Below, piece after piece: positions 1 to 64,000 of a stretch of DNA of 64,000 nucleotides; position 1 is the stretch's first letter, and each line of letters begins with the position of its first letter. The position numbers were made by a program, and so were the translations under genes. The notes under the pieces were generated by a model, which saw only the letters and a program-made list of their open reading frames with translations, had not been told where the DNA came from and did not search any database. Origin of the DNA: Microcaldota archaeon (GTDB taxonomy: Archaea; Micrarchaeota; Micrarchaeia; Micrarchaeales; Micrarchaeaceae); the NCBI GenBank assembly GCA_021798935.1, contig JAJZBL010000004.1:26872-90871 (forward strand), read 5' to 3'.

Positions 1-1091
1 GTGAATTCCAAAAGATCAAGCGATTCTATGTTTCCTATCGCATATCTTCTCATCCTCTCATCTTCTGATAAGACAATCCCTGTTTCCACAGCAAAATTGC
101 CTGAATTTATCTTGCTTATGTACCTGGAAATTGCAGCTTTTCCATCCAATAATTCAAATGAATTTCTATAATGCAGATTCTGTGCATAGCTCCTGGCACC
201 TGCCCCTAATCCTATAAGGCTTGCGCCTCTAAATACAGTATCTTCCTGCAAATATCCTCCTTCTGATAGCTTTGAATACCGGTTATGGCAGGATTGAAAA
301 TAGCCTTTTTCCAAGAATTTTTTACGCGCAATTTCATAGCATTCATACTTCTCCTTGTTGCTCATAAAGCCTTGCGGATTGTGTTTTCCTATTACCGTGC
401 TTGGTATAATCCCAAGCGCATAGACTTCCACTGTGTCTGGATCAAGACCAATCAATTCATCCAATGAATCCGAAAATGTCTTTTCAGTCTGCCCCTCTAT
501 TCCTATCATTAGATCACAGACAACATTGCTAAAGTGCAGCTCTTTCAATATTTTTACTGCATTTGATGACATACTACCTACATTGTGCCTACCTGCCATC
601 CTAATCTCGTTATCTGCAAATGATTCAATTCCTATGCTCACACGGTCTATTCCAAGATCCTTGAACTCTTTGAATTTTTCATATTCTACAGATTCTGGCG
701 TAGCTTCTATACTTACTTCCTTTGCAGTTTTCAGTATGCTTCCATTAATTGCCTTCAGCTCATCCACTATCTCCCCTAGCTCATTCGGCTGTAGCAGGGA
801 AGGTGTCCCCCCTCCTATATTGACAGAGATCGTTTTCTTTTCTCCAATTACATCCTTGTACATTTCAATTTCCTTTATAAGGGCTGATATGTACCCCTTT
901 CTCAGCATATCTGAATTTATGGTTTTAAGATAACCACAAAAGGTGCAGAGCTGCCTGCAGAATGGTATATGCAAGTACAAATTAATTTCATTCGTGAATT
1001 CCTGCTGCGAAATCGAAAATCCGTCCAGCCTTTTGTAGCTTCTTGCTGTAGGATATGTATACACTTCTGGCTGAAATTCGTAGTTTTGCAT
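1..1091 (-). CDS. HemN/HemW-like radical SAM protein (partial, runs off the left edge)
   Basis: Not in the ORF track. Minus-strand translation from ATG at 1091: MQNYEFQPEVYTYPTARSYKRLDGF...INLYLHIPFCRQLCTFCGYLKT, with the CxxxCxxC radical SAM motif. Confidence 0.85.
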   Translation of the reverse strand, partial: MQNYEFQPEVYTYPTARSYKRLDGFSISQQEFTNEINLYLHIPFCRQLCTFCGYLKTINSDMLRKGYISALIKEIEMYKDVIGEKKTISVNIGGGTPSLLQPNELGEIVDELKAINGSILKTAKEVSIEATPESVEYEKFKEFKDLGIDRVSIGIESFADNEIRMAGRHNVGSMSSNAVKILKELHFSNVVCDLMIGIEGQTEKTFSDSLDELIGLDPDTVEVYALGIIPSTVIGKHNPQGFMSNKEKYECYEIARKKFLEKGYFQSCHNRYSKLSEGGYLQEDTVFRGASLIGLGAGARSYAQNLHYRNSFELLDGKAAISRYISKINSGNFAVETGIVLSEDERMRRYAIGNIESLDLLEF

Positions 1092-1191
1092 TTTTTCGCT
1101 TAATTTCACGATATCACCGACATAAATTATTATGCCTGTTCTCCTATAATATATAATGCTCTCTAATTAAGGAGAGTAATATGGTGATTAT

Positions 1192-1932
1192 TTGGATGAG
1201 GAAAGGATGCTTGCCGAACTTGGATTTACAGATGCTGAAAGCAAGGTTTACATAACTCTTTTGAAGCTTGGGGATTCAAAAACTGGGCCGATAATGGAAC
1301 GTTCGGGGCTTTATGGTTCTGTAGTATACAATAGCTTAAATCATTTAATGGAAGAAGGTTTTGTCACATTTTACACAAGAGGCAGGATAAAGTATTTTTC
1401 TGCAGTAGATCCATCAAGGATTGTCGATGCTGAAAAAGAAAGGGCGGAACTTGCTGAGGCGGTGGCAGAAAAGCTTAATCTTATTAGGAAAACAACGGAA
1501 AAAAGCAACAAGGTTTTCATATTTGAAGGTAGGAAGGCAGTAAGGACTATATTTAATGATATTCTTAGCACACTTGGAAATGAAGATGAGCAACTTGTGA
1601 TAGGCATCTCTGACACTGGCAGCGGAATGGGTGAATTTATAAGAAGATGGGAAGAAAAAAGAGTGCAGAAGGGCATAAGGAAAAAAGTGCTTGTATCAAA
1701 CAAATCTAAAGAATGGCTTTCTTATTATAGCGTTCAGAAATTGGTCGATATAAGGACTATAGCTAACTCCCTTTACATAAACATGAGCATAAACATATAT
1801 GGCAACAAGGTAGTTCTAATATTATGGTCGAGAGAGCCAACTTACATATTGATAGAAGGAAAAGAGATTTCCGAAAATTTTAGGAGTTACTTTGAAATGC
1901 TGTGGCTAAAAGGCAAAAAGCCGAAAAATTAA
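1192..1932 (+). CDS. TrmB-family transcriptional regulator (TTG start)
   Basis: N-terminal wHTH (LAELGFTDAESKVYITLLKLGDSKTGPIMERSGL) and TrmB-like C-terminal domain. Confidence 0.85.
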   Translation: MDEERMLAELGFTDAESKVYITLLKLGDSKTGPIMERSGLYGSVVYNSLNHLMEEGFVTFYTRGRIKYFSAVDPSRIVDAEKERAELAEAVAEKLNLIRKTTEKSNKVFIFEGRKAVRTIFNDILSTLGNEDEQLVIGISDTGSGMGEFIRRWEEKRVQKGIRKKVLVSNKSKEWLSYYSVQKLVDIRTIANSLYINMSINIYGNKVVLILWSREPTYILIEGKEISENFRSYFEMLWLKGKKPKN

Positions 1933-1992
1933 TTTTGGATAAATTCAGATATCTTAAAGATACTTGGCAAATTGTGAAAAACCTTTATTCTA

Positions 1993-2433
1993 TCACGGAA
2001 CTTTTTTGCCATTGCCTGGATAGATAAGCCATGAATTCTTGCCTGTTTCAAAATATATTGCTTTCTCTGAAAGATACCTTCCTATTTCTGCGATGAATGA
2101 TTCCAATTTTTTAATCTTTTCTTTATCATTTACTGCTACTGTGTATTTTATATGGTTTGTGTGATCTATTTCCTTGCCGTCCATCCAGTATCCAGAAATA
2201 AAGCCTTTTTCTGCAGTGTAACCGCCGAATTCTTTAAGCAGGAACATATTCAATTTATCTTCAACTACCTTATCCTTGTCCGTTTCAATCTTGATCGATG
2301 GCAGATAGAATACAACAGGCTTGCCTAAATAAGCCTTTTTATAAGTATCCTCGGTTATATATTTTTGGTCTTCGGTATTTGCCCTGATTATCTTTGCTAT
2401 CTCTGCATTCTTATTTTTGCTATTAGCGGTCAT
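1993..2433 (-). CDS. hypothetical protein
   Basis: 146 aa ORF filling the gap; no recognised motif. Confidence 0.6.
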   Translation of the reverse strand: MTANSKNKNAEIAKIIRANTEDQKYITEDTYKKAYLGKPVVFYLPSIKIETDKDKVVEDKLNMFLLKEFGGYTAEKGFISGYWMDGKEIDHTNHIKYTVAVNDKEKIKKLESFIAEIGRYLSEKAIYFETGKNSWLIYPGNGKKVP

Positions 2434-2632
2434 TTTATTACCTTAATATACGTTTGTTTATCAATATATAAAAATGTAATTTTTTTAAGATAGATTTTGT
2501 ACTTATAATCTAGTAAAGTTGAAATTCCTTTCAGCATTGCAAAAGAGTCTTTCTTGCTATCTTGCACATATTAATTTGGAAAAAATTAGAATAGGCTAAA
2601 TAATTGATTATCCATTATATATCGGTGGTAAA

Positions 2633-2980
2633 ATGGATGCAAATGAAAAGTTGAAAGGGGTTAATAGGGTAGTCAAGGAGTTGGGTGCGGACCAGCCTAA
2701 TGTACAAGCAGGATTTATGAAGCTTTTAACATCTGCAGAGTCCGAAGGCAAGCTCCCTACTAAGATAAAGGAATTAATCAGCTTGGCTCTTGCTATAAAT
2801 GTAAAATGCGAATGGTGCATAGCTTACCATACTAATAACTGCCTTAAAGCAGGTGCAACAAAAGACGAGATAATGGAAACTGCTAGCGTTGCAATCCTTA
2901 TGGGAGGAGCACCATCATTGATGTACTTGAATCCTGTACTTGATGCACTTGAACAGCTAGGAGGAGATCAGCAGCAGTGA
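2633..2980 (+). CDS. carboxymuconolactone decarboxylase / AhpD-like protein
   Basis: KIKELISLALAINVKCEWCIAYHTNNCLKAGATKDEIMETASVAILMGGAPSLMY; CxxC plus downstream His typical of AhpD/CMD. Confidence 0.9.
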   Translation: MDANEKLKGVNRVVKELGADQPNVQAGFMKLLTSAESEGKLPTKIKELISLALAINVKCEWCIAYHTNNCLKAGATKDEIMETASVAILMGGAPSLMYLNPVLDALEQLGGDQQQ

Positions 2981-3048
2981 AAATAAGTATTAAGATAAAA
3001 AAGGAACATAATAATTTTTTGTTTTCTTTTCTTTTATTTTTGATTACT

Positions 3049-3507
3049 TCACAGATTCTTCGTATTTTCATCTACTTCCTTATGCTCATATATGAATATC
3101 GCTTCTTTCAATGCTTTAAGAGATATCGTGGCACAGTGGAGCCTTGCAGGGCCTGGCTCTATACCGAGCAGATTTACCATATCTTTAACACCCATTTCGC
3201 TAAGCTCTTTTATGCTCTTGCCTTTGACATAATCAGTTAGCATACTAGCTCCTGCAGTGCTTATCGAACAGCCTTCACCATCAAACTTAGCATCGTTGAC
3301 CTTATCTCCAGATATCTTCAGGTATACCTTAATGTCATCTCCGCACACAGGATTGTGCTCTTCGAAACTTGCATCTGCATTTTCCATCCTGCCTTTATTG
3401 TGGGGATGCTCATAATTTGATATTATTTCTTCCGCATAAAGATTTGTAGACATTGTAACACCTTTTGAAATACTGCTTGTACTTGATTGCTTGGCATTCC
3501 AAAGCAT
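3049..3507 (-). CDS. Fe-S cluster scaffold protein, IscU/SufU/NifU N-terminal type
   Basis: YEHPHNKGRMENAD...NPVCGDDIKVYLK...FDGEGCSISTAGASMLTDYVKGKS...RLHCATISLKAL; conserved Cys pattern. Confidence 0.92.
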   Translation of the reverse strand: MLWNAKQSSTSSISKGVTMSTNLYAEEIISNYEHPHNKGRMENADASFEEHNPVCGDDIKVYLKISGDKVNDAKFDGEGCSISTAGASMLTDYVKGKSIKELSEMGVKDMVNLLGIEPGPARLHCATISLKALKEAIFIYEHKEVDENTKNL

Positions 3508-3610
3508 TTGCGACTATATACAAGCAAAACCGTCAGATAATATTTACCCTTAATAATATATAAAAGTTGCCAATGCAAAAGTTTAGGAAAAGACAAAAAT
3601 TGGGCTTCGG

Positions 3611-4285
3611 TCAGTTTTTCAGCGTTATCTTGTTTTCAGTCTCTGTTTCCTTCTTTGATGTTATTTCCTTATTTACATCTTCGGATATCTGCTTTTTTAT
3701 ATCCTCTGACTTGTTTGGTTCACCTTCTGGGGTTGCTTTTTCAACTGCAGGTGGCTGCTCTGCTTCTTTCTTGGTTTTCCTTGATGCATTAACTGCATAT
3801 ACGCCAAACAGGTAATAAGCCCATATTAGGATTATTCCTGCAAGCAGCATCAGGTATATCCCAGTTCCTGGGATTATGCCTACGCCAAGTCCCCCATTGG
3901 AATTTACATAATCTGTGAACATATCAAGAGATGCCAAGCTTAATGCAAAGGATATTAACGATGATATTGCAGCTGCTATTGATATTTTTCTTGCGAAGAT
4001 GGCTATAAATGCCAAAATTATTGATATCAATATGAAAGCAAATGATAGTTCTCCATAATTGACAAAAGATACTTCAGAAGCAGTAGACGTCGAATTCAGT
4101 GGACTTTTTCCTGTAAATAGCATGGTGCTAAATCCCATATACGATACTCCTTGCGATACCCCAAATGCAATAGGCTGGGTTTTTATTATATTGGAAAATA
4201 ATGCTACAACCATTATTGCCAATGCTATTACAATAATAGTGGACCAGATTATATCTGGCTTTTTAAAAGCTCCTTTTTCATGCAT
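3611..4285 (-). CDS. multi-pass membrane protein with charged C-terminal tail
   Basis: Several hydrophobic segments, Lys/Glu-rich C-terminus. Confidence 0.6.
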   Translation of the reverse strand: MHEKGAFKKPDIIWSTIIVIALAIMVVALFSNIIKTQPIAFGVSQGVSYMGFSTMLFTGKSPLNSTSTASEVSFVNYGELSFAFILISIILAFIAIFARKISIAAAISSLISFALSLASLDMFTDYVNSNGGLGVGIIPGTGIYLMLLAGIILIWAYYLFGVYAVNASRKTKKEAEQPPAVEKATPEGEPNKSEDIKKQISEDVNKEITSKKETETENKITLKN

Positions 4286-4312
4286 TATAAAACCTGCTAT
4301 GAATTGCCAATA

Positions 4313-5566
4313 TCAAATGGTTATTTTAATCAAAGATTTATAATACTTATTGAATAATAATTCCAACTCTCTACTGCTTTCCTCTATAATAGAGTTAAGC
4401 TTGCTTATTTTATCTTCATTTTCCTTCGCACGCTCTTTTTTAGCATGCATATCCTCTTCAATGCTTTTTTCGCTGCTTACGCCAATCCTTGCCTCGTTCA
4501 AAGAGCTTTCTAATATTGAAAGTTTATCTTTAATTTTCATTAACTCTTCTATCTTCTGCCTAATACCTGAATTTATTATCTCTTCTATTTCCTCTACAAA
4601 CGGCTCTTTCTTCTTTACATCTATTCTTCCTTTTAGGATCATATCTTTCAAGGAATTTAACTCCTTTAGGAATAGATTATAGTTTTCAGGATCTGCAAGA
4701 TTATAAGGATTGTCAAGAAAGTCGGATAAGCTTATCTTTTCCCCAGATATATAATCATATTTTCTTGCTAACCTTTTTAGAGGGTGGAGAATGGATGTTA
4801 TTGAGGAGTTCTCCTCTGCTAACTTGCCTTGTAGTACCGCTACTTCATTAATCTTTTCGGATATAGCTAAATTAAGCTCCTTTATCGAATCTTCTTTGCT
4901 GTTCACCTGCTTTGCCTCTTTTAGCCCCTCTTTTATCTTCGTATTCTCATCTGCAAGATAATTCCTATCGGATATAAGCTGCAGAAGCTTGTCTATCTTT
5001 TCACTTATCTCCACGTACCTATCGTATTCGTTGGACTTGGACTTTACTATATTCTTGAAATCAGCAACCTTCCTCTCAAGATTAGAGTACATCTTCTTAA
5101 AGCTGTCTATATCTTTTGCATAACCTATCACTACAGGCCTAAATTGCGCATTGTGCTTGAGCACTGAGTCCAACATATCAGAGTAGAAATTGCCCTTTAG
5201 AAGCAGATTGTAATATTTATCTCTATCATCCTCTTCCTCAAAGCTCCTGTCCAATATCCGCTCTAGCCTCTTGCAGTAATTTTCCTTTTGCGATTTTACA
5301 AACTCCCTGCTATAATTGGGTATATATTCCATCTCTGGATCGGATGTAGAATTTGAGAATGATTTTATTGAAACCTTAAAATTTCCTATTCCGTTAATTA
5401 TGGATGCCTCTGCTGCATCTGCCTGCTTTTCCATCTGGCTTATTTTAGCATAAAAGAACTTTAAATTATAGCTTTCAAGATCGTCAGGTTTTATTTCAGT
5501 AATAGAAGGTTTCCTAAAAAGCATTTTCAACACTTGCGCAAGTTTGAAGTTCCTATGCAATCCCAA
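4313..5566 (-). CDS. coiled-coil protein
   Basis: Long charged heptad-like segments, 417 aa, no enzymatic motif recognised. Confidence 0.65.
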   Translation of the reverse strand: MGLHRNFKLAQVLKMLFRKPSITEIKPDDLESYNLKFFYAKISQMEKQADAAEASIINGIGNFKVSIKSFSNSTSDPEMEYIPNYSREFVKSQKENYCKRLERILDRSFEEEDDRDKYYNLLLKGNFYSDMLDSVLKHNAQFRPVVIGYAKDIDSFKKMYSNLERKVADFKNIVKSKSNEYDRYVEISEKIDKLLQLISDRNYLADENTKIKEGLKEAKQVNSKEDSIKELNLAISEKINEVAVLQGKLAEENSSITSILHPLKRLARKYDYISGEKISLSDFLDNPYNLADPENYNLFLKELNSLKDMILKGRIDVKKKEPFVEEIEEIINSGIRQKIEELMKIKDKLSILESSLNEARIGVSSEKSIEEDMHAKKERAKENEDKISKLNSIIEESSRELELLFNKYYKSLIKITI

Positions 5567-5681
5567 GCTACAAACTTGGCATTATGCATTAAACTGCAAA
5601 CTCTGAACTTTGTAAACTTATACCTTAAGTTATATTGGTATTTCATCAATACTTAAATCTTTTTCTATTTATATATATAAT

Positions 5682-6107
5682 GTGATAAATATGGTGTCGA
5701 AGAAAACATCGAATCTCAAGATAAACCATAGTGGGTTTAAAGTGCGTGGAGATCTATTTGCATTAGAATTTATAGGAAGCTTGTTCTACCTATATATAAT
5801 ATACTTAGTAGGGGCAAATGTAATGCCTGTAAGCACTCTTCTCAGCACAGGAACTGCAAGTTTCTGGCTAGCGATAATTCCTGCAGTAGCTGTAGTATCT
5901 GGAATAGCGCTATTCTTCCATAGCTTCACATATATATTTGGAGGATATAACAAGATTTCCCCTCTTAAGTTGGCTACAGTAGCAGGATTTGCATTCTTTG
6001 CCCTCTCAATAGGTATAGCAGGGGCATATTTTGTAGTCGTTCTTATAGGGTTTATACTTACAGAAATCTCTGCATATATGGTATATGAGGAGAAGGAAAA
6101 GGAGTGA
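5682..6107 (+). CDS. small integral membrane protein
   Basis: Four hydrophobic segments; promoter-like AT-rich leader. Confidence 0.65.
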   Translation: MINMVSKKTSNLKINHSGFKVRGDLFALEFIGSLFYLYIIYLVGANVMPVSTLLSTGTASFWLAIIPAVAVVSGIALFFHSFTYIFGGYNKISPLKLATVAGFAFFALSIGIAGAYFVVVLIGFILTEISAYMVYEEKEKE

Positions 6108-6136
6108 TTTAGCTCTCCTTTTATTTTTTTATTTAC

Positions 6137-7285
6137 TTATTCTTTAAGGTTAATTACAGGTATTTCCATCTCATCCTGCAATAATGCTCCATGATGGCCC
6201 TTATGGCCTGAATAGTTGCCTTTGTACCTGTATACATACACACTATTATCCACTGGCACGCCTATGAATTCAGATGAATTCTCGCTGGGCTTTTCTCCTT
6301 TTAAGCCAAGCAATCCCTTACTTATTATTTCATTTTCATCGAATATCCTAAAGTTCTCAAACTTATTATTGAGCTTTTCCTTTAGGTCTTCATGAGATCT
6401 CATAAACACAGCACGTGCATCCCCATAAGGTGGAGATTCAAGCATTCCTATGACCTCTTTATGCTCATCAAGGAAAACCGTATTTGATACCTCTATGAAA
6501 CCATGGTCTGCAGTAATAATTATATCATATTTGTTTGAATGGCTTGAAAAGGTACTCATTATTGTATTATATATGTATCTTGCCGCCTCCAATGTGGGTT
6601 CGGAATAAGGCCCATACTTGTGCGCAAGAGAGTCAATAAATGGGAGGTATAAAGATACAAATGTGCAATCCTTTGACAATGCTTCCTTTGCCAAGTATAT
6701 CGAATCCCAAAAGGTTTTAAACTCTGCTGGCTTTGAGATCCCATATAGCATCTTTGTCATGCTGCTTCCAGATATTGATTCTGGGACTATCGCTTCAGTT
6801 TTCTTTCCTTCATCCCTGAGCTCCCTTCCTATGCTCTTTACCTTGAACATCGAGCTCATGTCCAATCCACTTATCTTCTTTATCAGGTTTTGCTCAGACA
6901 CCTCGGGAAGTGTATAGTTTAATGTCTGGATTACACCATATTCCTTTGTGTATGTGGTGTATCCTAATATTCCGTGCTCAGCTGGTGTCGACACAGTATT
7001 AAGAGATGCAAGAGCCGTTGAGGTTGTTGAAGGGAATACTGTAGAGAACTTTTCCACATTGCTTGGAGAAATTCCTGCAGCTTTCATTATGTTATACCCA
7101 AAGCCATCTATAAGTACCAGCAATACTTTACCTTTATCTAAATTGATAGACTCTGCAGATATAGCGGTCTCTCTTTTTATCCCTAAATCTTCAGCTATCG
7201 ATGCAGAGAGATTGTATAAGTTATTTTTTTCATAATCTGGAAACAGAAGCTTTACGCCGTGAGATCCCTCATCCAAAATTAACAC
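6137..7285 (-). CDS. alkaline phosphatase superfamily (nucleotide pyrophosphatase/phosphodiesterase-like) protein
   Basis: VLLVLIDGFGYNIMK...FPSTTSTALASLNT...PAEHGILGYTTY...DIIITADHGF...GHKGHHGAL; AP-superfamily metal and nucleophile motifs. Confidence 0.88.
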   Translation of the reverse strand: MLILDEGSHGVKLLFPDYEKNNLYNLSASIAEDLGIKRETAISAESINLDKGKVLLVLIDGFGYNIMKAAGISPSNVEKFSTVFPSTTSTALASLNTVSTPAEHGILGYTTYTKEYGVIQTLNYTLPEVSEQNLIKKISGLDMSSMFKVKSIGRELRDEGKKTEAIVPESISGSSMTKMLYGISKPAEFKTFWDSIYLAKEALSKDCTFVSLYLPFIDSLAHKYGPYSEPTLEAARYIYNTIMSTFSSHSNKYDIIITADHGFIEVSNTVFLDEHKEVIGMLESPPYGDARAVFMRSHEDLKEKLNNKFENFRIFDENEIISKGLLGLKGEKPSENSSEFIGVPVDNSVYVYRYKGNYSGHKGHHGALLQDEMEIPVINLKE

Positions 7286-7480
7286 CCAAATGCTTATTCT
7301 CGTATGCTACCAGAAAGCAGTTTCCGGTACGTAATTCCTATGTAATATAAACTATTATATTAATTGGTTTTATATTGCCTGCAAAACCCCTTAATTAAGG
7401 AAAAAATCTTTTTTACTTGGCTAAAATTTTGGATACATATTTAATAAAAATCATTATGCCATTTAATTATTTGTGATATT

Positions 7481-7816
7481 ATGAAAATAGCAATCGCGCA
7501 TGACAAAGACAAAAATATAGTGCCGCTTCAGGAAGCAGAATCAATTGCAATATATAATGATGAGGACGGCAGCATTAAAGAATATGACAATGATGGATTT
7601 GGAAGCAAAGAAGCCACTATGGGAAGTATACTTAGGCTAGAGCCGGATGCGGTAGCGGTAAAGGAAGGGATCCTGTGCCCTGGATCATACATGATGTCAC
7701 AGGGAATGATAAAGTACCTTGTTGTTGAAGGCAATACGGTGGACAATGTAATTGCAGAGAAAAAAGCAGGCAGTGAATTGGCGGTATGGCTTGACGAATC
7801 GATGTATGCAGAATAA
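7481..7816 (+). CDS. dinitrogenase iron-molybdenum cofactor (NifX/NafY-like) domain protein
   Basis: MKIAIAHDKDKNIVPLQEAESIAIYN... small FeMo-co-binding-like fold pattern. Confidence 0.55.
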   Translation: MKIAIAHDKDKNIVPLQEAESIAIYNDEDGSIKEYDNDGFGSKEATMGSILRLEPDAVAVKEGILCPGSYMMSQGMIKYLVVEGNTVDNVIAEKKAGSELAVWLDESMYAE

Positions 7817-8021
7817 GAGTTTCTGATTTTTTGGCATACTTTGCAGGCATTTGCCTGCCTATTATTAGCAGTATAAATATGCATTTGCAATATTTGGTTT
7901 CTATCAATTTTACAATTCTTTAAAATTTAAAAATTTGCTCAAAATAATAGAAATATATAAAAGAGATTAGTATAGAATATTATTTAGCCATGCTTTTATA
8001 AACTTGGCAAGGTGCTTAAAG

Positions 8022-8651
8022 ATGGAAGATACGAATGTACAAAATGTTAATGAAGTTAAAGAAAGTAATAATGCTGACAATATTAATGCTTCAAGCAATA
8101 CCCAAAGCGATCAGAGTACTCAGGCAGTAAATCAAAGTGTTTCAGAAAAACCTAAAAAGAAGAATATTAGTCTTATAATTGGCGCAATTGTAGTTATTGT
8201 TATAATTGCTATTGTAGCTGCTTATGTTCTCACATCAAGTTCTGCAAATTCTGTGAAATCAGGTGACTTGGTAGAGGTTTACTTTAAAGGAAGCTTTACC
8301 AATGGCACAGTTTTCCAGGCAGGTGATTTCAATTTTACCGCAGGATCAAACCAAGTTATATCAGGTTTTAGCAATGCTGTCATCGGCATGAAGCTTCACC
8401 AAATCAAAAATATAACTCTTACGCCTCAGGAGGCTTATGGAGAAGTCAACCAGAGTGAGATAATATCAGTACCACTTAAAGATTTTGCAAATAGCTCATC
8501 TATACATAATGGTTCAGTTGTTACCTCAAGTACAGGGCTTTCTGGAACTGTAATAGCAGTGAACGCAACTGATGCAACGGTAAATTTCAACCCTCCTTTG
8601 GCGGGAAAGACTCTGAACTTTGAGATTGAAGTGCTGAAGATATCCAAGTGA
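8022..8651 (+). CDS. membrane-anchored FKBP-type (SlyD-like) peptidyl-prolyl isomerase
   Basis: Polar N-terminus, one TM (ISLIIGAIVVIVIIAIVAAYVL), then GDLVEVYFKGSFTNGTVFQ...VISGFSNAVIGMKLHQIKNITLTPQEAYGE. ORF-track start is 8004; MEDTN at 8022 preferred. Confidence 0.88.
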   Translation: MEDTNVQNVNEVKESNNADNINASSNTQSDQSTQAVNQSVSEKPKKKNISLIIGAIVVIVIIAIVAAYVLTSSSANSVKSGDLVEVYFKGSFTNGTVFQAGDFNFTAGSNQVISGFSNAVIGMKLHQIKNITLTPQEAYGEVNQSEIISVPLKDFANSSSIHNGSVVTSSTGLSGTVIAVNATDATVNFNPPLAGKTLNFEIEVLKISK

Positions 8652-8663
8652 AGGACATTTCCT

Positions 8664-9575
8664 TCATATGGATATTTCTTCTCCTGGTACCCTTCTGAAT
8701 AATTCCACATCTCCAACATGCTTTGATTTTGTTAGGAATCTTGTTAGCCTTTCTACCCCAAATCCTGCTCCTGCTGATGGATAAAGCCCTTTTTCAGCTT
8801 CGGCAAGATAGGCTTTGTAAACATCCATATTCAGCTTATCTGATCCCATCTTTTTTGTGATTACTTCATACTCGTGCTCGCGTTCTCCTCCTGATAACGC
8901 TTCTCCGAACCCTAATGGATATATAAGGTCATAGTTAAGGTAATGCCCGGATCTGCTTGTGTCTTCTTTTTCATAAAATTCTCTTTTATGGTCTGTAACC
9001 CAGAAAGGCTGCGTTGCAGACTTAGACATCTCCTCTTCCCAATCCTCCCCATATTTCTCGGCTAATTCGCCTGTTGAATAGATCTTGAAAGGAGGCTTGA
9101 ATTCAAATACCCCAATTCCAAGGCTTTTGAATGCATCTTTTGCCTTTTCATCGGATTTCAGCATTTTGCTAAGATATTCAAAATACCCTTCCATAAGAGC
9201 CATCACATCTTTGGATTTTGCATTTCTAATCTCAAAGTCAAGCTGTGTAAATTCAAAAAGATGCCTTCCGCTGGCCTTCCTCTCTGGCCTTTCCAGCCTT
9301 ATGTTTGGGGATAGTATGAATATCTTGTCAAGCTTCTTTATCGCTATCTGCTTGTGGAGTATCATTGAGTTCATCGTATACAGCTTCTGCCCTCCATATT
9401 CTATCTCTGGAGTCTTCAATATCGATGAGTTTGGGTCAGGCCCTAAAGGATCTGTACTTTTTCCCAATATTACTGGCAGCAGTTGCACAAATCCATTATC
9501 GTTGAAATAGTTTATTGTATGCTTTATGACCTCGCTTGTGACAACTAGCTTTTCAACTATCTTGCTTTCTTCCAT
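8664..9575 (-). CDS. AsnRS/AspRS catalytic-core paralog, probable archaeal asparagine synthetase (AS-AR type)
   Basis: 303 aa class II aaRS core (FILSPNIRLERPERKASGRHLFEFTQLDFEIRNA...GAGFGVERLTRFLTK) lacking an N-terminal OB-fold anticodon-binding domain. Confidence 0.85.
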   Translation of the reverse strand: MEESKIVEKLVVTSEVIKHTINYFNDNGFVQLLPVILGKSTDPLGPDPNSSILKTPEIEYGGQKLYTMNSMILHKQIAIKKLDKIFILSPNIRLERPERKASGRHLFEFTQLDFEIRNAKSKDVMALMEGYFEYLSKMLKSDEKAKDAFKSLGIGVFEFKPPFKIYSTGELAEKYGEDWEEEMSKSATQPFWVTDHKREFYEKEDTSRSGHYLNYDLIYPLGFGEALSGGEREHEYEVITKKMGSDKLNMDVYKAYLAEAEKGLYPSAGAGFGVERLTRFLTKSKHVGDVELFRRVPGEEISI

Positions 9576-9692
9576 ATTCGTTCACCTAAAAATAGAATAA
9601 AGCCTATCTTATAAATATTTATGCAATAAAATCTTATAAAATATGCAATTTTATTAGAAATCTATTTATATAATATTGTATAAAATACAAAT

Positions 9693-10121
9693 ATGGACAG
9701 CATTGATGAGAGTATAATAAGTTTGGTAGACTCTGGAACAATAAAGTACTCAACAATATCGAAGAAACTTGGAATGCCTTTATCTACAGTTCATTTCAGG
9801 ATACGAAGGCTTGAGAAAGAGAATATAATAGAGGGCTACAAAGGAAAGATAAACTGGAAAAATGCAGGTTCATCTGTGCTTGCTTTCATATTTGTGAATG
9901 TTGATGTTGATCTTTTAAAGAGGATACACAAAACACAGCAGCATCTCTTAAAGGAGCTTACCGCAATAAGCTATGTCAAAGAGGGGTATATCATTACAGG
10001 AGATGCCGATATATTCCTGAAAGTGATAGCGAAGGATACTGAGGAGCTTGGCAAGGTGCTGTTAAATGCGATAGACTCAAAAGAGGGAGTTGTTAAGACT
10101 AAGACAATGGTTGTGTTGTAA
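9693..10121 (+). CDS. Lrp/AsnC-family transcriptional regulator
   Basis: DSIDESIISLVDSGTIKYSTISKKLGMPLSTVHFRIRRLEKENIIEGYKGKIN plus RAM-like C-terminal domain. Confidence 0.93.
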   Translation: MDSIDESIISLVDSGTIKYSTISKKLGMPLSTVHFRIRRLEKENIIEGYKGKINWKNAGSSVLAFIFVNVDVDLLKRIHKTQQHLLKELTAISYVKEGYIITGDADIFLKVIAKDTEELGKVLLNAIDSKEGVVKTKTMVVL

Positions 10122-10158
10122 GGTATACAAGCATTTAGGCAGTATTTCTATTAGCTTA

Positions 10159-11079
10159 TTATCTATATGAGAGTTCTATCCCCTCTTCTTCCTCAACCAT
10201 CCTTATTATTTTAACAGCCTCTGAGTAATTATATTCCTCATCTCCATAACTATTCACAGGAGTCTCCATCACAAAGCAGCCTTTTTGGAATAACGGATTT
10301 TTGAACATGTTTACAAATCCTTTTTCTCCTATCTCTCCTTTTCCTAAATGCCAATGCCTGTCCAATCCGCTGCCTAGCTTGTATTTAGCGTCATTTAGGT
10401 GCACGAGCTTAAGCGTTCTCTTGCCAAAATCCTCAATTTCATCTGCAAGTTTGCTTACTTCCTTTTCAGAACGAAGGTCATATCCTGCTGCAAATGCATG
10501 GCATGTATCAAGGCAAAGCCCAATATTCTTGTCATCAACACTATCTGCTATATCAGCTATCTCAGGTATCCTGCTGCCTACGCTGTTCTTGTATCCTGCA
10601 GTATTCTCAAATAGCACCATGGCCTTATGATGTGCAATTCCTTCGTTCAATGAATCTGCTATCCTCTTTTTGCCTTCATTGAATCCGCTTCCCATATGAG
10701 ATCCAAGATGCACAACAAGATAATGGACGCCAAGTACATCGCATCTTTCAAGGTTGTTGTTCAGCATTTCAATGCTCTTTGAGCGTTGATCCTCGGATTT
10801 TGAAGCAAGGTTGAAAAGATATGGCAAGTGCGCAAATGCAATAAGGTCAAATTTCTTAGTATACTCCTTGAACATGGATATATCAACACTTTTTATTGGC
10901 GAATGCTTCCATGTTCTTGGGCTGCTTGGAAAGAACTGAAAATCTCCATATCCAGATTTACCTGCATTAAGCGGTGCATTTGATACCGATCCTGCAACAG
11001 ACATGTGGAATCCTAGCCGTATATTTACATTGGAATGCTTCAATTGCTTTTCTCTTTCCATCATTGCCATGCTTGACAA
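10159..11079 (-). CDS. nfo: endonuclease IV (AP endonuclease)
   Basis: LGFHMSVAGSVSNAP...VHLGSHMGSG...LCLDTCHAFAAGYD...LKLVHLNDAKYKLGSGLDRHWHLGKGEIG. Confidence 0.93.
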   Translation of the reverse strand: MSSMAMMEREKQLKHSNVNIRLGFHMSVAGSVSNAPLNAGKSGYGDFQFFPSSPRTWKHSPIKSVDISMFKEYTKKFDLIAFAHLPYLFNLASKSEDQRSKSIEMLNNNLERCDVLGVHYLVVHLGSHMGSGFNEGKKRIADSLNEGIAHHKAMVLFENTAGYKNSVGSRIPEIADIADSVDDKNIGLCLDTCHAFAAGYDLRSEKEVSKLADEIEDFGKRTLKLVHLNDAKYKLGSGLDRHWHLGKGEIGEKGFVNMFKNPLFQKGCFVMETPVNSYGDEEYNYSEAVKIIRMVEEEEGIELSYR

Positions 11080-11303
11080 TTATAATTCAATAATTAAAAC
11101 TTTTCAGTGTTTTACATTTACCTAAAGAAGCAAAGCAAAAAGGTTGTAAAAATACCCTGACCGATTAGTTGGATAGATTTAAAAACTCTACCTATTTTTA
11201 GTGTAACTGCTATTATTATGGCAATTAAGGTTCTATTTAAAAACTTTCTTGCTAAATCATTACTTGGTCTTAATTTTTAACAAATTACTGGGAGGGTGTT
11301 TCA

Positions 11304-11633
11304 TTGAATTACAAGAAAAGAGGCTTAAGCCTTTATGAGATTGAAGAATATTTGAAGGATGCAGGTGCTGAAAAGATAAGTGAGGATGCTGTTTTTACAT
11401 TTGAGAAAGAAATTGAGAAGATGGCTGATGAATTGATGGGTTTTGCAAGTATATTTGCAAATTATGCAGGGCGAAAGAGCCTTATAAAAGGATCAGATAT
11501 TGTATTTGCAATAGGTAACATAAACTCTGAAAACATAATATATCTCCCAGAAACAAGCAATAAAATAAAAAGAGTCCACAAAAAGAAACTGGCAAAGCGC
11601 AGGATAAGCAAAGCCAAAATTCAAATTAAATAA
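11304..11633 (+). CDS. archaeal histone-fold protein with basic C-terminal tail (TTG start)
   Basis: LKDAGAEKISEDAVFTFEKEIEKMADELMGFASIFANYAGRKSLIKGSDIVFAI histone fold; GGGAGG Shine-Dalgarno-like motif upstream; tail KIKRVHKKKLAKRRISKAKIQIK. Confidence 0.87.
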   Translation: MNYKKRGLSLYEIEEYLKDAGAEKISEDAVFTFEKEIEKMADELMGFASIFANYAGRKSLIKGSDIVFAIGNINSENIIYLPETSNKIKRVHKKKLAKRRISKAKIQIK

Positions 11634-12708
11634 TTTTTAATGTTGCCAGTTTTATTGCTAATCCTAAAACTATGAACAATGCTTCGACAACCCACATATA
11701 AAGGGATACCTCCCATTCTTTGCATTTCTTCAAATTCATTATAATGTGAGTCCAGCTATAAATCTTTCTTCCATAAGGTGCCTTCATAGTTCCGTCTTTC
11801 TGAATTATTCCAAGATCTGTAACCTTGAATTTCCTGCGAAGATGTAGGAAGAATTCTATTATCCAAGGGATGAATATTATTATTCCAAATCCTTCCATCC
11901 CTCCTACTATCATATCGCCTACTAAAGCTGCACCTACAAGGTACGTGAAGCTATCCCCTGGTATTATCTTCGCTGGATATACATTGAATATGAACATTGC
12001 TACAAGCGAGGCAAAAAGTACAGATGATATAAGCAATCCAGTATAATCGCCAAATAGCAACGAATAAAGGAGCAGCCCAAATGCAGCTATCATTCCGGTG
12101 CCCGTTGCAATTCCGTCAAATCCTCCAAGCAAATTAAATGCATTTGCAGCAAATATTATCGCAAGAGGTATTATTACAAGTGGATAGAATATTCCAAAGT
12201 TGATTACTCCTATCAATGGTATCGCAACCGTCTTAACTCCTGCATTGATAGCTACTAATGGTATAGCCCCTATAAGTGTAAGAACCGGCTTCTGCCACTG
12301 CTTCAATCCCTGCCTTGTATCCATCATATCGGTTGACTTTACCGCTTTCCTCTTTACATTTATATCATCAAGAAAGCCCACGGTTGATATCAGGATTACT
12401 GATAGCATCACAGAGAAAAGGACTGCAATGCTTGTAACAGGCTGGTAGAAGGGACTTGAGGGGGATGGAAAGTTTGATCCAAATATGTAGGTAAATAGGC
12501 CTACGCTAAATCCTAATGCAACCGCAATACCTCCGCTTCCTGCAAGTGTGGGATTTCCCTTTTTATTGTGGTCTATCGCTGTAACTCCCGATTCCTTCAT
12601 ATAGGACATCAGAAATAAAGTCATTACTACAGTTATTATGAACGCCGCTATAGAGGGTATTATTATAGTCAGGTAGGTATGGAACATTTTTGCACCAGAT
12701 ACAATCAA
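11626..12708 (-). CDS. GlcNAc-1-phosphate transferase, MraY/WecA/AglH-like (glycosyltransferase family 4)
   Basis: Multi-TM; MKESGVTAIDHNKKGNPTLAGSGGIAVALG...FLDDINVKRKAVK...NAFNLLGGFDGIATGTG...GDSFTYLVGA. Confidence 0.9.
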   Translation of the reverse strand: MIVSGAKMFHTYLTIIIPSIAAFIITVVMTLFLMSYMKESGVTAIDHNKKGNPTLAGSGGIAVALGFSVGLFTYIFGSNFPSPSSPFYQPVTSIAVLFSVMLSVILISTVGFLDDINVKRKAVKSTDMMDTRQGLKQWQKPVLTLIGAIPLVAINAGVKTVAIPLIGVINFGIFYPLVIIPLAIIFAANAFNLLGGFDGIATGTGMIAAFGLLLYSLLFGDYTGLLISSVLFASLVAMFIFNVYPAKIIPGDSFTYLVGAALVGDMIVGGMEGFGIIIFIPWIIEFFLHLRRKFKVTDLGIIQKDGTMKAPYGRKIYSWTHIIMNLKKCKEWEVSLYMWVVEALFIVLGLAIKLATLKII

Positions 12709-12784
12709 ATATAGTAATTGTGAAAATAACTAATAAATAGTATTCTAATATAATATAGTCCGTTTAAGCTTATAATATTGCTTT

Positions 12785-12858
12785 GCCCTTGTAGTATAAC
12801 TTGGATAGAACGCGGGCTTGCGGAGCCTGTGATCCGGGTTCAAATCCCGGCAAGGGCG
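12785..12858 (+). tRNA. tRNA-Arg(GCG), intron-less, CCA not encoded
   Basis: Acceptor GCCCTTG/CAAGGGC; anticodon arm CGGGC-TTGCGGA-GCCTG (anticodon GCG); T arm CCGGG-TTCAAAT-CCCGG. Confidence 0.93.
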
Positions 12859-12983
12859 CTGAAAAATACCTAAAAATTATTATCAAAAATAAAAAATAAT
12901 GCAAGCTAAAACTTTGGTTTGTGATATTGTTCTATCTTTATATATACCTTATTCTTTTATGCTATCTGCATCTTCTAGACTAT

Positions 12984-13214
12984 TTACTTTTCATCAATTT
13001 TCTTAAGATCCTCCAATACCACAAGAAGCTTTTTCCCTTCAAATTTTTTTATCTCGACTTCGAGTGCCTTTGGCACAATTATCATTTTTGCCGGACCTTG
13101 CTTTGAGATCTTTGCAAAGAATGACACAGTATTCATCACAAGCGGTTTTCCAGCATCTGTACCTTCCTTCCACACATTATCCCATTTATTATGTTTCTCC
13201 ATATATATCAACAC
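12984..13214 (-). CDS. AbrB/SpoVT-like small DNA-binding protein
   Basis: SFFAKISKQGPAKMIIVPKALEVEIKKFEGKKLLVVLEDL resembles the swapped-hairpin AbrB consensus. Alternative start MEKHNK at 13202. Confidence 0.6.
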   Translation of the reverse strand: MLIYMEKHNKWDNVWKEGTDAGKPLVMNTVSFFAKISKQGPAKMIIVPKALEVEIKKFEGKKLLVVLEDLKKIDEK

Positions 13215-13224
13215 ATATTATTTA

Positions 13225-13242
13225 ATATGTTTTAAAACATAT
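13225..13242. promoter_or_regulatory. perfect 18-bp palindrome ATATGTTTTAAAACATAT, overlapping a second inverted repeat at 13213-13230
   Basis: ACATATTA-TT-TAATATGT (13213-13230) followed by ATATGTTTT-AAAACATAT (13225-13242), immediately upstream of the AbrB-like gene. Confidence 0.65.
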
Positions 13243-13398
13243 AAATATTTAAATTTTTCTTTTATTTTACTTTTCGAAGCAATTGAGCCCTGATTACATT
13301 TTATGTCAATTATTTCATGAAATCTCATTTTTGTTGACTATTCGGGTGCAGTGATTTTCCTGCTAAAGATTTATAAATATCATTTGATTAAACATTTT

Positions 13399-14442
13399 AT
13401 GCAAATTATAAAGCCTCAAAGACTGAAAAGAGGCGATACTGTAGCCATCGTTTCCCCTTCTTCTGGAGCTGCCGAAATGTTCCCTAATATATATGAAAAT
13501 GGGATTAAAAATATAGAAAAGTACTTTGGATTAAAGATAAAAGAGTATAGCACTGCAAGAAAGAGCAATGATTATCTTTATAAACACCCAAAGGAGCGTG
13601 CTGAAGACATAAACAATGCTTTTGAGGATAAAGATGTAAAAGCAATATTCACAAGCATAGGGGGAGATGACTCTGTAAGGATACTGGATTACCTTGACAT
13701 GAAAGTTATAAGGAAAAATCCAAAGATAATTGTAGGCTTTTCTGATTCAACGACCCTATCTGATTACATATATTACAAAACAGGTATTGTCACTTTCTAT
13801 GGTCCTTCTGTAATGGCAGGATTCTCGCAGATGAAGGCATTCCCAAAATCATTTTTGGAAATGTTTAAAGACTTAATGTTCAAGCCACATGAGAATTATG
13901 AGTATCATAATTTTTCTTTCTGGTCGGATGGCTATCCAGAGTGGTCTGAAAAAAAGAACACAGGCAAGATAAACAAGGAGCATGAAAATGAAGGTTGGCA
14001 CTGGATACAGGGGAAAAAGCCTGTAAAAGGAGAACTATTTGGAGGTTGTGCGGATGTGCTCGAATTTATGAAAGGCACCCATTTCTGGCCAAAAGAAGAT
14101 TTTTGGAATAGGAAGATATTATTCTTGGAGACATCTGAAGATAAGCCTTCGCCTGATACTGTCAAATATTGGATCAGAAACTATGGAAGCCAAGGTATAC
14201 TTGATAGGATAGCCGCACTTCTGATTGCTATTCCCTCCGGATATTCTGCTGAGGAGAAAATAGAGATGGAAAAGAAGGTACATTCTGTATTGGATATTGA
14301 GTTCAAAAGAGGCGATATGCCTCTTGTAACAGATATGGATTTTGGGCATACAGATCCAAAATTTTTGTTGCCTATAGGCACAATGGCAGAGATAGACGCA
14401 CAGAGCAAGATTTTTAGGCTATTAGAAAAGCCTGTATCTTAG
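13399..14442 (+). CDS. peptidase family S66 protein (LD-carboxypeptidase / MccF-like)
   Basis: IIKPQRLKRGDTVAIVSPSSG...AIFTSIGGDDSVRILDYLD...KIIVGFSDSTTLSDYIYYKTGIVTFYGPSVMAGF. ORF track starts at 13351; MQIIKP at 13399 preferred. Confidence 0.9.
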   Translation: MQIIKPQRLKRGDTVAIVSPSSGAAEMFPNIYENGIKNIEKYFGLKIKEYSTARKSNDYLYKHPKERAEDINNAFEDKDVKAIFTSIGGDDSVRILDYLDMKVIRKNPKIIVGFSDSTTLSDYIYYKTGIVTFYGPSVMAGFSQMKAFPKSFLEMFKDLMFKPHENYEYHNFSFWSDGYPEWSEKKNTGKINKEHENEGWHWIQGKKPVKGELFGGCADVLEFMKGTHFWPKEDFWNRKILFLETSEDKPSPDTVKYWIRNYGSQGILDRIAALLIAIPSGYSAEEKIEMEKKVHSVLDIEFKRGDMPLVTDMDFGHTDPKFLLPIGTMAEIDAQSKIFRLLEKPVS

Positions 14443-14515
14443 GGTCGCTAGGATATTGCCGCTGATTCAAACTTATTCTTAAAAAATCTAAAAATTCCAA
14501 ATCCTTGCAAATAGC

Positions 14516-15619
14516 TTACTTTCTAAGCAGCTTTCTTTCAGTCTCTTTTCTTTCAATTATAAGGTTCAAGGCTTCCTTTATGTCTTTCTCACCTTTAATC
14601 ATACCTACAATTGAATCTAGTATAGGAATTTTATCACCGGTCCCTTCGTGCATGAGCACAAAATGCGGATAATAGGCATCTGATGCAAGGTTCTCCAAAT
14701 CGATAAAGGCATCAGATAAGGTACCGGGAAGATATAGTTCGGCTCCTATTCCCCCGCTTAAACTTCCTCTTGTTACAAAGTTTACTATTAGTTTTATTTT
14801 ATCCTTTCTGTCCTTTAAAGGTTTTTCATTTCTCGCTTTCAGTTCATTATAAAATTTATTTACCAATGTTTTCAAGAAACCTTCTATCTTTTCTTTTCCC
14901 TCAAATTTGTCTATCACAGCATCAAGGACTGGAGATATCATAGATCTATCTTCGTGTAGGCTTATAAACATTGGATTCGTCTTTACTGCAAGATCAACCA
15001 AGCTTCCGTAAGACTCAAACCTGGGCACGCTTAGCTTCATCTTGAATCCATTCGTATGCATAAGGAAGAGACGATCTATTATAAGCTCGTATTTTTCTTG
15101 ATTTGAAAGCTCTGCATATTTCTTCCCAAAAGCAATCTTTGATATTATATCCCTGTTTATATCCTTTGCCTCTTCAATTATACTCTTTGCAGCATTGCCA
15201 TAGAATATTTCATTATTATCCAATGTAAGCTGTGCCTCATTCAGGCGATTTTCTCTTAAGATAACAATTGAAGCATGATCGATAGAGGAAACCAATGCCT
15301 CTATGCTTCTGTTTAAGCTTATGCCTTTGCTGCTTGGAAGTTCCAACCTAGAAATTGAGTGGTTGGTTGGGTCAATTATATGCAAGCCTAAAAACTTTCT
15401 TACAAATTTAGGTGATGGCCTTTCTGTTATATCTGAAGAGCTACTTAGCATGTACTTACTCACTTCCGATTTATCCAAACTTTCCTTTTCTTCCATGAAA
15501 AACTTCATGAACTTTGAATCATATTCCTCTCCGGACATGCTGCTCAATCTCTCCGCATTTCCTCTATTTTTATCTCTTATCTTATCCATATAAACAACCT
15601 CCACTAATAAACATTGCAT
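14516..15619 (-). CDS. hypothetical protein
   Basis: 367 aa ORF, codon-like composition, no motif recognised. Confidence 0.6.
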   Translation of the reverse strand: MQCLLVEVVYMDKIRDKNRGNAERLSSMSGEEYDSKFMKFFMEEKESLDKSEVSKYMLSSSSDITERPSPKFVRKFLGLHIIDPTNHSISRLELPSSKGISLNRSIEALVSSIDHASIVILRENRLNEAQLTLDNNEIFYGNAAKSIIEEAKDINRDIISKIAFGKKYAELSNQEKYELIIDRLFLMHTNGFKMKLSVPRFESYGSLVDLAVKTNPMFISLHEDRSMISPVLDAVIDKFEGKEKIEGFLKTLVNKFYNELKARNEKPLKDRKDKIKLIVNFVTRGSLSGGIGAELYLPGTLSDAFIDLENLASDAYYPHFVLMHEGTGDKIPILDSIVGMIKGEKDIKEALNLIIERKETERKLLRK

Positions 15620-15750
15620 GCTTTTCTTTACTGAAAACCAATATTAGGATGTTACAAAAAGGTGTATATAAGTTTGTAAAAATCGTATTATAAGAAATTG
15701 GATACTAAAATCTATAACCGCAGAAATTCAACAGTATCCTGCCAATTAAT

Positions 15751-16830
15751 TTATTTTTCAAATTCTAATTTCTCCAGCAATCTTATATAACTGTCATATC
15801 TCTCCTTTGATATAAACCCTTCCTCAACTGCCTTTTTGACTGCACATCCCGGTTCGTGCGAATGTGTGCAATCGCTGAACTTGCAATTTGGTGCAAACTC
15901 TGCAAATTCTGGATAATAAAGGCGAAGGGAATCAGCATCAAGATTCCATAACCCAAGCGAGCGTATTCCTGGAGTATCAATCAGCATTGTGGATTCATCT
16001 AAAAGATGCAATGAAGATGATGATGTTGTATGCCGGCCTTTGCCTGATTTCTTGCTGATTTCATCAGTAAAAAGGACATCATCCTCCAAAATGCTGTTTA
16101 TTAAAGAGGATTTACCAACGCCACTGCTTCCTATCATAACGCAACGCTTACCTTTAATGTAAGAAAGCAAATCGCTTATACCGTCCATTGTCTTATTTGA
16201 AACCTTTATTATTGGCAAATCGGCATTCTTATACATTGAAATGTCTGGAGGCGGAGCTAAATCAGTCTTCGTTATGCATAGGATTGGGCTCACATTTCCA
16301 TACTGGCTTATTATTAAGTACCTGTCAACCAGATTGGGATTGAAAGCAGGCTGTATTGTTGAGGCAACTATAACAGCCACATCTATATTAGCTACTATAA
16401 CATGTTCCTCTGAACCAACTAAGGATTTTTTGGATGAATCAGCCCTTAACCTCACAAGCTTTGAATGCCTTTCAGTCCTCCCCTTTATTACAGGATTTGA
16501 TTTCTCCAGTTCAAAAATTACATTATCTCCAACTACAAGCTGGTTTATAATCCCCTTTTGGTAGTTATTTTCTGCAATACCCTCTATGAAATTTCCTTTG
16601 TATAATATTTTATAATTGGCAGGATTTAGTTCTGCAACTATTCCTATATTTCCCAGCTTCTGTGCTTCTGCAGGGTTGTAAACCAAAAGACCAATAGGCT
16701 TGGCCTCTTTGCTATTTGCAATTGAATTAAGGTTATCTTTATTATGCCTATCCTTATGCGTATACTTTTTCATATTGCCATCTTTGCTTTTGACTTTATG
16801 CTTCTTGCTATAATCATCTTCGTCCATCAT
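15751..16830 (-). CDS. rsgA: circularly permuted GTPase RsgA (YjeQ) family
   Basis: CITKTDL (G4) preceding GSSGVGKSSLIN (G1) and IDTPGIRSLGL (G3), then zinc knuckle CKFSDCTHSHEPGCAVKKAV. Confidence 0.93.
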   Translation of the reverse strand: MMDEDDYSKKHKVKSKDGNMKKYTHKDRHNKDNLNSIANSKEAKPIGLLVYNPAEAQKLGNIGIVAELNPANYKILYKGNFIEGIAENNYQKGIINQLVVGDNVIFELEKSNPVIKGRTERHSKLVRLRADSSKKSLVGSEEHVIVANIDVAVIVASTIQPAFNPNLVDRYLIISQYGNVSPILCITKTDLAPPPDISMYKNADLPIIKVSNKTMDGISDLLSYIKGKRCVMIGSSGVGKSSLINSILEDDVLFTDEISKKSGKGRHTTSSSSLHLLDESTMLIDTPGIRSLGLWNLDADSLRLYYPEFAEFAPNCKFSDCTHSHEPGCAVKKAVEEGFISKERYDSYIRLLEKLEFEK

Positions 16831-17029
16831 ATGTAACTATCTCTGCGTGTATATTTAAAGATTGTAATAAATAAATTGATTTTATAAATAAAAAAGCTTC
16901 AATCAGTTGCTTTATCTTATTTGCTTGTTTTATATAAATTGATATGTACTATTCATCTATTTATAATGCATTTTTTAGCAAAAGGTAAGGATTATTGCAA
17001 AAATATTTAAGTTTTCTTTTTATATAATA

Positions 17030-18064
17030 TTGATATACATGGATTCGAAAAAAGAGCAGAAAAATCCAGATGAAAAAGAAGCTATTCCTGAAAATCCTTT
17101 TGCAAATGGGGAGATAAGAACTGATTATAGGACAGGATTAAAATCAGTCTTCGCACTTTCTAGAAAAGACAGGCCTATGGATTATTTGGCAAAAGAAGTA
17201 ATAGATGATAAAGGGAAGAAGTATTGCCCATTCGAGCCTGAAAAATATGATTTGAATAAGACATTTTTTGAGATAGGGAATCCTTGGAGAGTAAGAGTAA
17301 TATATAACAAGTACCCCGTATTTGAATACGATGCTCCTTACGCACATGAAAATTGGGATATATTTGAAAGGTATACAAATTACGGATTCAGTTTTGTCAT
17401 AATAGATTCAAGAGAGCATAAGCTTAGGTTTGAGCAATTTTTGGATGGACAGATCAACGATTTGGCAGAGGCAATATTAGAGACTGAGAATAGTATATAC
17501 AACCATGATGGAATCGACTTTGTTTACCTTAACAAGAACTTTGGAAGAAAAAGTGGTGGCACTCTGTCGCATTCACACTGGCAGACCCTTGGCTATTTTG
17601 ATATGCCTAAGATAGTCAGAGCAAGGCTTAAAAAAGTATTAGAATTCAAAGGTAAGCATGGATCCTGCCTTATGGAATATGCAGCTAAGAAAGAGGAGGA
17701 AAGGAAATTGCTTGAAAATGAAACTTTAATTGCGTTTGCACCTTTCGCACAACTCTATACAGGGGAATCTGTAATAATGCCAAAAAGGCATGTGAGCAGG
17801 ATAAGTGAATTAAGCAGGGAAGAGTTATTAGAATTGCTAAAAGCTTGCAAAAGGATAATTAATGCAAACAACAAGTATTTTGGAGTTCATTCCTATAATA
17901 TACTTGGATACAGTTTGAAGAAAGAAAAAGAATTTCATTCATACTTAGAGATAATTCCAAGAGTCTCTGACATAGGGCCTACACAGATGGTGGGATACTA
18001 TGGAAGCAATATAATGCCAGAGGATTATTCAAGAAGTATACGGGACATATTGAGCAAAAGCTGA
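17030..18064 (+). CDS. GalT-like (HIT superfamily) nucleotidyltransferase
   Basis: SGGTLSHSHWQTLGYFDMPKI (HxHxQ-like) and HSYLEIIPR; galactose-1-P uridylyltransferase-like architecture. Confidence 0.8.
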   Translation: MIYMDSKKEQKNPDEKEAIPENPFANGEIRTDYRTGLKSVFALSRKDRPMDYLAKEVIDDKGKKYCPFEPEKYDLNKTFFEIGNPWRVRVIYNKYPVFEYDAPYAHENWDIFERYTNYGFSFVIIDSREHKLRFEQFLDGQINDLAEAILETENSIYNHDGIDFVYLNKNFGRKSGGTLSHSHWQTLGYFDMPKIVRARLKKVLEFKGKHGSCLMEYAAKKEEERKLLENETLIAFAPFAQLYTGESVIMPKRHVSRISELSREELLELLKACKRIINANNKYFGVHSYNILGYSLKKEKEFHSYLEIIPRVSDIGPTQMVGYYGSNIMPEDYSRSIRDILSKS

Positions 18065-18103
18065 TCGCAACTGCAAACTTGGAATTATCTTAAAAGCTTA
18101 TTT

Positions 18104-18328
18104 TTATTTTGATGCTTTTCTTTTGAAAATATATGCTATAGCACTTGTTACCCAAGCGATTACCAATCCAACTCCAATGCCCCTAAGATACATGCTTCCT
18201 TTGGCATACCCCAATAGGATGAATATTGCACTTAGGACCAGCTCAAACAATATTAGCACTGTGCTTAAGTGCTCTAGCAACCTCTTTCTCCATTCCGGCA
18301 GTATAATACTTTCCATTTTGGCACTCAT
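18104..18328 (-). CDS. small two-TM membrane protein
   Basis: ORF track gives 18391; start MSAKMES at 18328 avoids most of the overlap with the upstream small ORF. Confidence 0.55.
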   Translation of the reverse strand: MSAKMESIILPEWRKRLLEHLSTVLILFELVLSAIFILLGYAKGSMYLRGIGVGLVIAWVTSAIAYIFKRKASK

Positions 18329-18348
18329 AGATTCGGCCTTTTGAAAGG

Positions 18349-18501
18349 TCACTTCTGAAAAACGCTCTTTGCATGCTTCCATACATCCCATGCAACAGCA
18401 AAAGTCACTATCTTATTTTCGGGGCCTTTAGTTGCATCTTCGACAGTTATGTCGTACTTGCTCTTCATGTAGTCCAAAAACTCCTTATCATATTCAACCA
18501 T
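18349..18501 (-). CDS. small 50 aa protein, below the ORF-track cutoff
   Basis: MVEYDKEFLDYMKSKYDITVEDATKGPENKIVTFAVAWDVWKHAKSVFQK; soluble, well-formed, directly upstream of the 18104-18328 gene. Confidence 0.55.
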   Translation of the reverse strand: MVEYDKEFLDYMKSKYDITVEDATKGPENKIVTFAVAWDVWKHAKSVFQK

Positions 18502-18599
18502 AAAACAACTAATAATACATAGGGCGAATATAGTTTAAATACTTAACTTCTAGGGCAAAAATTCTCATATATCATATTTTGGCCGGAGCAAACGTTGAA

Positions 18600-19592
18600 C
18601 TATGCATCTTCAGGTTTTAGGGCTGGAGCGTTTGAATAGTTCTTTACTGCAAGTTTTATTCCACGCCAATATGCAACTAATCCAATTATGCACACAACCA
18701 GTATCACAAGGAAGAAACCTATTCCAAGGTTATGAAGGTTATGTACCTTTATGCCTGTATGTATAGCTATACCCATAAGCTGTGGGAACATCAGTATCAA
18801 GATACCACCTACAACGAATGCAATTCCACCGTAATATAATACGCTTTTGCTTATGTATTTTGAAACAAATGCAATTCCCTCCTTTGAAAGATTTTTCTTT
18901 TTAGTGAGAAAAGTGCCAAAGAATGCTCCAAATATTATCTGCATTGTCATAGTCCCTATTCCAAACAAAAATCCCGGAACCCAACCTAACCAAGGGCTTG
19001 GCATTGCACTTACCATTACAGTATAAAGTATTAAAGCAAATGCACCGAACCCGAATCCTGCGATAAGCCCATGCACAAATGCAAGCTTCAATGGGACTTC
19101 CTTAAGTTTTGGCACTGCATCTTTGCTATTTAAAGGGTTGATTTTGTGCTCGAATTCAAGCTCCTGGTCCTTGCTGTTTTTCTTGTGTACGCCGAAAAGC
19201 TGTCCCAATTTCTCTTCGATTAAGTGCCAATGAAAATATTTTCCACTTTTAGCTATATAAAATCCTGCTGCAGCCATTGCAATGCCTACTGCAATATAAG
19301 TTACCCCAAATGCAACGCTTGTAGTAAATATTGCTATCATCGCAAAATATGCCAACTCAGATATGACCGAACGCTGCAATGTAAAACCGCTTGAAAATAT
19401 GAACCCTGCTTTCATGCCCTTCCTTGTGCTATAACTACCCACAGCATATGAGAAGGTTATTGGCCAAGTGTGCTCATCAGGTGTTATTCCATGTACTATA
19501 CCTAATAGATAAGACAATATCAAGGCTTCTATAAATGTGACATCTGTTGGATTGAAAAGGTTCAAGCTTAACACGGTACTACACCTATGCAA
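18600..19592 (-). CDS. multi-TM permease, possibly NiCoT/NicO-like metal transporter
   Basis: HGITPDEHTWPITFSYAVGS resembles the His/Asp TM motif of Ni/Co transporters; encoded directly after a DtxR-type regulator. Confidence 0.6.
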   Translation of the reverse strand: MHRCSTVLSLNLFNPTDVTFIEALILSYLLGIVHGITPDEHTWPITFSYAVGSYSTRKGMKAGFIFSSGFTLQRSVISELAYFAMIAIFTTSVAFGVTYIAVGIAMAAAGFYIAKSGKYFHWHLIEEKLGQLFGVHKKNSKDQELEFEHKINPLNSKDAVPKLKEVPLKLAFVHGLIAGFGFGAFALILYTVMVSAMPSPWLGWVPGFLFGIGTMTMQIIFGAFFGTFLTKKKNLSKEGIAFVSKYISKSVLYYGGIAFVVGGILILMFPQLMGIAIHTGIKVHNLHNLGIGFFLVILVVCIIGLVAYWRGIKLAVKNYSNAPALKPEDA

Positions 19593-19598
19593 TTATAT

Positions 19599-19997
19599 CT
19601 AATTTACAATTACCTTCCTGCCATGCTTGGATAACTTTGGATTTCCTATATGGCTGAGCACTTTGCTTGCAGTATTGGGATCTATTAGGTAATCAAATTT
19701 CCTTACCTGTTTGCATGCTTCATCCAAGCTTATACCTGATTCTGTAAGGAGAGCCTCAAAGCACCTATGCGCCTCTATTATCTCCTTGTATACTTTCTTT
19801 CCCTCTTTGGTTACAATTATCATTCCTCCTTTATCTTTTATGAGGTTCTTTTCTGACAGTCTTTTGATTACGTTTAAAGCAGTAGGAGAACGTACGCTGA
19901 GTTTATTTGCTATTTCGCTCAGCCTTATTGGGAATTCCGAGTTTACACTAAGTATAGCTACAAGGCAGTCCCTCTCCCTCTGTGTAAGCTTTTCCAT
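19599..19997 (-). CDS. DtxR/MntR-family metal-dependent regulator
   Basis: wHTH LSEIANKLSVRSPTALNVIKRLSEKNLIKDKGGMIIVTKEGKKVYKEIIEAHRCFEALLTE. Confidence 0.85.
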   Translation of the reverse strand: MEKLTQRERDCLVAILSVNSEFPIRLSEIANKLSVRSPTALNVIKRLSEKNLIKDKGGMIIVTKEGKKVYKEIIEAHRCFEALLTESGISLDEACKQVRKFDYLIDPNTASKVLSHIGNPKLSKHGRKVIVN

Positions 19998-20039
19998 AAT
20001 AATACATTAAAAGCAAAAGTATAATAATATTACTAATAA

Positions 20040-20058
20040 AATTAGTATAATACTAATT
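20040..20058. promoter_or_regulatory. perfect 19-bp palindrome, candidate DtxR-type operator
   Basis: AATTAGTAT-A-ATACTAATT in the 78-bp divergent intergenic region between the regulator and the methyltransferase. Confidence 0.75.
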
Positions 20059-20075
20059 GTTAGATAGGTGAAAAC

Positions 20076-20618
20076 ATGGCAGAGAACAACCACAATTTCC
20101 ATAACTTCCATTATTTTCATCAGGTAAGCGAAGAATTTGTGAAGGCAATCGATGATAATAGGGAATATTTTAAGGCAGATACTGCAGTAGACCTTGGTGC
20201 AGGAGGAGGCTCATTTTCTAAGATAATTAGCAAGTATGCAAAAAAACTTTACAGTGCTGATGTATCAGATGAAGCTATCAAAACTATGAAAGATAATCTA
20301 TTGGATTTCAAAAACATAGAGATAATTAAGGTAGGAGATGACCGCTTGCCGTTTGATGATTCAAGCGTTGACTTGGTATTTGCAGCTAACTCCTTCCACG
20401 ATCTGCCAAAAGGCTATGAGAAGGAGATAAGTAGAGTTCTTAAGGAAGGTGGCAGATTCATAGACTTAGATTGGAAAAAGGAATCTACAGAATTCGGTCC
20501 TCCATTAAGCATAAGATTATCAGAAGAGGATGTAAAAAGGAAATTTGAGGCATACTCTTTCAAGGAAGTGAAACGCATCGACTTAAGCACACATTATATG
20601 CTAATACTAGTGGCATAA
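20076..20618 (+). CDS. class I SAM-dependent methyltransferase with His-rich N-terminus
   Basis: NHNFHNFHYFHQ then AVDLGAGGGSFSKII, LVFAANSFHDLP, ISRVLKEGGRFIDLDWK. Confidence 0.88.
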   Translation: MAENNHNFHNFHYFHQVSEEFVKAIDDNREYFKADTAVDLGAGGGSFSKIISKYAKKLYSADVSDEAIKTMKDNLLDFKNIEIIKVGDDRLPFDDSSVDLVFAANSFHDLPKGYEKEISRVLKEGGRFIDLDWKKESTEFGPPLSIRLSEEDVKRKFEAYSFKEVKRIDLSTHYMLILVA

Positions 20619-20659
20619 CCATAACTGTAGACTGTGTAAACTTGCCAACTGTTGAGGTT

Positions 20660-20700
20660 ACTACTTTGCCAGATAAAGTAGTTTGATCTTTTTATTTTTT
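20660..20700 (+). terminator. stem-loop plus T-rich tract
   Basis: ACTACTTT-GCCAGAT-AAAGTAGT perfect 8-bp stem followed by TTTGATCTTTTTATTTTTT. Confidence 0.5.
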
Positions 20701-20769
20701 ATTATAAAAAGCAGTTCTTGAACTTAGTCTCATTCTACCCATTTAAATATTTTGGCATCCCTATATTGA

Positions 20770-21708
20770 ATGTATGGTGCTCTGATGTTTGACTACGAAT
20801 ATTGGGGAAATAACATATTGCCAATAGATGACAATATGGCTATAGAAGAATATTTGCTTGAAGAATCTGCAAAGAAAAATGTTGCGACTGTGCGTTTCTG
20901 GAATGTAAATAAGGATTCTGTAGTTATAGGCTATGGAGAATCCACAAGCAACATAAAGAAAATTGATTCGAGTTTTGATTTCACAAGGCGGATAACTGGA
21001 GGTTCTCATGTACAATTTGACAAAAACTGCCTTGCTTATACATTTACAGCACCCAGAGATGGAAGCTTTAGGCATTTTGATGACATGCGCAAATATTATG
21101 CTGAAAAGATAGTTGATGCCCTTTCGGATCTTGGCATAGACGATATTGTTGCAGATAACAAAGCCTCCACAATAAATGTAGATGGGAAAGTCATAGCAAG
21201 CCATGCAATGTTCTGGGGGGTAAACAGTGCACTTATACATGGATTGATGCTGATAGACCACTATGATGTTGACAAATTATACGAAAGGATGATATTGAAG
21301 GATAGGAAGATAGGCAGGAACATTTATAGGGAGTACGATGCTCTGAAGACTGCTCCTGCAGCAAAAGATCTTTTGTTTACAGATAAAACAGATATACCAA
21401 AGGATAAAAAAGTAGATTATATCAAAGAAAAGATAACCTATAAGATACTTGAAAAGATTACAAATGGAAAGTATAAGAAAAGAGGTGTGGATAGCAGTGT
21501 GATTGATGACTCAAGGCGACTTGTATCTTCGACGCATATAGGCACTCCTTGGATAAGCAAGCGTGCACCTCCATATACAAGAGATCTTGTAGAATCTATA
21601 CCTGGAGAGGAACTAGCAGGAAAGCTCAAAAAGGATTTAGGCTACTGTATGTATATAGAAGTTCCTGACAAAGATTTTTCAAAAATGGTAGAGCCTTCAG
21701 ATAGCTGA
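20770..21708 (+). CDS. lipoate-protein ligase A family (BPL/LplA)
   Basis: NMAIEEYLLEES...VVIGYGES...TRRITGGSHVQFDKNCLAYTFTAP...NVDGKVIASHAMFWG...LIHGLMLIDHYDVDKLYERM. Confidence 0.85.
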   Translation: MYGALMFDYEYWGNNILPIDDNMAIEEYLLEESAKKNVATVRFWNVNKDSVVIGYGESTSNIKKIDSSFDFTRRITGGSHVQFDKNCLAYTFTAPRDGSFRHFDDMRKYYAEKIVDALSDLGIDDIVADNKASTINVDGKVIASHAMFWGVNSALIHGLMLIDHYDVDKLYERMILKDRKIGRNIYREYDALKTAPAAKDLLFTDKTDIPKDKKVDYIKEKITYKILEKITNGKYKKRGVDSSVIDDSRRLVSSTHIGTPWISKRAPPYTRDLVESIPGEELAGKLKKDLGYCMYIEVPDKDFSKMVEPSDS

Positions 21709-21773
21709 TGCCTATTGCATTTTGGTTTGCAAAGGCAAACATTTAAAATTATATAAAATAGAAATTTATAGAT

Positions 21774-22208
21774 TTGATGGCAAAAAATGCTAATGGAAAA
21801 TTCGTCCTTAAAGCACTTCTTTTAACTGAAAACAACGGTAAAATATTGGTACAATTTGTAAGGAGGGGCAAAAAAGGCAATCTATACAGGCCCCTTGGAG
21901 GACATGTTGAATTTGGGGAGAGAAGCGAAAGCACCATAAAAAGAGAGATTAAAGAGGAGGTTAACTCTTCAATAAAAGGCTTGGAGTTATTGGGAGTCAT
22001 AGAAAACATATACAGATCAGAAACAAGGCTTCATCATGAGATAGATTTTATATATAAAGGCAATCTTTCAAATGAAAATTTATTTGAAAATGAGATATTT
22101 GACAGAGATGAAGATGGAAGAAAGGAAAAAGCTTATTGGATAGCGAAGAGCATGTTCAAGGAAGAAAAAATCAAGATTGTGCCCAGAGGCATATTAAAAT
22201 ATCTGTGA
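21774..22208 (+). CDS. NUDIX hydrolase
   Basis: Nudix box GGHVEFGERSESTIKREIKEEVNSS. Confidence 0.93.
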   Translation: MMAKNANGKFVLKALLLTENNGKILVQFVRRGKKGNLYRPLGGHVEFGERSESTIKREIKEEVNSSIKGLELLGVIENIYRSETRLHHEIDFIYKGNLSNENLFENEIFDRDEDGRKEKAYWIAKSMFKEEKIKIVPRGILKYL

Positions 22209-22239
22209 TGCATATATTACTACCGCTTTTGAATGATTG

Positions 22240-22800
22240 TTATTTGCCTTTTGATATATCCTCTGCTATTCTTACAAAGTTTTTATTGAAAATCTCTACC
22301 CTTTCTGATACAGGATATTCGGTAAATGTTCGGGTCTCATTCTCAAGCATCATTATCCCACGCCATCCTTCCTTTGGATCTCCTTTAGGTGTATTTGAGA
22401 ACTTTATAGGTACTTTGAAAGAATACTCATAATATCTTCCATCAGGATGGGCATATACTGCATTTATATCAAAGAATCCTGTCCAATCTCCTAATGCGTC
22501 CATTATCTTTATCAATGTTTCCACAGGCATCTTCCGCGTGATATAATTTGCATATGGACCTGGTATATTTTCCCCTAAAGCATTTGCTACCACGCTGTGG
22601 TCTTCACGTATTACATCAACAGAATTTTCTTTTGCTGCTATTAGTGCCGTGTATCTTGCAACCTCCATGCTTGTATCCGCTTGTATCTCAGGATAATCTA
22701 AATCTAGCATCTTAAGTTCTATATCATATTTATCAAATGCACTTTTTGCAGCAAGTATCTTGCTTTTATTCCTTGTTATCAGGTATACAGTTTTTTGCAT
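22240..22800 (-). CDS. non-canonical purine NTP pyrophosphatase (RdgB/HAM1)
   Basis: VYLITRNKSKILAAKSAF...LDLDYPEIQAD...REDHSVVANALGENIPGPYANYI. Confidence 0.88.
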   Translation of the reverse strand: MQKTVYLITRNKSKILAAKSAFDKYDIELKMLDLDYPEIQADTSMEVARYTALIAAKENSVDVIREDHSVVANALGENIPGPYANYITRKMPVETLIKIMDALGDWTGFFDINAVYAHPDGRYYEYSFKVPIKFSNTPKGDPKEGWRGIMMLENETRTFTEYPVSERVEIFNKNFVRIAEDISKGK

Positions 22801-23045
22801 GATTTATTTTGGAAAGCAAAATTTAAAAAATTAATCAAAAAGGTTTATTTTGGTATAACTGCCGTCGCTTGAAATAAATATTTCAAATCCTTGCAAATAG
22901 TGCAATATCTCCTAAATCTATTGTAAAATTAGTAACTTCATTATAGAATGCATTAATAGGAATATTCCTATAAAGAGTCAAAGTTAAACTAAGGCAATAA
23001 AAACATTTATAAACTTAAATAGCTATATATTATTAAGGCTTTATA

Positions 23046-24638
23046 ATGAGCAAGTTTAACCATATCAATTTGGGTATCATATTAATAGTTATGGGAATTA
23101 TTTTGATATCAGTAATATCTAATTCCACAACTCTTTCCATAGCAAATTCAAGTATAAATTATGGAGGAGAAACTTTGATATCTGCGAATTCCACTAACCC
23201 TGCAAATGTTACTGAAATTGCAGTTAACGGGAAGGTTGTATCGGAATCCCTGATCCATGGAATACAAGATTATTACACATTTTATGGTTTTGGAAATATA
23301 TGTAATCAAACGATAAGTGCGGGTAATTATAAAATAACATCGTTTACTGAATCTCCAAACCAAAGTATCAGCATTTGCTCAAGTTTGCCTTCCTCTCCAA
23401 TTGGAGCAAACACTTCCCCCTTAAATGTGCTAAAGGTTAAAACAAATCTCAATTTGTATGTAAATAAGACCTACAATGCTTCATTGGGAGAAACTTTCTT
23501 CTTCAATTCAAGCAGCAAATTAAATGTATTGCCTGTAGTTATCTCTATAGGCAGCAGAGCTGTAAATACGACTTACTTGAATGCACCTTTAAAAGTAATT
23601 TCTTATCCAAAGTCGTTTAATGTTGATAACACAACTTATAATATAAATGGAACATTAGGTATGGCATTATCTGAAAACGGAAAAGATCTTTATGTAGCAA
23701 ATTATTATAACACAGTATCTGAGATTAATCTTTCCACAGGAAAAGTAATAGATGTATTAAAAGGATTTTATGGCCCTAGCTCAATAGCTATAATAAATAA
23801 TTCTTATGCGTACGTCACAAATTCATATGGCAATAAGGTATCCCTTGTAAATTTAGTTTCGGGATCTATTGTAAAGAATATAACAGGATTTGATTATCCT
23901 ACAGATGTTATTATTGCGCCTGGAAATAAATATGCTTATGTAACCAACCTAATGAATAATACTATAGAAAAAATAGATATAAGTTCGAATAAAGTTGTTG
24001 GAGGAATATCAGGCATATTTAATGGACCATATGACATAGCTTTTTCACCTGAAGGAGATTTGTATGTAACTAACTACAATATTGGTGTGGTTCTAATTGT
24101 CAATGCGACATCAGGAAAGGAGATTTATAGTTTCCCTACTGATTTCAAGTTTCCAGAAGGAATAGCAATAGCCCCCAATAGCCTAATATATGTAGCTAAT
24201 TCCAATTCTAGCAATTCAGATATTGAGATGTATTCTGTACAGTTACTGCCTAATCATTTGAATTTGATGTATGAGCCAAATCCCCAAAGTATACTTATAC
24301 CAAGCAATGGAACTATAATGTATGTTTCAAATAAAAATTCCACTATAAGTGTATTTAACTTAGGAAACTATAGTTACCATACTTTGCTTAAACCTGGCAA
24401 TTATACGATAGAACTTTCTACTTTAGGGAACGCAAATTATACAGCTGCGGAAGCAATTTCACATTTCACAGTTACTGGCAAATTAGTGAATGTTACTAAA
24501 AATGTAACTAACACCACAGTACCAACAACACCACCAAAGCCCTTAAGCATAGAAGATGTTTACATTGCTGTAGCTATAATAATAATTATAATAATAATTG
24601 CAATAATAGCAGTAGCAGCTAAGAAGCGGAATCATTGA
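23046..24638 (+). CDS. secreted/membrane-anchored YVTN-type beta-propeller surface protein
   Basis: N-terminal hydrophobic signal, repeated YVANYY/YVTNSY/YVTNLM/YVTNYN blades, Thr/Pro linker, C-terminal Ile-rich TM. Confidence 0.85.
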   Translation: MSKFNHINLGIILIVMGIILISVISNSTTLSIANSSINYGGETLISANSTNPANVTEIAVNGKVVSESLIHGIQDYYTFYGFGNICNQTISAGNYKITSFTESPNQSISICSSLPSSPIGANTSPLNVLKVKTNLNLYVNKTYNASLGETFFFNSSSKLNVLPVVISIGSRAVNTTYLNAPLKVISYPKSFNVDNTTYNINGTLGMALSENGKDLYVANYYNTVSEINLSTGKVIDVLKGFYGPSSIAIINNSYAYVTNSYGNKVSLVNLVSGSIVKNITGFDYPTDVIIAPGNKYAYVTNLMNNTIEKIDISSNKVVGGISGIFNGPYDIAFSPEGDLYVTNYNIGVVLIVNATSGKEIYSFPTDFKFPEGIAIAPNSLIYVANSNSSNSDIEMYSVQLLPNHLNLMYEPNPQSILIPSNGTIMYVSNKNSTISVFNLGNYSYHTLLKPGNYTIELSTLGNANYTAAEAISHFTVTGKLVNVTKNVTNTTVPTTPPKPLSIEDVYIAVAIIIIIIIIAIIAVAAKKRNH

Positions 24639-24672
24639 TTAATTACTTTTGCAATAATTGAAATTTCTTATT

Positions 24673-25029
24673 TTATTTTTTATTTTGGTATATTTTTTTC
24701 AATATTGCGTATGACAAATAGATCATTGCTCCAAAAATTATAAGTACGACATCAAATATTATACCTATAGCTATTCCTTCCTTAGTATTTTTTATCATCT
24801 TTATCAATAAGTATAAAAATGACCCAAAAAAGATTACAATATAGAAAAACAGTATAGCATTGGCATATTTATAAGGATCTCCAAAATCAATTAAGTTATT
24901 CTCTATATTTATACTTTTAATCTTATGCTTTAGTAAGCCAACTAATTTGCTGATTGCAAATACCTCACTTATTATTAATGAAAATGCAATTAATGGCAAT
25001 AAAATTTCATATAAGGCATTAGAATCCAT
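24673..25029 (-). CDS. small integral membrane protein
   Basis: Three hydrophobic segments. Confidence 0.55.
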   Translation of the reverse strand: MDSNALYEILLPLIAFSLIISEVFAISKLVGLLKHKIKSINIENNLIDFGDPYKYANAILFFYIVIFFGSFLYLLIKMIKNTKEGIAIGIIFDVVLIIFGAMIYLSYAILKKIYQNKK

Positions 25030-25091
25030 AGAATCACGTAAGTATTGTTTAAAGGAACGAAATAGCTTTCAGATCAGATTGCACAATTTCT

Positions 25092-25574
25092 TCAATTCTT
25101 TCTTGTCAATCCTTTATAGAACCATAAAAGGAATTTACTTTGCTTGTAAACTCTGATAATCTCTTCATCTGTCAAATCATCATTTACAAGTTTAATAATC
25201 TTTTCAGATGAAGTTTGGATGTCATGTAACTGCTGAATACTCATTACCTTATCACTTTTACCCTCTCTAACTAAATCCTTTATGCCTAAGTAGATATCTG
25301 CTAATTCGGTCTTAGCTTCATTGTTTAATGCATCTCTTAATGTATTTACAAGGGCTTTTCTGTTTTTATTGCCTCCGTTAAATAACTGTTCCAATTTTTC
25401 TCCAAATTCCTTATCATCGCATAGTATCTTAAATAGTACCTTGGCTTTGTAATCAATTTTTTGGAAACTATTATTGTCTGTATAGCTTAACTTATCATAT
25501 TCAAAATAATTGTTAAGGTACATGCAAACACTATTCAACCTATAAAATGCAATATATTTAAATTTATCCTGCAA
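25092..25574 (-). CDS. hypothetical protein
   Basis: 160 aa ORF divergent from the SWIM protein; no motif recognised. Confidence 0.5.
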   Translation of the reverse strand: MQDKFKYIAFYRLNSVCMYLNNYFEYDKLSYTDNNSFQKIDYKAKVLFKILCDDKEFGEKLEQLFNGGNKNRKALVNTLRDALNNEAKTELADIYLGIKDLVREGKSDKVMSIQQLHDIQTSSEKIIKLVNDDLTDEEIIRVYKQSKFLLWFYKGLTRKN

Positions 25575-25592
25575 GATTACTAATAAGCAAAG

Positions 25593-26198
25593 TTGATGAT
25601 AATGGCAGAGATCAAGAAGAAAAAGGATGAGGAAGCTAAAAACTATGATAAAAACAAAAATCTTTTGAGGGGTTATTACAGCAATGATGATAATAAGCGA
25701 TCTGCTGATTTAGCTAATTCAATTTACAAACTTTATCTTAATGGAGATAGGGAGATAGCTGAAGCAATTGCCAGCTATATGCTGAAACTTGACTGGACTG
25801 ATAGGAAAAGGGATTTTAGCTACCTTTTTGAGAATGAAATAAAAAATTTGGGAGATGAAGGATTCTCTAAATTCATTGAAAAAGTAAAAAGAAAAAGAAG
25901 AGGCGAGGTACTTGTAGAGAAAGGTATACTCTCCATAAGCTATAATAAGCAATCAAACGGAGTGTCGTTGTCTGTTTTCTTGGATGGAAATCCTATAATA
26001 GAAAGGGTTGACAAAAATACATGGAATGTTCATTCGCACTCAAATGCAAATTTTTGGTATCAAGTACAATTTAGAGATGGCCATGCAGTATGCCCTTGCG
26101 ATGATTTCAAATATCGCTCGTCCAAGGTAGGTGGAAAATGCAAGCATATATATGAAGTGGAAGCAGTTATGAAGATGCTTATGCTTGCTTTAAGCTAA
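25593..26198 (+). CDS. SWIM zinc-finger domain protein
   Basis: VQFRDGHAVCPCDDFKYRSSKVGGKCKHIYEV: CxC...CxH SWIM signature. Confidence 0.85.
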   Translation: MMIMAEIKKKKDEEAKNYDKNKNLLRGYYSNDDNKRSADLANSIYKLYLNGDREIAEAIASYMLKLDWTDRKRDFSYLFENEIKNLGDEGFSKFIEKVKRKRRGEVLVEKGILSISYNKQSNGVSLSVFLDGNPIIERVDKNTWNVHSHSNANFWYQVQFRDGHAVCPCDDFKYRSSKVGGKCKHIYEVEAVMKMLMLALS

Positions 26199-26214
26199 AA
26201 GATTTTAACATTCA

Positions 26215-26751
26215 ATGATATTTATGATAAAATACATGCTTTCAAATAATGCAGATATAATGTTCATTGGAATAAACCCGCATTTTGGGTCTTATAAAAG
26301 AGGAATTCCTTTTTCTAACAATAAGATGCTTTGGTATCTTTTCAGCAGGTCTGGTCTGATTGAAGAAAACGAGGATTATTTAAAAAAGGACGAAAATCTG
26401 AGGCTGGTATACGAAAAAGAATTTTTGAAAAAATATAATTTGAATTTTACAAATCTTATAGAAAGGCCCTCAAGAGATGTATCAGATCTCAAGAAAGGAG
26501 AGGAGAATCCAGGTAAAGCTAGATTGCTTGAGAGCATAATAGAATACAGGCCAAAAGTAGCTTGCTTTATAGGAAAGGTAACCTATGAAAAATTTTCAGG
26601 AAAAACACTGGATAAATTTGGATGGCAGGAGGACATTGGAAAATCTAAAGTTTATGTGATGCATTTCCCAATAAGAGGGCCTGCTGCTATAAGAATTGAG
26701 GAACTAACAGAGATTATAGTTAGTATAGGAAGGAAGCCTTACAACCATTGA
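26215..26751 (+). CDS. uracil-DNA glycosylase superfamily protein (Mug/TDG-like)
   Basis: IMFIGINPHFGSYKRGIPFSNNKMLWYLFSRSGLI...NLIERPSRD...VACFIGKVTYEKF...VYVMHFPIRGPA. Confidence 0.85.
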   Translation: MIFMIKYMLSNNADIMFIGINPHFGSYKRGIPFSNNKMLWYLFSRSGLIEENEDYLKKDENLRLVYEKEFLKKYNLNFTNLIERPSRDVSDLKKGEENPGKARLLESIIEYRPKVACFIGKVTYEKFSGKTLDKFGWQEDIGKSKVYVMHFPIRGPAAIRIEELTEIIVSIGRKPYNH

Positions 26752-26796
26752 AATATCAATAAGATTAGAACAATGTAATACCATAATAGCATAAAT

Positions 26797-27588
26797 TTAG
26801 AACTTTTCAAGCATCCTGCTGCTTATGAGCTTTTCCAGTTTTTCAGAGAATGTCTCATATAGGGTATTGAACTTTACAACTTTAAGAACTTCATCTGATA
26901 AGCTTACGGAAAATTCATCCCCTTTGCTCAATATAGCTATATCCTTTTCATCTGATTTTAATATCCCTCTGTACTTTGCCAACCTTACATATATCTTTGC
27001 ATCCGAGTTTACTATTATAGAATTTTTGAAAGGACCGCTTGCATTCAAGAATGTTAGGCACATTGTCCCTTTATTAAGTATTATAGGGCCGTTAGCAGAC
27101 ATGTTGTATGCCGTCGAACCTATTGTGCTTGTAATCAGCATGCCATCGCCTGCCATAATATATGGATAAAGGCGCTCTTTCTGGTTCTTAAGTTTCATGT
27201 AAAGCTCGAAGTACACGTTTCCAGAATAATTCCTGAGCAATGCTTCATTTATCGCATAATGCACTTTATTCTTGTAGGTAACTTTTATCTTGTTCGATAA
27301 TTCAACTACCCTATATTCCCCTTTCTTGAGCATTTTTATTGCAGCTTCAATATTTGATAGGTCAATATCTGAGTAGTAGGAAGCACTACCTTTTTCTAAT
27401 CCACTTATTGGAAGTATGGGACCATCAAATATTCTAGATGATTCTATAAAAGTACCATCCCCACCAATTGAAATACAAATATCAGCGTTTTCATCAGTTG
27501 ATTTTACAACCTCAAAATTATCTTCAATCAACTTTATCTCTTTATAATCTCTTTTTGCATTTATTAAAACTTTCTTTATAGTCTTCAC
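26797..27588 (-). CDS. NAD kinase (ATP-NAD kinase family)
   Basis: ADICISIGGDGTFIESSRIF, GDGMLITSTIGSTAYNMSANGPII. Confidence 0.9.
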   Translation of the reverse strand: MKTIKKVLINAKRDYKEIKLIEDNFEVVKSTDENADICISIGGDGTFIESSRIFDGPILPISGLEKGSASYYSDIDLSNIEAAIKMLKKGEYRVVELSNKIKVTYKNKVHYAINEALLRNYSGNVYFELYMKLKNQKERLYPYIMAGDGMLITSTIGSTAYNMSANGPIILNKGTMCLTFLNASGPFKNSIIVNSDAKIYVRLAKYRGILKSDEKDIAILSKGDEFSVSLSDEVLKVVKFNTLYETFSEKLEKLISSRMLEKF

Positions 27589-27785
27589 ACCATCCCCCTA
27601 AATTCAACATCCCTTCTATTAGATAGTCGTAATATGTTTCTATATGCTACCTGCCTGAAACTTCTAAAAAATTTATCTGTAAATTTTTTAATAAGGTAAC
27701 TTAAGATAATCTTTTGGTTCTTTGAATAATATATAGGATACTTGTAAGTTTTTTTCACAATGACCATTCCTATTTTATCAGTCAA
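27585..27785 (-). CDS. hypothetical small basic protein
   Basis: 66 aa; stop overlaps the NAD kinase start by 4 nt (translational-coupling arrangement). Confidence 0.35.
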   Translation of the reverse strand: MTDKIGMVIVKKTYKYPIYYSKNQKIILSYLIKKFTDKFFRSFRQVAYRNILRLSNRRDVEFRGMV

Positions 27786-27807
27786 ATTTATATATGCTTA
27801 TGTGGGT

Positions 27808-29079
27808 TTATATCCTACATCTAAAAGGTGGGGATTTTCCTCTCATTTTGTTAATAAAACCCTCATTTATTAATTGGAGTGCTTTATTCAATTCAGTATC
27901 TTTCCCTTCTTTTAGGTCATTAATGCTAGGGTATATAGTGATGTCAGGTTTTATCCCAATTCCCTCAAATTCACTTCCGTCTGGGAACCAGCATCTATAA
28001 GCACCTATAATTAAGTGGATATCATCAAATTTGATCCTATAAGTATCTCCGGTACTGCCTGTAGTCCTTGAACCTATAATCAAAGCTCTCTTGCTCATTT
28101 TGAATGGGATTAGAAAATCTTCAGCTGCAGATATAGTATACTGATTTGCAAGCATGAACAGGTGCCCATTATAATGCTTTGCAAATGGTTTATAGTGCCT
28201 TTGTTTCTCGTAAACATATTCATAGGTTTTTGGCTTCTTGCCTGAATATATATTGTATATAGCTTCCTTAGTGGTATCCTGTTTTCTGTAAGCGAATAGT
28301 TCACCTTTCCACTCCCTATCCATAAGCAGTTTTATCAGCTTCAATGGAGTAGCACCACCCTCATTGCCTCTTACATCTATTATCAAAGATTTGCAATCCC
28401 ACATATCCTTTACTGCTTTTATTGCCTCTGCCTCAGAACTAATTCCATTTTCAGTTCCAAAATCCTTTATCTTCAAATACCCTATCTCTGCATTAATCTT
28501 AAAATAGTTTACCCTATCGCTTTTATTTGAAAATGAAGGATAATTTTGTTTTATTATGTTTACTACTCTGCTATCATCAAATGCAATATTAAAGCGTTCT
28601 GGAAGGAATATTGGCCAGAATAAGTTATTTCGTTTCATCCTGTCGCTTGAACCGTAAATATGCCGGCTTAAATGCTTATAGAACCTTTCTATAGGTATTT
28701 TGTTTATGGAATTTATAATATCTCCAGGTCGGATTTCTGCAATACTGCTCTGGGATATTACCCACTGCTGCAGCTTATCGTGATAGAATGCAGAGAAACC
28801 CAAACTTTTCGAACCTAAAACATTATCAAAATATATGGAGTGGCCATTATTCAAGCTTGCGACAAGCTCAGACATTGCCATAAACATAGCTTGCCTGTCA
28901 TTAGCCCTAATGATCTTATTAATATACCTGTCATAAATTTCATCTATGTTATCGAATGAAGCCCCTTCCCAATGCCCAAAATATCTATCTATTATGTATA
29001 GGGTTTTTAAGAAAATTTTAATTCTCTCTTTTAGTGGCACTTCCAATGATACAACTTTACCTTTTTTCATGGCAAACAC
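27808..29079 (-). CDS. S41-family (tail-specific/CtpA-like) peptidase
   Basis: IGYLKIKDFGTE...SLIIDVRGNEGGATPLKLIKLL...YTISAAEDFLIPFK...GSRTTGSTGD. Confidence 0.85.
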   Translation of the reverse strand: MFAMKKGKVVSLEVPLKERIKIFLKTLYIIDRYFGHWEGASFDNIDEIYDRYINKIIRANDRQAMFMAMSELVASLNNGHSIYFDNVLGSKSLGFSAFYHDKLQQWVISQSSIAEIRPGDIINSINKIPIERFYKHLSRHIYGSSDRMKRNNLFWPIFLPERFNIAFDDSRVVNIIKQNYPSFSNKSDRVNYFKINAEIGYLKIKDFGTENGISSEAEAIKAVKDMWDCKSLIIDVRGNEGGATPLKLIKLLMDREWKGELFAYRKQDTTKEAIYNIYSGKKPKTYEYVYEKQRHYKPFAKHYNGHLFMLANQYTISAAEDFLIPFKMSKRALIIGSRTTGSTGDTYRIKFDDIHLIIGAYRCWFPDGSEFEGIGIKPDITIYPSINDLKEGKDTELNKALQLINEGFINKMRGKSPPFRCRI

Positions 29080-29140
29080 ATTTTAAAATATCATTAAAAT
29101 CTACATATTAAATGTGCTTTTATCTGGATCCCTAAAAGGA

Positions 29141-30211
29141 TTAGATTTTGCTATCCCTTTTATAATCCTTTAGGCTCTTTTCTTTGACTATATTTTTATC
29201 TCCATCTACTTCATCTTTCTTAATGACAAGGCTAGGATGAATTCCGCCTGTTCCATATCCGCCATCAGAATAAGAGTATAGGAGCATTTTATTACTCTGC
29301 TTCTCCATGATCAATGCTTTGGTACTTTCTACAGAAGCAGAAAGGTACATGCTTCCATTCTTTATATTTTCATTATTTGATATTGCTTGAAGTACCTCAT
29401 ACCCTGCAGGCCATTTATACCATCCGAGGTCATTGCGGCATTCGAAATGTTGGGCTTCCTCGCTTATGCTGCTAGTTACATCTAGCTTTATCTCAAATGC
29501 ATTAGACGTATAAATAAAATATTTGCCCTTATCAGAGGCTTTGCGCAAGCCCTCTCTTATATCATTGTTCTTTAAAACAAAATTTATTTTTTGAGGCAGT
29601 TTATATATCTCATAAGATCCATCTTTGCCTTGTAAAGGTTTATTTGGGCGTACATACATTAAAGGATTTATATAATCTGGCTGTTTTGCTAACTTGATCA
29701 ATTGTAGTGTATTCAAAAATAGTTGGTTCTGATTAATATCATAGAGAGTTACATTTCTAATATCATTGTTGCCATTATTAAGGAATATCAGTTGTGATAT
29801 TACCTGTGTAAGGCCACCAGGTATTCCGACATAAGAGTTAATTCCATAAGTCAATTCCATATCCTTTACAGTATATGGAGAATAGAATTCATTAGAATGA
29901 TAATAGACATCATGAGAATATAAATATGGATCAAGTAGCTTAAAGTCTTTTATCTGTAGATTGACTGATCGTTTTCCATTGTAAGTTACCTTAAGGGAAG
30001 TTGGCTCTTTCATAGCCACATATCTATCTGCTAAGGTCCAGAGTTTTTCTCTTAAATCCCGGAATATAAGGCGTGGAGACCCAAATAGTTCATCAGTATC
30101 TAATTTGTTGATTCCCTCCTCAATAATCTCTGCCACATCCTTATGGTTTGAGTGCACTTCGAGATTTTTAGATTTGGTTACCATAGAATCATAGATATTT
30201 TGCCTTATCAA
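29141..30211 (-). CDS. hypothetical protein, possible SAM-binding fold
   Basis: SYVGIPGGLTQVISQLIFLNNGNNDIRNVTLYDINQNQLFLNTLQLIKLA resembles GxxGG...xxDxN of Rossmann methyltransferases; FIYTSNAF motif. Confidence 0.5.
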   Translation of the reverse strand: MIRQNIYDSMVTKSKNLEVHSNHKDVAEIIEEGINKLDTDELFGSPRLIFRDLREKLWTLADRYVAMKEPTSLKVTYNGKRSVNLQIKDFKLLDPYLYSHDVYYHSNEFYSPYTVKDMELTYGINSYVGIPGGLTQVISQLIFLNNGNNDIRNVTLYDINQNQLFLNTLQLIKLAKQPDYINPLMYVRPNKPLQGKDGSYEIYKLPQKINFVLKNNDIREGLRKASDKGKYFIYTSNAFEIKLDVTSSISEEAQHFECRNDLGWYKWPAGYEVLQAISNNENIKNGSMYLSASVESTKALIMEKQSNKMLLYSYSDGGYGTGGIHPSLVIKKDEVDGDKNIVKEKSLKDYKRDSKI

Positions 30212-30245
30212 ATATATAGCCTTTTCTCTCTGAATCGGCAGCAGA

Positions 30246-30701
30246 TTAATCTGCGGATTTAACGATTTTCTTTAAAAGATCTTCAGGTATCTCAGTAGCC
30301 TGCCATAACTTATGATTTATTGATACCATAGTAAGATATCCCTCAGTACAAAGTTCTCCCGTATTCACTAGCTTTATCTTCAAATTATATGTAAGTGCCT
30401 TTTTAGATTCTGATAATTTTGGGTAAAGCTCTACATAAATTTCGTCATTGATATGCAAGGACTTGTGGTATTGGGCTTTTGATTCTACAACTACAAACCA
30501 TATATTATCATTTATTGTATTTGTCTGAAGGTTTAGGACATCCCTTTTGTAACCCTCTATTGCATCGGTAAAAAATCTATAATAAGAAGCATAATGTGCA
30601 ATACCCTGATAATCTGTATCGTAAACCATTACCTTATCTTTAAACATATACATTTCATCACAGGAGTATTTTAATTTCAAGTAATTTATAGGTTTGTTCA
30701 T
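30246..30701 (-). CDS. hotdog-fold acyl-CoA thioesterase (4HBT-like)
   Basis: VMVYDTDYQGIAHYASYYRFFTDAIEGYKRDV. ATG at 30701 overlaps the upstream TAA (TAATG); ORF-track start is 30755. Confidence 0.8.
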   Translation of the reverse strand: MNKPINYLKLKYSCDEMYMFKDKVMVYDTDYQGIAHYASYYRFFTDAIEGYKRDVLNLQTNTINDNIWFVVVESKAQYHKSLHINDEIYVELYPKLSESKKALTYNLKIKLVNTGELCTEGYLTMVSINHKLWQATEIPEDLLKKIVKSAD

Positions 30702-30862
30702 TACCAGATTAGGCCTTTGTCGGAACAGTCCATTACCGCACCACAGTTTGGGCATCTTAAGTGGCAGGCTTGTATACTCACCATCTTATGCCCGCACACT
30801 AAGCAATGTTCTTGTTCTGCTTGATTCTCATCCTCGTACACGATGTTTGCCTTTGAACCCAT
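30701..30862 (-). CDS. 53 aa zinc-ribbon protein, below the ORF-track cutoff
   Basis: [56 protein letters not shown] overlaps the stop of the SAM synthetase (ATGA). Confidence 0.8.
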   Translation of the reverse strand: MGSKANIVYEDENQAEQEHCLVCGHKMVSIQACHLRCPNCGAVMDCSDKGLIW

Positions 30863-32061
30863 CAAAATACCTTATGCTCGCCTGCTATTATCCCTTTTGT
30901 AAGGTATACAATATTGTCAAGCTCATCTTGTGCCAATTCATTTACCTTCTTGCTTATTTTGTCAAAATCCTCCTTCTTCTTTGTGGCAATATTTACATTC
31001 AGGTGCTTTGGATCATTTATGGGCCTTCCTATCTGTGAAACTATAGAAACATTGCATTCGGTTACCTGTGGAAAATCCCTTATTATATCATTTGCAAGCT
31101 CATTGGAAAGAATATTATATATCTTGCCTATGTGATTGACTGGGTTCTTTCCTGCTGCTGCTTCTAAGCTCATCATTCTGAATGGAGTTATCAGCCCATT
31201 AACCCTGTTCCCTCTTCCTACAGATCCATCATCTCCTGATTCACAGCTTAATCCAGATTTAGTCAGATAAACTACAGAGCCCTTAGTATCATCCCCATTG
31301 TTCACAATTACTTTTATATCTTTATCAGTTATCTTCCTTGCATTCTCGATTATATCCTTTGTCACTTCATCTTTGTAAGCTATATACTCATCCATATTTG
31401 CTATGAATTTTGATACAAAGGCTATAGCAACTGTCAGCGTAATCTCGCTGCCATCCCTAACTCCCATCACTTTGATATCTTCTCCAACTGCTGGCTTCTT
31501 GGCTTTGTATTCTTCAGAATTTAGCAGGTGCTCAGTTTCAAGAACCAGTTTCTCTACTGTGGTGAATGGAGCAAAGCCAACACCAAAAGAGGTATCATTT
31601 GCAAGAGGAACATCTATTCCTCTTTTGAATATGTTATTGAGATCTGCAGATCCCTTTATGATCTTTGATTCATAAGTTACCTCATTATCAACATCCAAAA
31701 ATCGTGTGTGCTTTCTAAGATAATCTTTTGCTGTATCTATTGCTATTTGATCTACTGGTATAACAGTGCCATTGTACTCCTGGGTTGCCCTCCCAGTCAT
31801 TATCAATTCTATTGGCCTTGTTATCTCAGCGCTTCCGAAAGTTGCATTTGATGAACCTCCTATTATAAGCCCTTTGTCAACATTATGGTGCAACACCTCC
31901 CCAAATTCATCGAGATAAGCATTTGATAAAGCTATGCTAACGCTATCCATTATGCCATCAATAAGGCTGTCGGGATGCCCTATGCCCTTCCTTTCTACAT
32001 ATTCTACAGGCTGATTGTATAAAGGTATAGACTGGCTTTCTGAAACTCTTATATTTCCCAT
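30862..32061 (-). CDS. S-adenosylmethionine synthetase, archaeal type
   Basis: [24 protein letters not shown]...[19 protein letters not shown]...[41 protein letters not shown]. Confidence 0.96.
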
Positions 32062-32189
32062 GATATCACCATATTTGTTAAAGCTAATAAAATGGGAAAC
32101 ATTAAAAAATAAGTTATACCAAAAGTTTATCGCAATAAAAATTAAGTAAATTTTACTTTTTATATTAAATAAAAAATAGTTTTAGAGGG

Positions 32190-32774
32190 TTAAATCTCTC
32201 TATCAAAATTTCCATCTGCATTCTGCTGTAGAACTTCATTGAAAACTTTTTGATAATCTTTGTTTATATCTAATTTTATCATCTTGTCTGCCTTTGTATT
32301 CTTGTTTATGTATATGAGGAATGCTGTGCTCTCCACTGATCTTATCTTCATCCTCTTGTGCCCTATCAATATCAACTCGGTTTCCGACGGATACCTGTTA
32401 AAATACTGCATCAGCTGATCTGATATTTCCTTAGCCCTCTTTTTATCCCTTTTATCTATATCAGAATATGATTTCAGCAATATGTTTATGCCTTTTATTA
32501 TGGTATTTGCCTTTGCTGTATAAATATCAAACGGGTTATCGCTTTCAACAAAGAGCATATCTTGGTCAGGATCGTTATTGTAATCTATATAATACAGATT
32601 TAACCTGTCATCAAATTTGACAAACTTTGGATTCTCTATTGCTTTATCAAATTTGTCACATTCTGCAAGTAGCTGCTTTGAACGTTCCATTTCCATATCA
32701 AATGTGGAATTGTCCATTCTTACCTCCTCTTTATTCATATTCGCATCTTTTATTTTTGTAGACAAGATAATCAC
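32190..32774 (-). CDS. hypothetical protein
   Basis: 194 aa ORF, abuts 32775-33182. Confidence 0.55.
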   Translation of the reverse strand: MIILSTKIKDANMNKEEVRMDNSTFDMEMERSKQLLAECDKFDKAIENPKFVKFDDRLNLYYIDYNNDPDQDMLFVESDNPFDIYTAKANTIIKGINILLKSYSDIDKRDKKRAKEISDQLMQYFNRYPSETELILIGHKRMKIRSVESTAFLIYINKNTKADKMIKLDINKDYQKVFNEVLQQNADGNFDREI

Positions 32775-33182
32775 TTATTTTATATCTATTTGTGCTTCTG
32801 CATGGTCTATGTAAAGGCTAAATGGATATAGAAGGTCACTAGATTTATATCTTGGATAAATCCTTGCATTAATGCTTATAGTGCATGAATGTTTTTCATT
32901 TAGTTCTCTTTCAATTTTACTTAAGCTATTTGATTGCCAATCGAAGTTATTCAGGAATATGGTTATCGGCCTTCCACTCTCTTTATAATTTAGATTAGTG
33001 ACCAAACCTAACGATCTTTTTTCTTTTATCTCAAACATAGATTTTATCTCTACTCTATCTAGCCTGATCATTTTTGGTGAATTTGATAGCCTATATATAT
33101 CATCTAACAATTTTGAATCATGTTCATTAAAGGCTGTTATATCTAATACATTCCTATAATTATTGCGTGTTTTTGATACCAT
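32775..33182 (-). CDS. hypothetical protein
   Basis: 135 aa ORF, same strand and directly upstream of the previous ORF. Confidence 0.55.
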   Translation of the reverse strand: MVSKTRNNYRNVLDITAFNEHDSKLLDDIYRLSNSPKMIRLDRVEIKSMFEIKEKRSLGLVTNLNYKESGRPITIFLNNFDWQSNSLSKIERELNEKHSCTISINARIYPRYKSSDLLYPFSLYIDHAEAQIDIK

Positions 33183-33364
33183 ACAATCAGAAATATATTT
33201 TATTACCTAATATATATAATTTACGTGATATCCTTTACATTTAGATAATGTTTGCCTACTGTTTCAACTACTGACTAGATGAAAATTAGTAGTTTAGAGC
33301 ATGCATTAAATTTTATAAAAAATAAAAACATATTTAAAATTTGTATATAAGTTAATATGATGCT

Positions 33365-34276
33365 ATGCAGGCTAACAAAAGAGCTTCCGATAAAGTTGAA
33401 GTGAGTGTGGATAATTATTTGGAATTGCTGAAATTGAGCGCTGTAGGTACTATTAAAGCCTCTGAATTTGATTCAAATGACCGATCAAAGACTATTAAAA
33501 AAATGACTTCTATAATAGATTATTTATCTGATCCTGATAGCTTAAAGATGACTAATTCCGATTTAAAGCTAAAAAATAGCAATAATGCATATATTGCAGA
33601 AAAAGGCAAAGTAGAATGTGAAGTTACTTACTTGCTTAAGGCATACAAAAGATGTGACCCTGATAAGGTATATTTTGATGATAGCATTGAGTCATACCTA
33701 TATGATAATGGGGACCTCCTAGATAGCATAATTTACAAATTGATAAATGGCAAGAAATTGTCAGGCAAGGAGGAGAAGTATTCAAAAGCAGATAACAATG
33801 CATTGTCTGATATGGGAATACTTAGGATTGGCAGTTCTTCTTATCTAATTATATTGGATAACTATAAAGACTCTTTTCATTTGATAAAACTATCTCATAA
33901 TGAGAATATTCCCGTAAATAAGATAAATGATAAAAAGGGCAATATAATAGATATAATGCCTAAAAATCTGATAAATGTGGATATCTCAAGCTCTGAATTA
34001 ATCTCTATTAAATCTTACGACTTTGTAAGCTCTAATTGGGACAGAAAGCAGATCTTTGAAAAGTTTGATGCTATTAAGAGCAGGTTTCTGCCTGGATGGG
34101 GCCCTGCCAGCAATTATAGGTTGAATGTAAATCATTACAATTCCAAATTAAAGGATAATCAAATAATAAACTTGTCATACAATATGTTCTATGATAATTT
34201 AAGCAAAGATAAGTGGATAGCAGCAAAGATTATAAAGTTTATAATGTTCCATGATAAGATGGTATCGGATTCTTGA
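33365..34276 (+). CDS. hypothetical protein
   Basis: 303 aa ORF, no motif recognised. Confidence 0.6.
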   Translation: MQANKRASDKVEVSVDNYLELLKLSAVGTIKASEFDSNDRSKTIKKMTSIIDYLSDPDSLKMTNSDLKLKNSNNAYIAEKGKVECEVTYLLKAYKRCDPDKVYFDDSIESYLYDNGDLLDSIIYKLINGKKLSGKEEKYSKADNNALSDMGILRIGSSSYLIILDNYKDSFHLIKLSHNENIPVNKINDKKGNIIDIMPKNLINVDISSSELISIKSYDFVSSNWDRKQIFEKFDAIKSRFLPGWGPASNYRLNVNHYNSKLKDNQIINLSYNMFYDNLSKDKWIAAKIIKFIMFHDKMVSDS

Positions 34277-34328
34277 TACCACTTATGAATTGAATCGGTA
34301 GTATTGTGTTTATTAAAGGTGCTTACAA

Positions 34329-34589
34329 ATGCTTATAGAGATGATTGTTCTTTATGGAGTCATAATATTTGCAATTATATTTGGGCTCTATCTACTTTTT
34401 AAGCTAGGTGGTGTCATACTAGGGCTTATAGCCAATACAATATTAGGACTTGCTTCAATATTCATAGTCAACTTCTTTTTCGGTTTAGGGATAGTCATAA
34501 ACCTATTAACAATAATATTGGTCGCTATATTCGGACTTCCAGCAGCAGCTATAATAATAATCTTGAAGATTATTGGAATCTCAATATGA
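34329..34589 (+). CDS. BofA (pro-sigmaK processing inhibitor)-like small membrane protein
   Basis: LGGVILGLIANTILGLASIFIVNFFFGLGIVINLLTIILVAIFGLPAAAIIIILKI matches the BofA-like pattern. Confidence 0.65.
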   Translation: MLIEMIVLYGVIIFAIIFGLYLLFKLGGVILGLIANTILGLASIFIVNFFFGLGIVINLLTIILVAIFGLPAAAIIIILKIIGISI

Positions 34590-34673
34590 CATTCCCACCA
34601 ATAAACTGTGTTGGTTTTACTCTCAAATAGATAACCTTATAGAGTTTAAATATCCTATTATTAATGTATAATT

Positions 34674-35525
34674 ATGGCAATTGAATATCCTATTCTCTCA
34701 GGCTATCATATAGATAATATCCTTAAGCATGAGAGCAATGAAATTGATATAAGCCTTGACTTGGGCCTGACACACTCGATGATTATAAAGTCAGATAACT
34801 CTATAAAGCTACCAGATGGCCAAACAATTGATATAGGTATACTTAAAAAAGTCAATAGGAGAAGGCAACTTGGAGACTGCTTCTTGATAAAGGACAACTC
34901 ACTGCTATTCATATATTTATTTGAGAATAATTCTTCTTACAAACTGTATGAACCAGGGATTGATCTGTCTCCGACATTATGGATTAATGGAAGTGTAATG
35001 CATATGATCTCTCATTCAGTGCCAATTGAAGAATCTAGGATGAAAGTTAAGATGCTTGGCAAATTGCATGGAAATGTGCTTGATACCTGCTTTGGACTTG
35101 GTTACTCAGCAATCGAACTTTCGAAGAGTGGTGCGGATAAAGTGCATAGTTATGAGATATCAAAAAGCTCCTTAGAGATAGCTAAGGTAAACCCATGGTC
35201 AAGAGAGGCATTTTCAAATCCAAAGATAGAACTGAACAACATGGATGTCTCTAAAGGCATAATGTCTATGAGAGTTGAAGAATACGATTTTATATTTCAT
35301 GATCCTCCAAACATAAAGATGGGCGGAGACCTTTATTCTTTAGAGTTTTACAGAGGCCTTTTCAGGGTTCTCAAACCCAATGGCATACTTTACCACTTTA
35401 TAGGCAGTGGGAGGGAGAGTGCAAAGCACAAATCCGATTATGTAAAAGGTGTAATAAGCAGGTTAGGCATGGCAGGATTTAGAAAGATAAAAAGAAGCTA
35501 TGCAGGAGTAATTGCATCAAAATGA
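34674..35525 (+). CDS. SAM-dependent methyltransferase (archaeal spermine synthase-like)
   Basis: GNVLDTCFGLGYSAIELSKSGADKVHSYEIS...YDFIFHDPPNIKMGG...LFRVLKPNGILYHFIG. Confidence 0.85.
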   Translation: MAIEYPILSGYHIDNILKHESNEIDISLDLGLTHSMIIKSDNSIKLPDGQTIDIGILKKVNRRRQLGDCFLIKDNSLLFIYLFENNSSYKLYEPGIDLSPTLWINGSVMHMISHSVPIEESRMKVKMLGKLHGNVLDTCFGLGYSAIELSKSGADKVHSYEISKSSLEIAKVNPWSREAFSNPKIELNNMDVSKGIMSMRVEEYDFIFHDPPNIKMGGDLYSLEFYRGLFRVLKPNGILYHFIGSGRESAKHKSDYVKGVISRLGMAGFRKIKRSYAGVIASK

Positions 35526-35610
35526 TAGATTGCAGTTTTAAGGAAGATGAAAATACTAAAAGTTAAAAAGCATATTAACCAAAATTTATAGATATAGTCT
35601 GAATGTTGAT

Positions 35611-36687
35611 TTGATGGAAGAGACAACCTTTGTCAAGGTCAGAAAAACTATTGCTGAAAAGGTACGCAGGCAGCTTGTGAGCTACTCGTTGCTTAATAAT
35701 AGCTTCCATATTCTTTCATATGGCAATTATGTATATTTCCCTTTAACGGATGCTGACGCAGCAAAAGCACTGCTCAAGGATTACAGCGATAAATTGAAGA
35801 TAGTAAAAAAAATTGGCGTTTCGTCTAATAAATCGGATGAAGATTACAGGAAAGCTTTGGGCAGCATACTGACCCCAAAAGAGCTGAAGGATTTTACTAG
35901 CGGATATGATGCCTTTGGCAATATTGCTGTGATAAGCTTGCCCGACAGCTTTTCCGATAAAGAGAAGGATATTGCCAAGGTTATCCTTAATTCCAATAAA
36001 AACCTGACTACTGTACTGAAAAAAGCAGGTCCTGTAAAAGGTGTATACCGAGTCCGGCCTGTCAAATACCTTTTAGGCAAGCGCACATATATGGCAGAAT
36101 ATAAGGAAAATGGCTGCAGGTTTGTATTCGATGTTAGGAAGGTTTTCTTTTCCACACGGCTTGCATATGAGCGGAATAGGATATCAGACCTTGTATCTCC
36201 TGGAGAAAGTGTGATGGTCCCGTTTGCAGGTGTAGGCCCTTTTGCAATAGAGATAGCAAAGAAGCATCCAGATGCATATGTCATGGCACTGGAATTGAAC
36301 AAATATGGCGTTTACTATATGAAAAGGAATATCAAAATAAATAAAGTAACCAATGTAGATGCCGTTCTTGGAGATTTCCATGAAGCCTCAAAAGGATATA
36401 GATTGATGTTCGACCGGATTATAATGCCACTTCCAAAGTCCAGCACCTTGTTCCTTGATGATGCAGTTGCAGTAGCAAAGAGCACTGCTATAATACATCT
36501 TTATGCTTTCTACGATAAGGATAAGATAAGCGACCTAAAGGATGAGATAGTTAAGCATGGAAAAATGAACAGGTACAAAGTAACCTTCCTTTTTGACAGG
36601 GTAGTTAGGACGTATTCAAAAAACTTGATTGAAGTTGTGCTTGATTATCGTATTGAAAAGCAGAATAAGGTCTGGGCAATGCAATAG
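35611..36687 (+). CDS. Trm5/Tyw2-like tRNA (guanine-37) methyltransferase
   Basis: SPGESVMVPFAGVGPFAIEIAKKHPDAYVMALELNKYGVYYMKRNIKINKV...DRIIMPLPKSSTLFLDDAV. Confidence 0.87.
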   Translation: MMEETTFVKVRKTIAEKVRRQLVSYSLLNNSFHILSYGNYVYFPLTDADAAKALLKDYSDKLKIVKKIGVSSNKSDEDYRKALGSILTPKELKDFTSGYDAFGNIAVISLPDSFSDKEKDIAKVILNSNKNLTTVLKKAGPVKGVYRVRPVKYLLGKRTYMAEYKENGCRFVFDVRKVFFSTRLAYERNRISDLVSPGESVMVPFAGVGPFAIEIAKKHPDAYVMALELNKYGVYYMKRNIKINKVTNVDAVLGDFHEASKGYRLMFDRIIMPLPKSSTLFLDDAVAVAKSTAIIHLYAFYDKDKISDLKDEIVKHGKMNRYKVTFLFDRVVRTYSKNLIEVVLDYRIEKQNKVWAMQ

Positions 36688-36758
36688 CATTGTATTTATG
36701 CAATTTAATTTTTATATTTTTAAATTTTATTAATAAAAATATTGTAAGGTGTAATTCC

Positions 36759-37577
36759 ATGCCCGTAAATAGCACAGATAACCAGAATCATAAGTATAAT
36801 GGCAAAAAATCTATAAATGTAGTCACAGACTTAAACGGGACTATAGGCAATGGCACTTTGGCGGGAAAGAATATTGATTCCTTTCAGAGGCTTATCAATC
36901 GCGGGATAAATGTAATACCTGCAACTAGCTATTCCCTAGCTTCGGCTTTTGAAACTTATTTTTCACAACTTTCTATAAAGCCGCAGATACTGATTGTTGA
37001 AAGAGGTAATGTTGTAGCTGTAAAAAAGGATAATAAATCCGCAATAGCTAGATTTGAAAAATCAGGCATTCAGAGAGAAGATAATAATGCATATGGCTAT
37101 CTCACCTATGTATTTGGCGATAGCAATGATGTCCTCTCCAGAAAAACAATGAGTATATCAAATAAACTTGGCATCGATATAGGTATATCCCCTATGTATG
37201 GATGCTCTGCTGCAATTAAAATAATGTTTGACGATACTAAAACTTCTCCGTATAAATTGGAAAAAGAAATGGAGGAGCTTGGGATATCAATGCATTACGA
37301 TGGGCAAGGGACTGCTACACTTGTTGATGACAGATTCAACAAATGGACAAGTTATTTAGAGCTTGTATCAAAAGGGATTATAGATGATGGCTTGCTCATA
37401 GGGATTGGTAACGACTTAAATGACATCCAATTGCTAGATCATGCTGACATATCCATTTTAGTCGGCAACAAACTGAACCCATTAAAGCTCGCAAAAAAAG
37501 CATCTTATAGATTTAGGGGTCCTGAAGAGTGGCATAAAGTAGAAAGCATAATTGAAGAGATAATCAGTGATGGATAA
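36759..37577 (+). CDS. HAD-superfamily (Cof/mannosyl-3-phosphoglycerate phosphatase-like) hydrolase
   Basis: VVTDLNGTIGNG motif I variant; LIGIGNDLNDIQLLDHADISILVGN motif IV. ORF-track start is 36690; MPVNST at 36759 preferred. Confidence 0.75.
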   Translation: MPVNSTDNQNHKYNGKKSINVVTDLNGTIGNGTLAGKNIDSFQRLINRGINVIPATSYSLASAFETYFSQLSIKPQILIVERGNVVAVKKDNKSAIARFEKSGIQREDNNAYGYLTYVFGDSNDVLSRKTMSISNKLGIDIGISPMYGCSAAIKIMFDDTKTSPYKLEKEMEELGISMHYDGQGTATLVDDRFNKWTSYLELVSKGIIDDGLLIGIGNDLNDIQLLDHADISILVGNKLNPLKLAKKASYRFRGPEEWHKVESIIEEIISDG

Positions 37578-38622
37578 AAACAAAATCAATGATCCTATGA
37601 AACCTAAAATATCTGTTATAATAAGCTCTTATAATAGAAAGGAATTCATACGTGCAGCTGTCGAATCTGCTATGGATCAGACGCTTGAAAAAGATCTCTA
37701 CGAGATAATTGTGGTAAAAAATTTTATTGATGACGAAATAGACTCTTTTCTGAAGCAGAATAATATAAAGAATCTCTATTACAGCCCTGATATAGCAAAA
37801 TATGCAGGCGCAAAAGCTGTAAAAGGGATAAAATCTGCGGAAGGAGATATAATATGCTTTTTAGATGATGATGACCTTTTCTCAAAGGACAAACTTGAGG
37901 AAGTGTACAAGGTCTTTGCAGATGGCAAAGTTGGATTTTACCACAATGGCCATAAAATCTATTATTTAGAAAAAACAATAGATGACAGATGGGTGGACTC
38001 TGGAAGCTATTATTTGCAGGGGAAAAAAGAATTTGGGAACAATGATGTTAAATTTCTATTGCAGCACCAGTTCTGGTTCAATAGCAGCTCGATATCTATC
38101 AGGAAAGACTTGATAGATCTTGAACTTCTAGATAAAGTAAAATTTACTATCGATTATTACCTTGCATTTATGGGAATAAATTCCGATATGGATGCAATTT
38201 TTGATTATAAGCCATTGACTTTATATAGAGTTCATCAGAGCAATGGAAGCAAGAGTTCTACAGATGATTTCAGGAAATTCTGCGATTCGCATAATGCTTA
38301 TAACACCTCCCGTATAGAGGACCACATTACAATATTCAATTATTATAAGAATACAAAGGTTGCCAATGTCCTAGGCAAATATTTTTTCAAGAAGAAGCTT
38401 GGGTACTTATTATTTTCGGAAAACGGAAATGCCTCCAAAGCTGATTATATAAAAACATCTTTGGGCCTGATTAACTATGATTTAAAAACCGGCGCTTTTG
38501 GAGATATAAAGGAAGCTTGTGGTGGGTGCTTACTATTTGTCCTAAGCCCAACTAAACTAAAAAGAATGTTATACCACCATTATATAGATGAGGAAACTAA
38601 TAAGAAACATATTTTGGAGTAG
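37567..38622 (+). CDS. family 2 glycosyltransferase
   Basis: KISVIISSYNRKEFIRAAVESAMDQT...GDIICFLDDDDLFSKDKLEEV. Confidence 0.92.
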   Translation: MMDKNKINDPMKPKISVIISSYNRKEFIRAAVESAMDQTLEKDLYEIIVVKNFIDDEIDSFLKQNNIKNLYYSPDIAKYAGAKAVKGIKSAEGDIICFLDDDDLFSKDKLEEVYKVFADGKVGFYHNGHKIYYLEKTIDDRWVDSGSYYLQGKKEFGNNDVKFLLQHQFWFNSSSISIRKDLIDLELLDKVKFTIDYYLAFMGINSDMDAIFDYKPLTLYRVHQSNGSKSSTDDFRKFCDSHNAYNTSRIEDHITIFNYYKNTKVANVLGKYFFKKKLGYLLFSENGNASKADYIKTSLGLINYDLKTGAFGDIKEACGGCLLFVLSPTKLKRMLYHHYIDEETNKKHILE

Positions 38623-38639
38623 CTATGATGCTTAGTTAA

Positions 38640-39206
38640 TTATTTTTTATAGTAGTTATGAAAAGCGTAAAGCCGATATTTTATTTCTTCTAAATCACCA
38701 GGAGTTATGCCTTCAAAAAATCTCTGCCCTAATACCATTGACTTCTTCTCATGTTCTAATAGTTTATTGTTTGAATCTCCATCATCATAATCAAAGCAGT
38801 GGTCAAAGTTCATCTTATACTGGTCTCCAAAGGTCATTTCAAAAATATATTTTGCCCTTTTCATGTGCCAGCAGGATGTCACCACGTAAACTGTTGAGAT
38901 ACCTCTTAAGCTCTTCAATTTTATTATGGAGAAATAGGCATTTCCTATTGTATCAAGTGCTGATTCCTCTTTTATTATCCTATCTTTAGGTATTCCTACA
39001 GAAACTAGATAATTTTCCATTATTTTAGCTTCTGATGAATTTATAGAAGGATTTGTATTCCCACCGGAAACTAGAAAATGGCTGATAGACCCCTTATTGA
39101 ATAAATCTATCGCAATAGAAAGCCTCCCTTTTAACTCATCATCTATTTCTGTATCTGAATATTGTTTTAATCCCAATATTATAGCAATTTTAGATTCAGC
39201 TTCCAT
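38640..39206 (-). CDS. YdcF/SanA-like (DUF218) protein
   Basis: GSISHFLVSGGNTNPSINSSEAKIMENYLVSVGIPKDRIIKEESALDTIGNAYFSIIKLK...VVTSCWHMKRAKYIFE. Confidence 0.87.
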   Translation of the reverse strand: MEAESKIAIILGLKQYSDTEIDDELKGRLSIAIDLFNKGSISHFLVSGGNTNPSINSSEAKIMENYLVSVGIPKDRIIKEESALDTIGNAYFSIIKLKSLRGISTVYVVTSCWHMKRAKYIFEMTFGDQYKMNFDHCFDYDDGDSNNKLLEHEKKSMVLGQRFFEGITPGDLEEIKYRLYAFHNYYKK

Positions 39207-39346
39207 ATAAATCTATCTTTTATATTTTACATAAAAAGATTTATCTTTTTACCTTATTGATTGCTTAGCAATCTATAAATCTTTTTAGCTATCTTGAAAA
39301 TACTTATAGCAGATTTTGATTAATGCTTATATCAATAAATATGAAA

Positions 39347-39396
39347 TTTGCAGATAAAAATTTATTTTGAATTTTTGCAGATAAAAATTTATTTTG
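39347..39396. repeat. two-copy direct repeat, 27-bp period
   Basis: TTTGCAGATAAAAATTTATTTTG at 39347-39369 and again at 39374-39396. Confidence 0.85.
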
Positions 39397-39415
39397 GATT
39401 GTTGAATCCTAATAT

Positions 39416-39961
39416 ATGAGAGCATTTATTTCAATTGATATCCCTGATGAAATAAAGACAAGTATAATTGAATTACAGCATAATATACCTAAACAGCTCA
39501 GGATCAGTACTGTTGGAATTGAGAAACTTCATATAACTATGATGTTCTTTCCCAACTTAGATGACAAAGAGATTTCCTACCTGTCATCAAATTTTTCAAG
39601 TTTTAGATTTAATAAGTTCAATATTTCTTTGGCTGGTGTAGGCTTGTTTACGCCAAAAGTCCCTAGAGTACTTTACATAAAAGTTTTATCAGATGATAAT
39701 CGGCTTTACAAACTTTATGAAGAAATACATTCAGCTGTATCAGCCGGCAACATCAAATTTGATGATAAAAGATTTGTGCCACACCTTACAATTGGAAGGA
39801 TAAAGAGCCATGTAAATAGGATAAAGTTCTTGGATGCAATAAGGCAATTTGAAGATTACAAGTTTGGATCATTTACATGCAATGAATTTAAGATAAAAGA
39901 GAGTGTATTTACGGCCACGTCTACAGAGTATCATGATCTGTTCACTAAAAAGCTTGATTGA
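39416..39961 (+). CDS. thpR: RNA 2',3'-cyclic phosphodiesterase (2'-5' RNA ligase family)
   Basis: MRAFISIDIPDEIK..., HxT motifs LHITMMFF and PHLTIGRIK. Confidence 0.92.
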   Translation: MRAFISIDIPDEIKTSIIELQHNIPKQLRISTVGIEKLHITMMFFPNLDDKEISYLSSNFSSFRFNKFNISLAGVGLFTPKVPRVLYIKVLSDDNRLYKLYEEIHSAVSAGNIKFDDKRFVPHLTIGRIKSHVNRIKFLDAIRQFEDYKFGSFTCNEFKIKESVFTATSTEYHDLFTKKLD

Positions 39962-39999
39962 CCTTACATTGTTTTTAGATTGCTTTTGTTGTTCTTATA

Positions 40000-42699
40000 T
40001 TATATAAAATCCATTATCCTGCTTAAGAGCAGATCCTCTGAATCTTTTTCTGCTTTCTCCTTGAGGTATCCTATGAACCTGCTTGGATCTTTCTTGCATC
40101 CTAAAAATTCCTCTAATGATTTCAAGAAATTTTTATATAAAGTTTCGGTATTGCCCGCGTCTACTATATCATATTCCATCTTTCCTGTATTTATATTTCC
40201 TTTAAGCCCAACATATATTACTTTTAAGCTTATGTTGCCCAATCCTATATTGTGCTCCAATGAGTACAATCTTTTATATACCCCTAACTGCCGCCTATGG
40301 TCAGTATTATAATCCTCAGTCTTATCAGTCTTGTAATCTATGAGCATATATCTTCCATTTTCATCAGCATATACCCCATCTATTTTCCCCTTGAATACCA
40401 TTTCTTCTGGGGCACTGCTTACAAGAGACTTTAAGGGAACTGATATACTCTCTTCAGCCGCTATCTGCTTTGCATTCGTTTCTTGGGCAAGCTTTTCCCT
40501 TAATTTCTTCAAATTATTTAGGTATTGCTTTTCGTCTTGGGTCAACATTTCTTCATTTACTTTGCCTTTGAATAGTTGCTCGGCCATCTGGTGTACAGTC
40601 AGCCCTTTTTTAAGGGATTCTGTTGGGTAACTTATATTTAATATGTTTTCTTTTAGGAACCTTACAGGATCCTTGAAACTGCTTATTGTCGAAAATGAGA
40701 TCTTGTTAACTTTGCTGAAATAATCTTTTATCTCATTGTAGGCCCATAATTCCTTATGCGAAAGCAGCTCCTTAGATCCTTCATAATCTCCATTAACAAA
40801 TAGTGCATAGGCTTCATTGTATTCTCTAGCCTCTGGCTTTGGGAGGATGTTCTCGTCTACAGTCATATCTTCTGATATCCCATCCACCTTATAGGAATTA
40901 AGTGACTTTTCGTTTGGGATTATATATAATAGGTTTTTTGCCCTTGTAATTGCAACGAAGTCAACCCTTGACTCCTCTTCCCTTAATTCTTCGCTAACCT
41001 CAATGCCTATCGCAGATTTTATTATAGCTAATGTGACTACATCTATAAAGCTAGTCCTGCTTTCATTTGAGGACTTTGGTATGTATATTACATTATCAAA
41101 TTCAAGCCCCTTTGCCTTATGCACAGTTGTCAATGTAACACCTTCATCAGTTGATGGAGGCTCATAATTCTCTTCCATTATCGAAATATAATCGAAGAGG
41201 TCTTTTGGGTCCTTATAGCCTATTATTTCATAGAACTCATTTATGTTGCTTAATATTGCTCTTGCTGTTATAAAGTAATCCATCCCAATCTGTGCGGATA
41301 TAGGAAATATTATATCCTCGAATATATTTTTTATCCCAATCCTGCCAGAACACTTTTCACGGAGCTCAAAAAATTCAGGGGCTTGCTTTTTTATCTCCTC
41401 AAGAGTCATCTCCTCTTTATTAAGGTCTTTGGCTTTGTACAAGGGCAAGCCCGCAAATACTGTATTCAGTGCACTTGCTATGTATTCCTTATCTTCATAA
41501 TAGAAACCTTTGAGGAAGTCAATGATCTCTCTCTTCGCGGCTTCCGATGTAGAGTTGCTTGCAGTTGTCTTGTACTTTATTCCTTCAGAATCAAGCAGCT
41601 TTGATACATACAATAGCTGGTCATTTGTCCTTGTTATTATTGCTGTCTTGTTCAGTTCGCTATTCAGGTCTTTCAAGATCTTTATAGCTGAGCTGTATTG
41701 ATCTTGTGAATTTACTATCCTTATTGCTCCTCCATCTTTTTTACTTGAAAAATCCTTAAGTTCATCTTTATAAGAATCTGCTTCCTCCCTGCTTTTTATT
41801 TTGTTTATGAAGGCTGTTTTTGAGTATTCAACAATTTTTATCTTGCTCCTGTGGTTCTCGCTTAACTTCTCAATTTGCAATCCTGATTCTCTTAAGCTGT
41901 TGAAATTTCTTATGCTGCCCCCTTGGAATCCAAATATAGATTGCTTCCTATCTCCAACCAGAAATAGTGAATCTCCGCTAGCTACGGCAATTCTTGCCTC
42001 CATCTCATTGACGTCTTGAAGCTCATCTACAAGAACCCATTTGTAGTGCCTAGCATCCTTATCATAATGATCTATGAATTTAATCAACATGTCATTGTAA
42101 TCTATAAATCCTTCCTTCTTGCTATTTTCATAATACTTAAATGCGGAAATAAAATATTCAAGGAATTTCTCAACTTGCTCTAAGGTATTAGATTTAATTT
42201 TGGAACTTTCGTATAAGCTTTTTATATTTTTTCTGGCTTCTTCTAAATTTATCTTGTCTGGGGTTATCCCGAAGCTTTTAATATACCTTATAGCGTTCTC
42301 TGTTTCAGGAACTAATTCAGACTTAATGTGGCTTTCAGAGTAATTGAATGCTTTATTTGCTTCAAAACTCTTATAGATTGAATAACGGAGTACGTTGTTG
42401 CTTATAAGCTGATATGAATTGCCCATTTCCTGCAGGTAATCCAGCGCATAGCTGTGGAATGTCGATATCTTAAGGTCCATAAGCTTTGATTGATCTATGC
42501 CTTCTTCCTTTGATATATTGAATATCTTGCTCTGCATTTCAGCGGCCGCCTTCTCTGTAAATGTGATGCACAATATATCCTTTGATTGCACACCGCTTTG
42601 GAGAAGTTCTACCACTCTCTTAGCCAAGCGAGTAGTTTTACCTGTCCCAGGGCTTGCTATAACAATTGTACCATTTAAATTGCAAAACTCTTTTTCCAT
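40000..42699 (-). CDS. UvrD/Rep-type superfamily 1 helicase fused to C-terminal PD-(D/E)XK nuclease
   Basis: ASPGTGKTTRLAKRVVEL (Walker A), VLVDELQDVNE, GDRKQSIFGFQGG, TVHKAKGLEFDNVIYIP, then GKIDGVYADENGRYMLIDYKTDK nuclease motif. Confidence 0.93.
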   Translation of the reverse strand: MEKEFCNLNGTIVIASPGTGKTTRLAKRVVELLQSGVQSKDILCITFTEKAAAEMQSKIFNISKEEGIDQSKLMDLKISTFHSYALDYLQEMGNSYQLISNNVLRYSIYKSFEANKAFNYSESHIKSELVPETENAIRYIKSFGITPDKINLEEARKNIKSLYESSKIKSNTLEQVEKFLEYFISAFKYYENSKKEGFIDYNDMLIKFIDHYDKDARHYKWVLVDELQDVNEMEARIAVASGDSLFLVGDRKQSIFGFQGGSIRNFNSLRESGLQIEKLSENHRSKIKIVEYSKTAFINKIKSREEADSYKDELKDFSSKKDGGAIRIVNSQDQYSSAIKILKDLNSELNKTAIITRTNDQLLYVSKLLDSEGIKYKTTASNSTSEAAKREIIDFLKGFYYEDKEYIASALNTVFAGLPLYKAKDLNKEEMTLEEIKKQAPEFFELREKCSGRIGIKNIFEDIIFPISAQIGMDYFITARAILSNINEFYEIIGYKDPKDLFDYISIMEENYEPPSTDEGVTLTTVHKAKGLEFDNVIYIPKSSNESRTSFIDVVTLAIIKSAIGIEVSEELREEESRVDFVAITRAKNLLYIIPNEKSLNSYKVDGISEDMTVDENILPKPEAREYNEAYALFVNGDYEGSKELLSHKELWAYNEIKDYFSKVNKISFSTISSFKDPVRFLKENILNISYPTESLKKGLTVHQMAEQLFKGKVNEEMLTQDEKQYLNNLKKLREKLAQETNAKQIAAEESISVPLKSLVSSAPEEMVFKGKIDGVYADENGRYMLIDYKTDKTEDYNTDHRRQLGVYKRLYSLEHNIGLGNISLKVIYVGLKGNINTGKMEYDIVDAGNTETLYKNFLKSLEEFLGCKKDPSRFIGYLKEKAEKDSEDLLLSRIMDFI

Positions 42700-42860
42700 T
42701 AGTACACCTTAATTTATGAAACTGCCGCAACACATTCTGCACATTGGCGTATGGTGGATTGCTTTTATTGGATTATGCAAACAACACTTATATATGTTGC
42801 ATCAACCTCTTTTTAGGGGCTGCTGCCAAATCAAAGCAAAGTGCTTTATTCTATAAGCAC

Positions 42861-43979
42861 TCAAAGGCTGCTGAAGTAACCTTCTGCTAATTTCCTATCC
42901 TTTACATCTGGATTCGTATTGAAAGCATCTATTGCATTTCCGTATAATACATTTTCTGGATTAAGGTATGCTTCCAGCTCTTTCAGCGATTTTTCATTCT
43001 TTGAAAAGAATACCAAACTTGGACCGGTATCCGCAGTTACGTATACATCGTCGTGTGATTTCTTAAAATTGAAGAACTTGCTCAGGTTAGCCATGCTGCT
43101 ATTATTGTGAACGAAAAATCCAGATGACATCAGTATGCCATCAAGCCTGAACATGTCTTTCTCAGCCATTGAAAGAAGGTCTTCCAATGAAAATTGGCCT
43201 TCAAGCAGCGACTTTATCCGCTTATACTTTCCAAAAATCCACTCCCTGTAGAAATCAGATTGCACTGCAGCTGAATGTGCACTTATCGTTTCTATCAATG
43301 ATTTCTCAGGTATGGTGAAAAACTTTAGGCTTTTATAATCTACATCCATCCTCTCCGCATAGCATTCTTCATTGGCTATTCCAGGAAAAGATAGCCATAA
43401 TGATATGCCGCCTGCTGCAGATCTACTTCCAGATCCTGAAACAAGACGTGCATATCTAGAGACAAACGCATTATCTGCAACGGCTTCTTTTCCAAATACA
43501 CAGCCTAAAAGTGCTCTTGCAGTGGCAGAAGCAACTGCTGCAGATTCCCCCAAACCCTTGGCCTCTTTGTACTTGCGCTCCCTTTTCAGGTAGAACTGGA
43601 AGCTGCCTTCAATATGGTTCTCCTTTCGAAACAATTCTAAGGCCTTCTCCATCCTGGCTAAATATTTCTCATTTGTTATTCCATCCACCATTATTGAATC
43701 CTTTCCTGCTTTAGAATATCTGCAGAAAGCCTTTGCAACACTAAAATCCGTATTAATTGATATCGATGGGCTATAAGCTATATTTATAGATGGGTCGTAG
43801 TAGCCTAAGAACTTTTCCAGCCCTATTATTGGGCTTCCTTCTCCGTAGCTAATCTCCCCATCCTGTGGATCAGCCACATATTCTTTCGTAGGCAGGAACT
43901 TGCCATCTTTCTGGGCAAGCCTTTGGATATCCAATCCGGTTGCCTTAAGTTCCTGGGTCTCAGAATCAGTCAATTCCAT
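42861..43979 (-). CDS. mevalonate diphosphate decarboxylase-like protein; probable mevalonate 3,5-bisphosphate decarboxylase
   Basis: KGLGESAAVASATARALLG, RYARLVSGSGSRSAAGGISLWLSFPG, VYVTADTGPSLVFFS; GHMP/MDD family; third gene of the cassette. Confidence 0.78.
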   Translation of the reverse strand: MELTDSETQELKATGLDIQRLAQKDGKFLPTKEYVADPQDGEISYGEGSPIIGLEKFLGYYDPSINIAYSPSISINTDFSVAKAFCRYSKAGKDSIMVDGITNEKYLARMEKALELFRKENHIEGSFQFYLKRERKYKEAKGLGESAAVASATARALLGCVFGKEAVADNAFVSRYARLVSGSGSRSAAGGISLWLSFPGIANEECYAERMDVDYKSLKFFTIPEKSLIETISAHSAAVQSDFYREWIFGKYKRIKSLLEGQFSLEDLLSMAEKDMFRLDGILMSSGFFVHNNSSMANLSKFFNFKKSHDDVYVTADTGPSLVFFSKNEKSLKELEAYLNPENVLYGNAIDAFNTNPDVKDRKLAEGYFSSL

Positions 43980-44586
43980 AATAATCTCCTACAAATTTAA
44001 TTATGTCCTCTCTTGTCTTGCTGTAATCAAGGTTGTCAAATATCTTTATATTGTTCTTCTTGAGCAGATTAACTGAATAATCCATTATGGTTCTATAGAC
44101 ATCTAGTTGCGCTGACAATCTGTTACCTGGGGATTTTTTGTGTGTGTATAATTCGCGCTCGTTTAGTCTCTTGGAATGCAGATCCCAATCTGATATGTAA
44201 ATATATGCAGAGCAGGCATTGTACTTCTTCAATGTATCTATGAGCTCTTGGTTTAAGTAAAGGGATTCAACAATCACATTTTCTCCATTCTTATCAGCAC
44301 GCTCGATTACTGCATTTATGCCATTGCAGATAGGTTTCGATTGTTCAAGGTACCCTTTAATTATATTTTCCTCAGTCTTTTCCCCGAAGTTTTTCCAAGC
44401 TTCATATACACTTGTCATCAATATGCCTCCTTGGTTATCTGATGGTATTATTGGCCTTGCAAACTCTCTGAGGTAATCTCCAGATAACATTATATCTATG
44501 TTGTATTTCCTTGACAATGCACCTGATATGCTTGTCTTGCCAACTCCTGGCACCCCTCCTATAAATATTATCTTGTAATCTGCCAT
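43966..44586 (-). CDS. P-loop small-molecule kinase; probable mevalonate-3-phosphate 5-kinase
   Basis: IIFIGGVPGVGKTSISGALSRKYNIDIMLSGDYLREFARPI; sits between two MDD-like genes. Confidence 0.72.
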   Translation of the reverse strand: MADYKIIFIGGVPGVGKTSISGALSRKYNIDIMLSGDYLREFARPIIPSDNQGGILMTSVYEAWKNFGEKTEENIIKGYLEQSKPICNGINAVIERADKNGENVIVESLYLNQELIDTLKKYNACSAYIYISDWDLHSKRLNERELYTHKKSPGNRLSAQLDVYRTIMDYSVNLLKKNNIKIFDNLDYSKTREDIIKFVGDYYGID

Positions 44587-44593
44587 TATACCA

Positions 44594-45580
44594 TCATTGA
44601 TATTTAACTTCTGTAACTCTTGCAGATGGAGCTACCTTATACTCCACTGGGTTTTGGCCTCTTCTCTTTAGTTCCTTTAGAACATCCTCTGCATAAGGAT
44701 TCCAGGTAAATGCATTTATAACATTGCCCCCTCCTGCAGTCCAGTAGACAGGCAGACCTGACTGCCTTATTTCTTCTACATCTATAACAGCATTCATCAT
44801 CTCTTTCTTCCTTGCTCTTCCTCCAGAGCTTTCTATCAGATAATGGGCATTTGAACAGTTGTCTTCAGCATTTGAGAACACCATATCCCAGTCCTTGTGA
44901 AGTATGCCCAATTTTATCTTCGCTTCCCATTGAGGCATCATCTTAAGCCTGTATTCGTAGAACGGATTGCTACGGGTAAGCTGGAATATCTCCGCTGCAG
45001 ATAGCCTGCTATCATAATTAAATGTCATTGCAAATATGTGTATATCTTTTAGATCCTCTTCCGATGCAAGCTGTTTTGCATAAGGTGCACCAGGGCCCTC
45101 GACAACCAATGTATTTAAGCCCCCATATACTGCCCTTATAGCAGATTCTGAGATTTTGTTTGCAAGAAATGCAATCTTCTCCGTTTCATAATTTGTCCCA
45201 AACATCTTATCTAAAGCTACAACAAATGCTGCTGCACCTGCGTCACTGCTTCCTGCAAAAACATTATAATTGTCTGACTCCGCTTTTATCCCATAATTCT
45301 TGCCGCTTTCCTTTTGGAACTCCCTGAGCACTTCTGCCATCGATTGTATTCTCTCTAACTGAAGTGCCTTGCCATTTAGGATAAAGCTTTCTAACTTCCC
45401 TGAGTCTGTCCTGCTTATATGAGTTACTACCTTTGTCTTTCCTTCACTATCTGTAACAGAAAGCCCCATCGAATTATGTAGAGGCAACCTATTATCTCTT
45501 ACACTTGATACGAATATTATTGGTATCGTAGGATTCGCTTCTGCTTTTACCTCTGATATTGCCTTTTCATTCTTAACCAT
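44594..45580 (-). CDS. MDD-like protein; probable mevalonate-3-kinase
   Basis: LPLHNSMGLSVTDSEGK...NYNVFAGSSDAGAAAFVVAL...SESAIRAVYGGLNTLVV...WTAGGGNVINAF; resembles recalled T. acidophilum M3K (Ta1305) motifs PLHTSAG / SGSSDAGAAS / FGGL / VTGGSNV. Confidence 0.82.
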   Translation of the reverse strand: MVKNEKAISEVKAEANPTIPIIFVSSVRDNRLPLHNSMGLSVTDSEGKTKVVTHISRTDSGKLESFILNGKALQLERIQSMAEVLREFQKESGKNYGIKAESDNYNVFAGSSDAGAAAFVVALDKMFGTNYETEKIAFLANKISESAIRAVYGGLNTLVVEGPGAPYAKQLASEEDLKDIHIFAMTFNYDSRLSAAEIFQLTRSNPFYEYRLKMMPQWEAKIKLGILHKDWDMVFSNAEDNCSNAHYLIESSGGRARKKEMMNAVIDVEEIRQSGLPVYWTAGGGNVINAFTWNPYAEDVLKELKRRGQNPVEYKVAPSARVTEVKYQ

Positions 45581-45748
45581 AGTTGCACCTCAGAATTATT
45601 AATCTACATATTTTATTTTATATGAGACAATCATTATTTTGAATGTTCCTTTTTAACCCAATTCAGCGATATTGACAATTGTCTATTTGCAGGGAAACTA
45701 CCTTATTTTTACACAAAAAGCTTTTAAAGACAAACGAGTATTTTAATT

Positions 45749-46597
45749 TTGGTGGATGTATTGCGTGTGTATTTGAAGAATCTTGAACTGCCGCATGCTG
45801 AAATAATAGGTTGCAGCAGAGAACTTGGAGATGAAAAAAAGGGCTTAAGCATTGAATTTCATCTGGATAATTACAGTATTGCAAAGGAAATTGCTTATTC
45901 TGGTAAAAGCATTAAAATTGAAAGGGCAATAAAAGACAAATCAGAGGTAAGTACCGAAGGAATTACGAACTATTCTTATTTTATTTCTTATGAACATGAT
46001 GGACTCAAGAGTAGGCTAGCATTAATCCCAAAAGATAACATAGAAGAGAGAGTTTTGGATTACTTAAGCACCCACAATGGATATTTTAAAATAGATGCTT
46101 ATTTCAGGGATATATTTGGGAGCAACATGAAAGTTGACTTCATATCAAGATACTCCAGCCATTCTAAGATTTCATCAAGAATAAAAAGGCTAAAAGTTGA
46201 AAGTGATTTATACTTTGATGAAACTGACACATGCCAAACATTATCAGTACCTTACATGCCAATCAAGCTTGCCAAGGAACTTGAGGCTGCTGAAGACTTA
46301 AAGATTGAAAAGATAACCTATCTTTATCCTTTCGGCAATGGCTATCCAAATAGCGAGGGCAAGGATTATGATTATGCTTTAAGCTTTAGATACCACGGGA
46401 TGAGGGATGAGATATACCTTGATCCAATAAAGGAGGAAACTGAAAGGCTACTTAAATACTTATCAGCGAATAATAAGGAATTCAGCTATGGCAACATCAG
46501 GCTTAATGAAGAGTCTCATTCTATAAATGTTGATTTCAGATTGAAGTACGAAATTTTGGATTTATATTTGAATGGAAAGAAGTTTCGCAGAAGCTAG
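45749..46597 (+). CDS. hypothetical protein with apparent internal repeat of the N-terminal segment
   Basis: LRVYLKNLELPHAEIIG... and KEEEDLKIEKITYLYPF... share a comparable layout (YDYALSFRYHGMRDEIYLDPIKEETERLLKYLS vs YSYFISYEHDGLKSRLALIPKDNIEERVLDYLS). Confidence 0.6.
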   Translation: MVDVLRVYLKNLELPHAEIIGCSRELGDEKKGLSIEFHLDNYSIAKEIAYSGKSIKIERAIKDKSEVSTEGITNYSYFISYEHDGLKSRLALIPKDNIEERVLDYLSTHNGYFKIDAYFRDIFGSNMKVDFISRYSSHSKISSRIKRLKVESDLYFDETDTCQTLSVPYMPIKLAKELEAAEDLKIEKITYLYPFGNGYPNSEGKDYDYALSFRYHGMRDEIYLDPIKEETERLLKYLSANNKEFSYGNIRLNEESHSINVDFRLKYEILDLYLNGKKFRRS

Positions 46598-46647
46598 TAA
46601 CCAAATATATATATTTGAATATATTTTACTATATTGGGTTGTTACTC

Positions 46648-47907
46648 ATGCCTTTTAGGATAAAAGATCTTGAAAATAATAAAAGCAGTGTAAAAAGTTT
46701 AAATAGGCAGGATAATAGCAGTAAGGACAATAGTATTATTGAGAAGGATTTAGGGAAAGAACCTAAGGCATATTTTAAGGAATCAGATATTGAGGAATTT
46801 AAGTACATTGTTGAAACTGCTTACAATGACTCAATAGAAGGTTATAGCAAGTTGGCACAGAAGTACAATAAAGAATTCAAGGCACCTAGTTTATATTTTG
46901 ATTTGAAGGATTCTTATAAAACTGCATTCGGCCTTATCGATGATTCAAAGCTTAGCTCTAAGGTTCTTGGTGCTTATGATACTGGTTTAAATAGGGTGGT
47001 TATAAAGCCTGGATTGCTTTATAAGTACATCAAAAATAAAGAGAAACCGGATGCTGTAGAGCATACAGTTGCACATGAAGTAGCACATTCGATTGTCTTC
47101 CAGTTGGGCCTTACCAAAAGCAGCAATTATGAAGGAAAGAAAGGAGTTCAGGAAAAAGTCAAGAATGAGCTGCTGGCTAACTTATTTGCTGCAGAATTGA
47201 GGGTTAAAAAGAAAGGGATGCCTCTTTCCAATGAAGCAATTGCAAAGCAGCTTATTGAAGACAATTCGGATTTATTATACTTGTCAAATGATATAGATGC
47301 TACAAAGATATACTTGAATGACTTTAAGAAGTATTCAAAAGATGTTCAAAAACTAATAAAGCATTTCTCTGATGTCGTTTACAAGTTAATAAAGCAATCG
47401 AATAAAGATGGCAAAGCCGTTGATTATGATGCACTAAATGACTATTATTCGGATAAAGTTGATAAAGTGCTGAAAGAATATTTGACCAATATGATGGGCA
47501 ATTATGCAGTACCTGTTTATAGTGCACCGGTGCTAGGTGCTGCAAAGGCGTTGCTCGGTCAAAGAAAGAGCATAGATGCAATAATTGATAGTGCATCTAA
47601 GGATCTGTCTTCAATTAAAGAGATCAAAAGATATCTTAAAGGTTCATTTGCATCTGTGAATCTAATGTCAATATCGCTTATGGAATCGGATTTTGTCAAA
47701 CTTATACCTCCGACGGTTATTACAGAATCACTAAAAGAGGATGGCATAAGCTTCAGTTACGAGAAAGCCTTCTCAAAGATATCAGACAAAGTCGAAAATG
47801 AGTTCAAGCGCTTGAATTACTACATGTCAGAGAATTTAAAAAGCGAAAAGAAGCTGCTAAGAGATTTGTCAAGGTTAGAGAAGAGCTTTGGAATAATTGA
47901 TAATTGA
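46648..47907 (+). CDS. zincin with ImmA/IrrE (M78)-like core, tandem paralog 1
   Basis: EHTVAHEVAHSIVFQLG...KNELLANLFAAELRVKKKGMPLSNEAIAKQLI. ORF-track start 46615 (TTG); ATG at 46648 aligns with GTG of paralogs 2 and 3. Confidence 0.75.
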   Translation: MPFRIKDLENNKSSVKSLNRQDNSSKDNSIIEKDLGKEPKAYFKESDIEEFKYIVETAYNDSIEGYSKLAQKYNKEFKAPSLYFDLKDSYKTAFGLIDDSKLSSKVLGAYDTGLNRVVIKPGLLYKYIKNKEKPDAVEHTVAHEVAHSIVFQLGLTKSSNYEGKKGVQEKVKNELLANLFAAELRVKKKGMPLSNEAIAKQLIEDNSDLLYLSNDIDATKIYLNDFKKYSKDVQKLIKHFSDVVYKLIKQSNKDGKAVDYDALNDYYSDKVDKVLKEYLTNMMGNYAVPVYSAPVLGAAKALLGQRKSIDAIIDSASKDLSSIKEIKRYLKGSFASVNLMSISLMESDFVKLIPPTVITESLKEDGISFSYEKAFSKISDKVENEFKRLNYYMSENLKSEKKLLRDLSRLEKSFGIIDN

Positions 47908-48072
47908 CGGTTAAATAACACGTGCAAATTTGATAACTCATTAATTAATAGTGTATTTGCTTTTTACTTGCACAAATGGGAGCCCCATTACAAATATTCA
48001 CCCTGTTTCTGACTTAAAGCATTAGGCAATTAATATATATATTTGAATTGGGATAACCTTATTGGTGTCCAA

Positions 48073-49329
48073 GTGCCGATAAAGACTAAGGATTATAATG
48101 AAAATAATGCTAATGGGGATAAAAGAGAGGAACGCATAAATGAAGGCAGTGGAGAGGATAAAACAAAGGATAACTCGAAGATACAGTTTAATGAAAAGGA
48201 TATAGAAGAGTTTAAGTCTGTAATAACACGTGTATACAAGGAGGATCTTAAGGAGTATTCAGCCATAATAAAAGATTATGGTAAAGAATTCAAGGTACCT
48301 GAATTGTACTTTGATTTGAATAATTTACAAAAAACCGGTTTCAAACTTATAGATGACTTAGAGTTAAATTCAAAAATTTTAGCCAGTTATTATTTTAAAT
48401 CTAATGAAATAACAATAAAACCAGAATTGTTGGCTTCTTATTTGAATAGCAATAAAGATTCCAATATTTTAGAACATACCTTAGCACATGAATTAGGACA
48501 TGCGATAGCTATGCAATTTGACCTTACTAAAAATGTCAATGATGATAGCAAAAAAAGTATTTATGGAACTATAACTGATGAGCTGCTGGCTAACTTATTT
48601 GCTGCAGAATCAAGGGTTAAGAAGAAAGGGATGCCTCTTTCCAATGAAGCAGTTGCAAAGCAGCTTATTAAAGACAATGTAGATCTTAATTTACTTTCAA
48701 ATGATATAGATGCAGCTAAGATATACCTGAAAAGTCTCAGAGATTATTCAAATAACACCCTTCCAAGTGTTAAAAAATTTTCCGATAACATGCATGATAA
48801 ACTTTTAGACATTTCACAGAATAGGGGAATAATTATAGGGTATGAAAATATTGAGAAAATTAACAAGCTTTATTTTGAAGGGGTAAACTTGCAATTGAAG
48901 AACTACATGGTAAATGCATTGGCGAATTATACGATACTTATCTATGCTGCACCATTGCTAGGTGCTGCAAAGGCGTTGCTTAGCGAAAAGATGCCATTTA
49001 AACAGTTTATTGACAAGGTATCAGATAATGTATCATCAATCAAAGAGATCAAAAGATATCTTAAAGGTTCATTTGCATCTTTGAATCTGCGGCTATTATC
49101 CGCAATAGAATCAGATATTATTGAAGTAAAATCTAAAGGGTTACTAATTGATAAGTTAAATGAGGGCAACTTTAAAAATTATCCGGAAGCCTTCTCAAAA
49201 ATGGCAAATGGTGTAGAGGACGAATTTAAGCAGCTGAATATTTATTTGAATATGGAGATAGAAAGTGAAAAGAAGCTGCTAAGAGATTTGTCAAGGTTGG
49301 AGAAGAGCCTTAGGATAAGAAACAATTGA
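48073..49329 (+). CDS. zincin with ImmA/IrrE (M78)-like core, tandem paralog 2
   Basis: EHTLAHELGHAIAMQFD...TDELLANLFAAESRVKKKGMPLSNEAVAKQLI. ORF-track start 48043 (TTG); alternative GTG at 48073. Confidence 0.75.
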   Translation: MPIKTKDYNENNANGDKREERINEGSGEDKTKDNSKIQFNEKDIEEFKSVITRVYKEDLKEYSAIIKDYGKEFKVPELYFDLNNLQKTGFKLIDDLELNSKILASYYFKSNEITIKPELLASYLNSNKDSNILEHTLAHELGHAIAMQFDLTKNVNDDSKKSIYGTITDELLANLFAAESRVKKKGMPLSNEAVAKQLIKDNVDLNLLSNDIDAAKIYLKSLRDYSNNTLPSVKKFSDNMHDKLLDISQNRGIIIGYENIEKINKLYFEGVNLQLKNYMVNALANYTILIYAAPLLGAAKALLSEKMPFKQFIDKVSDNVSSIKEIKRYLKGSFASLNLRLLSAIESDIIEVKSKGLLIDKLNEGNFKNYPEAFSKMANGVEDEFKQLNIYLNMEIESEKKLLRDLSRLEKSLRIRNN

Positions 49330-49494
49330 TATTTCAATAATTATTACAAATCTGATATCTTACCCAATTGGGGTATCAGTTTTGTATTTGCATTAATAGA
49401 AGTTATGTAATTATAGATATTTACTCTGCTTCTAATTTTAAGTTATTAGGCAACTAATATATATTTGAATTGGGATAACCTTATTGGTGTCCAA

Positions 49495-50769
49495 GTGCCG
49501 ATAAAGACTAAGGATTATAATGAAAATAATGCTAATGGGGATAAAAGAGAGGAACGCATAAATGAAGGCAGTGGAGAGGATAAAACAAAAGATAACTCGA
49601 AGATTCGTTTTAATGAAAAGGATGTATTGGAGTTCAAATCCACGATAAACCATCTATATAAAGAGGATACTGATGTATACTCTGATATAGTAAAAGATTA
49701 TGGTAAAGAATTCAAGGTACCTAGCTTGTATTTTGATATGGGTAATTCAAGAGAAGTTAGTTTCAATATAGATGAAGGATTGTACTCAAAAATCTTGGCT
49801 TTCTATGATCGTAAAACAAATGAGGTAGTGATAAAACCAGAATTGCTTACCTATTATTTAAATAATCATAAGGATTCTGATATTTTAGAACATGCATTAG
49901 CACATGAACTAGGGCATGCAGCAGCTAATCAATTAGGCCTTAATAAAAATATAGAGGGTAATAAAGAAGAGTATACCTATGAAATTGTAACTGTAACCAA
50001 TGAGCTGCTGGCTAACTTATTTGCTGCAGAATTGAGGGTTAAGAAGAAAGGGATGCCTCTTTCCAATGAAGCAGTTGCAAAGCAGATGGTTAAAGATGAA
50101 TTAAATCCTAGTACACTTTCAAATGATATAGATGCAGCTGAGATATACCTAAAATATCGCAGTAATTATTCTAATAATAATTTAGCGGACATCAAAGAAT
50201 TTAACAATAAAGTTTATAATAAAATTTTGGATACCACACAGAAAAAAGGTATAATAGGAGAAAAAGGTATTGAGAAAATTAACGATGGATACTTTGATTT
50301 AATGAGATTAGAATTGAGAACTTACTTTTTAAATGCATTAGCCAACCGTTCAATTCTTGTTTACAGCGCGCCTGTGCTAGGTGCTGCAAAGGCGTTGCTT
50401 AGCGAAAAGATGCCATTTAAACAGTTTATTGACAAGGTATCAGATAATGTATCATCAATTAAGGAGATCAAAAGATATCTAGATGGATCACTTGCATCTG
50501 TAAGGTTGGGTGTGTTATATAAGATAGAACCAGGAAAAGATGAACAAGAGGGCTTAATTGAATTAGAGGCTAGAACATTATTTGAGAAAAAGTTGGAAGA
50601 GGGAGGATTTAAAAATTATCCAGAAGCTTTCTTAAAAATGACAAAATACTTGGAAGGCGAATTTGATGAGTTAAATTATTACTTTAATATAGGAATAGAA
50701 AGTGAAAAGAAGCTGCTAAGAGATTTGTCAATTTTAGATAATAGCCTTGGGATAAAACGTAGTGAGTAA
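49495..50769 (+). CDS. zincin with ImmA/IrrE (M78)-like core, tandem paralog 3
   Basis: EHALAHELGHAAANQLG...TNELLANLFAAELRVKKKGMPLSNEAVAKQMV. ORF-track start 49465 (TTG); alternative GTG at 49495. Confidence 0.75.
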   Translation: MPIKTKDYNENNANGDKREERINEGSGEDKTKDNSKIRFNEKDVLEFKSTINHLYKEDTDVYSDIVKDYGKEFKVPSLYFDMGNSREVSFNIDEGLYSKILAFYDRKTNEVVIKPELLTYYLNNHKDSDILEHALAHELGHAAANQLGLNKNIEGNKEEYTYEIVTVTNELLANLFAAELRVKKKGMPLSNEAVAKQMVKDELNPSTLSNDIDAAEIYLKYRSNYSNNNLADIKEFNNKVYNKILDTTQKKGIIGEKGIEKINDGYFDLMRLELRTYFLNALANRSILVYSAPVLGAAKALLSEKMPFKQFIDKVSDNVSSIKEIKRYLDGSLASVRLGVLYKIEPGKDEQEGLIELEARTLFEKKLEEGGFKNYPEAFLKMTKYLEGEFDELNYYFNIGIESEKKLLRDLSILDNSLGIKRSE

Positions 50770-50828
50770 AATACTATGGTCTCTTAAAAATAATTTATTT
50801 TTTGTTTATTATTAGATATATCCAAGTT

Positions 50829-51818
50829 CTATTCCTTATTATTATTTGAAAAGCGAATGAACAGGCTCAAGATTGCAGTCGCTGTGACTGAGAGAAGGAG
50901 CAAGCTGAATGCAAAGGATGTTCCAAAAGCCGAATATGTATTTGGAGCACCAAATCCAAATAAGTAATTAAATCCATATGAAAGAGATCCTGAAACCTGT
51001 GTCAATGGCAATCCTAAAATAGCATCTAAGAACATTGCAATTACAAACAACGCAGATAAGCTGCCAAGAATAAGCAGTGCATTCTTGCGCATTTTCCCAT
51101 TGCTATAAATCAGATAAGATAGCAGGACTGTAAGTACAAAGAAAACTATCAGTATGTCATAGTGCAGCATGCCTGAAACTCTCAATAATGTATCAAAGAT
51201 AAGAAGGTAGGCTGCAGCAATCAAGCTAAGTATTATGGAAACTGCCATCGTATAGCTTGCTGCTTTTATGAACTTTTCTTTCATTGAAAGTGATAATCCT
51301 AAAAGAGCAATTACCAGTATAAGGAATAAAACACCTACATAAGCGAAATAGTTCTTTGGCTTTGATGTACTAGTAGAAGGAGGAGGAATGGTTTTGGAGA
51401 CATTAGTTGAATTTGATATATTTGTTGAATTCAATACGTTTACAATTAACACAACTGGAGAAACGGAAGGATCATCGCCAACTGCGGATATATTGAATGT
51501 GTATTTGCCAGCAGGGGTGCCTTTTGCTACACTTATTGCAAGTGTGCCATTATATGTAGGATCCTCGTTAGAAGCACTTGGAGAAAAGGTTATATAACTG
51601 CTTGAAGGGCTTTCAGCAAGCGATGTTCCCCAATAACTTCCGCTGAAAAGTGAAATTGTAAATCCTATGCTTGCATAGCCTCCTTGTTGTATATTAACCG
51701 AATATTGGGTAAGTGTGACCTTAGAAGTGCCATAACCTGCTGCATATACAAAGTTAAATAAAAATAGCGCAGAAATAAGAAAAACAGCGGAAGCCAAAAC
51801 AATTGATTTAACCTGCAT
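50829..51818 (-). CDS. secreted/membrane protein, extracellular beta domain plus about five C-terminal TMs
   Basis: N-terminal signal (IVLASAVFLISALFLFNFVYA), beta-rich Ser/Thr region, hydrophobic C-terminal half. Confidence 0.7.
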   Translation of the reverse strand: MQVKSIVLASAVFLISALFLFNFVYAAGYGTSKVTLTQYSVNIQQGGYASIGFTISLFSGSYWGTSLAESPSSSYITFSPSASNEDPTYNGTLAISVAKGTPAGKYTFNISAVGDDPSVSPVVLIVNVLNSTNISNSTNVSKTIPPPSTSTSKPKNYFAYVGVLFLILVIALLGLSLSMKEKFIKAASYTMAVSIILSLIAAAYLLIFDTLLRVSGMLHYDILIVFFVLTVLLSYLIYSNGKMRKNALLILGSLSALFVIAMFLDAILGLPLTQVSGSLSYGFNYLFGFGAPNTYSAFGTSFAFSLLLLSVTATAILSLFIRFSNNNKE

Positions 51819-51862
51819 AATAGCGATTTAAGGTAAAACTATTTAATATTATCGATGCAAAT

Positions 51863-52270
51863 TCAGACGTCTTTTACATCGCTTGAATGCATTGGTATCA
51901 TTACCTGTGGGTCATCTTCCCTACTTCCAACTCCATTATCGACACGCTTTACGGCAGTTCCTATTGCAGTAACTTCCATCCATTCCCCATTATGCATGTA
52001 ATTTATATTCAACTTTACTGCTATAACACCATCAGCGCCAAGCTTATTTGCCTCATCAAGCATCCTGTTCAATGCCATCATTCTTGCATTATAAAGAAGT
52101 TCAGTTATCTGCGGTATTTCACCCTTTCCCATTCCCTTTATCCCTGTCATCATACCTCCTACAACACCCATGCTGTATACGGAGTTTCCTACGACAAGGC
52201 CAAGTGGCATATATCCCTGCTTCCTAAGAAGCCAAAAGTCGCTAGTCGACAGATCGCTTGTAAAAGCCAT
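51863..52270 (-). CDS. YbjQ/UPF0145 family (heavy-metal-binding-like) protein
   Basis: GLVVGNSVYSMGVVGGMMTGIKGMGKGEIPQITELLYNARMMALNRMLDEANKLGADGVIAVKLNINYM. Confidence 0.87.
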   Translation of the reverse strand: MAFTSDLSTSDFWLLRKQGYMPLGLVVGNSVYSMGVVGGMMTGIKGMGKGEIPQITELLYNARMMALNRMLDEANKLGADGVIAVKLNINYMHNGEWMEVTAIGTAVKRVDNGVGSREDDPQVMIPMHSSDVKDV

Positions 52271-52410
52271 TTTATCACATTTATATTACACAGTCAAATA
52301 TTAAATAGGTTTTTGTTTCCTTACCAAAAACCCAAATTTGCCAAATTTGCATTGTAGAAATTAGATAGAGAATTGCAAACGGCAGAATAAGAAAAAATAA
52401 GGAAAAGAAA

Positions 52411-53181
52411 TCAGGACTTAACCAAGTTTGGATTGTTAAGATCTCTTTCATAGACCAAATACTTCTTGAACTCCTCGGCCTGCTCCTTCGTCATATGAGG
52501 GAATGCACGGATAAGCGACTGCCCTCCATATGCTTGCCCTGAAGAAGACATATAGCCGGTAAATGCGATTGGATGCGCTATCACAGTCCAACCCTCCTGG
52601 AACATCTTAGATAGGTGCAGGTCTCTTATTTCAACTTCTGAAACTGTGTCAAGAGGCATTACATCCAGTGCCTGGCTCACAACAGTTGTTATACCTACTT
52701 GCCTTATAAGGCGCTTTGTAGTTATCCAGTAATTCTGGTACTGATATCCGAATAAGGCAGATTTTTTGGCAAAGTAAGTGGCCAAGAATTCTATTAATAA
52801 GGCCACAATTATTACTATAACACTGTAGATTATTGCATTATCCAACCCTATGACTGGATTAATGAAAAGCAGGAAACCTACAATCAGCACAACTACAACT
52901 AAAAGTGCTATTCCCACAACATATTTGACGCTGCTAGTCAAATTGTGCACATATATGTCCTTATCAGGCTTTGCATAATATACTATCTTTTCATCTTTCT
53001 CTACTGTAAATGGCAAATCTGCAGTGGCTGGTATTTCCTTTATCACAATATTCCCTTTAGAACCATCTGCAACTGCATTTGGCACATTGCCTAGATTCTC
53101 CAAATTATTTTGTTGTTCCACAGTTACACCTTTTAAACTTAAATTGACATTAACTTTTGAATAAAAATATCTAAATATCAA
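52411..53181 (-). CDS. bacterial PH-like (bPH2) domain membrane protein
   Basis: Two TMs then YQYQNYWITTKRLIRQVGITTVVSQALDVMPLDTVSEVEIRDLHLSKMFQEGWTVIAH. Confidence 0.7.
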   Translation of the reverse strand: MIFRYFYSKVNVNLSLKGVTVEQQNNLENLGNVPNAVADGSKGNIVIKEIPATADLPFTVEKDEKIVYYAKPDKDIYVHNLTSSVKYVVGIALLVVVVLIVGFLLFINPVIGLDNAIIYSVIVIIVALLIEFLATYFAKKSALFGYQYQNYWITTKRLIRQVGITTVVSQALDVMPLDTVSEVEIRDLHLSKMFQEGWTVIAHPIAFTGYMSSSGQAYGGQSLIRAFPHMTKEQAEEFKKYLVYERDLNNPNLVKS

Positions 53182-53771
53182 TATAGTTTTTGTACGCCCA
53201 TTCCTCCTTGCCCTAATACAGAATTTACTCCTTTCTTGTAAGCTGTATGTATAAGGACATATGCAAGTATCAACGCCGCTATTATTATCTCATAGAATCC
53301 AGCAGATCTGTTCCTGCCATTCCTGACTACCCTAAGCGCACTCTTGAACCCTGAAGCATACATCGATATATCGAATAGTATTATTATGATATTGAATATG
53401 GAAATGGCTATTGAACCAAAGCTTCTTCTATGCACTGCAACAAGTATCGATTGCACAGTTACAAGGATGCCAAATGAAATTATCATCAATCCAAATACAA
53501 GGAAGTTAAAGTTCAATGTATATGTGAGCAGCCCTATGCCTATGTACCCTATCTCGTAAAGTATCAAAGAGAGTATTATTACAAGCACATAGGTCATGCC
53601 GAAGAATGCTATTCCTACACCTGCATAGACAAAAAGTATTTTGGTAAGCATGCTTGCGAACCTCTGCTTCTTTTCAAGCATTCCTTTATTCACGCCGCTC
53701 GCATAAGCATCCCAGAGCGATATTATAAAGTCGAATGCAAGTATCAGTATTATAAATATATATCCAAGCAT
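53178..53771 (-). CDS. multi-TM membrane protein
   Basis: Multiple hydrophobic segments; 4-nt overlap with the bPH2 gene. Confidence 0.65.
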   Translation of the reverse strand: MLGYIFIILILAFDFIISLWDAYASGVNKGMLEKKQRFASMLTKILFVYAGVGIAFFGMTYVLVIILSLILYEIGYIGIGLLTYTLNFNFLVFGLMIISFGILVTVQSILVAVHRRSFGSIAISIFNIIIILFDISMYASGFKSALRVVRNGRNRSAGFYEIIIAALILAYVLIHTAYKKGVNSVLGQGGMGVQKLY

Positions 53772-53841
53772 AGGATTACCAAATTGAATTTAATCGCGTA
53801 TCTATTTTACTTGAACATTTTTATTAATTTATTTTATACTT

Positions 53842-55035
53842 TCAGGCTTTAAGAAGAGGTATCTCTATCTCCTCCTTGGAAAGCCCTCCGTGATGGCCCG
53901 ATGAACCTGAAATCCACTCTTTTCCTCCTGGATACTCTCTGCCTCCTGGATATTTGTAATATATTATGTTTTTCCGAGTGGCTATAGCTATGTGAGTTCC
54001 GAAACGATACCTTAAGGAATCGTCTACTTTCGTACTGCCGAATAAGCCAGATTTTATAGCATCGTTTGAATCATATAAGACAAAGTTCTTGCTGAACTCC
54101 TTATTGAATTCTTTTTCAAATTTCTCTTCTAAACCTTCAGATGAATCAAAGAACATGCTTCTGTCAGTGCCCCATGGCGGGTTTCTCAGATATTTTAGTG
54201 CACTGCTTCTCGCATCAAATCTGCTTATATCATCATGCTTTGAGGAAATCTGCCCATGGTCTGATGATATGATCAATTCCCATCCATTGTCCTTCAGCTT
54301 TGGCAGGAGCTTCTCCATTATCATCTCCAAGATGAATACAGTAATATGCAATACGCGCCTAGATTCCTTCGAGTATTCATGCTGCGCATGGTCTATATCC
54401 GGAATATAAGCATATACTAAGTTGTACTTATCAGATTCTGCAATATCAATCGATTGATATAGGAGATCATCAAATGATATGTAATCCGTATAATTGATAT
54501 TGTTGTATAAATAGGTTTGAGAGTTCTTTTGGTTGACCCGCTCAAACTGCATATACATGAAGTCTTTTCTTTTTCCCATCTTTAGCAGTGTATCTAAGCT
54601 TGGAAATAAGGAGTTGGCATCGGATTTGCCTGAAACTTCATCCAACAATGGGCTCCATGGAAGTGAAAGTATGTCCTTTATTGTCCCGTACTCTCGTATA
54701 GGAAGAGGGCTTCCTATTATTCCGTGTTCTGCAGGTGTTTTGCCTGAATCTATGCTTGTAAATGCTGTTGGGGTAAAGGATGGAAATACGGTGCTTATTT
54801 TGCTTATTTGCATTTTGGAAGGCAACTTCTTAAGCTGCTTGCTATTAGATATTGCTGATTTTAATAAATCCTGTCCAAAACCATCAATAAAAAGAAGAAA
54901 TCTTCTTTTCTTCTTTCCTCCTATGAGCTTTCCATGGCCCTCAGCCACCTCCTTTGCAAGCTCCATGTTGCTATTTCCGTAATCTGGGAAAGCAAATCCC
55001 TTGTCAATTAGGTCAGATTTTATGCTTTGCATCAA
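53842..55035 (-). CDS. alkaline phosphatase superfamily protein, tandem copy A
   Basis: FLLFIDGFGQDLLKSAIS, FPSFTPTAFTSIDSGKTPAEHGIIGSPLPIREYG, IPDIDHAQHEYS, LIISSDHGQ, SGHHGGLSKEE. Confidence 0.9.
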   Translation of the reverse strand: MMQSIKSDLIDKGFAFPDYGNSNMELAKEVAEGHGKLIGGKKKRRFLLFIDGFGQDLLKSAISNSKQLKKLPSKMQISKISTVFPSFTPTAFTSIDSGKTPAEHGIIGSPLPIREYGTIKDILSLPWSPLLDEVSGKSDANSLFPSLDTLLKMGKRKDFMYMQFERVNQKNSQTYLYNNINYTDYISFDDLLYQSIDIAESDKYNLVYAYIPDIDHAQHEYSKESRRVLHITVFILEMIMEKLLPKLKDNGWELIISSDHGQISSKHDDISRFDARSSALKYLRNPPWGTDRSMFFDSSEGLEEKFEKEFNKEFSKNFVLYDSNDAIKSGLFGSTKVDDSLRYRFGTHIAIATRKNIIYYKYPGGREYPGGKEWISGSSGHHGGLSKEEIEIPLLKA

Positions 55036-55047
55036 ATCACTACCGAT

Positions 55048-56220
55048 TCAGGCTTTGAGGAGAGGTATCTCCATCTCCTCCTTGGAAAGCCCTCCGTGGT
55101 GACCCGATAGCTCTGATGTCCATAATTTGCCTCCAGGATATCTGTAATGGAACAGGCTGTTGTGCTTTCCTATAGCTATGTGAGTTCCGAAACGATACCT
55201 TAAGGAATCGTCTACCTTCGTGCTGCCAAATAAGCCAGATTTTATCGCTTCATCTGAATCATATAAGACAAAGTTCTTGCTGAACTCCTTATTGAACTCT
55301 TTTTCAAATTTATCTTCTAAACCTTCAGCCGCATCAAATAACATCATTCTGTCCGTGCCCCAAGGGGAATTCCTAAGGTATTTTAGGATTTCACTCTTTG
55401 CATCAAGATCAATCGTATCTTCACGTTTTGAGGAAACTTGCCCATGGTCTGATGATATGATCAATTCCCATCCATTGTCCTTCAGCTTTGGCAGGAGCTT
55501 CTCCATCAACCTCTCAATCATCAATTGGGTTATTCCCAATCCAAGCCTGGATGTTTTCGTGTACATGTGCTGCGCATGGTCTATATCAGGAATATAAGCA
55601 TACACCGTATTATACTGGTCTGACTCCGCAATGTCTATGGATTGGAAAATAAAATCATCAAATGATATGTATCCGGTATAATTGATCTTGCTATATACAT
55701 ATGTCTGCTCATTCTTCCTTACTACCTGCTCAAACTGCATATATATAAAGTCTTTTTTGCTTCCCATTTTCAGCAATGTATCAGGAACTGGAAATATAGG
55801 TTTTGTTTCAGATTGGCCTGAAATTTCATCCAACGATGGGCTCCATGGAAGTGAAAACATATCTTTCATAGCTCCATACTCTCGTATAGGAAGGGGGCTT
55901 CCTATTATTCCGTGTTCTGCAGGTGTCTTGCCTGAATCTATGCTTGTGAATACGCTAGGAGTAAAAGAAGGGAATACAGTACTTATTTTTTCTATCTGCA
56001 TCTCTGATGATAATTTCTTAAGCTGCTTGCTATTGGATATTGCAGATTTCAATAAGTCGTATCCAAGGCCATCCATAAATATAAGGAATCTCCTTTTTTT
56101 CTTTCCTCCTATGAGCTTTCCATGGCCCTCAGCTACCTCCTTTGCAAGCTCCATGTTGCTATTCTCATAATCAGGAAAAGCAAATCCCTTGTCAATTAGG
56201 TCAGATTTTATGCCATTCAT
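55048..56220 (-). CDS. alkaline phosphatase superfamily protein, tandem copy B
   Basis: Near-identical blocks to copy A: IPDIDHAQHMYT, LIISSDHGQ, SGHHGGLSKEEMEIPLLKA. Confidence 0.9.
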   Translation of the reverse strand: MNGIKSDLIDKGFAFPDYENSNMELAKEVAEGHGKLIGGKKKRRFLIFMDGLGYDLLKSAISNSKQLKKLSSEMQIEKISTVFPSFTPSVFTSIDSGKTPAEHGIIGSPLPIREYGAMKDMFSLPWSPSLDEISGQSETKPIFPVPDTLLKMGSKKDFIYMQFEQVVRKNEQTYVYSKINYTGYISFDDFIFQSIDIAESDQYNTVYAYIPDIDHAQHMYTKTSRLGLGITQLMIERLMEKLLPKLKDNGWELIISSDHGQVSSKREDTIDLDAKSEILKYLRNSPWGTDRMMLFDAAEGLEDKFEKEFNKEFSKNFVLYDSDEAIKSGLFGSTKVDDSLRYRFGTHIAIGKHNSLFHYRYPGGKLWTSELSGHHGGLSKEEMEIPLLKA

Positions 56221-56307
56221 AATACCGTTATATTATAAACGTAAACTTATAAAAATCCTAATAATAGTTATTAATTACTGTCTTTATTGCGCTAAATCAG
56301 TGGTCTT

Positions 56308-56613
56308 ATGGATAGAGAAAACAAAGAGGAGGGTTCTGGCAAAATGGGCTTCATCGCTGCCTCAATAATAGTATTGGTAGGAAGCGTGATCGGCTATTAC
56401 ATACTTTATGCACCTGCGATAGCTTATGGACTTTCCTATTTCGGGATTCTCATAGGAATAATCATATTCATAGTCTCTTTAGGAATGCTCAAGAGCGTGA
56501 AGACATTGAATATATTCGCGTATATATTCTTCACAGTATGCTGCATATTCCTACCTTTCATAGGTGGAATTATAGGGTATATTTCAATGAGGAAAAATAA
56601 TGTAGCAAAATAA
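56308..56613 (+). CDS. small membrane protein
   Basis: Three hydrophobic segments. Confidence 0.55.
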   Translation: MDRENKEEGSGKMGFIAASIIVLVGSVIGYYILYAPAIAYGLSYFGILIGIIIFIVSLGMLKSVKTLNIFAYIFFTVCCIFLPFIGGIIGYISMRKNNVAK

Positions 56614-56637
56614 AAGATTCCAAGAAAAAGAAATTAA

Positions 56638-58008
56638 TCAATGGGAAGGAGCTATGTAGAAATCGATTGGCCTTCCTAAAGCCCCTTCTGCTGCCTCTTC
56701 CAATCCTTCGCTCATCGTTGGGTGTGGATGTATGGTGTCAGCTATATCCTCTAGCATAGCGCTCATCTCTATACCAAGTGTGGCTTCCCCAATTGCAACA
56801 TCTGCATTTTCCCCTACTATCCCGACGCCTTTCACCACGCCGTTTTCATCGTATGCTATCTTGACAAATCCTTCAGTAGCATCATCGGCTATAGCCCTTC
56901 CTGACGCTGAAAATGGGAATTTAACTGTCTTTATTCCATCACCTGAAAGCTTCCCTACGATTGCAATCTCTGGATCTGATAGTATAGTTTCCGGAATTGC
57001 CACGTTATCGAACTCAGAGTTCAATCCTGATGCTGATTCCCCTGCTATTACTCCTTGCCTGAGAGCTTTTGTAGCTGACATCGGCTGCCCTACTATGTCT
57101 CCTGAAGCATAGATATTTGGATCGGTGGTCTGCAGATGGCTGTCAACTTTTATGAAGCCTTTTTCATTAAGCTGCACCTTTGTATTCTCTAACCCCAATC
57201 CCTCTGTGTAAGGCACACGTTCAGGAGAAAGTGCAATTATATCCGCTGTGATCTCCTTTCCGCTCTCTAATGTTATCTTTCCATCGGAGTAGGATTTTAC
57301 AGGATCTTTTTCGTAAACTTCTACACCAAGATCAGCAAGCTTCTTCTTTGGTATTGCAACGAGATCCTGGTCAAGCCTTGAGAAGATTCCTTTTTCAGAT
57401 ATTACATATACCTTAGATCCCAACTTTGCAAACATAGAGCTGAATTCTATAGCAGCATAATCATCATTGACTATTACAATGCTCTTTGGTATATAATCCA
57501 AGGAAAGGGTTGACTTGTGGTCAAGCACCTTCACTCCGTCTATCTTGAATTTTTCAGGTTGTGCAAGCTTGGTGCCTGTAGATATTATCGCTTTCTTGAA
57601 GTTTAAGGTAACTCCATCGCTAAGCTGCAATGAATTAGAGGAAAGGAAAGAACCCATCGCATTGAACACTTCAATTCCGTGCAGCTTGCACAATGACTCT
57701 ACTCCTGATGACAGCTTCTTTGAAACATTCATCCTGTATTCGTGAGCTTTCTTGAAGTCAATCTGTGGTGTGCCTGTTATACCCAAATCCTTGTTGCCCT
57801 TGGCATACTGAAATTTATTTGCAATATTAATTAATGTTGCAGTTGGTATGCAAGTATAGTTTAGGCAGCTGCCTCCTAACTTGTCCGCTTCTACTAAGGC
57901 AACACTCTTTCCCAACTCTGATGCCCTTATCGCGGCAGTATACCCTCCAGCTCCCCCTCCTATCACTACTACATCAACTTCTTCAGGTAAAGATCCTACT
58001 ACTCCCAT
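56638..58008 (-). CDS. lpdA: dihydrolipoyl dehydrogenase (E3)
   Basis: VVVIGGGAGGYTAAIRASELGKSVALVEADKLGGSCLNYTCIPT; Rossmann motif, redox Cys pair, HPHPTMSE. Confidence 0.95.
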   Translation of the reverse strand: MGVVGSLPEEVDVVVIGGGAGGYTAAIRASELGKSVALVEADKLGGSCLNYTCIPTATLINIANKFQYAKGNKDLGITGTPQIDFKKAHEYRMNVSKKLSSGVESLCKLHGIEVFNAMGSFLSSNSLQLSDGVTLNFKKAIISTGTKLAQPEKFKIDGVKVLDHKSTLSLDYIPKSIVIVNDDYAAIEFSSMFAKLGSKVYVISEKGIFSRLDQDLVAIPKKKLADLGVEVYEKDPVKSYSDGKITLESGKEITADIIALSPERVPYTEGLGLENTKVQLNEKGFIKVDSHLQTTDPNIYASGDIVGQPMSATKALRQGVIAGESASGLNSEFDNVAIPETILSDPEIAIVGKLSGDGIKTVKFPFSASGRAIADDATEGFVKIAYDENGVVKGVGIVGENADVAIGEATLGIEMSAMLEDIADTIHPHPTMSEGLEEAAEGALGRPIDFYIAPSH

Positions 58009-58026
58009 AGTTACACCAAATATAAA

Positions 58027-59316
58027 TTAATCCCCCATTTCAAGGAACTCTGGATCCTCTATATAACTTTTCAGTTCGTTCCCAAACTTAACCGCCTCTG
58101 CCCCATCAACTACTCTGTGGTCGAATGTGAGCGTGAACGGAAGTATCTTCCTTATCTCTACCTTCCCATCAACTGCAACTGGCATATCTTTCATCATGCT
58201 GAAAGCCAGTATTGCAACATCTGGGGGGTTTATCATCGGTATACCGATGAATCCACCGCCCAAGCTGCCTGCATTCGTTATGGTAAATGAGGAATCCTTC
58301 ATATCATCCAATGTTATCGTATTTGCATAAAGCTTGTCCCTAAGGTCGGCAAGATCTCTTGCTATCTGCACTATGCTCTTCTTGTCTGCTTCCTTGACCA
58401 CTATAACTTTCAATCCATCTTTTGTCTCTGCACCAAGGCCTATATTGTAATAGTGCTTTACCAATATCTCCCTGTTTACTGGATCATAGCTTGCATTGAA
58501 ATGGGGATTATCCTTCAATGCTGCTACTGTAGCTTTTATCAGTATAGGAAGGAAGGTCAGCTTTATGTTAAACTGCTTCATGAACTTGTCCTTTGACTCA
58601 GAGACTATCCTATTTAACTCCGTCGCATCTATAAGATCTATATGCGAAGCTCTTGGTATAGTCCATGATGCTTCCATGTTCTTCGCAATTGCCTTCCTCA
58701 CTGGTGAGAGTGGCACATGCTCGATTTCTTCTGCATGCTTTTCTGCAAGGATCTCAGGATGCCTTGGCTTCTTCAGGACATCCGATGCTTCCTTGGCAGC
58801 ATCTCTTACATCAACTTCCATTATCCTTCCGTTAGGCCCTGTTCCCTTTATCTTTGTAAGGTCAACTTTCAGCTGCTCAGCCAATTTCCTTACAAATGGA
58901 GTAGTCAATATTTCAGCATGTGCTTCGCCTTCATGTGGTGCTGCAGGCTTGCTCTCTGCTTGTGGCTTTGGAGCTGCTTCCGGAACACTTGGCTCATTAG
59001 GCTTGCTTGGTGCCGCTGCTGCCTTTGGTGCATTTGGCTGCGCTGCAGCTGAACTTGGTATGTTCTTCAGCTCATCAGGTGTGCCAACGTATGCAAGTAT
59101 ATCACCCACTTTTATATCCGTATTTTCCTTTGCAACAACCTTTACCGTGCCTCCTTTTATAGATGGTATGTTTACAACAGCTTTGTCTGTTTCCACCTGC
59201 ATCAGGGTCTGGTCCTCCTTTACCTGATCTCCATCTTTTACCAATATCTTCTGGACATGCCCTTCGGTTATGCCCTCTCCTACATCTGCAAATTTGACTA
59301 TCTCCATTTTAATCAC
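58027..59316 (-). CDS. dihydrolipoamide acyltransferase (E2)
   Basis: Lipoyl domain VETDKAVVNIP, Ala/Pro linker, peripheral subunit-binding domain, catalytic LPFTLTFDHRVVDGAEAVKF. Confidence 0.95.
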   Translation of the reverse strand: MIKMEIVKFADVGEGITEGHVQKILVKDGDQVKEDQTLMQVETDKAVVNIPSIKGGTVKVVAKENTDIKVGDILAYVGTPDELKNIPSSAAAQPNAPKAAAAPSKPNEPSVPEAAPKPQAESKPAAPHEGEAHAEILTTPFVRKLAEQLKVDLTKIKGTGPNGRIMEVDVRDAAKEASDVLKKPRHPEILAEKHAEEIEHVPLSPVRKAIAKNMEASWTIPRASHIDLIDATELNRIVSESKDKFMKQFNIKLTFLPILIKATVAALKDNPHFNASYDPVNREILVKHYYNIGLGAETKDGLKVIVVKEADKKSIVQIARDLADLRDKLYANTITLDDMKDSSFTITNAGSLGGGFIGIPMINPPDVAILAFSMMKDMPVAVDGKVEIRKILPFTLTFDHRVVDGAEAVKFGNELKSYIEDPEFLEMGD

Positions 59317-59325
59317 TTAAAAAAT

Positions 59326-60300
59326 TTATGCTGAAAGCAAACTATCAATTGCTTGTGAAACTCTCTTCTCATTTGGAATCCAGTAGTTTTCATATCCTGC
59401 CATAGGTATAGGTGTATGGAATCCTGCTACACGAAGTATAGGTGCTTTAAGGTCAAACATTGCCTTTTCCGCTATCAATGCTGATACTTCGGCACCAACG
59501 CTGAATGACTTCTGGTCCTCATGTACTATCAGTGCTTTGCCTGTCCTCTTGACACTGTCAAGTATAGTCTTTTCATCTAATGGGTTTATCGTCCTTAAAT
59601 CTATCACATCAGCGGATACATTCTTGTCCTTCACTGCATTCTGCACTACTGGCGACATCGTTCCATAGGTTATTATGGTCATGTCATCCCCGTGGTTTAC
59701 TACGTTTGCCTTTCCAATTGGCACTTCATATCTGTCTTCCGGTATCTCCTGCTTGAACATCCTGTAAAGCTTTGTAGGCTCAATAAATATTACAGGATCA
59801 TGAAGATGGGAAGCTGCAATAAGAAGGCCTTTTGCATCATATGGTGTTGATGATTCTATTACAACCAAGGAACCGATATGAGAGAATATTGCCTCTGGGC
59901 TTTCTGAATGTATCTCAGGTCCTCCCACTCCTCCGCTTGCAGGAAATCTTATAACCATAGGTATAGGCATCTTTGATCTTGTCCTTGTCCTAAACCTTGC
60001 TGCATGATGCATTATCTGTGAGAATGCCTGATATGAAAATCCTCCAAATTGTATTTCAGGGAATGGATGCAATCCACCCAATGCCATCCCAATTGCTGTC
60101 CCTATTATTGAGTTCTCTGCCAGAGGTGTGTTCATTACTCTTGTAGGGCCGTACTTGTCTAACAGCCCATCAGTTACTCTGAATACTCCTCCGTCCTTTG
60201 CTACATCCTCTCCCATTATTACTATATCCTCGTTTTCAGCGAGGCAAAGATCTAATGCATTATTCAGCGCAGAAATCATATTTGCCATCATTTTATCCAC
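59326..60300 (-). CDS. 2-oxoacid dehydrogenase E1 beta subunit
   Basis: IVIMGEDVAKDGGVFRVTDGLLDKYGPTRVMNTPLAENSIIGTAIGMALGGLHPFPEIQFGGF. Confidence 0.95.
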   Translation of the reverse strand: MDKMMANMISALNNALDLCLAENEDIVIMGEDVAKDGGVFRVTDGLLDKYGPTRVMNTPLAENSIIGTAIGMALGGLHPFPEIQFGGFSYQAFSQIMHHAARFRTRTRSKMPIPMVIRFPASGGVGGPEIHSESPEAIFSHIGSLVVIESSTPYDAKGLLIAASHLHDPVIFIEPTKLYRMFKQEIPEDRYEVPIGKANVVNHGDDMTIITYGTMSPVVQNAVKDKNVSADVIDLRTINPLDEKTILDSVKRTGKALIVHEDQKSFSVGAEVSALIAEKAMFDLKAPILRVAGFHTPIPMAGYENYWIPNEKRVSQAIDSLLSA

Positions 60301-60312
60301 CTATTAAAACAT

Positions 60313-61386
60313 TCACTGCCAGAAATTATTCTTTACCGCCTCATCCTCCTCTTCTTTCAATGAATCCGGCATAAATCCAAATGCAGTCTCAAAGATTGAT
60401 TTTGGATCTGGCTTGAACTCCTTAATCTTTTCCATCGCGTCATCAAGAAGCTTGTTGTGGTCTTCTTTCATCTTCGCTTCCATATCATCATTCCAAAGCT
60501 TTTTGGAAACTAAGTACTTCTTCATCCTTATAAGAGGGTCTTTTGGCTTCCATGGATCAACTTCGGATTCGGGCCTGTACTTTGTAGGATCATCTGCTGT
60601 TGTGTGCATTCCCATCCTATATGTCAATGCCTCTATTATGTATGGCCTTCCTCCCTTCTTTATGCTATCTATCGCATCCTTTGTTGCCTTGTATACTGCA
60701 AGGACATCATTCCCATCAACCTGTATTGCGTCCGCTCCAACTGCAAATGCCTTCTGCGCAAGGGTTTCCGCAGCTGTCTGCTGGGCTCTTGGCACAGATA
60801 TTGCCCATTCATTATCTTCTATTATTGTTACAAGAGGAACTTTGTTGACTCCTGCAAAATTCATTCCTTCATAAAAATCGCCTTCGGATGTTCCGCCGTC
60901 TCCTACATAGGTTAATGCTACATTAGGCTTCTTCTTATACTTCAAGGAGAATGCAACTCCTGCAGCATGAGGAATTCCTGCTCCCACTGGTGCTATTTCA
61001 GGTCCTGAATTGTTGACAGCCCCCAGATTAAATCCTTCTTCATAACCTTTGAAGTATAGGAATATTGAATATATTGATACTCCTTTTATGATAAGTGAAA
61101 GATGCTGCCTGAATGTAGGCAATAGCCAATCGTCTTTTGTAAGCGCATATGCACTTCCTGCCTGTGTCGCTTCTTCTCCATAAATAGGAACTATTGTTGG
61201 CATAAGGCCTGCTCTCTGCAATGCCACAAGCTTGTCGCTCATTTCCCTTCCCAAGCTCATATACTTGTATAATTCAATGAGATCTTTGTCAGCAAGATCC
61301 TTTGGATATAGATTTTTGTCAATATTTCCATTCTCATCCATAACTTGGATGTACTTAACAGAGCCATTAAAAACAGTTTTCTCCAT
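60313..61386 (-). CDS. 2-oxoacid dehydrogenase E1 alpha subunit
   Basis: ThDP motif GDGGTSEGDFYEGMNFAGVNKVPLVTIIEDNEWAIS. Confidence 0.95.
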   Translation of the reverse strand: MEKTVFNGSVKYIQVMDENGNIDKNLYPKDLADKDLIELYKYMSLGREMSDKLVALQRAGLMPTIVPIYGEEATQAGSAYALTKDDWLLPTFRQHLSLIIKGVSIYSIFLYFKGYEEGFNLGAVNNSGPEIAPVGAGIPHAAGVAFSLKYKKKPNVALTYVGDGGTSEGDFYEGMNFAGVNKVPLVTIIEDNEWAISVPRAQQTAAETLAQKAFAVGADAIQVDGNDVLAVYKATKDAIDSIKKGGRPYIIEALTYRMGMHTTADDPTKYRPESEVDPWKPKDPLIRMKKYLVSKKLWNDDMEAKMKEDHNKLLDDAMEKIKEFKPDPKSIFETAFGFMPDSLKEEEDEAVKNNFWQ

Positions 61387-61534
61387 TTTGCCACCAATAT
61401 CTTTTTAAATTAAAAAAATATAAACATTCCCTTTTTATACTGCTTAATCTCTCAGGTAGTTTGCCTCTGTGCAGTTCTAAAAATAGAAAGGATTTATGTT
61501 TAGATGATTCCTATTTGCCATTGCATATATAATG

Positions 61535-62326
61535 TCAGTTAGAGGATTTGAAAACTGCCTTGACTAAGATTGCATATGCAAGTATCAATGCACTTGATAT
61601 TGCTATCAAGTATAATACTGGACGGAACTGCACATCAAAGGAAGGCAGGAACACATTGATTCCTTCATATCCTATATATAGAAGAATAGAAAACCTTAAA
61701 GAAAACCCTGCCGCATTTGTTGCAAAGAACTTTGCGGAATTCATCTTCAATGTGCCTGCTGCAAGAGATGTTACGTTCTTGAAGTAAGGAACAAATGTAG
61801 CAACAAATATCGAGAATATTCCATGGTTGCTTATCCAATCATCTGCAACCGAAATATCTTTTTCCGTGATGTCAACATGCGAAAGCACCCTAAGAAGAAG
61901 AGGCCTGCCTGCAAATCTTCCCCCAAAATATTCTATTGCTATTAGGAACATCATTGCAATGACAGAAACAATGAATACAAGGTATACATTGAAGTAGCTT
62001 AAAGCTGCCAAATATCCATAGAACGGAACTATTAGGTAATCGGGAGGGGGTGCAAATGCAATAATGATAAATATTCCAAGATATCCAAGATAATAAAATG
62101 GGCTGAATACCTTTACTTCACTGCTATAATAATTCTCATAGTTTAAATAATGAAAATAACTGTTTGTTATGCCAATAGTCGATATTACAATTCCTATTAT
62201 TGCAATAGTTGCTATGTAGTAAAAGTACTCAGATACTTTAGCATTTATATTCCATATTCTTGATTTGGAATTTCTGCCTATTATTAGCTTATGAATCTTT
62301 TTTGAACTTGATTTTGATATTGGCAT
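61535..62326 (-). CDS. DedA/VTT-domain membrane protein
   Basis: AIEYFGGRFAGR, GIFSIFVATFVPYFKNVTSLAAGTLKMNSAKFFATNAAG. Confidence 0.82.
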   Translation of the reverse strand: MPISKSSSKKIHKLIIGRNSKSRIWNINAKVSEYFYYIATIAIIGIVISTIGITNSYFHYLNYENYYSSEVKVFSPFYYLGYLGIFIIIAFAPPPDYLIVPFYGYLAALSYFNVYLVFIVSVIAMMFLIAIEYFGGRFAGRPLLLRVLSHVDITEKDISVADDWISNHGIFSIFVATFVPYFKNVTSLAAGTLKMNSAKFFATNAAGFSLRFSILLYIGYEGINVFLPSFDVQFRPVLYLIAISSALILAYAILVKAVFKSSN

Positions 62327-62528
62327 TTACTTTCCGTTTAAATTTTAAGATTGCTTAGTTTCTAATTAATTATGCTAATTTCAAGATATAATCTTAAATT
62401 ATTTTTTAAAATTTCTTAAATTTAATTATTTTACCTAATAGAAGATTTATTTTGGTATATTATTGAGATTATTTTAGTAAGGTTTTATAAATTCTATTTC
62501 AAGATATAATTAACTTATTAGTGAGTAT

Positions 62529-63524
62529 ATGAAATTTGATTTCAATCCTAAGAAAAATATAACAAGTTTAGATTATTTTATTATAAGGCTTAATAAAATT
62601 AATAAAATAAATGATTTGCTTACAGTGAGAAAAATAGCAAAGAATTGGTATACTATACTATTTTTCAGATTGGGTTTAAAGAAACCTGGATTTGTAATGC
62701 AGCTTAGAAATGGCAAAAAAATAGAAATAAAAAAATCTGAGGATTATTTTAAATTTTGGGAAAGCTCAGAGTTTATACAAGAGTTAATTAAACAGTTTAA
62801 ATTGAAGGATATAATTAAAATATCAAAGAAAAACAAATTTATAAAATTTAAATTCGATAATAAAACATTGAAATTTTATTATGATTCCCAAAAACAATTA
62901 GGTAACACAATAGGTATGATAAGAGAACAATTTATAGAACAGCAATAGGGATGGCTTAACGTCAAAGGAAAGAATGTCATAGATATAGGTGCAAATATAG
63001 GAGATACTGCAATATATTTCGCATTAAAAGGCGCAAAACATGTATATGCGTTTGAACCTTATCCTTACTCGTATGAACTTGCGATGATAAATATCAAATT
63101 AAATGGATTAGAAAATAAAATAACTTTGCTCAATGAAGGGTGTGGAAAGCAGGGCTTTATAAAAATAGATGAGGGTTATAAAAATTTTGGTGGTACTGAT
63201 TTAAAGCATTTTAAAGAAGGAGAAAAAATAAATATAGTAACATTAAGTGACATAGCAAAGAGATTTAATCTCAACAATAAATCTATATTAAAGATAGACT
63301 GCGAGGGTTGTGAATATGATGTTCTTCTTAAAGCAAAAGTTTCTGATTTAAGAAAATTTGAACAAATTCAATTAGAATACCATTATGGATATATAAATTT
63401 AGGGAATAAGCTTAAAAAGATAGGTTTTAATGTTGCATATGGGCAACCTAAGCATGTATACAACAAAGAAGCAGAAAATAGAGAGCTTTTTATCGGATTA
63501 ATTAAAGCAAACAGAATTAAATAA
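62529..63524 (+). pseudogene. FkbM-family methyltransferase interrupted by an in-frame UAG (62946-62948)
   Basis: ORFs 62529-62948 and 63084-63524 share a reading frame. Reading through: ...MIREQFIEQQ-[UAG]-GWLNVKGKNVIDIGANIGDTAIYFALKGAKHVYAFEPYPYSYELAMINIKLNG... Confidence 0.85.
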
Positions 63525-64000
63525 TACTACAAAGGCAATTTTCCTTAATATATTTGATTATAAAACATAGGTGAACCAGATCAAAAACAAGCATTTAGTT
63601 TGTTTTTTATATAGATAAAATGCCTATTTATTCTTAATAAAAAACAGTAAATAAAATCAATTAGAGATAGGGCAAAGAAAAATAAATGTTATAGGGTTTG
63701 TTTCTAAAGCATTAATTTTATGCTTCTTTGCTATCTAAAATTTTATTATATCCCTAAAATCTTTGCTTGTATATAGGTTGTTCAAATCTTCATCATTCAT
63801 TTTAAAACCTTAATTGGCATTGTTAATTTAAGAAATTTAATAATATTCATTTTGTTTATATTAAATTTAATTATTGGGTCTCTGTTATTTTAGTAAGCTT
63901 TTATAAAAATAGATAAATGCTTATTTTTATTAAAAATAAGAATTTTCTTATTGCCTAAGTTTTTAATATTCACAAATTATTAAGAGTTTGAATTACTTAT

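Follow-up and report, generated by a model that had tools for sequence, protein, structure and literature searches.

Three adjoining genes on the minus strand of a Microcaldota archaeon (GCA_021798935.1, JAJZBL010000004.1:26872-90871; the whole 64,000 nt stretch analysed is referred to here as the window) raise two questions: whether they encode the acid-adapted mevalonate route of Thermoplasmatales, which supplies the precursors of membrane lipids, and whether they reached this lineage together. The reference system is the Thermoplasma-type (variant III) pathway of Thermoplasmatales, which comprises the mevalonate-3-kinase (M3K) Ta1305, the M3P5K Ta0762, the mevalonate-3,5-bisphosphate decarboxylase (MBD) Ta0893, together with PtoMBD (7T71), and the IPK Ta0103. 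Horizontal acquisition of MBD has been described for 16.3 % of Micrarchaeota (PMC8407392), and M3K, M3P5K and MBD are described as acquired from Thermoplasmatales by the ancestors of Candidatus Micrarchaeum harzensis and some other Micrarchaeota (PMC8975820). The core finding, that Micrarchaeota carry the three genes, is already known and was published in 2021–2022, as was the proposal that the genes came from Thermoplasmatales. New here are the predicted complete upstream pathway in Mancarchaeum, a discontinuity of M3K, an apparent second MBD acquisition in genus g24 and candidate hybrid operons; the open-licence literature searched yielded no description of the M3K discontinuity or of the operon order. 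The operon very probably encodes the three diagnostic Thermoplasma-type mevalonate enzymes in a very small, acidophilic, Mancarchaeum-like acid-mine micrarchaeon, and is very probably mosaic in origin.

Organization of the operon

An earlier note on this DNA, made from the sequence alone, placed three minus-strand genes between 45580 and 42861, and they are found at exactly those positions (Table 1). Of the spacing it gave, the 14 nt overlap of genes 2 and 3 stands, whereas the 8 nt gap between genes 1 and 2 is the difference between coordinates, with 7 bases intervening. The genes follow one another in the order of the reactions, as the note had proposed and as the family assignments below support.

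The region ahead of gene 1, with the TATA-box-like element TATAAAATAAAATA and the motif GAGGTG, is probably the promoter region of the operon. A scan for sigma-70-type promoters, the wrong promoter type for archaea, returned a count no higher than in shuffled sequences. A terminator consensus scan gave 6 matches against 2.2 expected in shuffles, which speaks weakly for the hairpin at the MBD stop codon. The GC content of the operon is 40.1 % and that of the window 35.6 %; this places the operon at the 92nd percentile among segments of equal length and is not decisive as evidence of transfer.

The window genome (857 kb, 10 contigs, ~96 % complete) belongs to a congener of Candidatus Mancarchaeum acidiphilum Mia14, the genome of which is circular and 952,257 bp long (PMC5498576). 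Identities of 84 % for MBD and 94 % for M3K indicate a different species of the same genus. In Mia14 the operon, with the same UvrD-like gene downstream, is part of a closed chromosome (a single contig), and it is therefore no binning artefact. Likewise, three highly significant family matches and the recurrence of the gene order in another five micrarchaeal genomes, which belong to two genera, argue that the arrangement is not due to chance.

Table 1. Coordinates of the operon, its candidate signals and the operons of relatives that carry a DMD/PMD-like decarboxylase
Feature	Position	Strand	Remarks
M3K homologue, micrarchaeal type (gene 1)	44594..45580	minus	328 aa, ATG start
M3P5K, P-loop kinase, GGVPGVGKTS (gene 2)	43966..44586	minus	206 aa, ATG start
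MBD (gene 3)	42861..43979	minus	372 aa, ATG start
TATA-box-like element TATAAAATAAAATA	45609..45622	minus	~30-42 nt 5′ of the M3K start codon, by sequence reading
Possible ribosome-binding site GAGGTG	45591-45586	minus	ahead of M3K, by sequence reading
Possible terminator, hairpin with weak T-rich tail	42839..42862	minus	at the MBD stop codon
M3K-M3P5K-DMD/PMD-like operon, G234	L151 721-3429		MVK-like gene next
M3K-M3P5K-DMD/PMD-like operon, G235	L152 87-2759		MVK-like gene next probable, from near-identity of the locus; stretch ends there
M3K-M3P5K-DMD/PMD-like operon, G247	L153 2549-6132		MVK-like gene next; TIGR01240 297 bits
M3K-M3P5K-DMD/PMD-like operon, G233	L154 4866-7640		probable IPK next; TIGR01240 290 bits

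Assignment of the three genes

The resemblance of gene 1 to M3K, suggested earlier from its motifs, is borne out by several lines of comparison. Its best NCBIfam model is M3K (123.6 bits, E 8e-36); the curated cut-off of 440 bits is not reached, and is also missed by 18 of the 22 Thermoplasmata M3K homologues found, which score 329–435 bits. The Pfam M3K_C domain falls slightly short (25.0, threshold 27), and the top PDB sequence match is TaM3K 4rkp (Ta1305; E 2.6e-15). All of the motifs named in the note, PLHNSMG, FAGSSDAGAAAF, YGGL and TAGGGNV, are present. In the literature M3K is recognized by absence of the catalytic Asp of decarboxylases (PMC9254496, PMC5177888); in the alignment gene 1 is without this residue, reading (YW)TAGGGNV where DMD/PMD have TFDAGPN, and by this measure it therefore falls with M3K. 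The ATP loop is retained as SSDAG(AAA), with an SSD loop two residues shorter, as in Thermoplasmata M3Ks.

Four motifs, P-x-H-x-[ST]-x-G, SSD, SES-x-x-R and [AT]GG, are common to gene 1 and all 19 Thermoplasmata M3Ks and occur in no DMD/PMD or MBD compared. Gene 1 has SESAIR, and the invariant Glu of SES is G or A in DMD/PMD and MBD. The basic loop has a conserved Arg, offset in the alignment by one residue from the Thermoplasmata Arg. In the tree the clade of gene 1 is sister to the 19 Thermoplasmata M3Ks and apart from DMD/PMD and MBD (100/99), at a node that joins long branches. The AlphaFold model of gene 1 (pLDDT 86) has the MVD/M3K fold. A Foldseek structure search was discarded as a means of telling M3K from MDD, TM-scores being 0.81–0.84 for both. 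The best reading of gene 1 is M3K, with putative ATP-dependent phosphorylation of mevalonate at the 3-position.

Gene 2 had been described as a P-loop small-molecule kinase and is more closely specified by NCBIfam NF008996 (M3P5K), whose cut-off of 250 bits it passes with 253.8; its identity to Thermoplasmata homologues is 44–53 %. Gene 3 had been taken for MBD, and model rank, PDB match and diagnostic residues agree. Its best NCBIfam model is NF040847 (bisphosphomevalonate decarboxylase) with 402.7 bits, the next family scoring 65.9 and the cut-off of 560 not being reached; the best PDB match is PtoMBD 7T71 (E 8e-75), and in the tree gene 3 groups with Thermoplasmata MBDs. MBD is characterized by retention of the catalytic Asp, Lys and Arg and loss of ATP-binding residues (PMC5177888, PMC9254496). 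K56, R186 and D317, the last equivalent to Asp309 of PtoMBD, are invariant in the MBD alignment, and KGLGESAAV replaces the DMD/PMD-type ATP-loop motif AGxASSAS, so that gene 3 fits the published description of MBD.

Completeness of the pathway

By these assignments M3K would phosphorylate mevalonate at the 3-OH, M3P5K would add a 5-phosphate to mevalonate-3-phosphate, and MBD would remove the 3-phosphate and CO2 without ATP to give isopentenyl phosphate, which IPK, encoded elsewhere in the genome, would convert to IPP. IPK is required because MBD yields isopentenyl phosphate and not IPP; a gene for it is present (C5:23217-23912; NF040647, 174.9 bits, above the cut-off of 120), which supports the Thermoplasma-type reading. 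The window genome also carries an HMGS–thiolase cluster, after which comes a gene judged by eye to be DUF35-like; HMGS was identified by model rank and neighbourhood, its score lying under both its cut-offs. HMGR is located on a 9 kb contig. Contamination was ruled out as the source of this contig by 85 % identity to the HMGR of Mia14 and by synteny of the neighbouring genes with the closed Mia14 chromosome. IDI-2 is present with a score above cut-off. With thiolase, HMGS and HMGR encoded upstream and IDI-2 downstream, the genome formally covers every step from acetyl-CoA to IPP/DMAPP.

The reading of the earlier note depended on there being no complete classical pathway elsewhere; the genome search for classical mevalonate-5-kinase, PMK and IPK found IPK and no classical pathway. 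Neither mevalonate-5-kinase nor PMK was found in the window genome, where the sole other GHMP kinase (C5) was rejected as a mevalonate kinase, being HddA-like (149.8 bits, against 70.8 for MVK). In the 96 % complete assembly no AcnX was found and, with the M3K model, no DMD/PMD; DMD is taken to be absent because the window gene is the single match to that model in the genome. The idea that another part of the genome encodes a classical (MVK/PMK/DMD) or an archaea-type (AcnX) route was discarded, no genes for either having been found. Given the gene families, the presence of IPK and upstream genes and the failure to find alternatives, a complete Thermoplasma-type mevalonate pathway is the best reading of the window genome. 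We infer enzyme activities, co-transcription and flux from gene content and order, families, diagnostic residues, co-occurrence and phylogeny; a literature search found no biochemistry on micrarchaeal enzymes of this mevalonate route.

The predicted pathway is like that of Thermoplasmatales in having the same three enzyme families in series, in the presence of IPK, in that no mevalonate-5-kinase was found, and in an MBD that retains the catalytic Asp, Lys and Arg. It is unlike it in gene arrangement, the window genes being contiguous and ordered by reaction, while the Thermoplasmata loci sampled have at most an M3P5K–MBD pair, with M3K elsewhere, and in its M3K, which is only ~25 % identical. 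All three genes occur in M. harzensis (A_DKE) too, arranged in the order seen here, with an M3K 73 % identical; HMGR, however, is present in the window genome and Mia14 and reported missing from M. harzensis (PMC8975820), in whose genome none was found here either. With dual-function DMD/PMD the window enzymes share the GHMP fold and the ancestry common to M3K and MBD, but the catalytic Asp is missing from the window M3K, and the DMD/PMD-type ATP loop from the window MBD. Thus a symbiotic-type micrarchaeon would, unlike M. harzensis, apparently be able to make its own IPP from acetyl-CoA, which bears on the need of such archaea to import host lipids.

Contig C5 also encodes a 599 aa protein (L090, 70-1866; Mia14 homologue L089) that over its first ~320 residues looks like an HMG-CoA synthase of the bacterial/eukaryotic type. 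This N-terminal part scores 102 bits against TIGR01835 (cut-off 360) and is additional to the archaeal HMGS.

Distribution within the phylum

Micrarchaeal-type M3K was detected in 15 of 301 genomes of the phylum at 492–619 bits, the next best match, at 75 bits, being DMD/PMD-like. M3P5K is present in all 15 (Fisher p=1.7e-23) and MBD in 11 (p=1.5e-13), with genomes treated as independent in both tests though they are related. In 10 of the 15 the M3K search gave no DMD-like match. Genera g1 and g26 retain the order M3K–M3P5K–MBD, with flanking genes that differ between the two, and clusters in other genera are rearranged. One further genome of the window's genus (G259, a MAG 84 % complete) has HMGR and a DMD-like gene (contigs C7 and C29) and none of the three cassette genes; a pathway swap inside one genus is possible.

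Origin of the genes

Median identities of the window proteins to Thermoplasmata are 25 % for M3K, 49 % for M3P5K and 39 % for MBD. For the latter two these values are about equal to the identities within Thermoplasmata (50 and 41 %, respectively). For M3K, identity is 57 % among micrarchaea, 44 % among Thermoplasmata and 25 % between the groups. Among micrarchaea M3K evolves more slowly than the other two, the window protein being 94, 73 and 50 % identical to those of Mia14, M. harzensis and YP4.bin78, compared with 88, 64 and 46 % for M3P5K and 84, 51 and 42 % for MBD; the gap to Thermoplasmata is therefore not explained by a generally fast rate. A branch sets off each of the two M3K clades (100/100 and 97/99) in a tree that carries a long-branch warning and in which M3K was sampled from micrarchaea and Thermoplasmata; homologues are also known from Asgard archaea, Aenigmatarchaeota and Altiarchaeota (PMC11052028). 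A profile of micrarchaeal M3K searched against 390 Thermoplasmatota genomes gave no match above 132 bits, and the type was not found there.

The MBD tree is interleaved: the MBD of genus g24 (L065, L066) is nested with that of E-plasma-like Thermoplasmatales, and monophyly of the micrarchaeal MBDs is rejected (AU p 2.6e-71). This points to an apparent second, separate acquisition of MBD in g24. In two MAGs of that genus (loci L033/L065 and L034/L066) MBD lies near contig ends, and the M3K–M3P5K genes (L155, G255) are of micrarchaeal type. The M3P5K tree separates micrarchaeal and Thermoplasmata groups weakly (77/76). Among named Thermoplasmata MBD loci, 28 in all, M3P5K adjoins MBD at 19, and M3K lies within the fetched flank of none.

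The earlier note had inferred that a contiguous cassette would allow horizontal exchange with Thermoplasmatales. Exchange as a unit is not supported, in view of the 28 loci without M3K in the fetched flank, the deep, separate M3K clade and the lack of a counterpart in the 390 genomes. The discontinuity of M3K, the interleaving of MBD and the weak split of M3P5K indicate a mosaic that was not exchanged as a unit. M3P5K and MBD would then belong to a pool that micrarchaea and Thermoplasmatales have in common, and M3K would represent a separate micrarchaeal branch that split before the diversification of all sampled Thermoplasmata M3Ks. The M3K data do not fit the published derivation of all three genes from Thermoplasmatales (PMC8975820), and call that origin into question. 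The pathway has been proposed to be an acid adaptation, as the note had mentioned; non-acidic lineages carry the Thermoplasma-type genes (PMC11052028), which weakens a purely acid-driven story.

Alternative explanations

The reading given in the earlier note, and in PMC8975820 for the three genes, is that they were taken up together, in a single cassette, from a host among the Thermoplasmatales, in which case M3K must have diverged fast afterwards. MBD and M3P5K are indeed close to Thermoplasmatales homologues, and hosts and symbionts have habitats in common (PMC5498576, PMC8975820). However, M3K evolves more slowly than its two neighbours among micrarchaea yet is far more distant from Thermoplasmata (25 %), the stems of the two M3K clades are 1.66 and 1.31 changes per site long, and no three-gene cluster occurs at the 28 Thermoplasmata MBD loci; whole-cassette transfer thus appears unlikely. 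Somewhat less probable again is a remnant cassette, either non-functional or serving to scavenge, with its genes decaying in an organism supplied with lipids or mevalonate by its host. The precedent would be M. harzensis, which is without HMGR and G1PDH and thought to use host lipids (PMC8975820), but all three reading frames are intact and their conservation extends across two genera, the M3Ks of the two Mancarchaeum species are 94 % identical, and the window genome encodes HMGR, HMGS, thiolase, IPK and IDI-2.

It is also conceivable, and we give this the smallest chance, that gene 1 is a kinase of another substrate (for example a mevalonate-5-phosphate 3-kinase, or one acting on a non-mevalonate hydroxyacid), with an order of steps that is not that of Thermoplasma. 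The motifs confined to M3K, including the invariant Glu of SES (G/A in DMD/PMD and MBD), the conserved basic-loop Arg and strict co-occurrence with M3P5K, the known substrate of which is mevalonate-3-phosphate, all argue for M3K, against the low identity of gene 1 to TaM3K, its score far under the M3K cut-off, and the relatives in which M3K–M3P5K adjoins a DMD/PMD-like gene (four) or also an MVK-like gene (two, probably three).

Decarboxylases of related operons

In these four relatives (G234, G235, G247 and G233; Table 1) the gene after M3K–M3P5K encodes a DMD/PMD-like decarboxylase, not MBD. MBD was not found in the four genomes, three of which are 72–76 % complete. The PMD of R. castenholzii decarboxylates mevalonate-3,5-bisphosphate with ADP, and at low pH its kinase step alone is lost (PMC5177888); operons of the M3K–M3P5K–DMD/PMD type could therefore be workable hybrids, and those observed may be such hybrids. 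MAGs that mix Thermoplasma-type and eukaryote-type genes have been noted before (PMC11052028).

Tentatively, and with somewhat more doubt than confidence, the Micrarchaeales may be viewed as having a stable core of an old, separately inherited M3K plus M3P5K, combined with an interchangeable decarboxylase slot. The slot would hold an MBD belonging to the micrarchaeal clade, an MBD acquired separately from E-plasma-like Thermoplasmatales (g24), or a DMD/PMD (g15, g16 and g21); the last would be dual-function enzymes running their second half-reaction only. If true, the g15, g16 and g21 operons would show, in living organisms, the intermediate from which the pathway has been proposed to arise, a dual-function decarboxylase freed from its kinase step (PMC5177888), and that proposal could be tested with real enzymes.

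A different arrangement is seen in FK5.bin71 (G207; L031 5154-9484), in which M3P5K, MBD, a 253 aa ORF, a DMD-like gene and a probable IPK form a cluster. The DMD-like protein has Gly at the expected position of the catalytic Asp (TVGAGPN). Micrarchaeal-type M3K was not found in this genome in the scan of 301.

Other genes in the window

The segment 46615-50769 (plus strand) contains three tandem paralogous ORFs of 430, 428 and 434 aa with TTG starts and HExxH-like metalloprotease motifs, the second and third being nearly identical at the N-terminus. Two tandem, closely similar phosphodiesterase/alkaline-phosphatase-like ORFs (397 and 390 aa, by eye) occupy 53842-56220 on the minus strand. On the same strand, 56638-61386 holds what by eye is a pyruvate/2-oxoacid dehydrogenase-like cluster (E1 alpha, E1 beta, E2 and E3), in a very small archaeal genome.

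Follow-up and report, generated by a model that had tools for sequence, protein, structure and literature searches.

Organization of the zincin array

The window, a stretch of 64,000 nucleotides from a Microcaldota archaeon of the Micrarchaeaceae, carries three co-oriented tandem open reading frames on the (+) strand at 46.6-50.8 kb, the tandem triplet that the initial annotation had described. Read from their aligned starts, the genes encode proteins of about 420 residues each, with an HExxH motif (HEVAH in copy 1, HELGH in copies 2 and 3) followed 26-28 residues downstream by ELLANLFAAE (or ...AAES). Two congeners also carry the genes: Mia14 ('Ca. Mancarchaeum acidiphilum', assembled as one contig of 952,257 bases) and isolate WH3.bin4 ('Candidatus Micrarchaeota archaeon', hereafter WH3).

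46648..47907, + strand: copy 1, predicted zincin gene with HEVAH; orthologue of Mia14 copy 1 and WH3 copy 1; listed TTG start at 46615
48073..49329, + strand: copy 2, predicted zincin gene with HELGH; orthologue of Mia14 copy 2 and WH3 copy 2; listed TTG start at 48043
49495..50769, + strand: copy 3, predicted zincin gene with HELGH; later duplicate of copy 2; listed TTG start at 49465

A TATA-like TATATATTTGAAT box lies about 30 bases 5' of an aligned ATG/GTG-Pro start in every copy, both here and in Mia14, and the listed TTG codons sit at the end of this box or just past it. Because the box and the aligned starts point downstream, the TTGs are probably too early, and the likely starts are 46648 (ATG), 48073 (GTG), and 49495 (GTG). 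Copies 2 and 3 are 65% identical as proteins; copy 1 shares 46% with copy 2 and 43% with copy 3. No fourth copy was found in the 857-kb assembly of the same genome, and an Rfam search gave no match.

Mia14 has two copies at the same locus between the same flanking genes, and WH3 has two, one on each of two contigs. In a protein tree, some forks of which fall under the usual support threshold, copy 1 groups with Mia14 copy 1, and copies 2 and 3 group with Mia14 copy 2 and WH3 copy 2. This grouping of the sequences therefore shows an ancestral pair older than the split of the genus, with copy 2 duplicated again in the window lineage to yield copy 3.

Mosaic identity between the copies

Identity between the copies is not uniform along the alignment. 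Nearly identical blocks alternate with divergent segments, as the initial annotation had noted, and the blocks common to the copies contain identical nucleotide stretches of 25-89 bases.

48577..48672, + strand: conversion block A in copy 2, covering the third-ligand helix ELLANLFAAE...AKQL (residues 169-200)
near 47164-47260 (copy 1) and 49999-50090 (copy 3), + strand: counterparts of block A
48956..48981, + strand: conversion block B in copy 2, LGAAKALL, within an 85-base identical run in copies 2 and 3
49039..49083, + strand: conversion block C in copy 2, residues 323-336, KEIKRYLKGSFAS
49258..49301, + strand: conversion block D in copy 2, ESEKKLLRDLSRL
48073..48170, + strand (copy 2): 5' block confined to copies 2 and 3, with a run of 89 identical bases (KTKDYNENNANGDKREERINEGSGEDKT) and with shared DNA also reaching upstream of the start

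The longest identical runs exceed what column shuffling produces: 39 bases for copies 1 and 2, 44 for copies 1 and 3, and 89 for copies 2 and 3, against maxima of 26, 22, and 39 in 2000 shuffles. The two Mia14 copies share a longest run of 32 bases, which also lies beyond 2000 column shuffles, and no orthologue pair tested contains an identical run of at least 20 bases. A scan without preselected blocks finds residues 170-200 (0/20,000 permutations) and 323-336 (p=0.00025), both of which coincide with blocks named in the initial annotation. Restricted to third positions, with far fewer sites, the scan is weaker (p=0.01-0.06).

Short-tract gene conversion

Trees and silent sites identify the process behind the mosaic. 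For blocks chosen from the list in the initial annotation and from the alignment, the ortholog tree is rejected inside the blocks (AU p=1.8e-4), where copies of one genome cluster together and the two from Mia14 are joined with 100% support. Elsewhere in the genes, orthologues cluster and concerted trees are rejected (p<=1.7e-5). Third positions of copies 1 and 2 diverge by 0.15 inside the blocks versus 0.59 outside. Copy 1 and its orthologue differ by 0.56 inside and 0.58 outside; since these third positions differ alike inside and outside, the blocks are under no special silent-site constraint.

The mosaic is thus demonstrated to result from short-tract gene conversion, one of the two processes first proposed for it, and this has taken place in two lineages: since the block sequences of the window genome and of Mia14 are distinct, homogenization took place separately in the two. 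Chimeric assembly of the array is unlikely, as the single-contig Mia14 genome shows the same pattern. Selection on protein motifs in place of conversion would account for the coincidence of the blocks with conserved motifs, but it is highly improbable given the tree conflict, the near-identity of block silent sites within the genome (0.15) as against 0.56 between orthologues, and the common block sequence that Mia14's two copies have for themselves. In other genera, the longest run common to tandem or near pairs of zincin genes is 24 bases, a weak sign of conversion, and with runs this short no claim of conversion is made for them.

Rate of evolution and selection

Copy 1 is 59% and copy 2 is 54% identical to its Mia14 counterpart, and 12 other syntenic genes range from 64 to 98%. 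In pairwise comparisons dN is lower than dS overall, which lends no support to the diversifying selection that had also been proposed for the array. Local windows with pN at or above pS fall in or beside conversion tracts; because conversion erased silent differences there, they are no evidence of positive selection. Diversifying selection is not needed, since conversion at constrained patches suffices to explain the pattern.

Family identity and structural relationships

In an alignment of 31 family members, the two His and the Glu of HExxH never vary, and the third-ligand position is E in 27 members and D in 4. The C-terminal YxxPxLGxAxAL segment is also conserved, with its Tyr present in 31/31. 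The profile of these 31 members is too diverse for a pattern scan.

No family of Pfam or NCBIfam was reached, the NCBIfam matches being weak and far under their cut-offs. SprT (Pfam PF10263) gives 20-22 bits against a cut-off of 25.6, with sub-threshold matches in 4/31 members, and M57, DUF4344, and MPTase-PolyVal also stay under threshold. The sub-threshold matches to M78, SprT, M57, and DUF4344 cover the same residues. PADLOC capP matches 6/31 members (best E=1.7e-5), phage PHROGs match some members down to 4.9e-8, and the best match to a solved-structure profile is the M13 core (E=0.0024).

The initial annotation had likened the proteins to the ImmA/IrrE (M78) peptidases, a label that the profile scores do not support. 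The best Pfam M78 (PF06114) scores, 19.0 bits in protein searches and 20.9 in genome mode, stay below the cut-off of 22, and hhalign against true Micrarchaeota M78 proteins gives a probability of 26% over 44 columns. HExxH and the ExxAN helix occur in all members of genera g1 and g17, whereas the asparagine is found in only 10/31 members of the family. There is a resemblance to the M78/ImmA-IrrE-PprI/CapP group in the order of HExxH and an E-x-x-A helix, in the ELLANLFAAE of the window genus, in solubility and lack of a signal peptide, and in weak profile matches over about 60 residues; apart from the scores and the asparagine, the array family differs in having neither an HTH domain nor an HTH partner and in its C-terminal segment. 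Searches of the copies yielded no HTH family match, whereas several of the phylum's genuine M78 proteins carry an HTH domain.

AlphaFold2 was run on four sequences, the three window copies and the WH3 copy. The full-length model is unusable and the domain model weak (pLDDT 42 and 52), the latter reaching mostly 55-80 over the first ~110 residues and lower values afterwards. Its PDB matches place selecase/jannalysin first, with BlaR1 and PprI lower, none of them significant (E 0.075-0.6 for selecase/jannalysin of Methanocaldococcus jannaschii, E=0.95 for PprI, ranked under selecase).

Each of these groups resembles the array proteins in part. Selecase and jannalysin are small soluble archaeal zinc peptidases, but they comprise only ~110 residues without the C-terminal helical part. 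Peptidases of the M13 group (neprilysin/ECE) have a similar A-Y-x-x-x-x-N-x-I hairpin before HExxH, although their chains run to about 630-700 residues and the match covers the core only. SprT-like proteins share the HExxH core, yet the array scores under the 25.6-bit cut-off. Taken together, the weak profile and structure matches support a generic zincin or gluzincin-like core for the array proteins, and not specifically that of M78. The array represents a gluzincin-like family that is uncatalogued and has a conserved segment at its C terminus; the kind of enzyme is known, and the family is new.

Distribution and genomic neighborhood

Iterated profiles match 21/301 Micrarchaeota genomes and up to 9/126 genera, nearly all of one family, although the weakest matches (genera g6 and g21 and some third matches) are other open reading frames, several of 650-800 residues, that may not belong. 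The distribution covers some Micrarchaeales, mostly relatives at the level of the Micrarchaeaceae, with typically 1-5 copies per genome. Members of genus g17 carry additional sequence at the N terminus, and in one of them a further HExxH-like motif, HEGFH, occurs. One family member is broken by an in-frame TGA in two genomes (locus L042 in genome G257, contig C6, and locus L053 in G255, contig C2) and is probably a decaying copy.

Hydropathy shows no clear signal peptide or transmembrane helix in the 31 members. Neighborhoods were compared in 17 genomes, and neither a recurrent HTH regulator beside family members nor any other neighbor or operon partner conserved across genera was found, extending the earlier remark that no HTH partner lies nearby. 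No relatives were found in the viral contigs and plasmids searched.

The gene directly 5' of the array, at 45749-46597 on the (+) strand, encodes 282 residues and has no Pfam or NCBIfam match. Its product is 65% identical in Mia14, where there is also a weak second match, and has a distant homologue in WH3. It was rejected as an obligatory partner, being genus-restricted and lying on a different contig in WH3. Further upstream, at 42861-45580 on the (-) strand, two GHMP/MVD-like genes flank a P-loop kinase in an order that is the same in Mia14; one of the two also has a weak mevalonate-3-kinase C-terminal match, and the group looks like a Thermoplasma-type mevalonate-3-kinase pathway cluster. 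Downstream, a tandem pair of paralogues of 397 and 390 residues (53842-56220, (-) strand), phosphodiesterase-like by eye, is likewise tandem in Mia14.

Other genomes display local neighbors of their own. A multi-pass membrane protein of about 500 residues adjoins zincin genes in g17 (L016:10532-13567, L031:10309-11805), and in one genome of this genus (G018) two near-identical tandem copies of it lie between the two zincin genes. In g19, a protein of about 100 residues, TRAM-like by eye, is encoded near the zincin genes (L033:6034-6336, L034:7803-8099, L129:6637-6894, L132:4983-5426), its frame overlapping the zincin start in L033 and L034. Directly 5' of the WH3 copy-1 orthologue is a gene for a repeat-rich protein of 1013 residues with no clear family (L015:4754-7795).

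Proposed function

It is reasonably likely, judging from sequence, that the array stems from a tandem expansion, specific to its lineage, of cytosolic, probably catalytically competent gluzincin-type zinc endopeptidases of narrow specificity, with different substrates for each copy. A cytosolic location is probable because no signal peptide or transmembrane segment is detected by hydropathy in the 31 members. Zinc would be held by both His residues and the Glu/Asp of HExxH...E, and its activated water would cleave the peptide bonds. The choice of the bound protein may lie with the variable parts (N-terminal helix, loops, and middle region), while the C-terminal helical part may position or regulate the active site. 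Each copy would be transcribed from its own promoter, in keeping with the TATA-like box before each.

Over the history of the array, the copies diverged fast while short tracts of about 25-90 bp passed from one to another, chiefly at constrained patches: the third-zinc-ligand helix, the YxxPxLGxAxAL segment, and a C-terminal helix. These patches presumably stay similar enough to seed conversion, and diverged stretches would escape it. The copies could then act as narrow-specificity proteases on separate substrates, much as PprI/IrrE, CapP, or selecase do. A fixed scaffold with a drifting remainder fits such proteases better than a housekeeping enzyme. Copy-specific substrates are suggested only by the divergence, which relaxed constraint could equally explain.

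An alternative is that the proteins are effector or conflict proteases directed at a Thermoplasmatales host or at invaders and diversified by an arms race. The family is multicopy, patchy, and fast-evolving, and Mia14 lives with a Cuniculiplasma host (PMC5498576), an association in line with a host-directed role. Such a role is possible; it gains no support from location, mobility, or export signals, and is unlikely overall: the members have no signal peptide or transmembrane segment, their chromosomal place is conserved between species, no defense, mobile, or secretion genes are conserved adjacent to them, relatives were not found in viral contigs or plasmids, and dN is lower than dS. More doubtful is a multicopy conflict family acting against host or invaders in which conversion would reshuffle specificity segments around a fixed catalytic scaffold.

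Similarly improbable is the reading of these proteins as divergent members of the ImmA/IrrE (M78) group, acting on an unlinked repressor that they would cleave upon DNA damage or in response to mobile elements. The resemblance of ELLANLFAAE to the M78 motif, the sub-threshold M78 and capP matches, and the presence of PprI among the weak fold matches are set against the scores, the sparse asparagine, the lack of an HTH domain, and the lack of a regulator conserved next to the genes. A role in DNA damage or conflict is a guess.

Implications

Under the preferred reading, a set of narrow-specificity endopeptidases, the array is of interest for the economy of these organisms: DPANN genomes are reduced, yet about 4 kb here goes to three diverging copies, and relatives have up to five. 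The protease that these genes would encode is named by none of the libraries used in the analysis. Archaeal gene conversion limited to constrained patches is also seen here in a clean form, and the orthologues serve as the control. The locus is intact in Mia14, which is grown in co-culture with its host, so that expression, localization, and targets of the proteins are accessible to tests.
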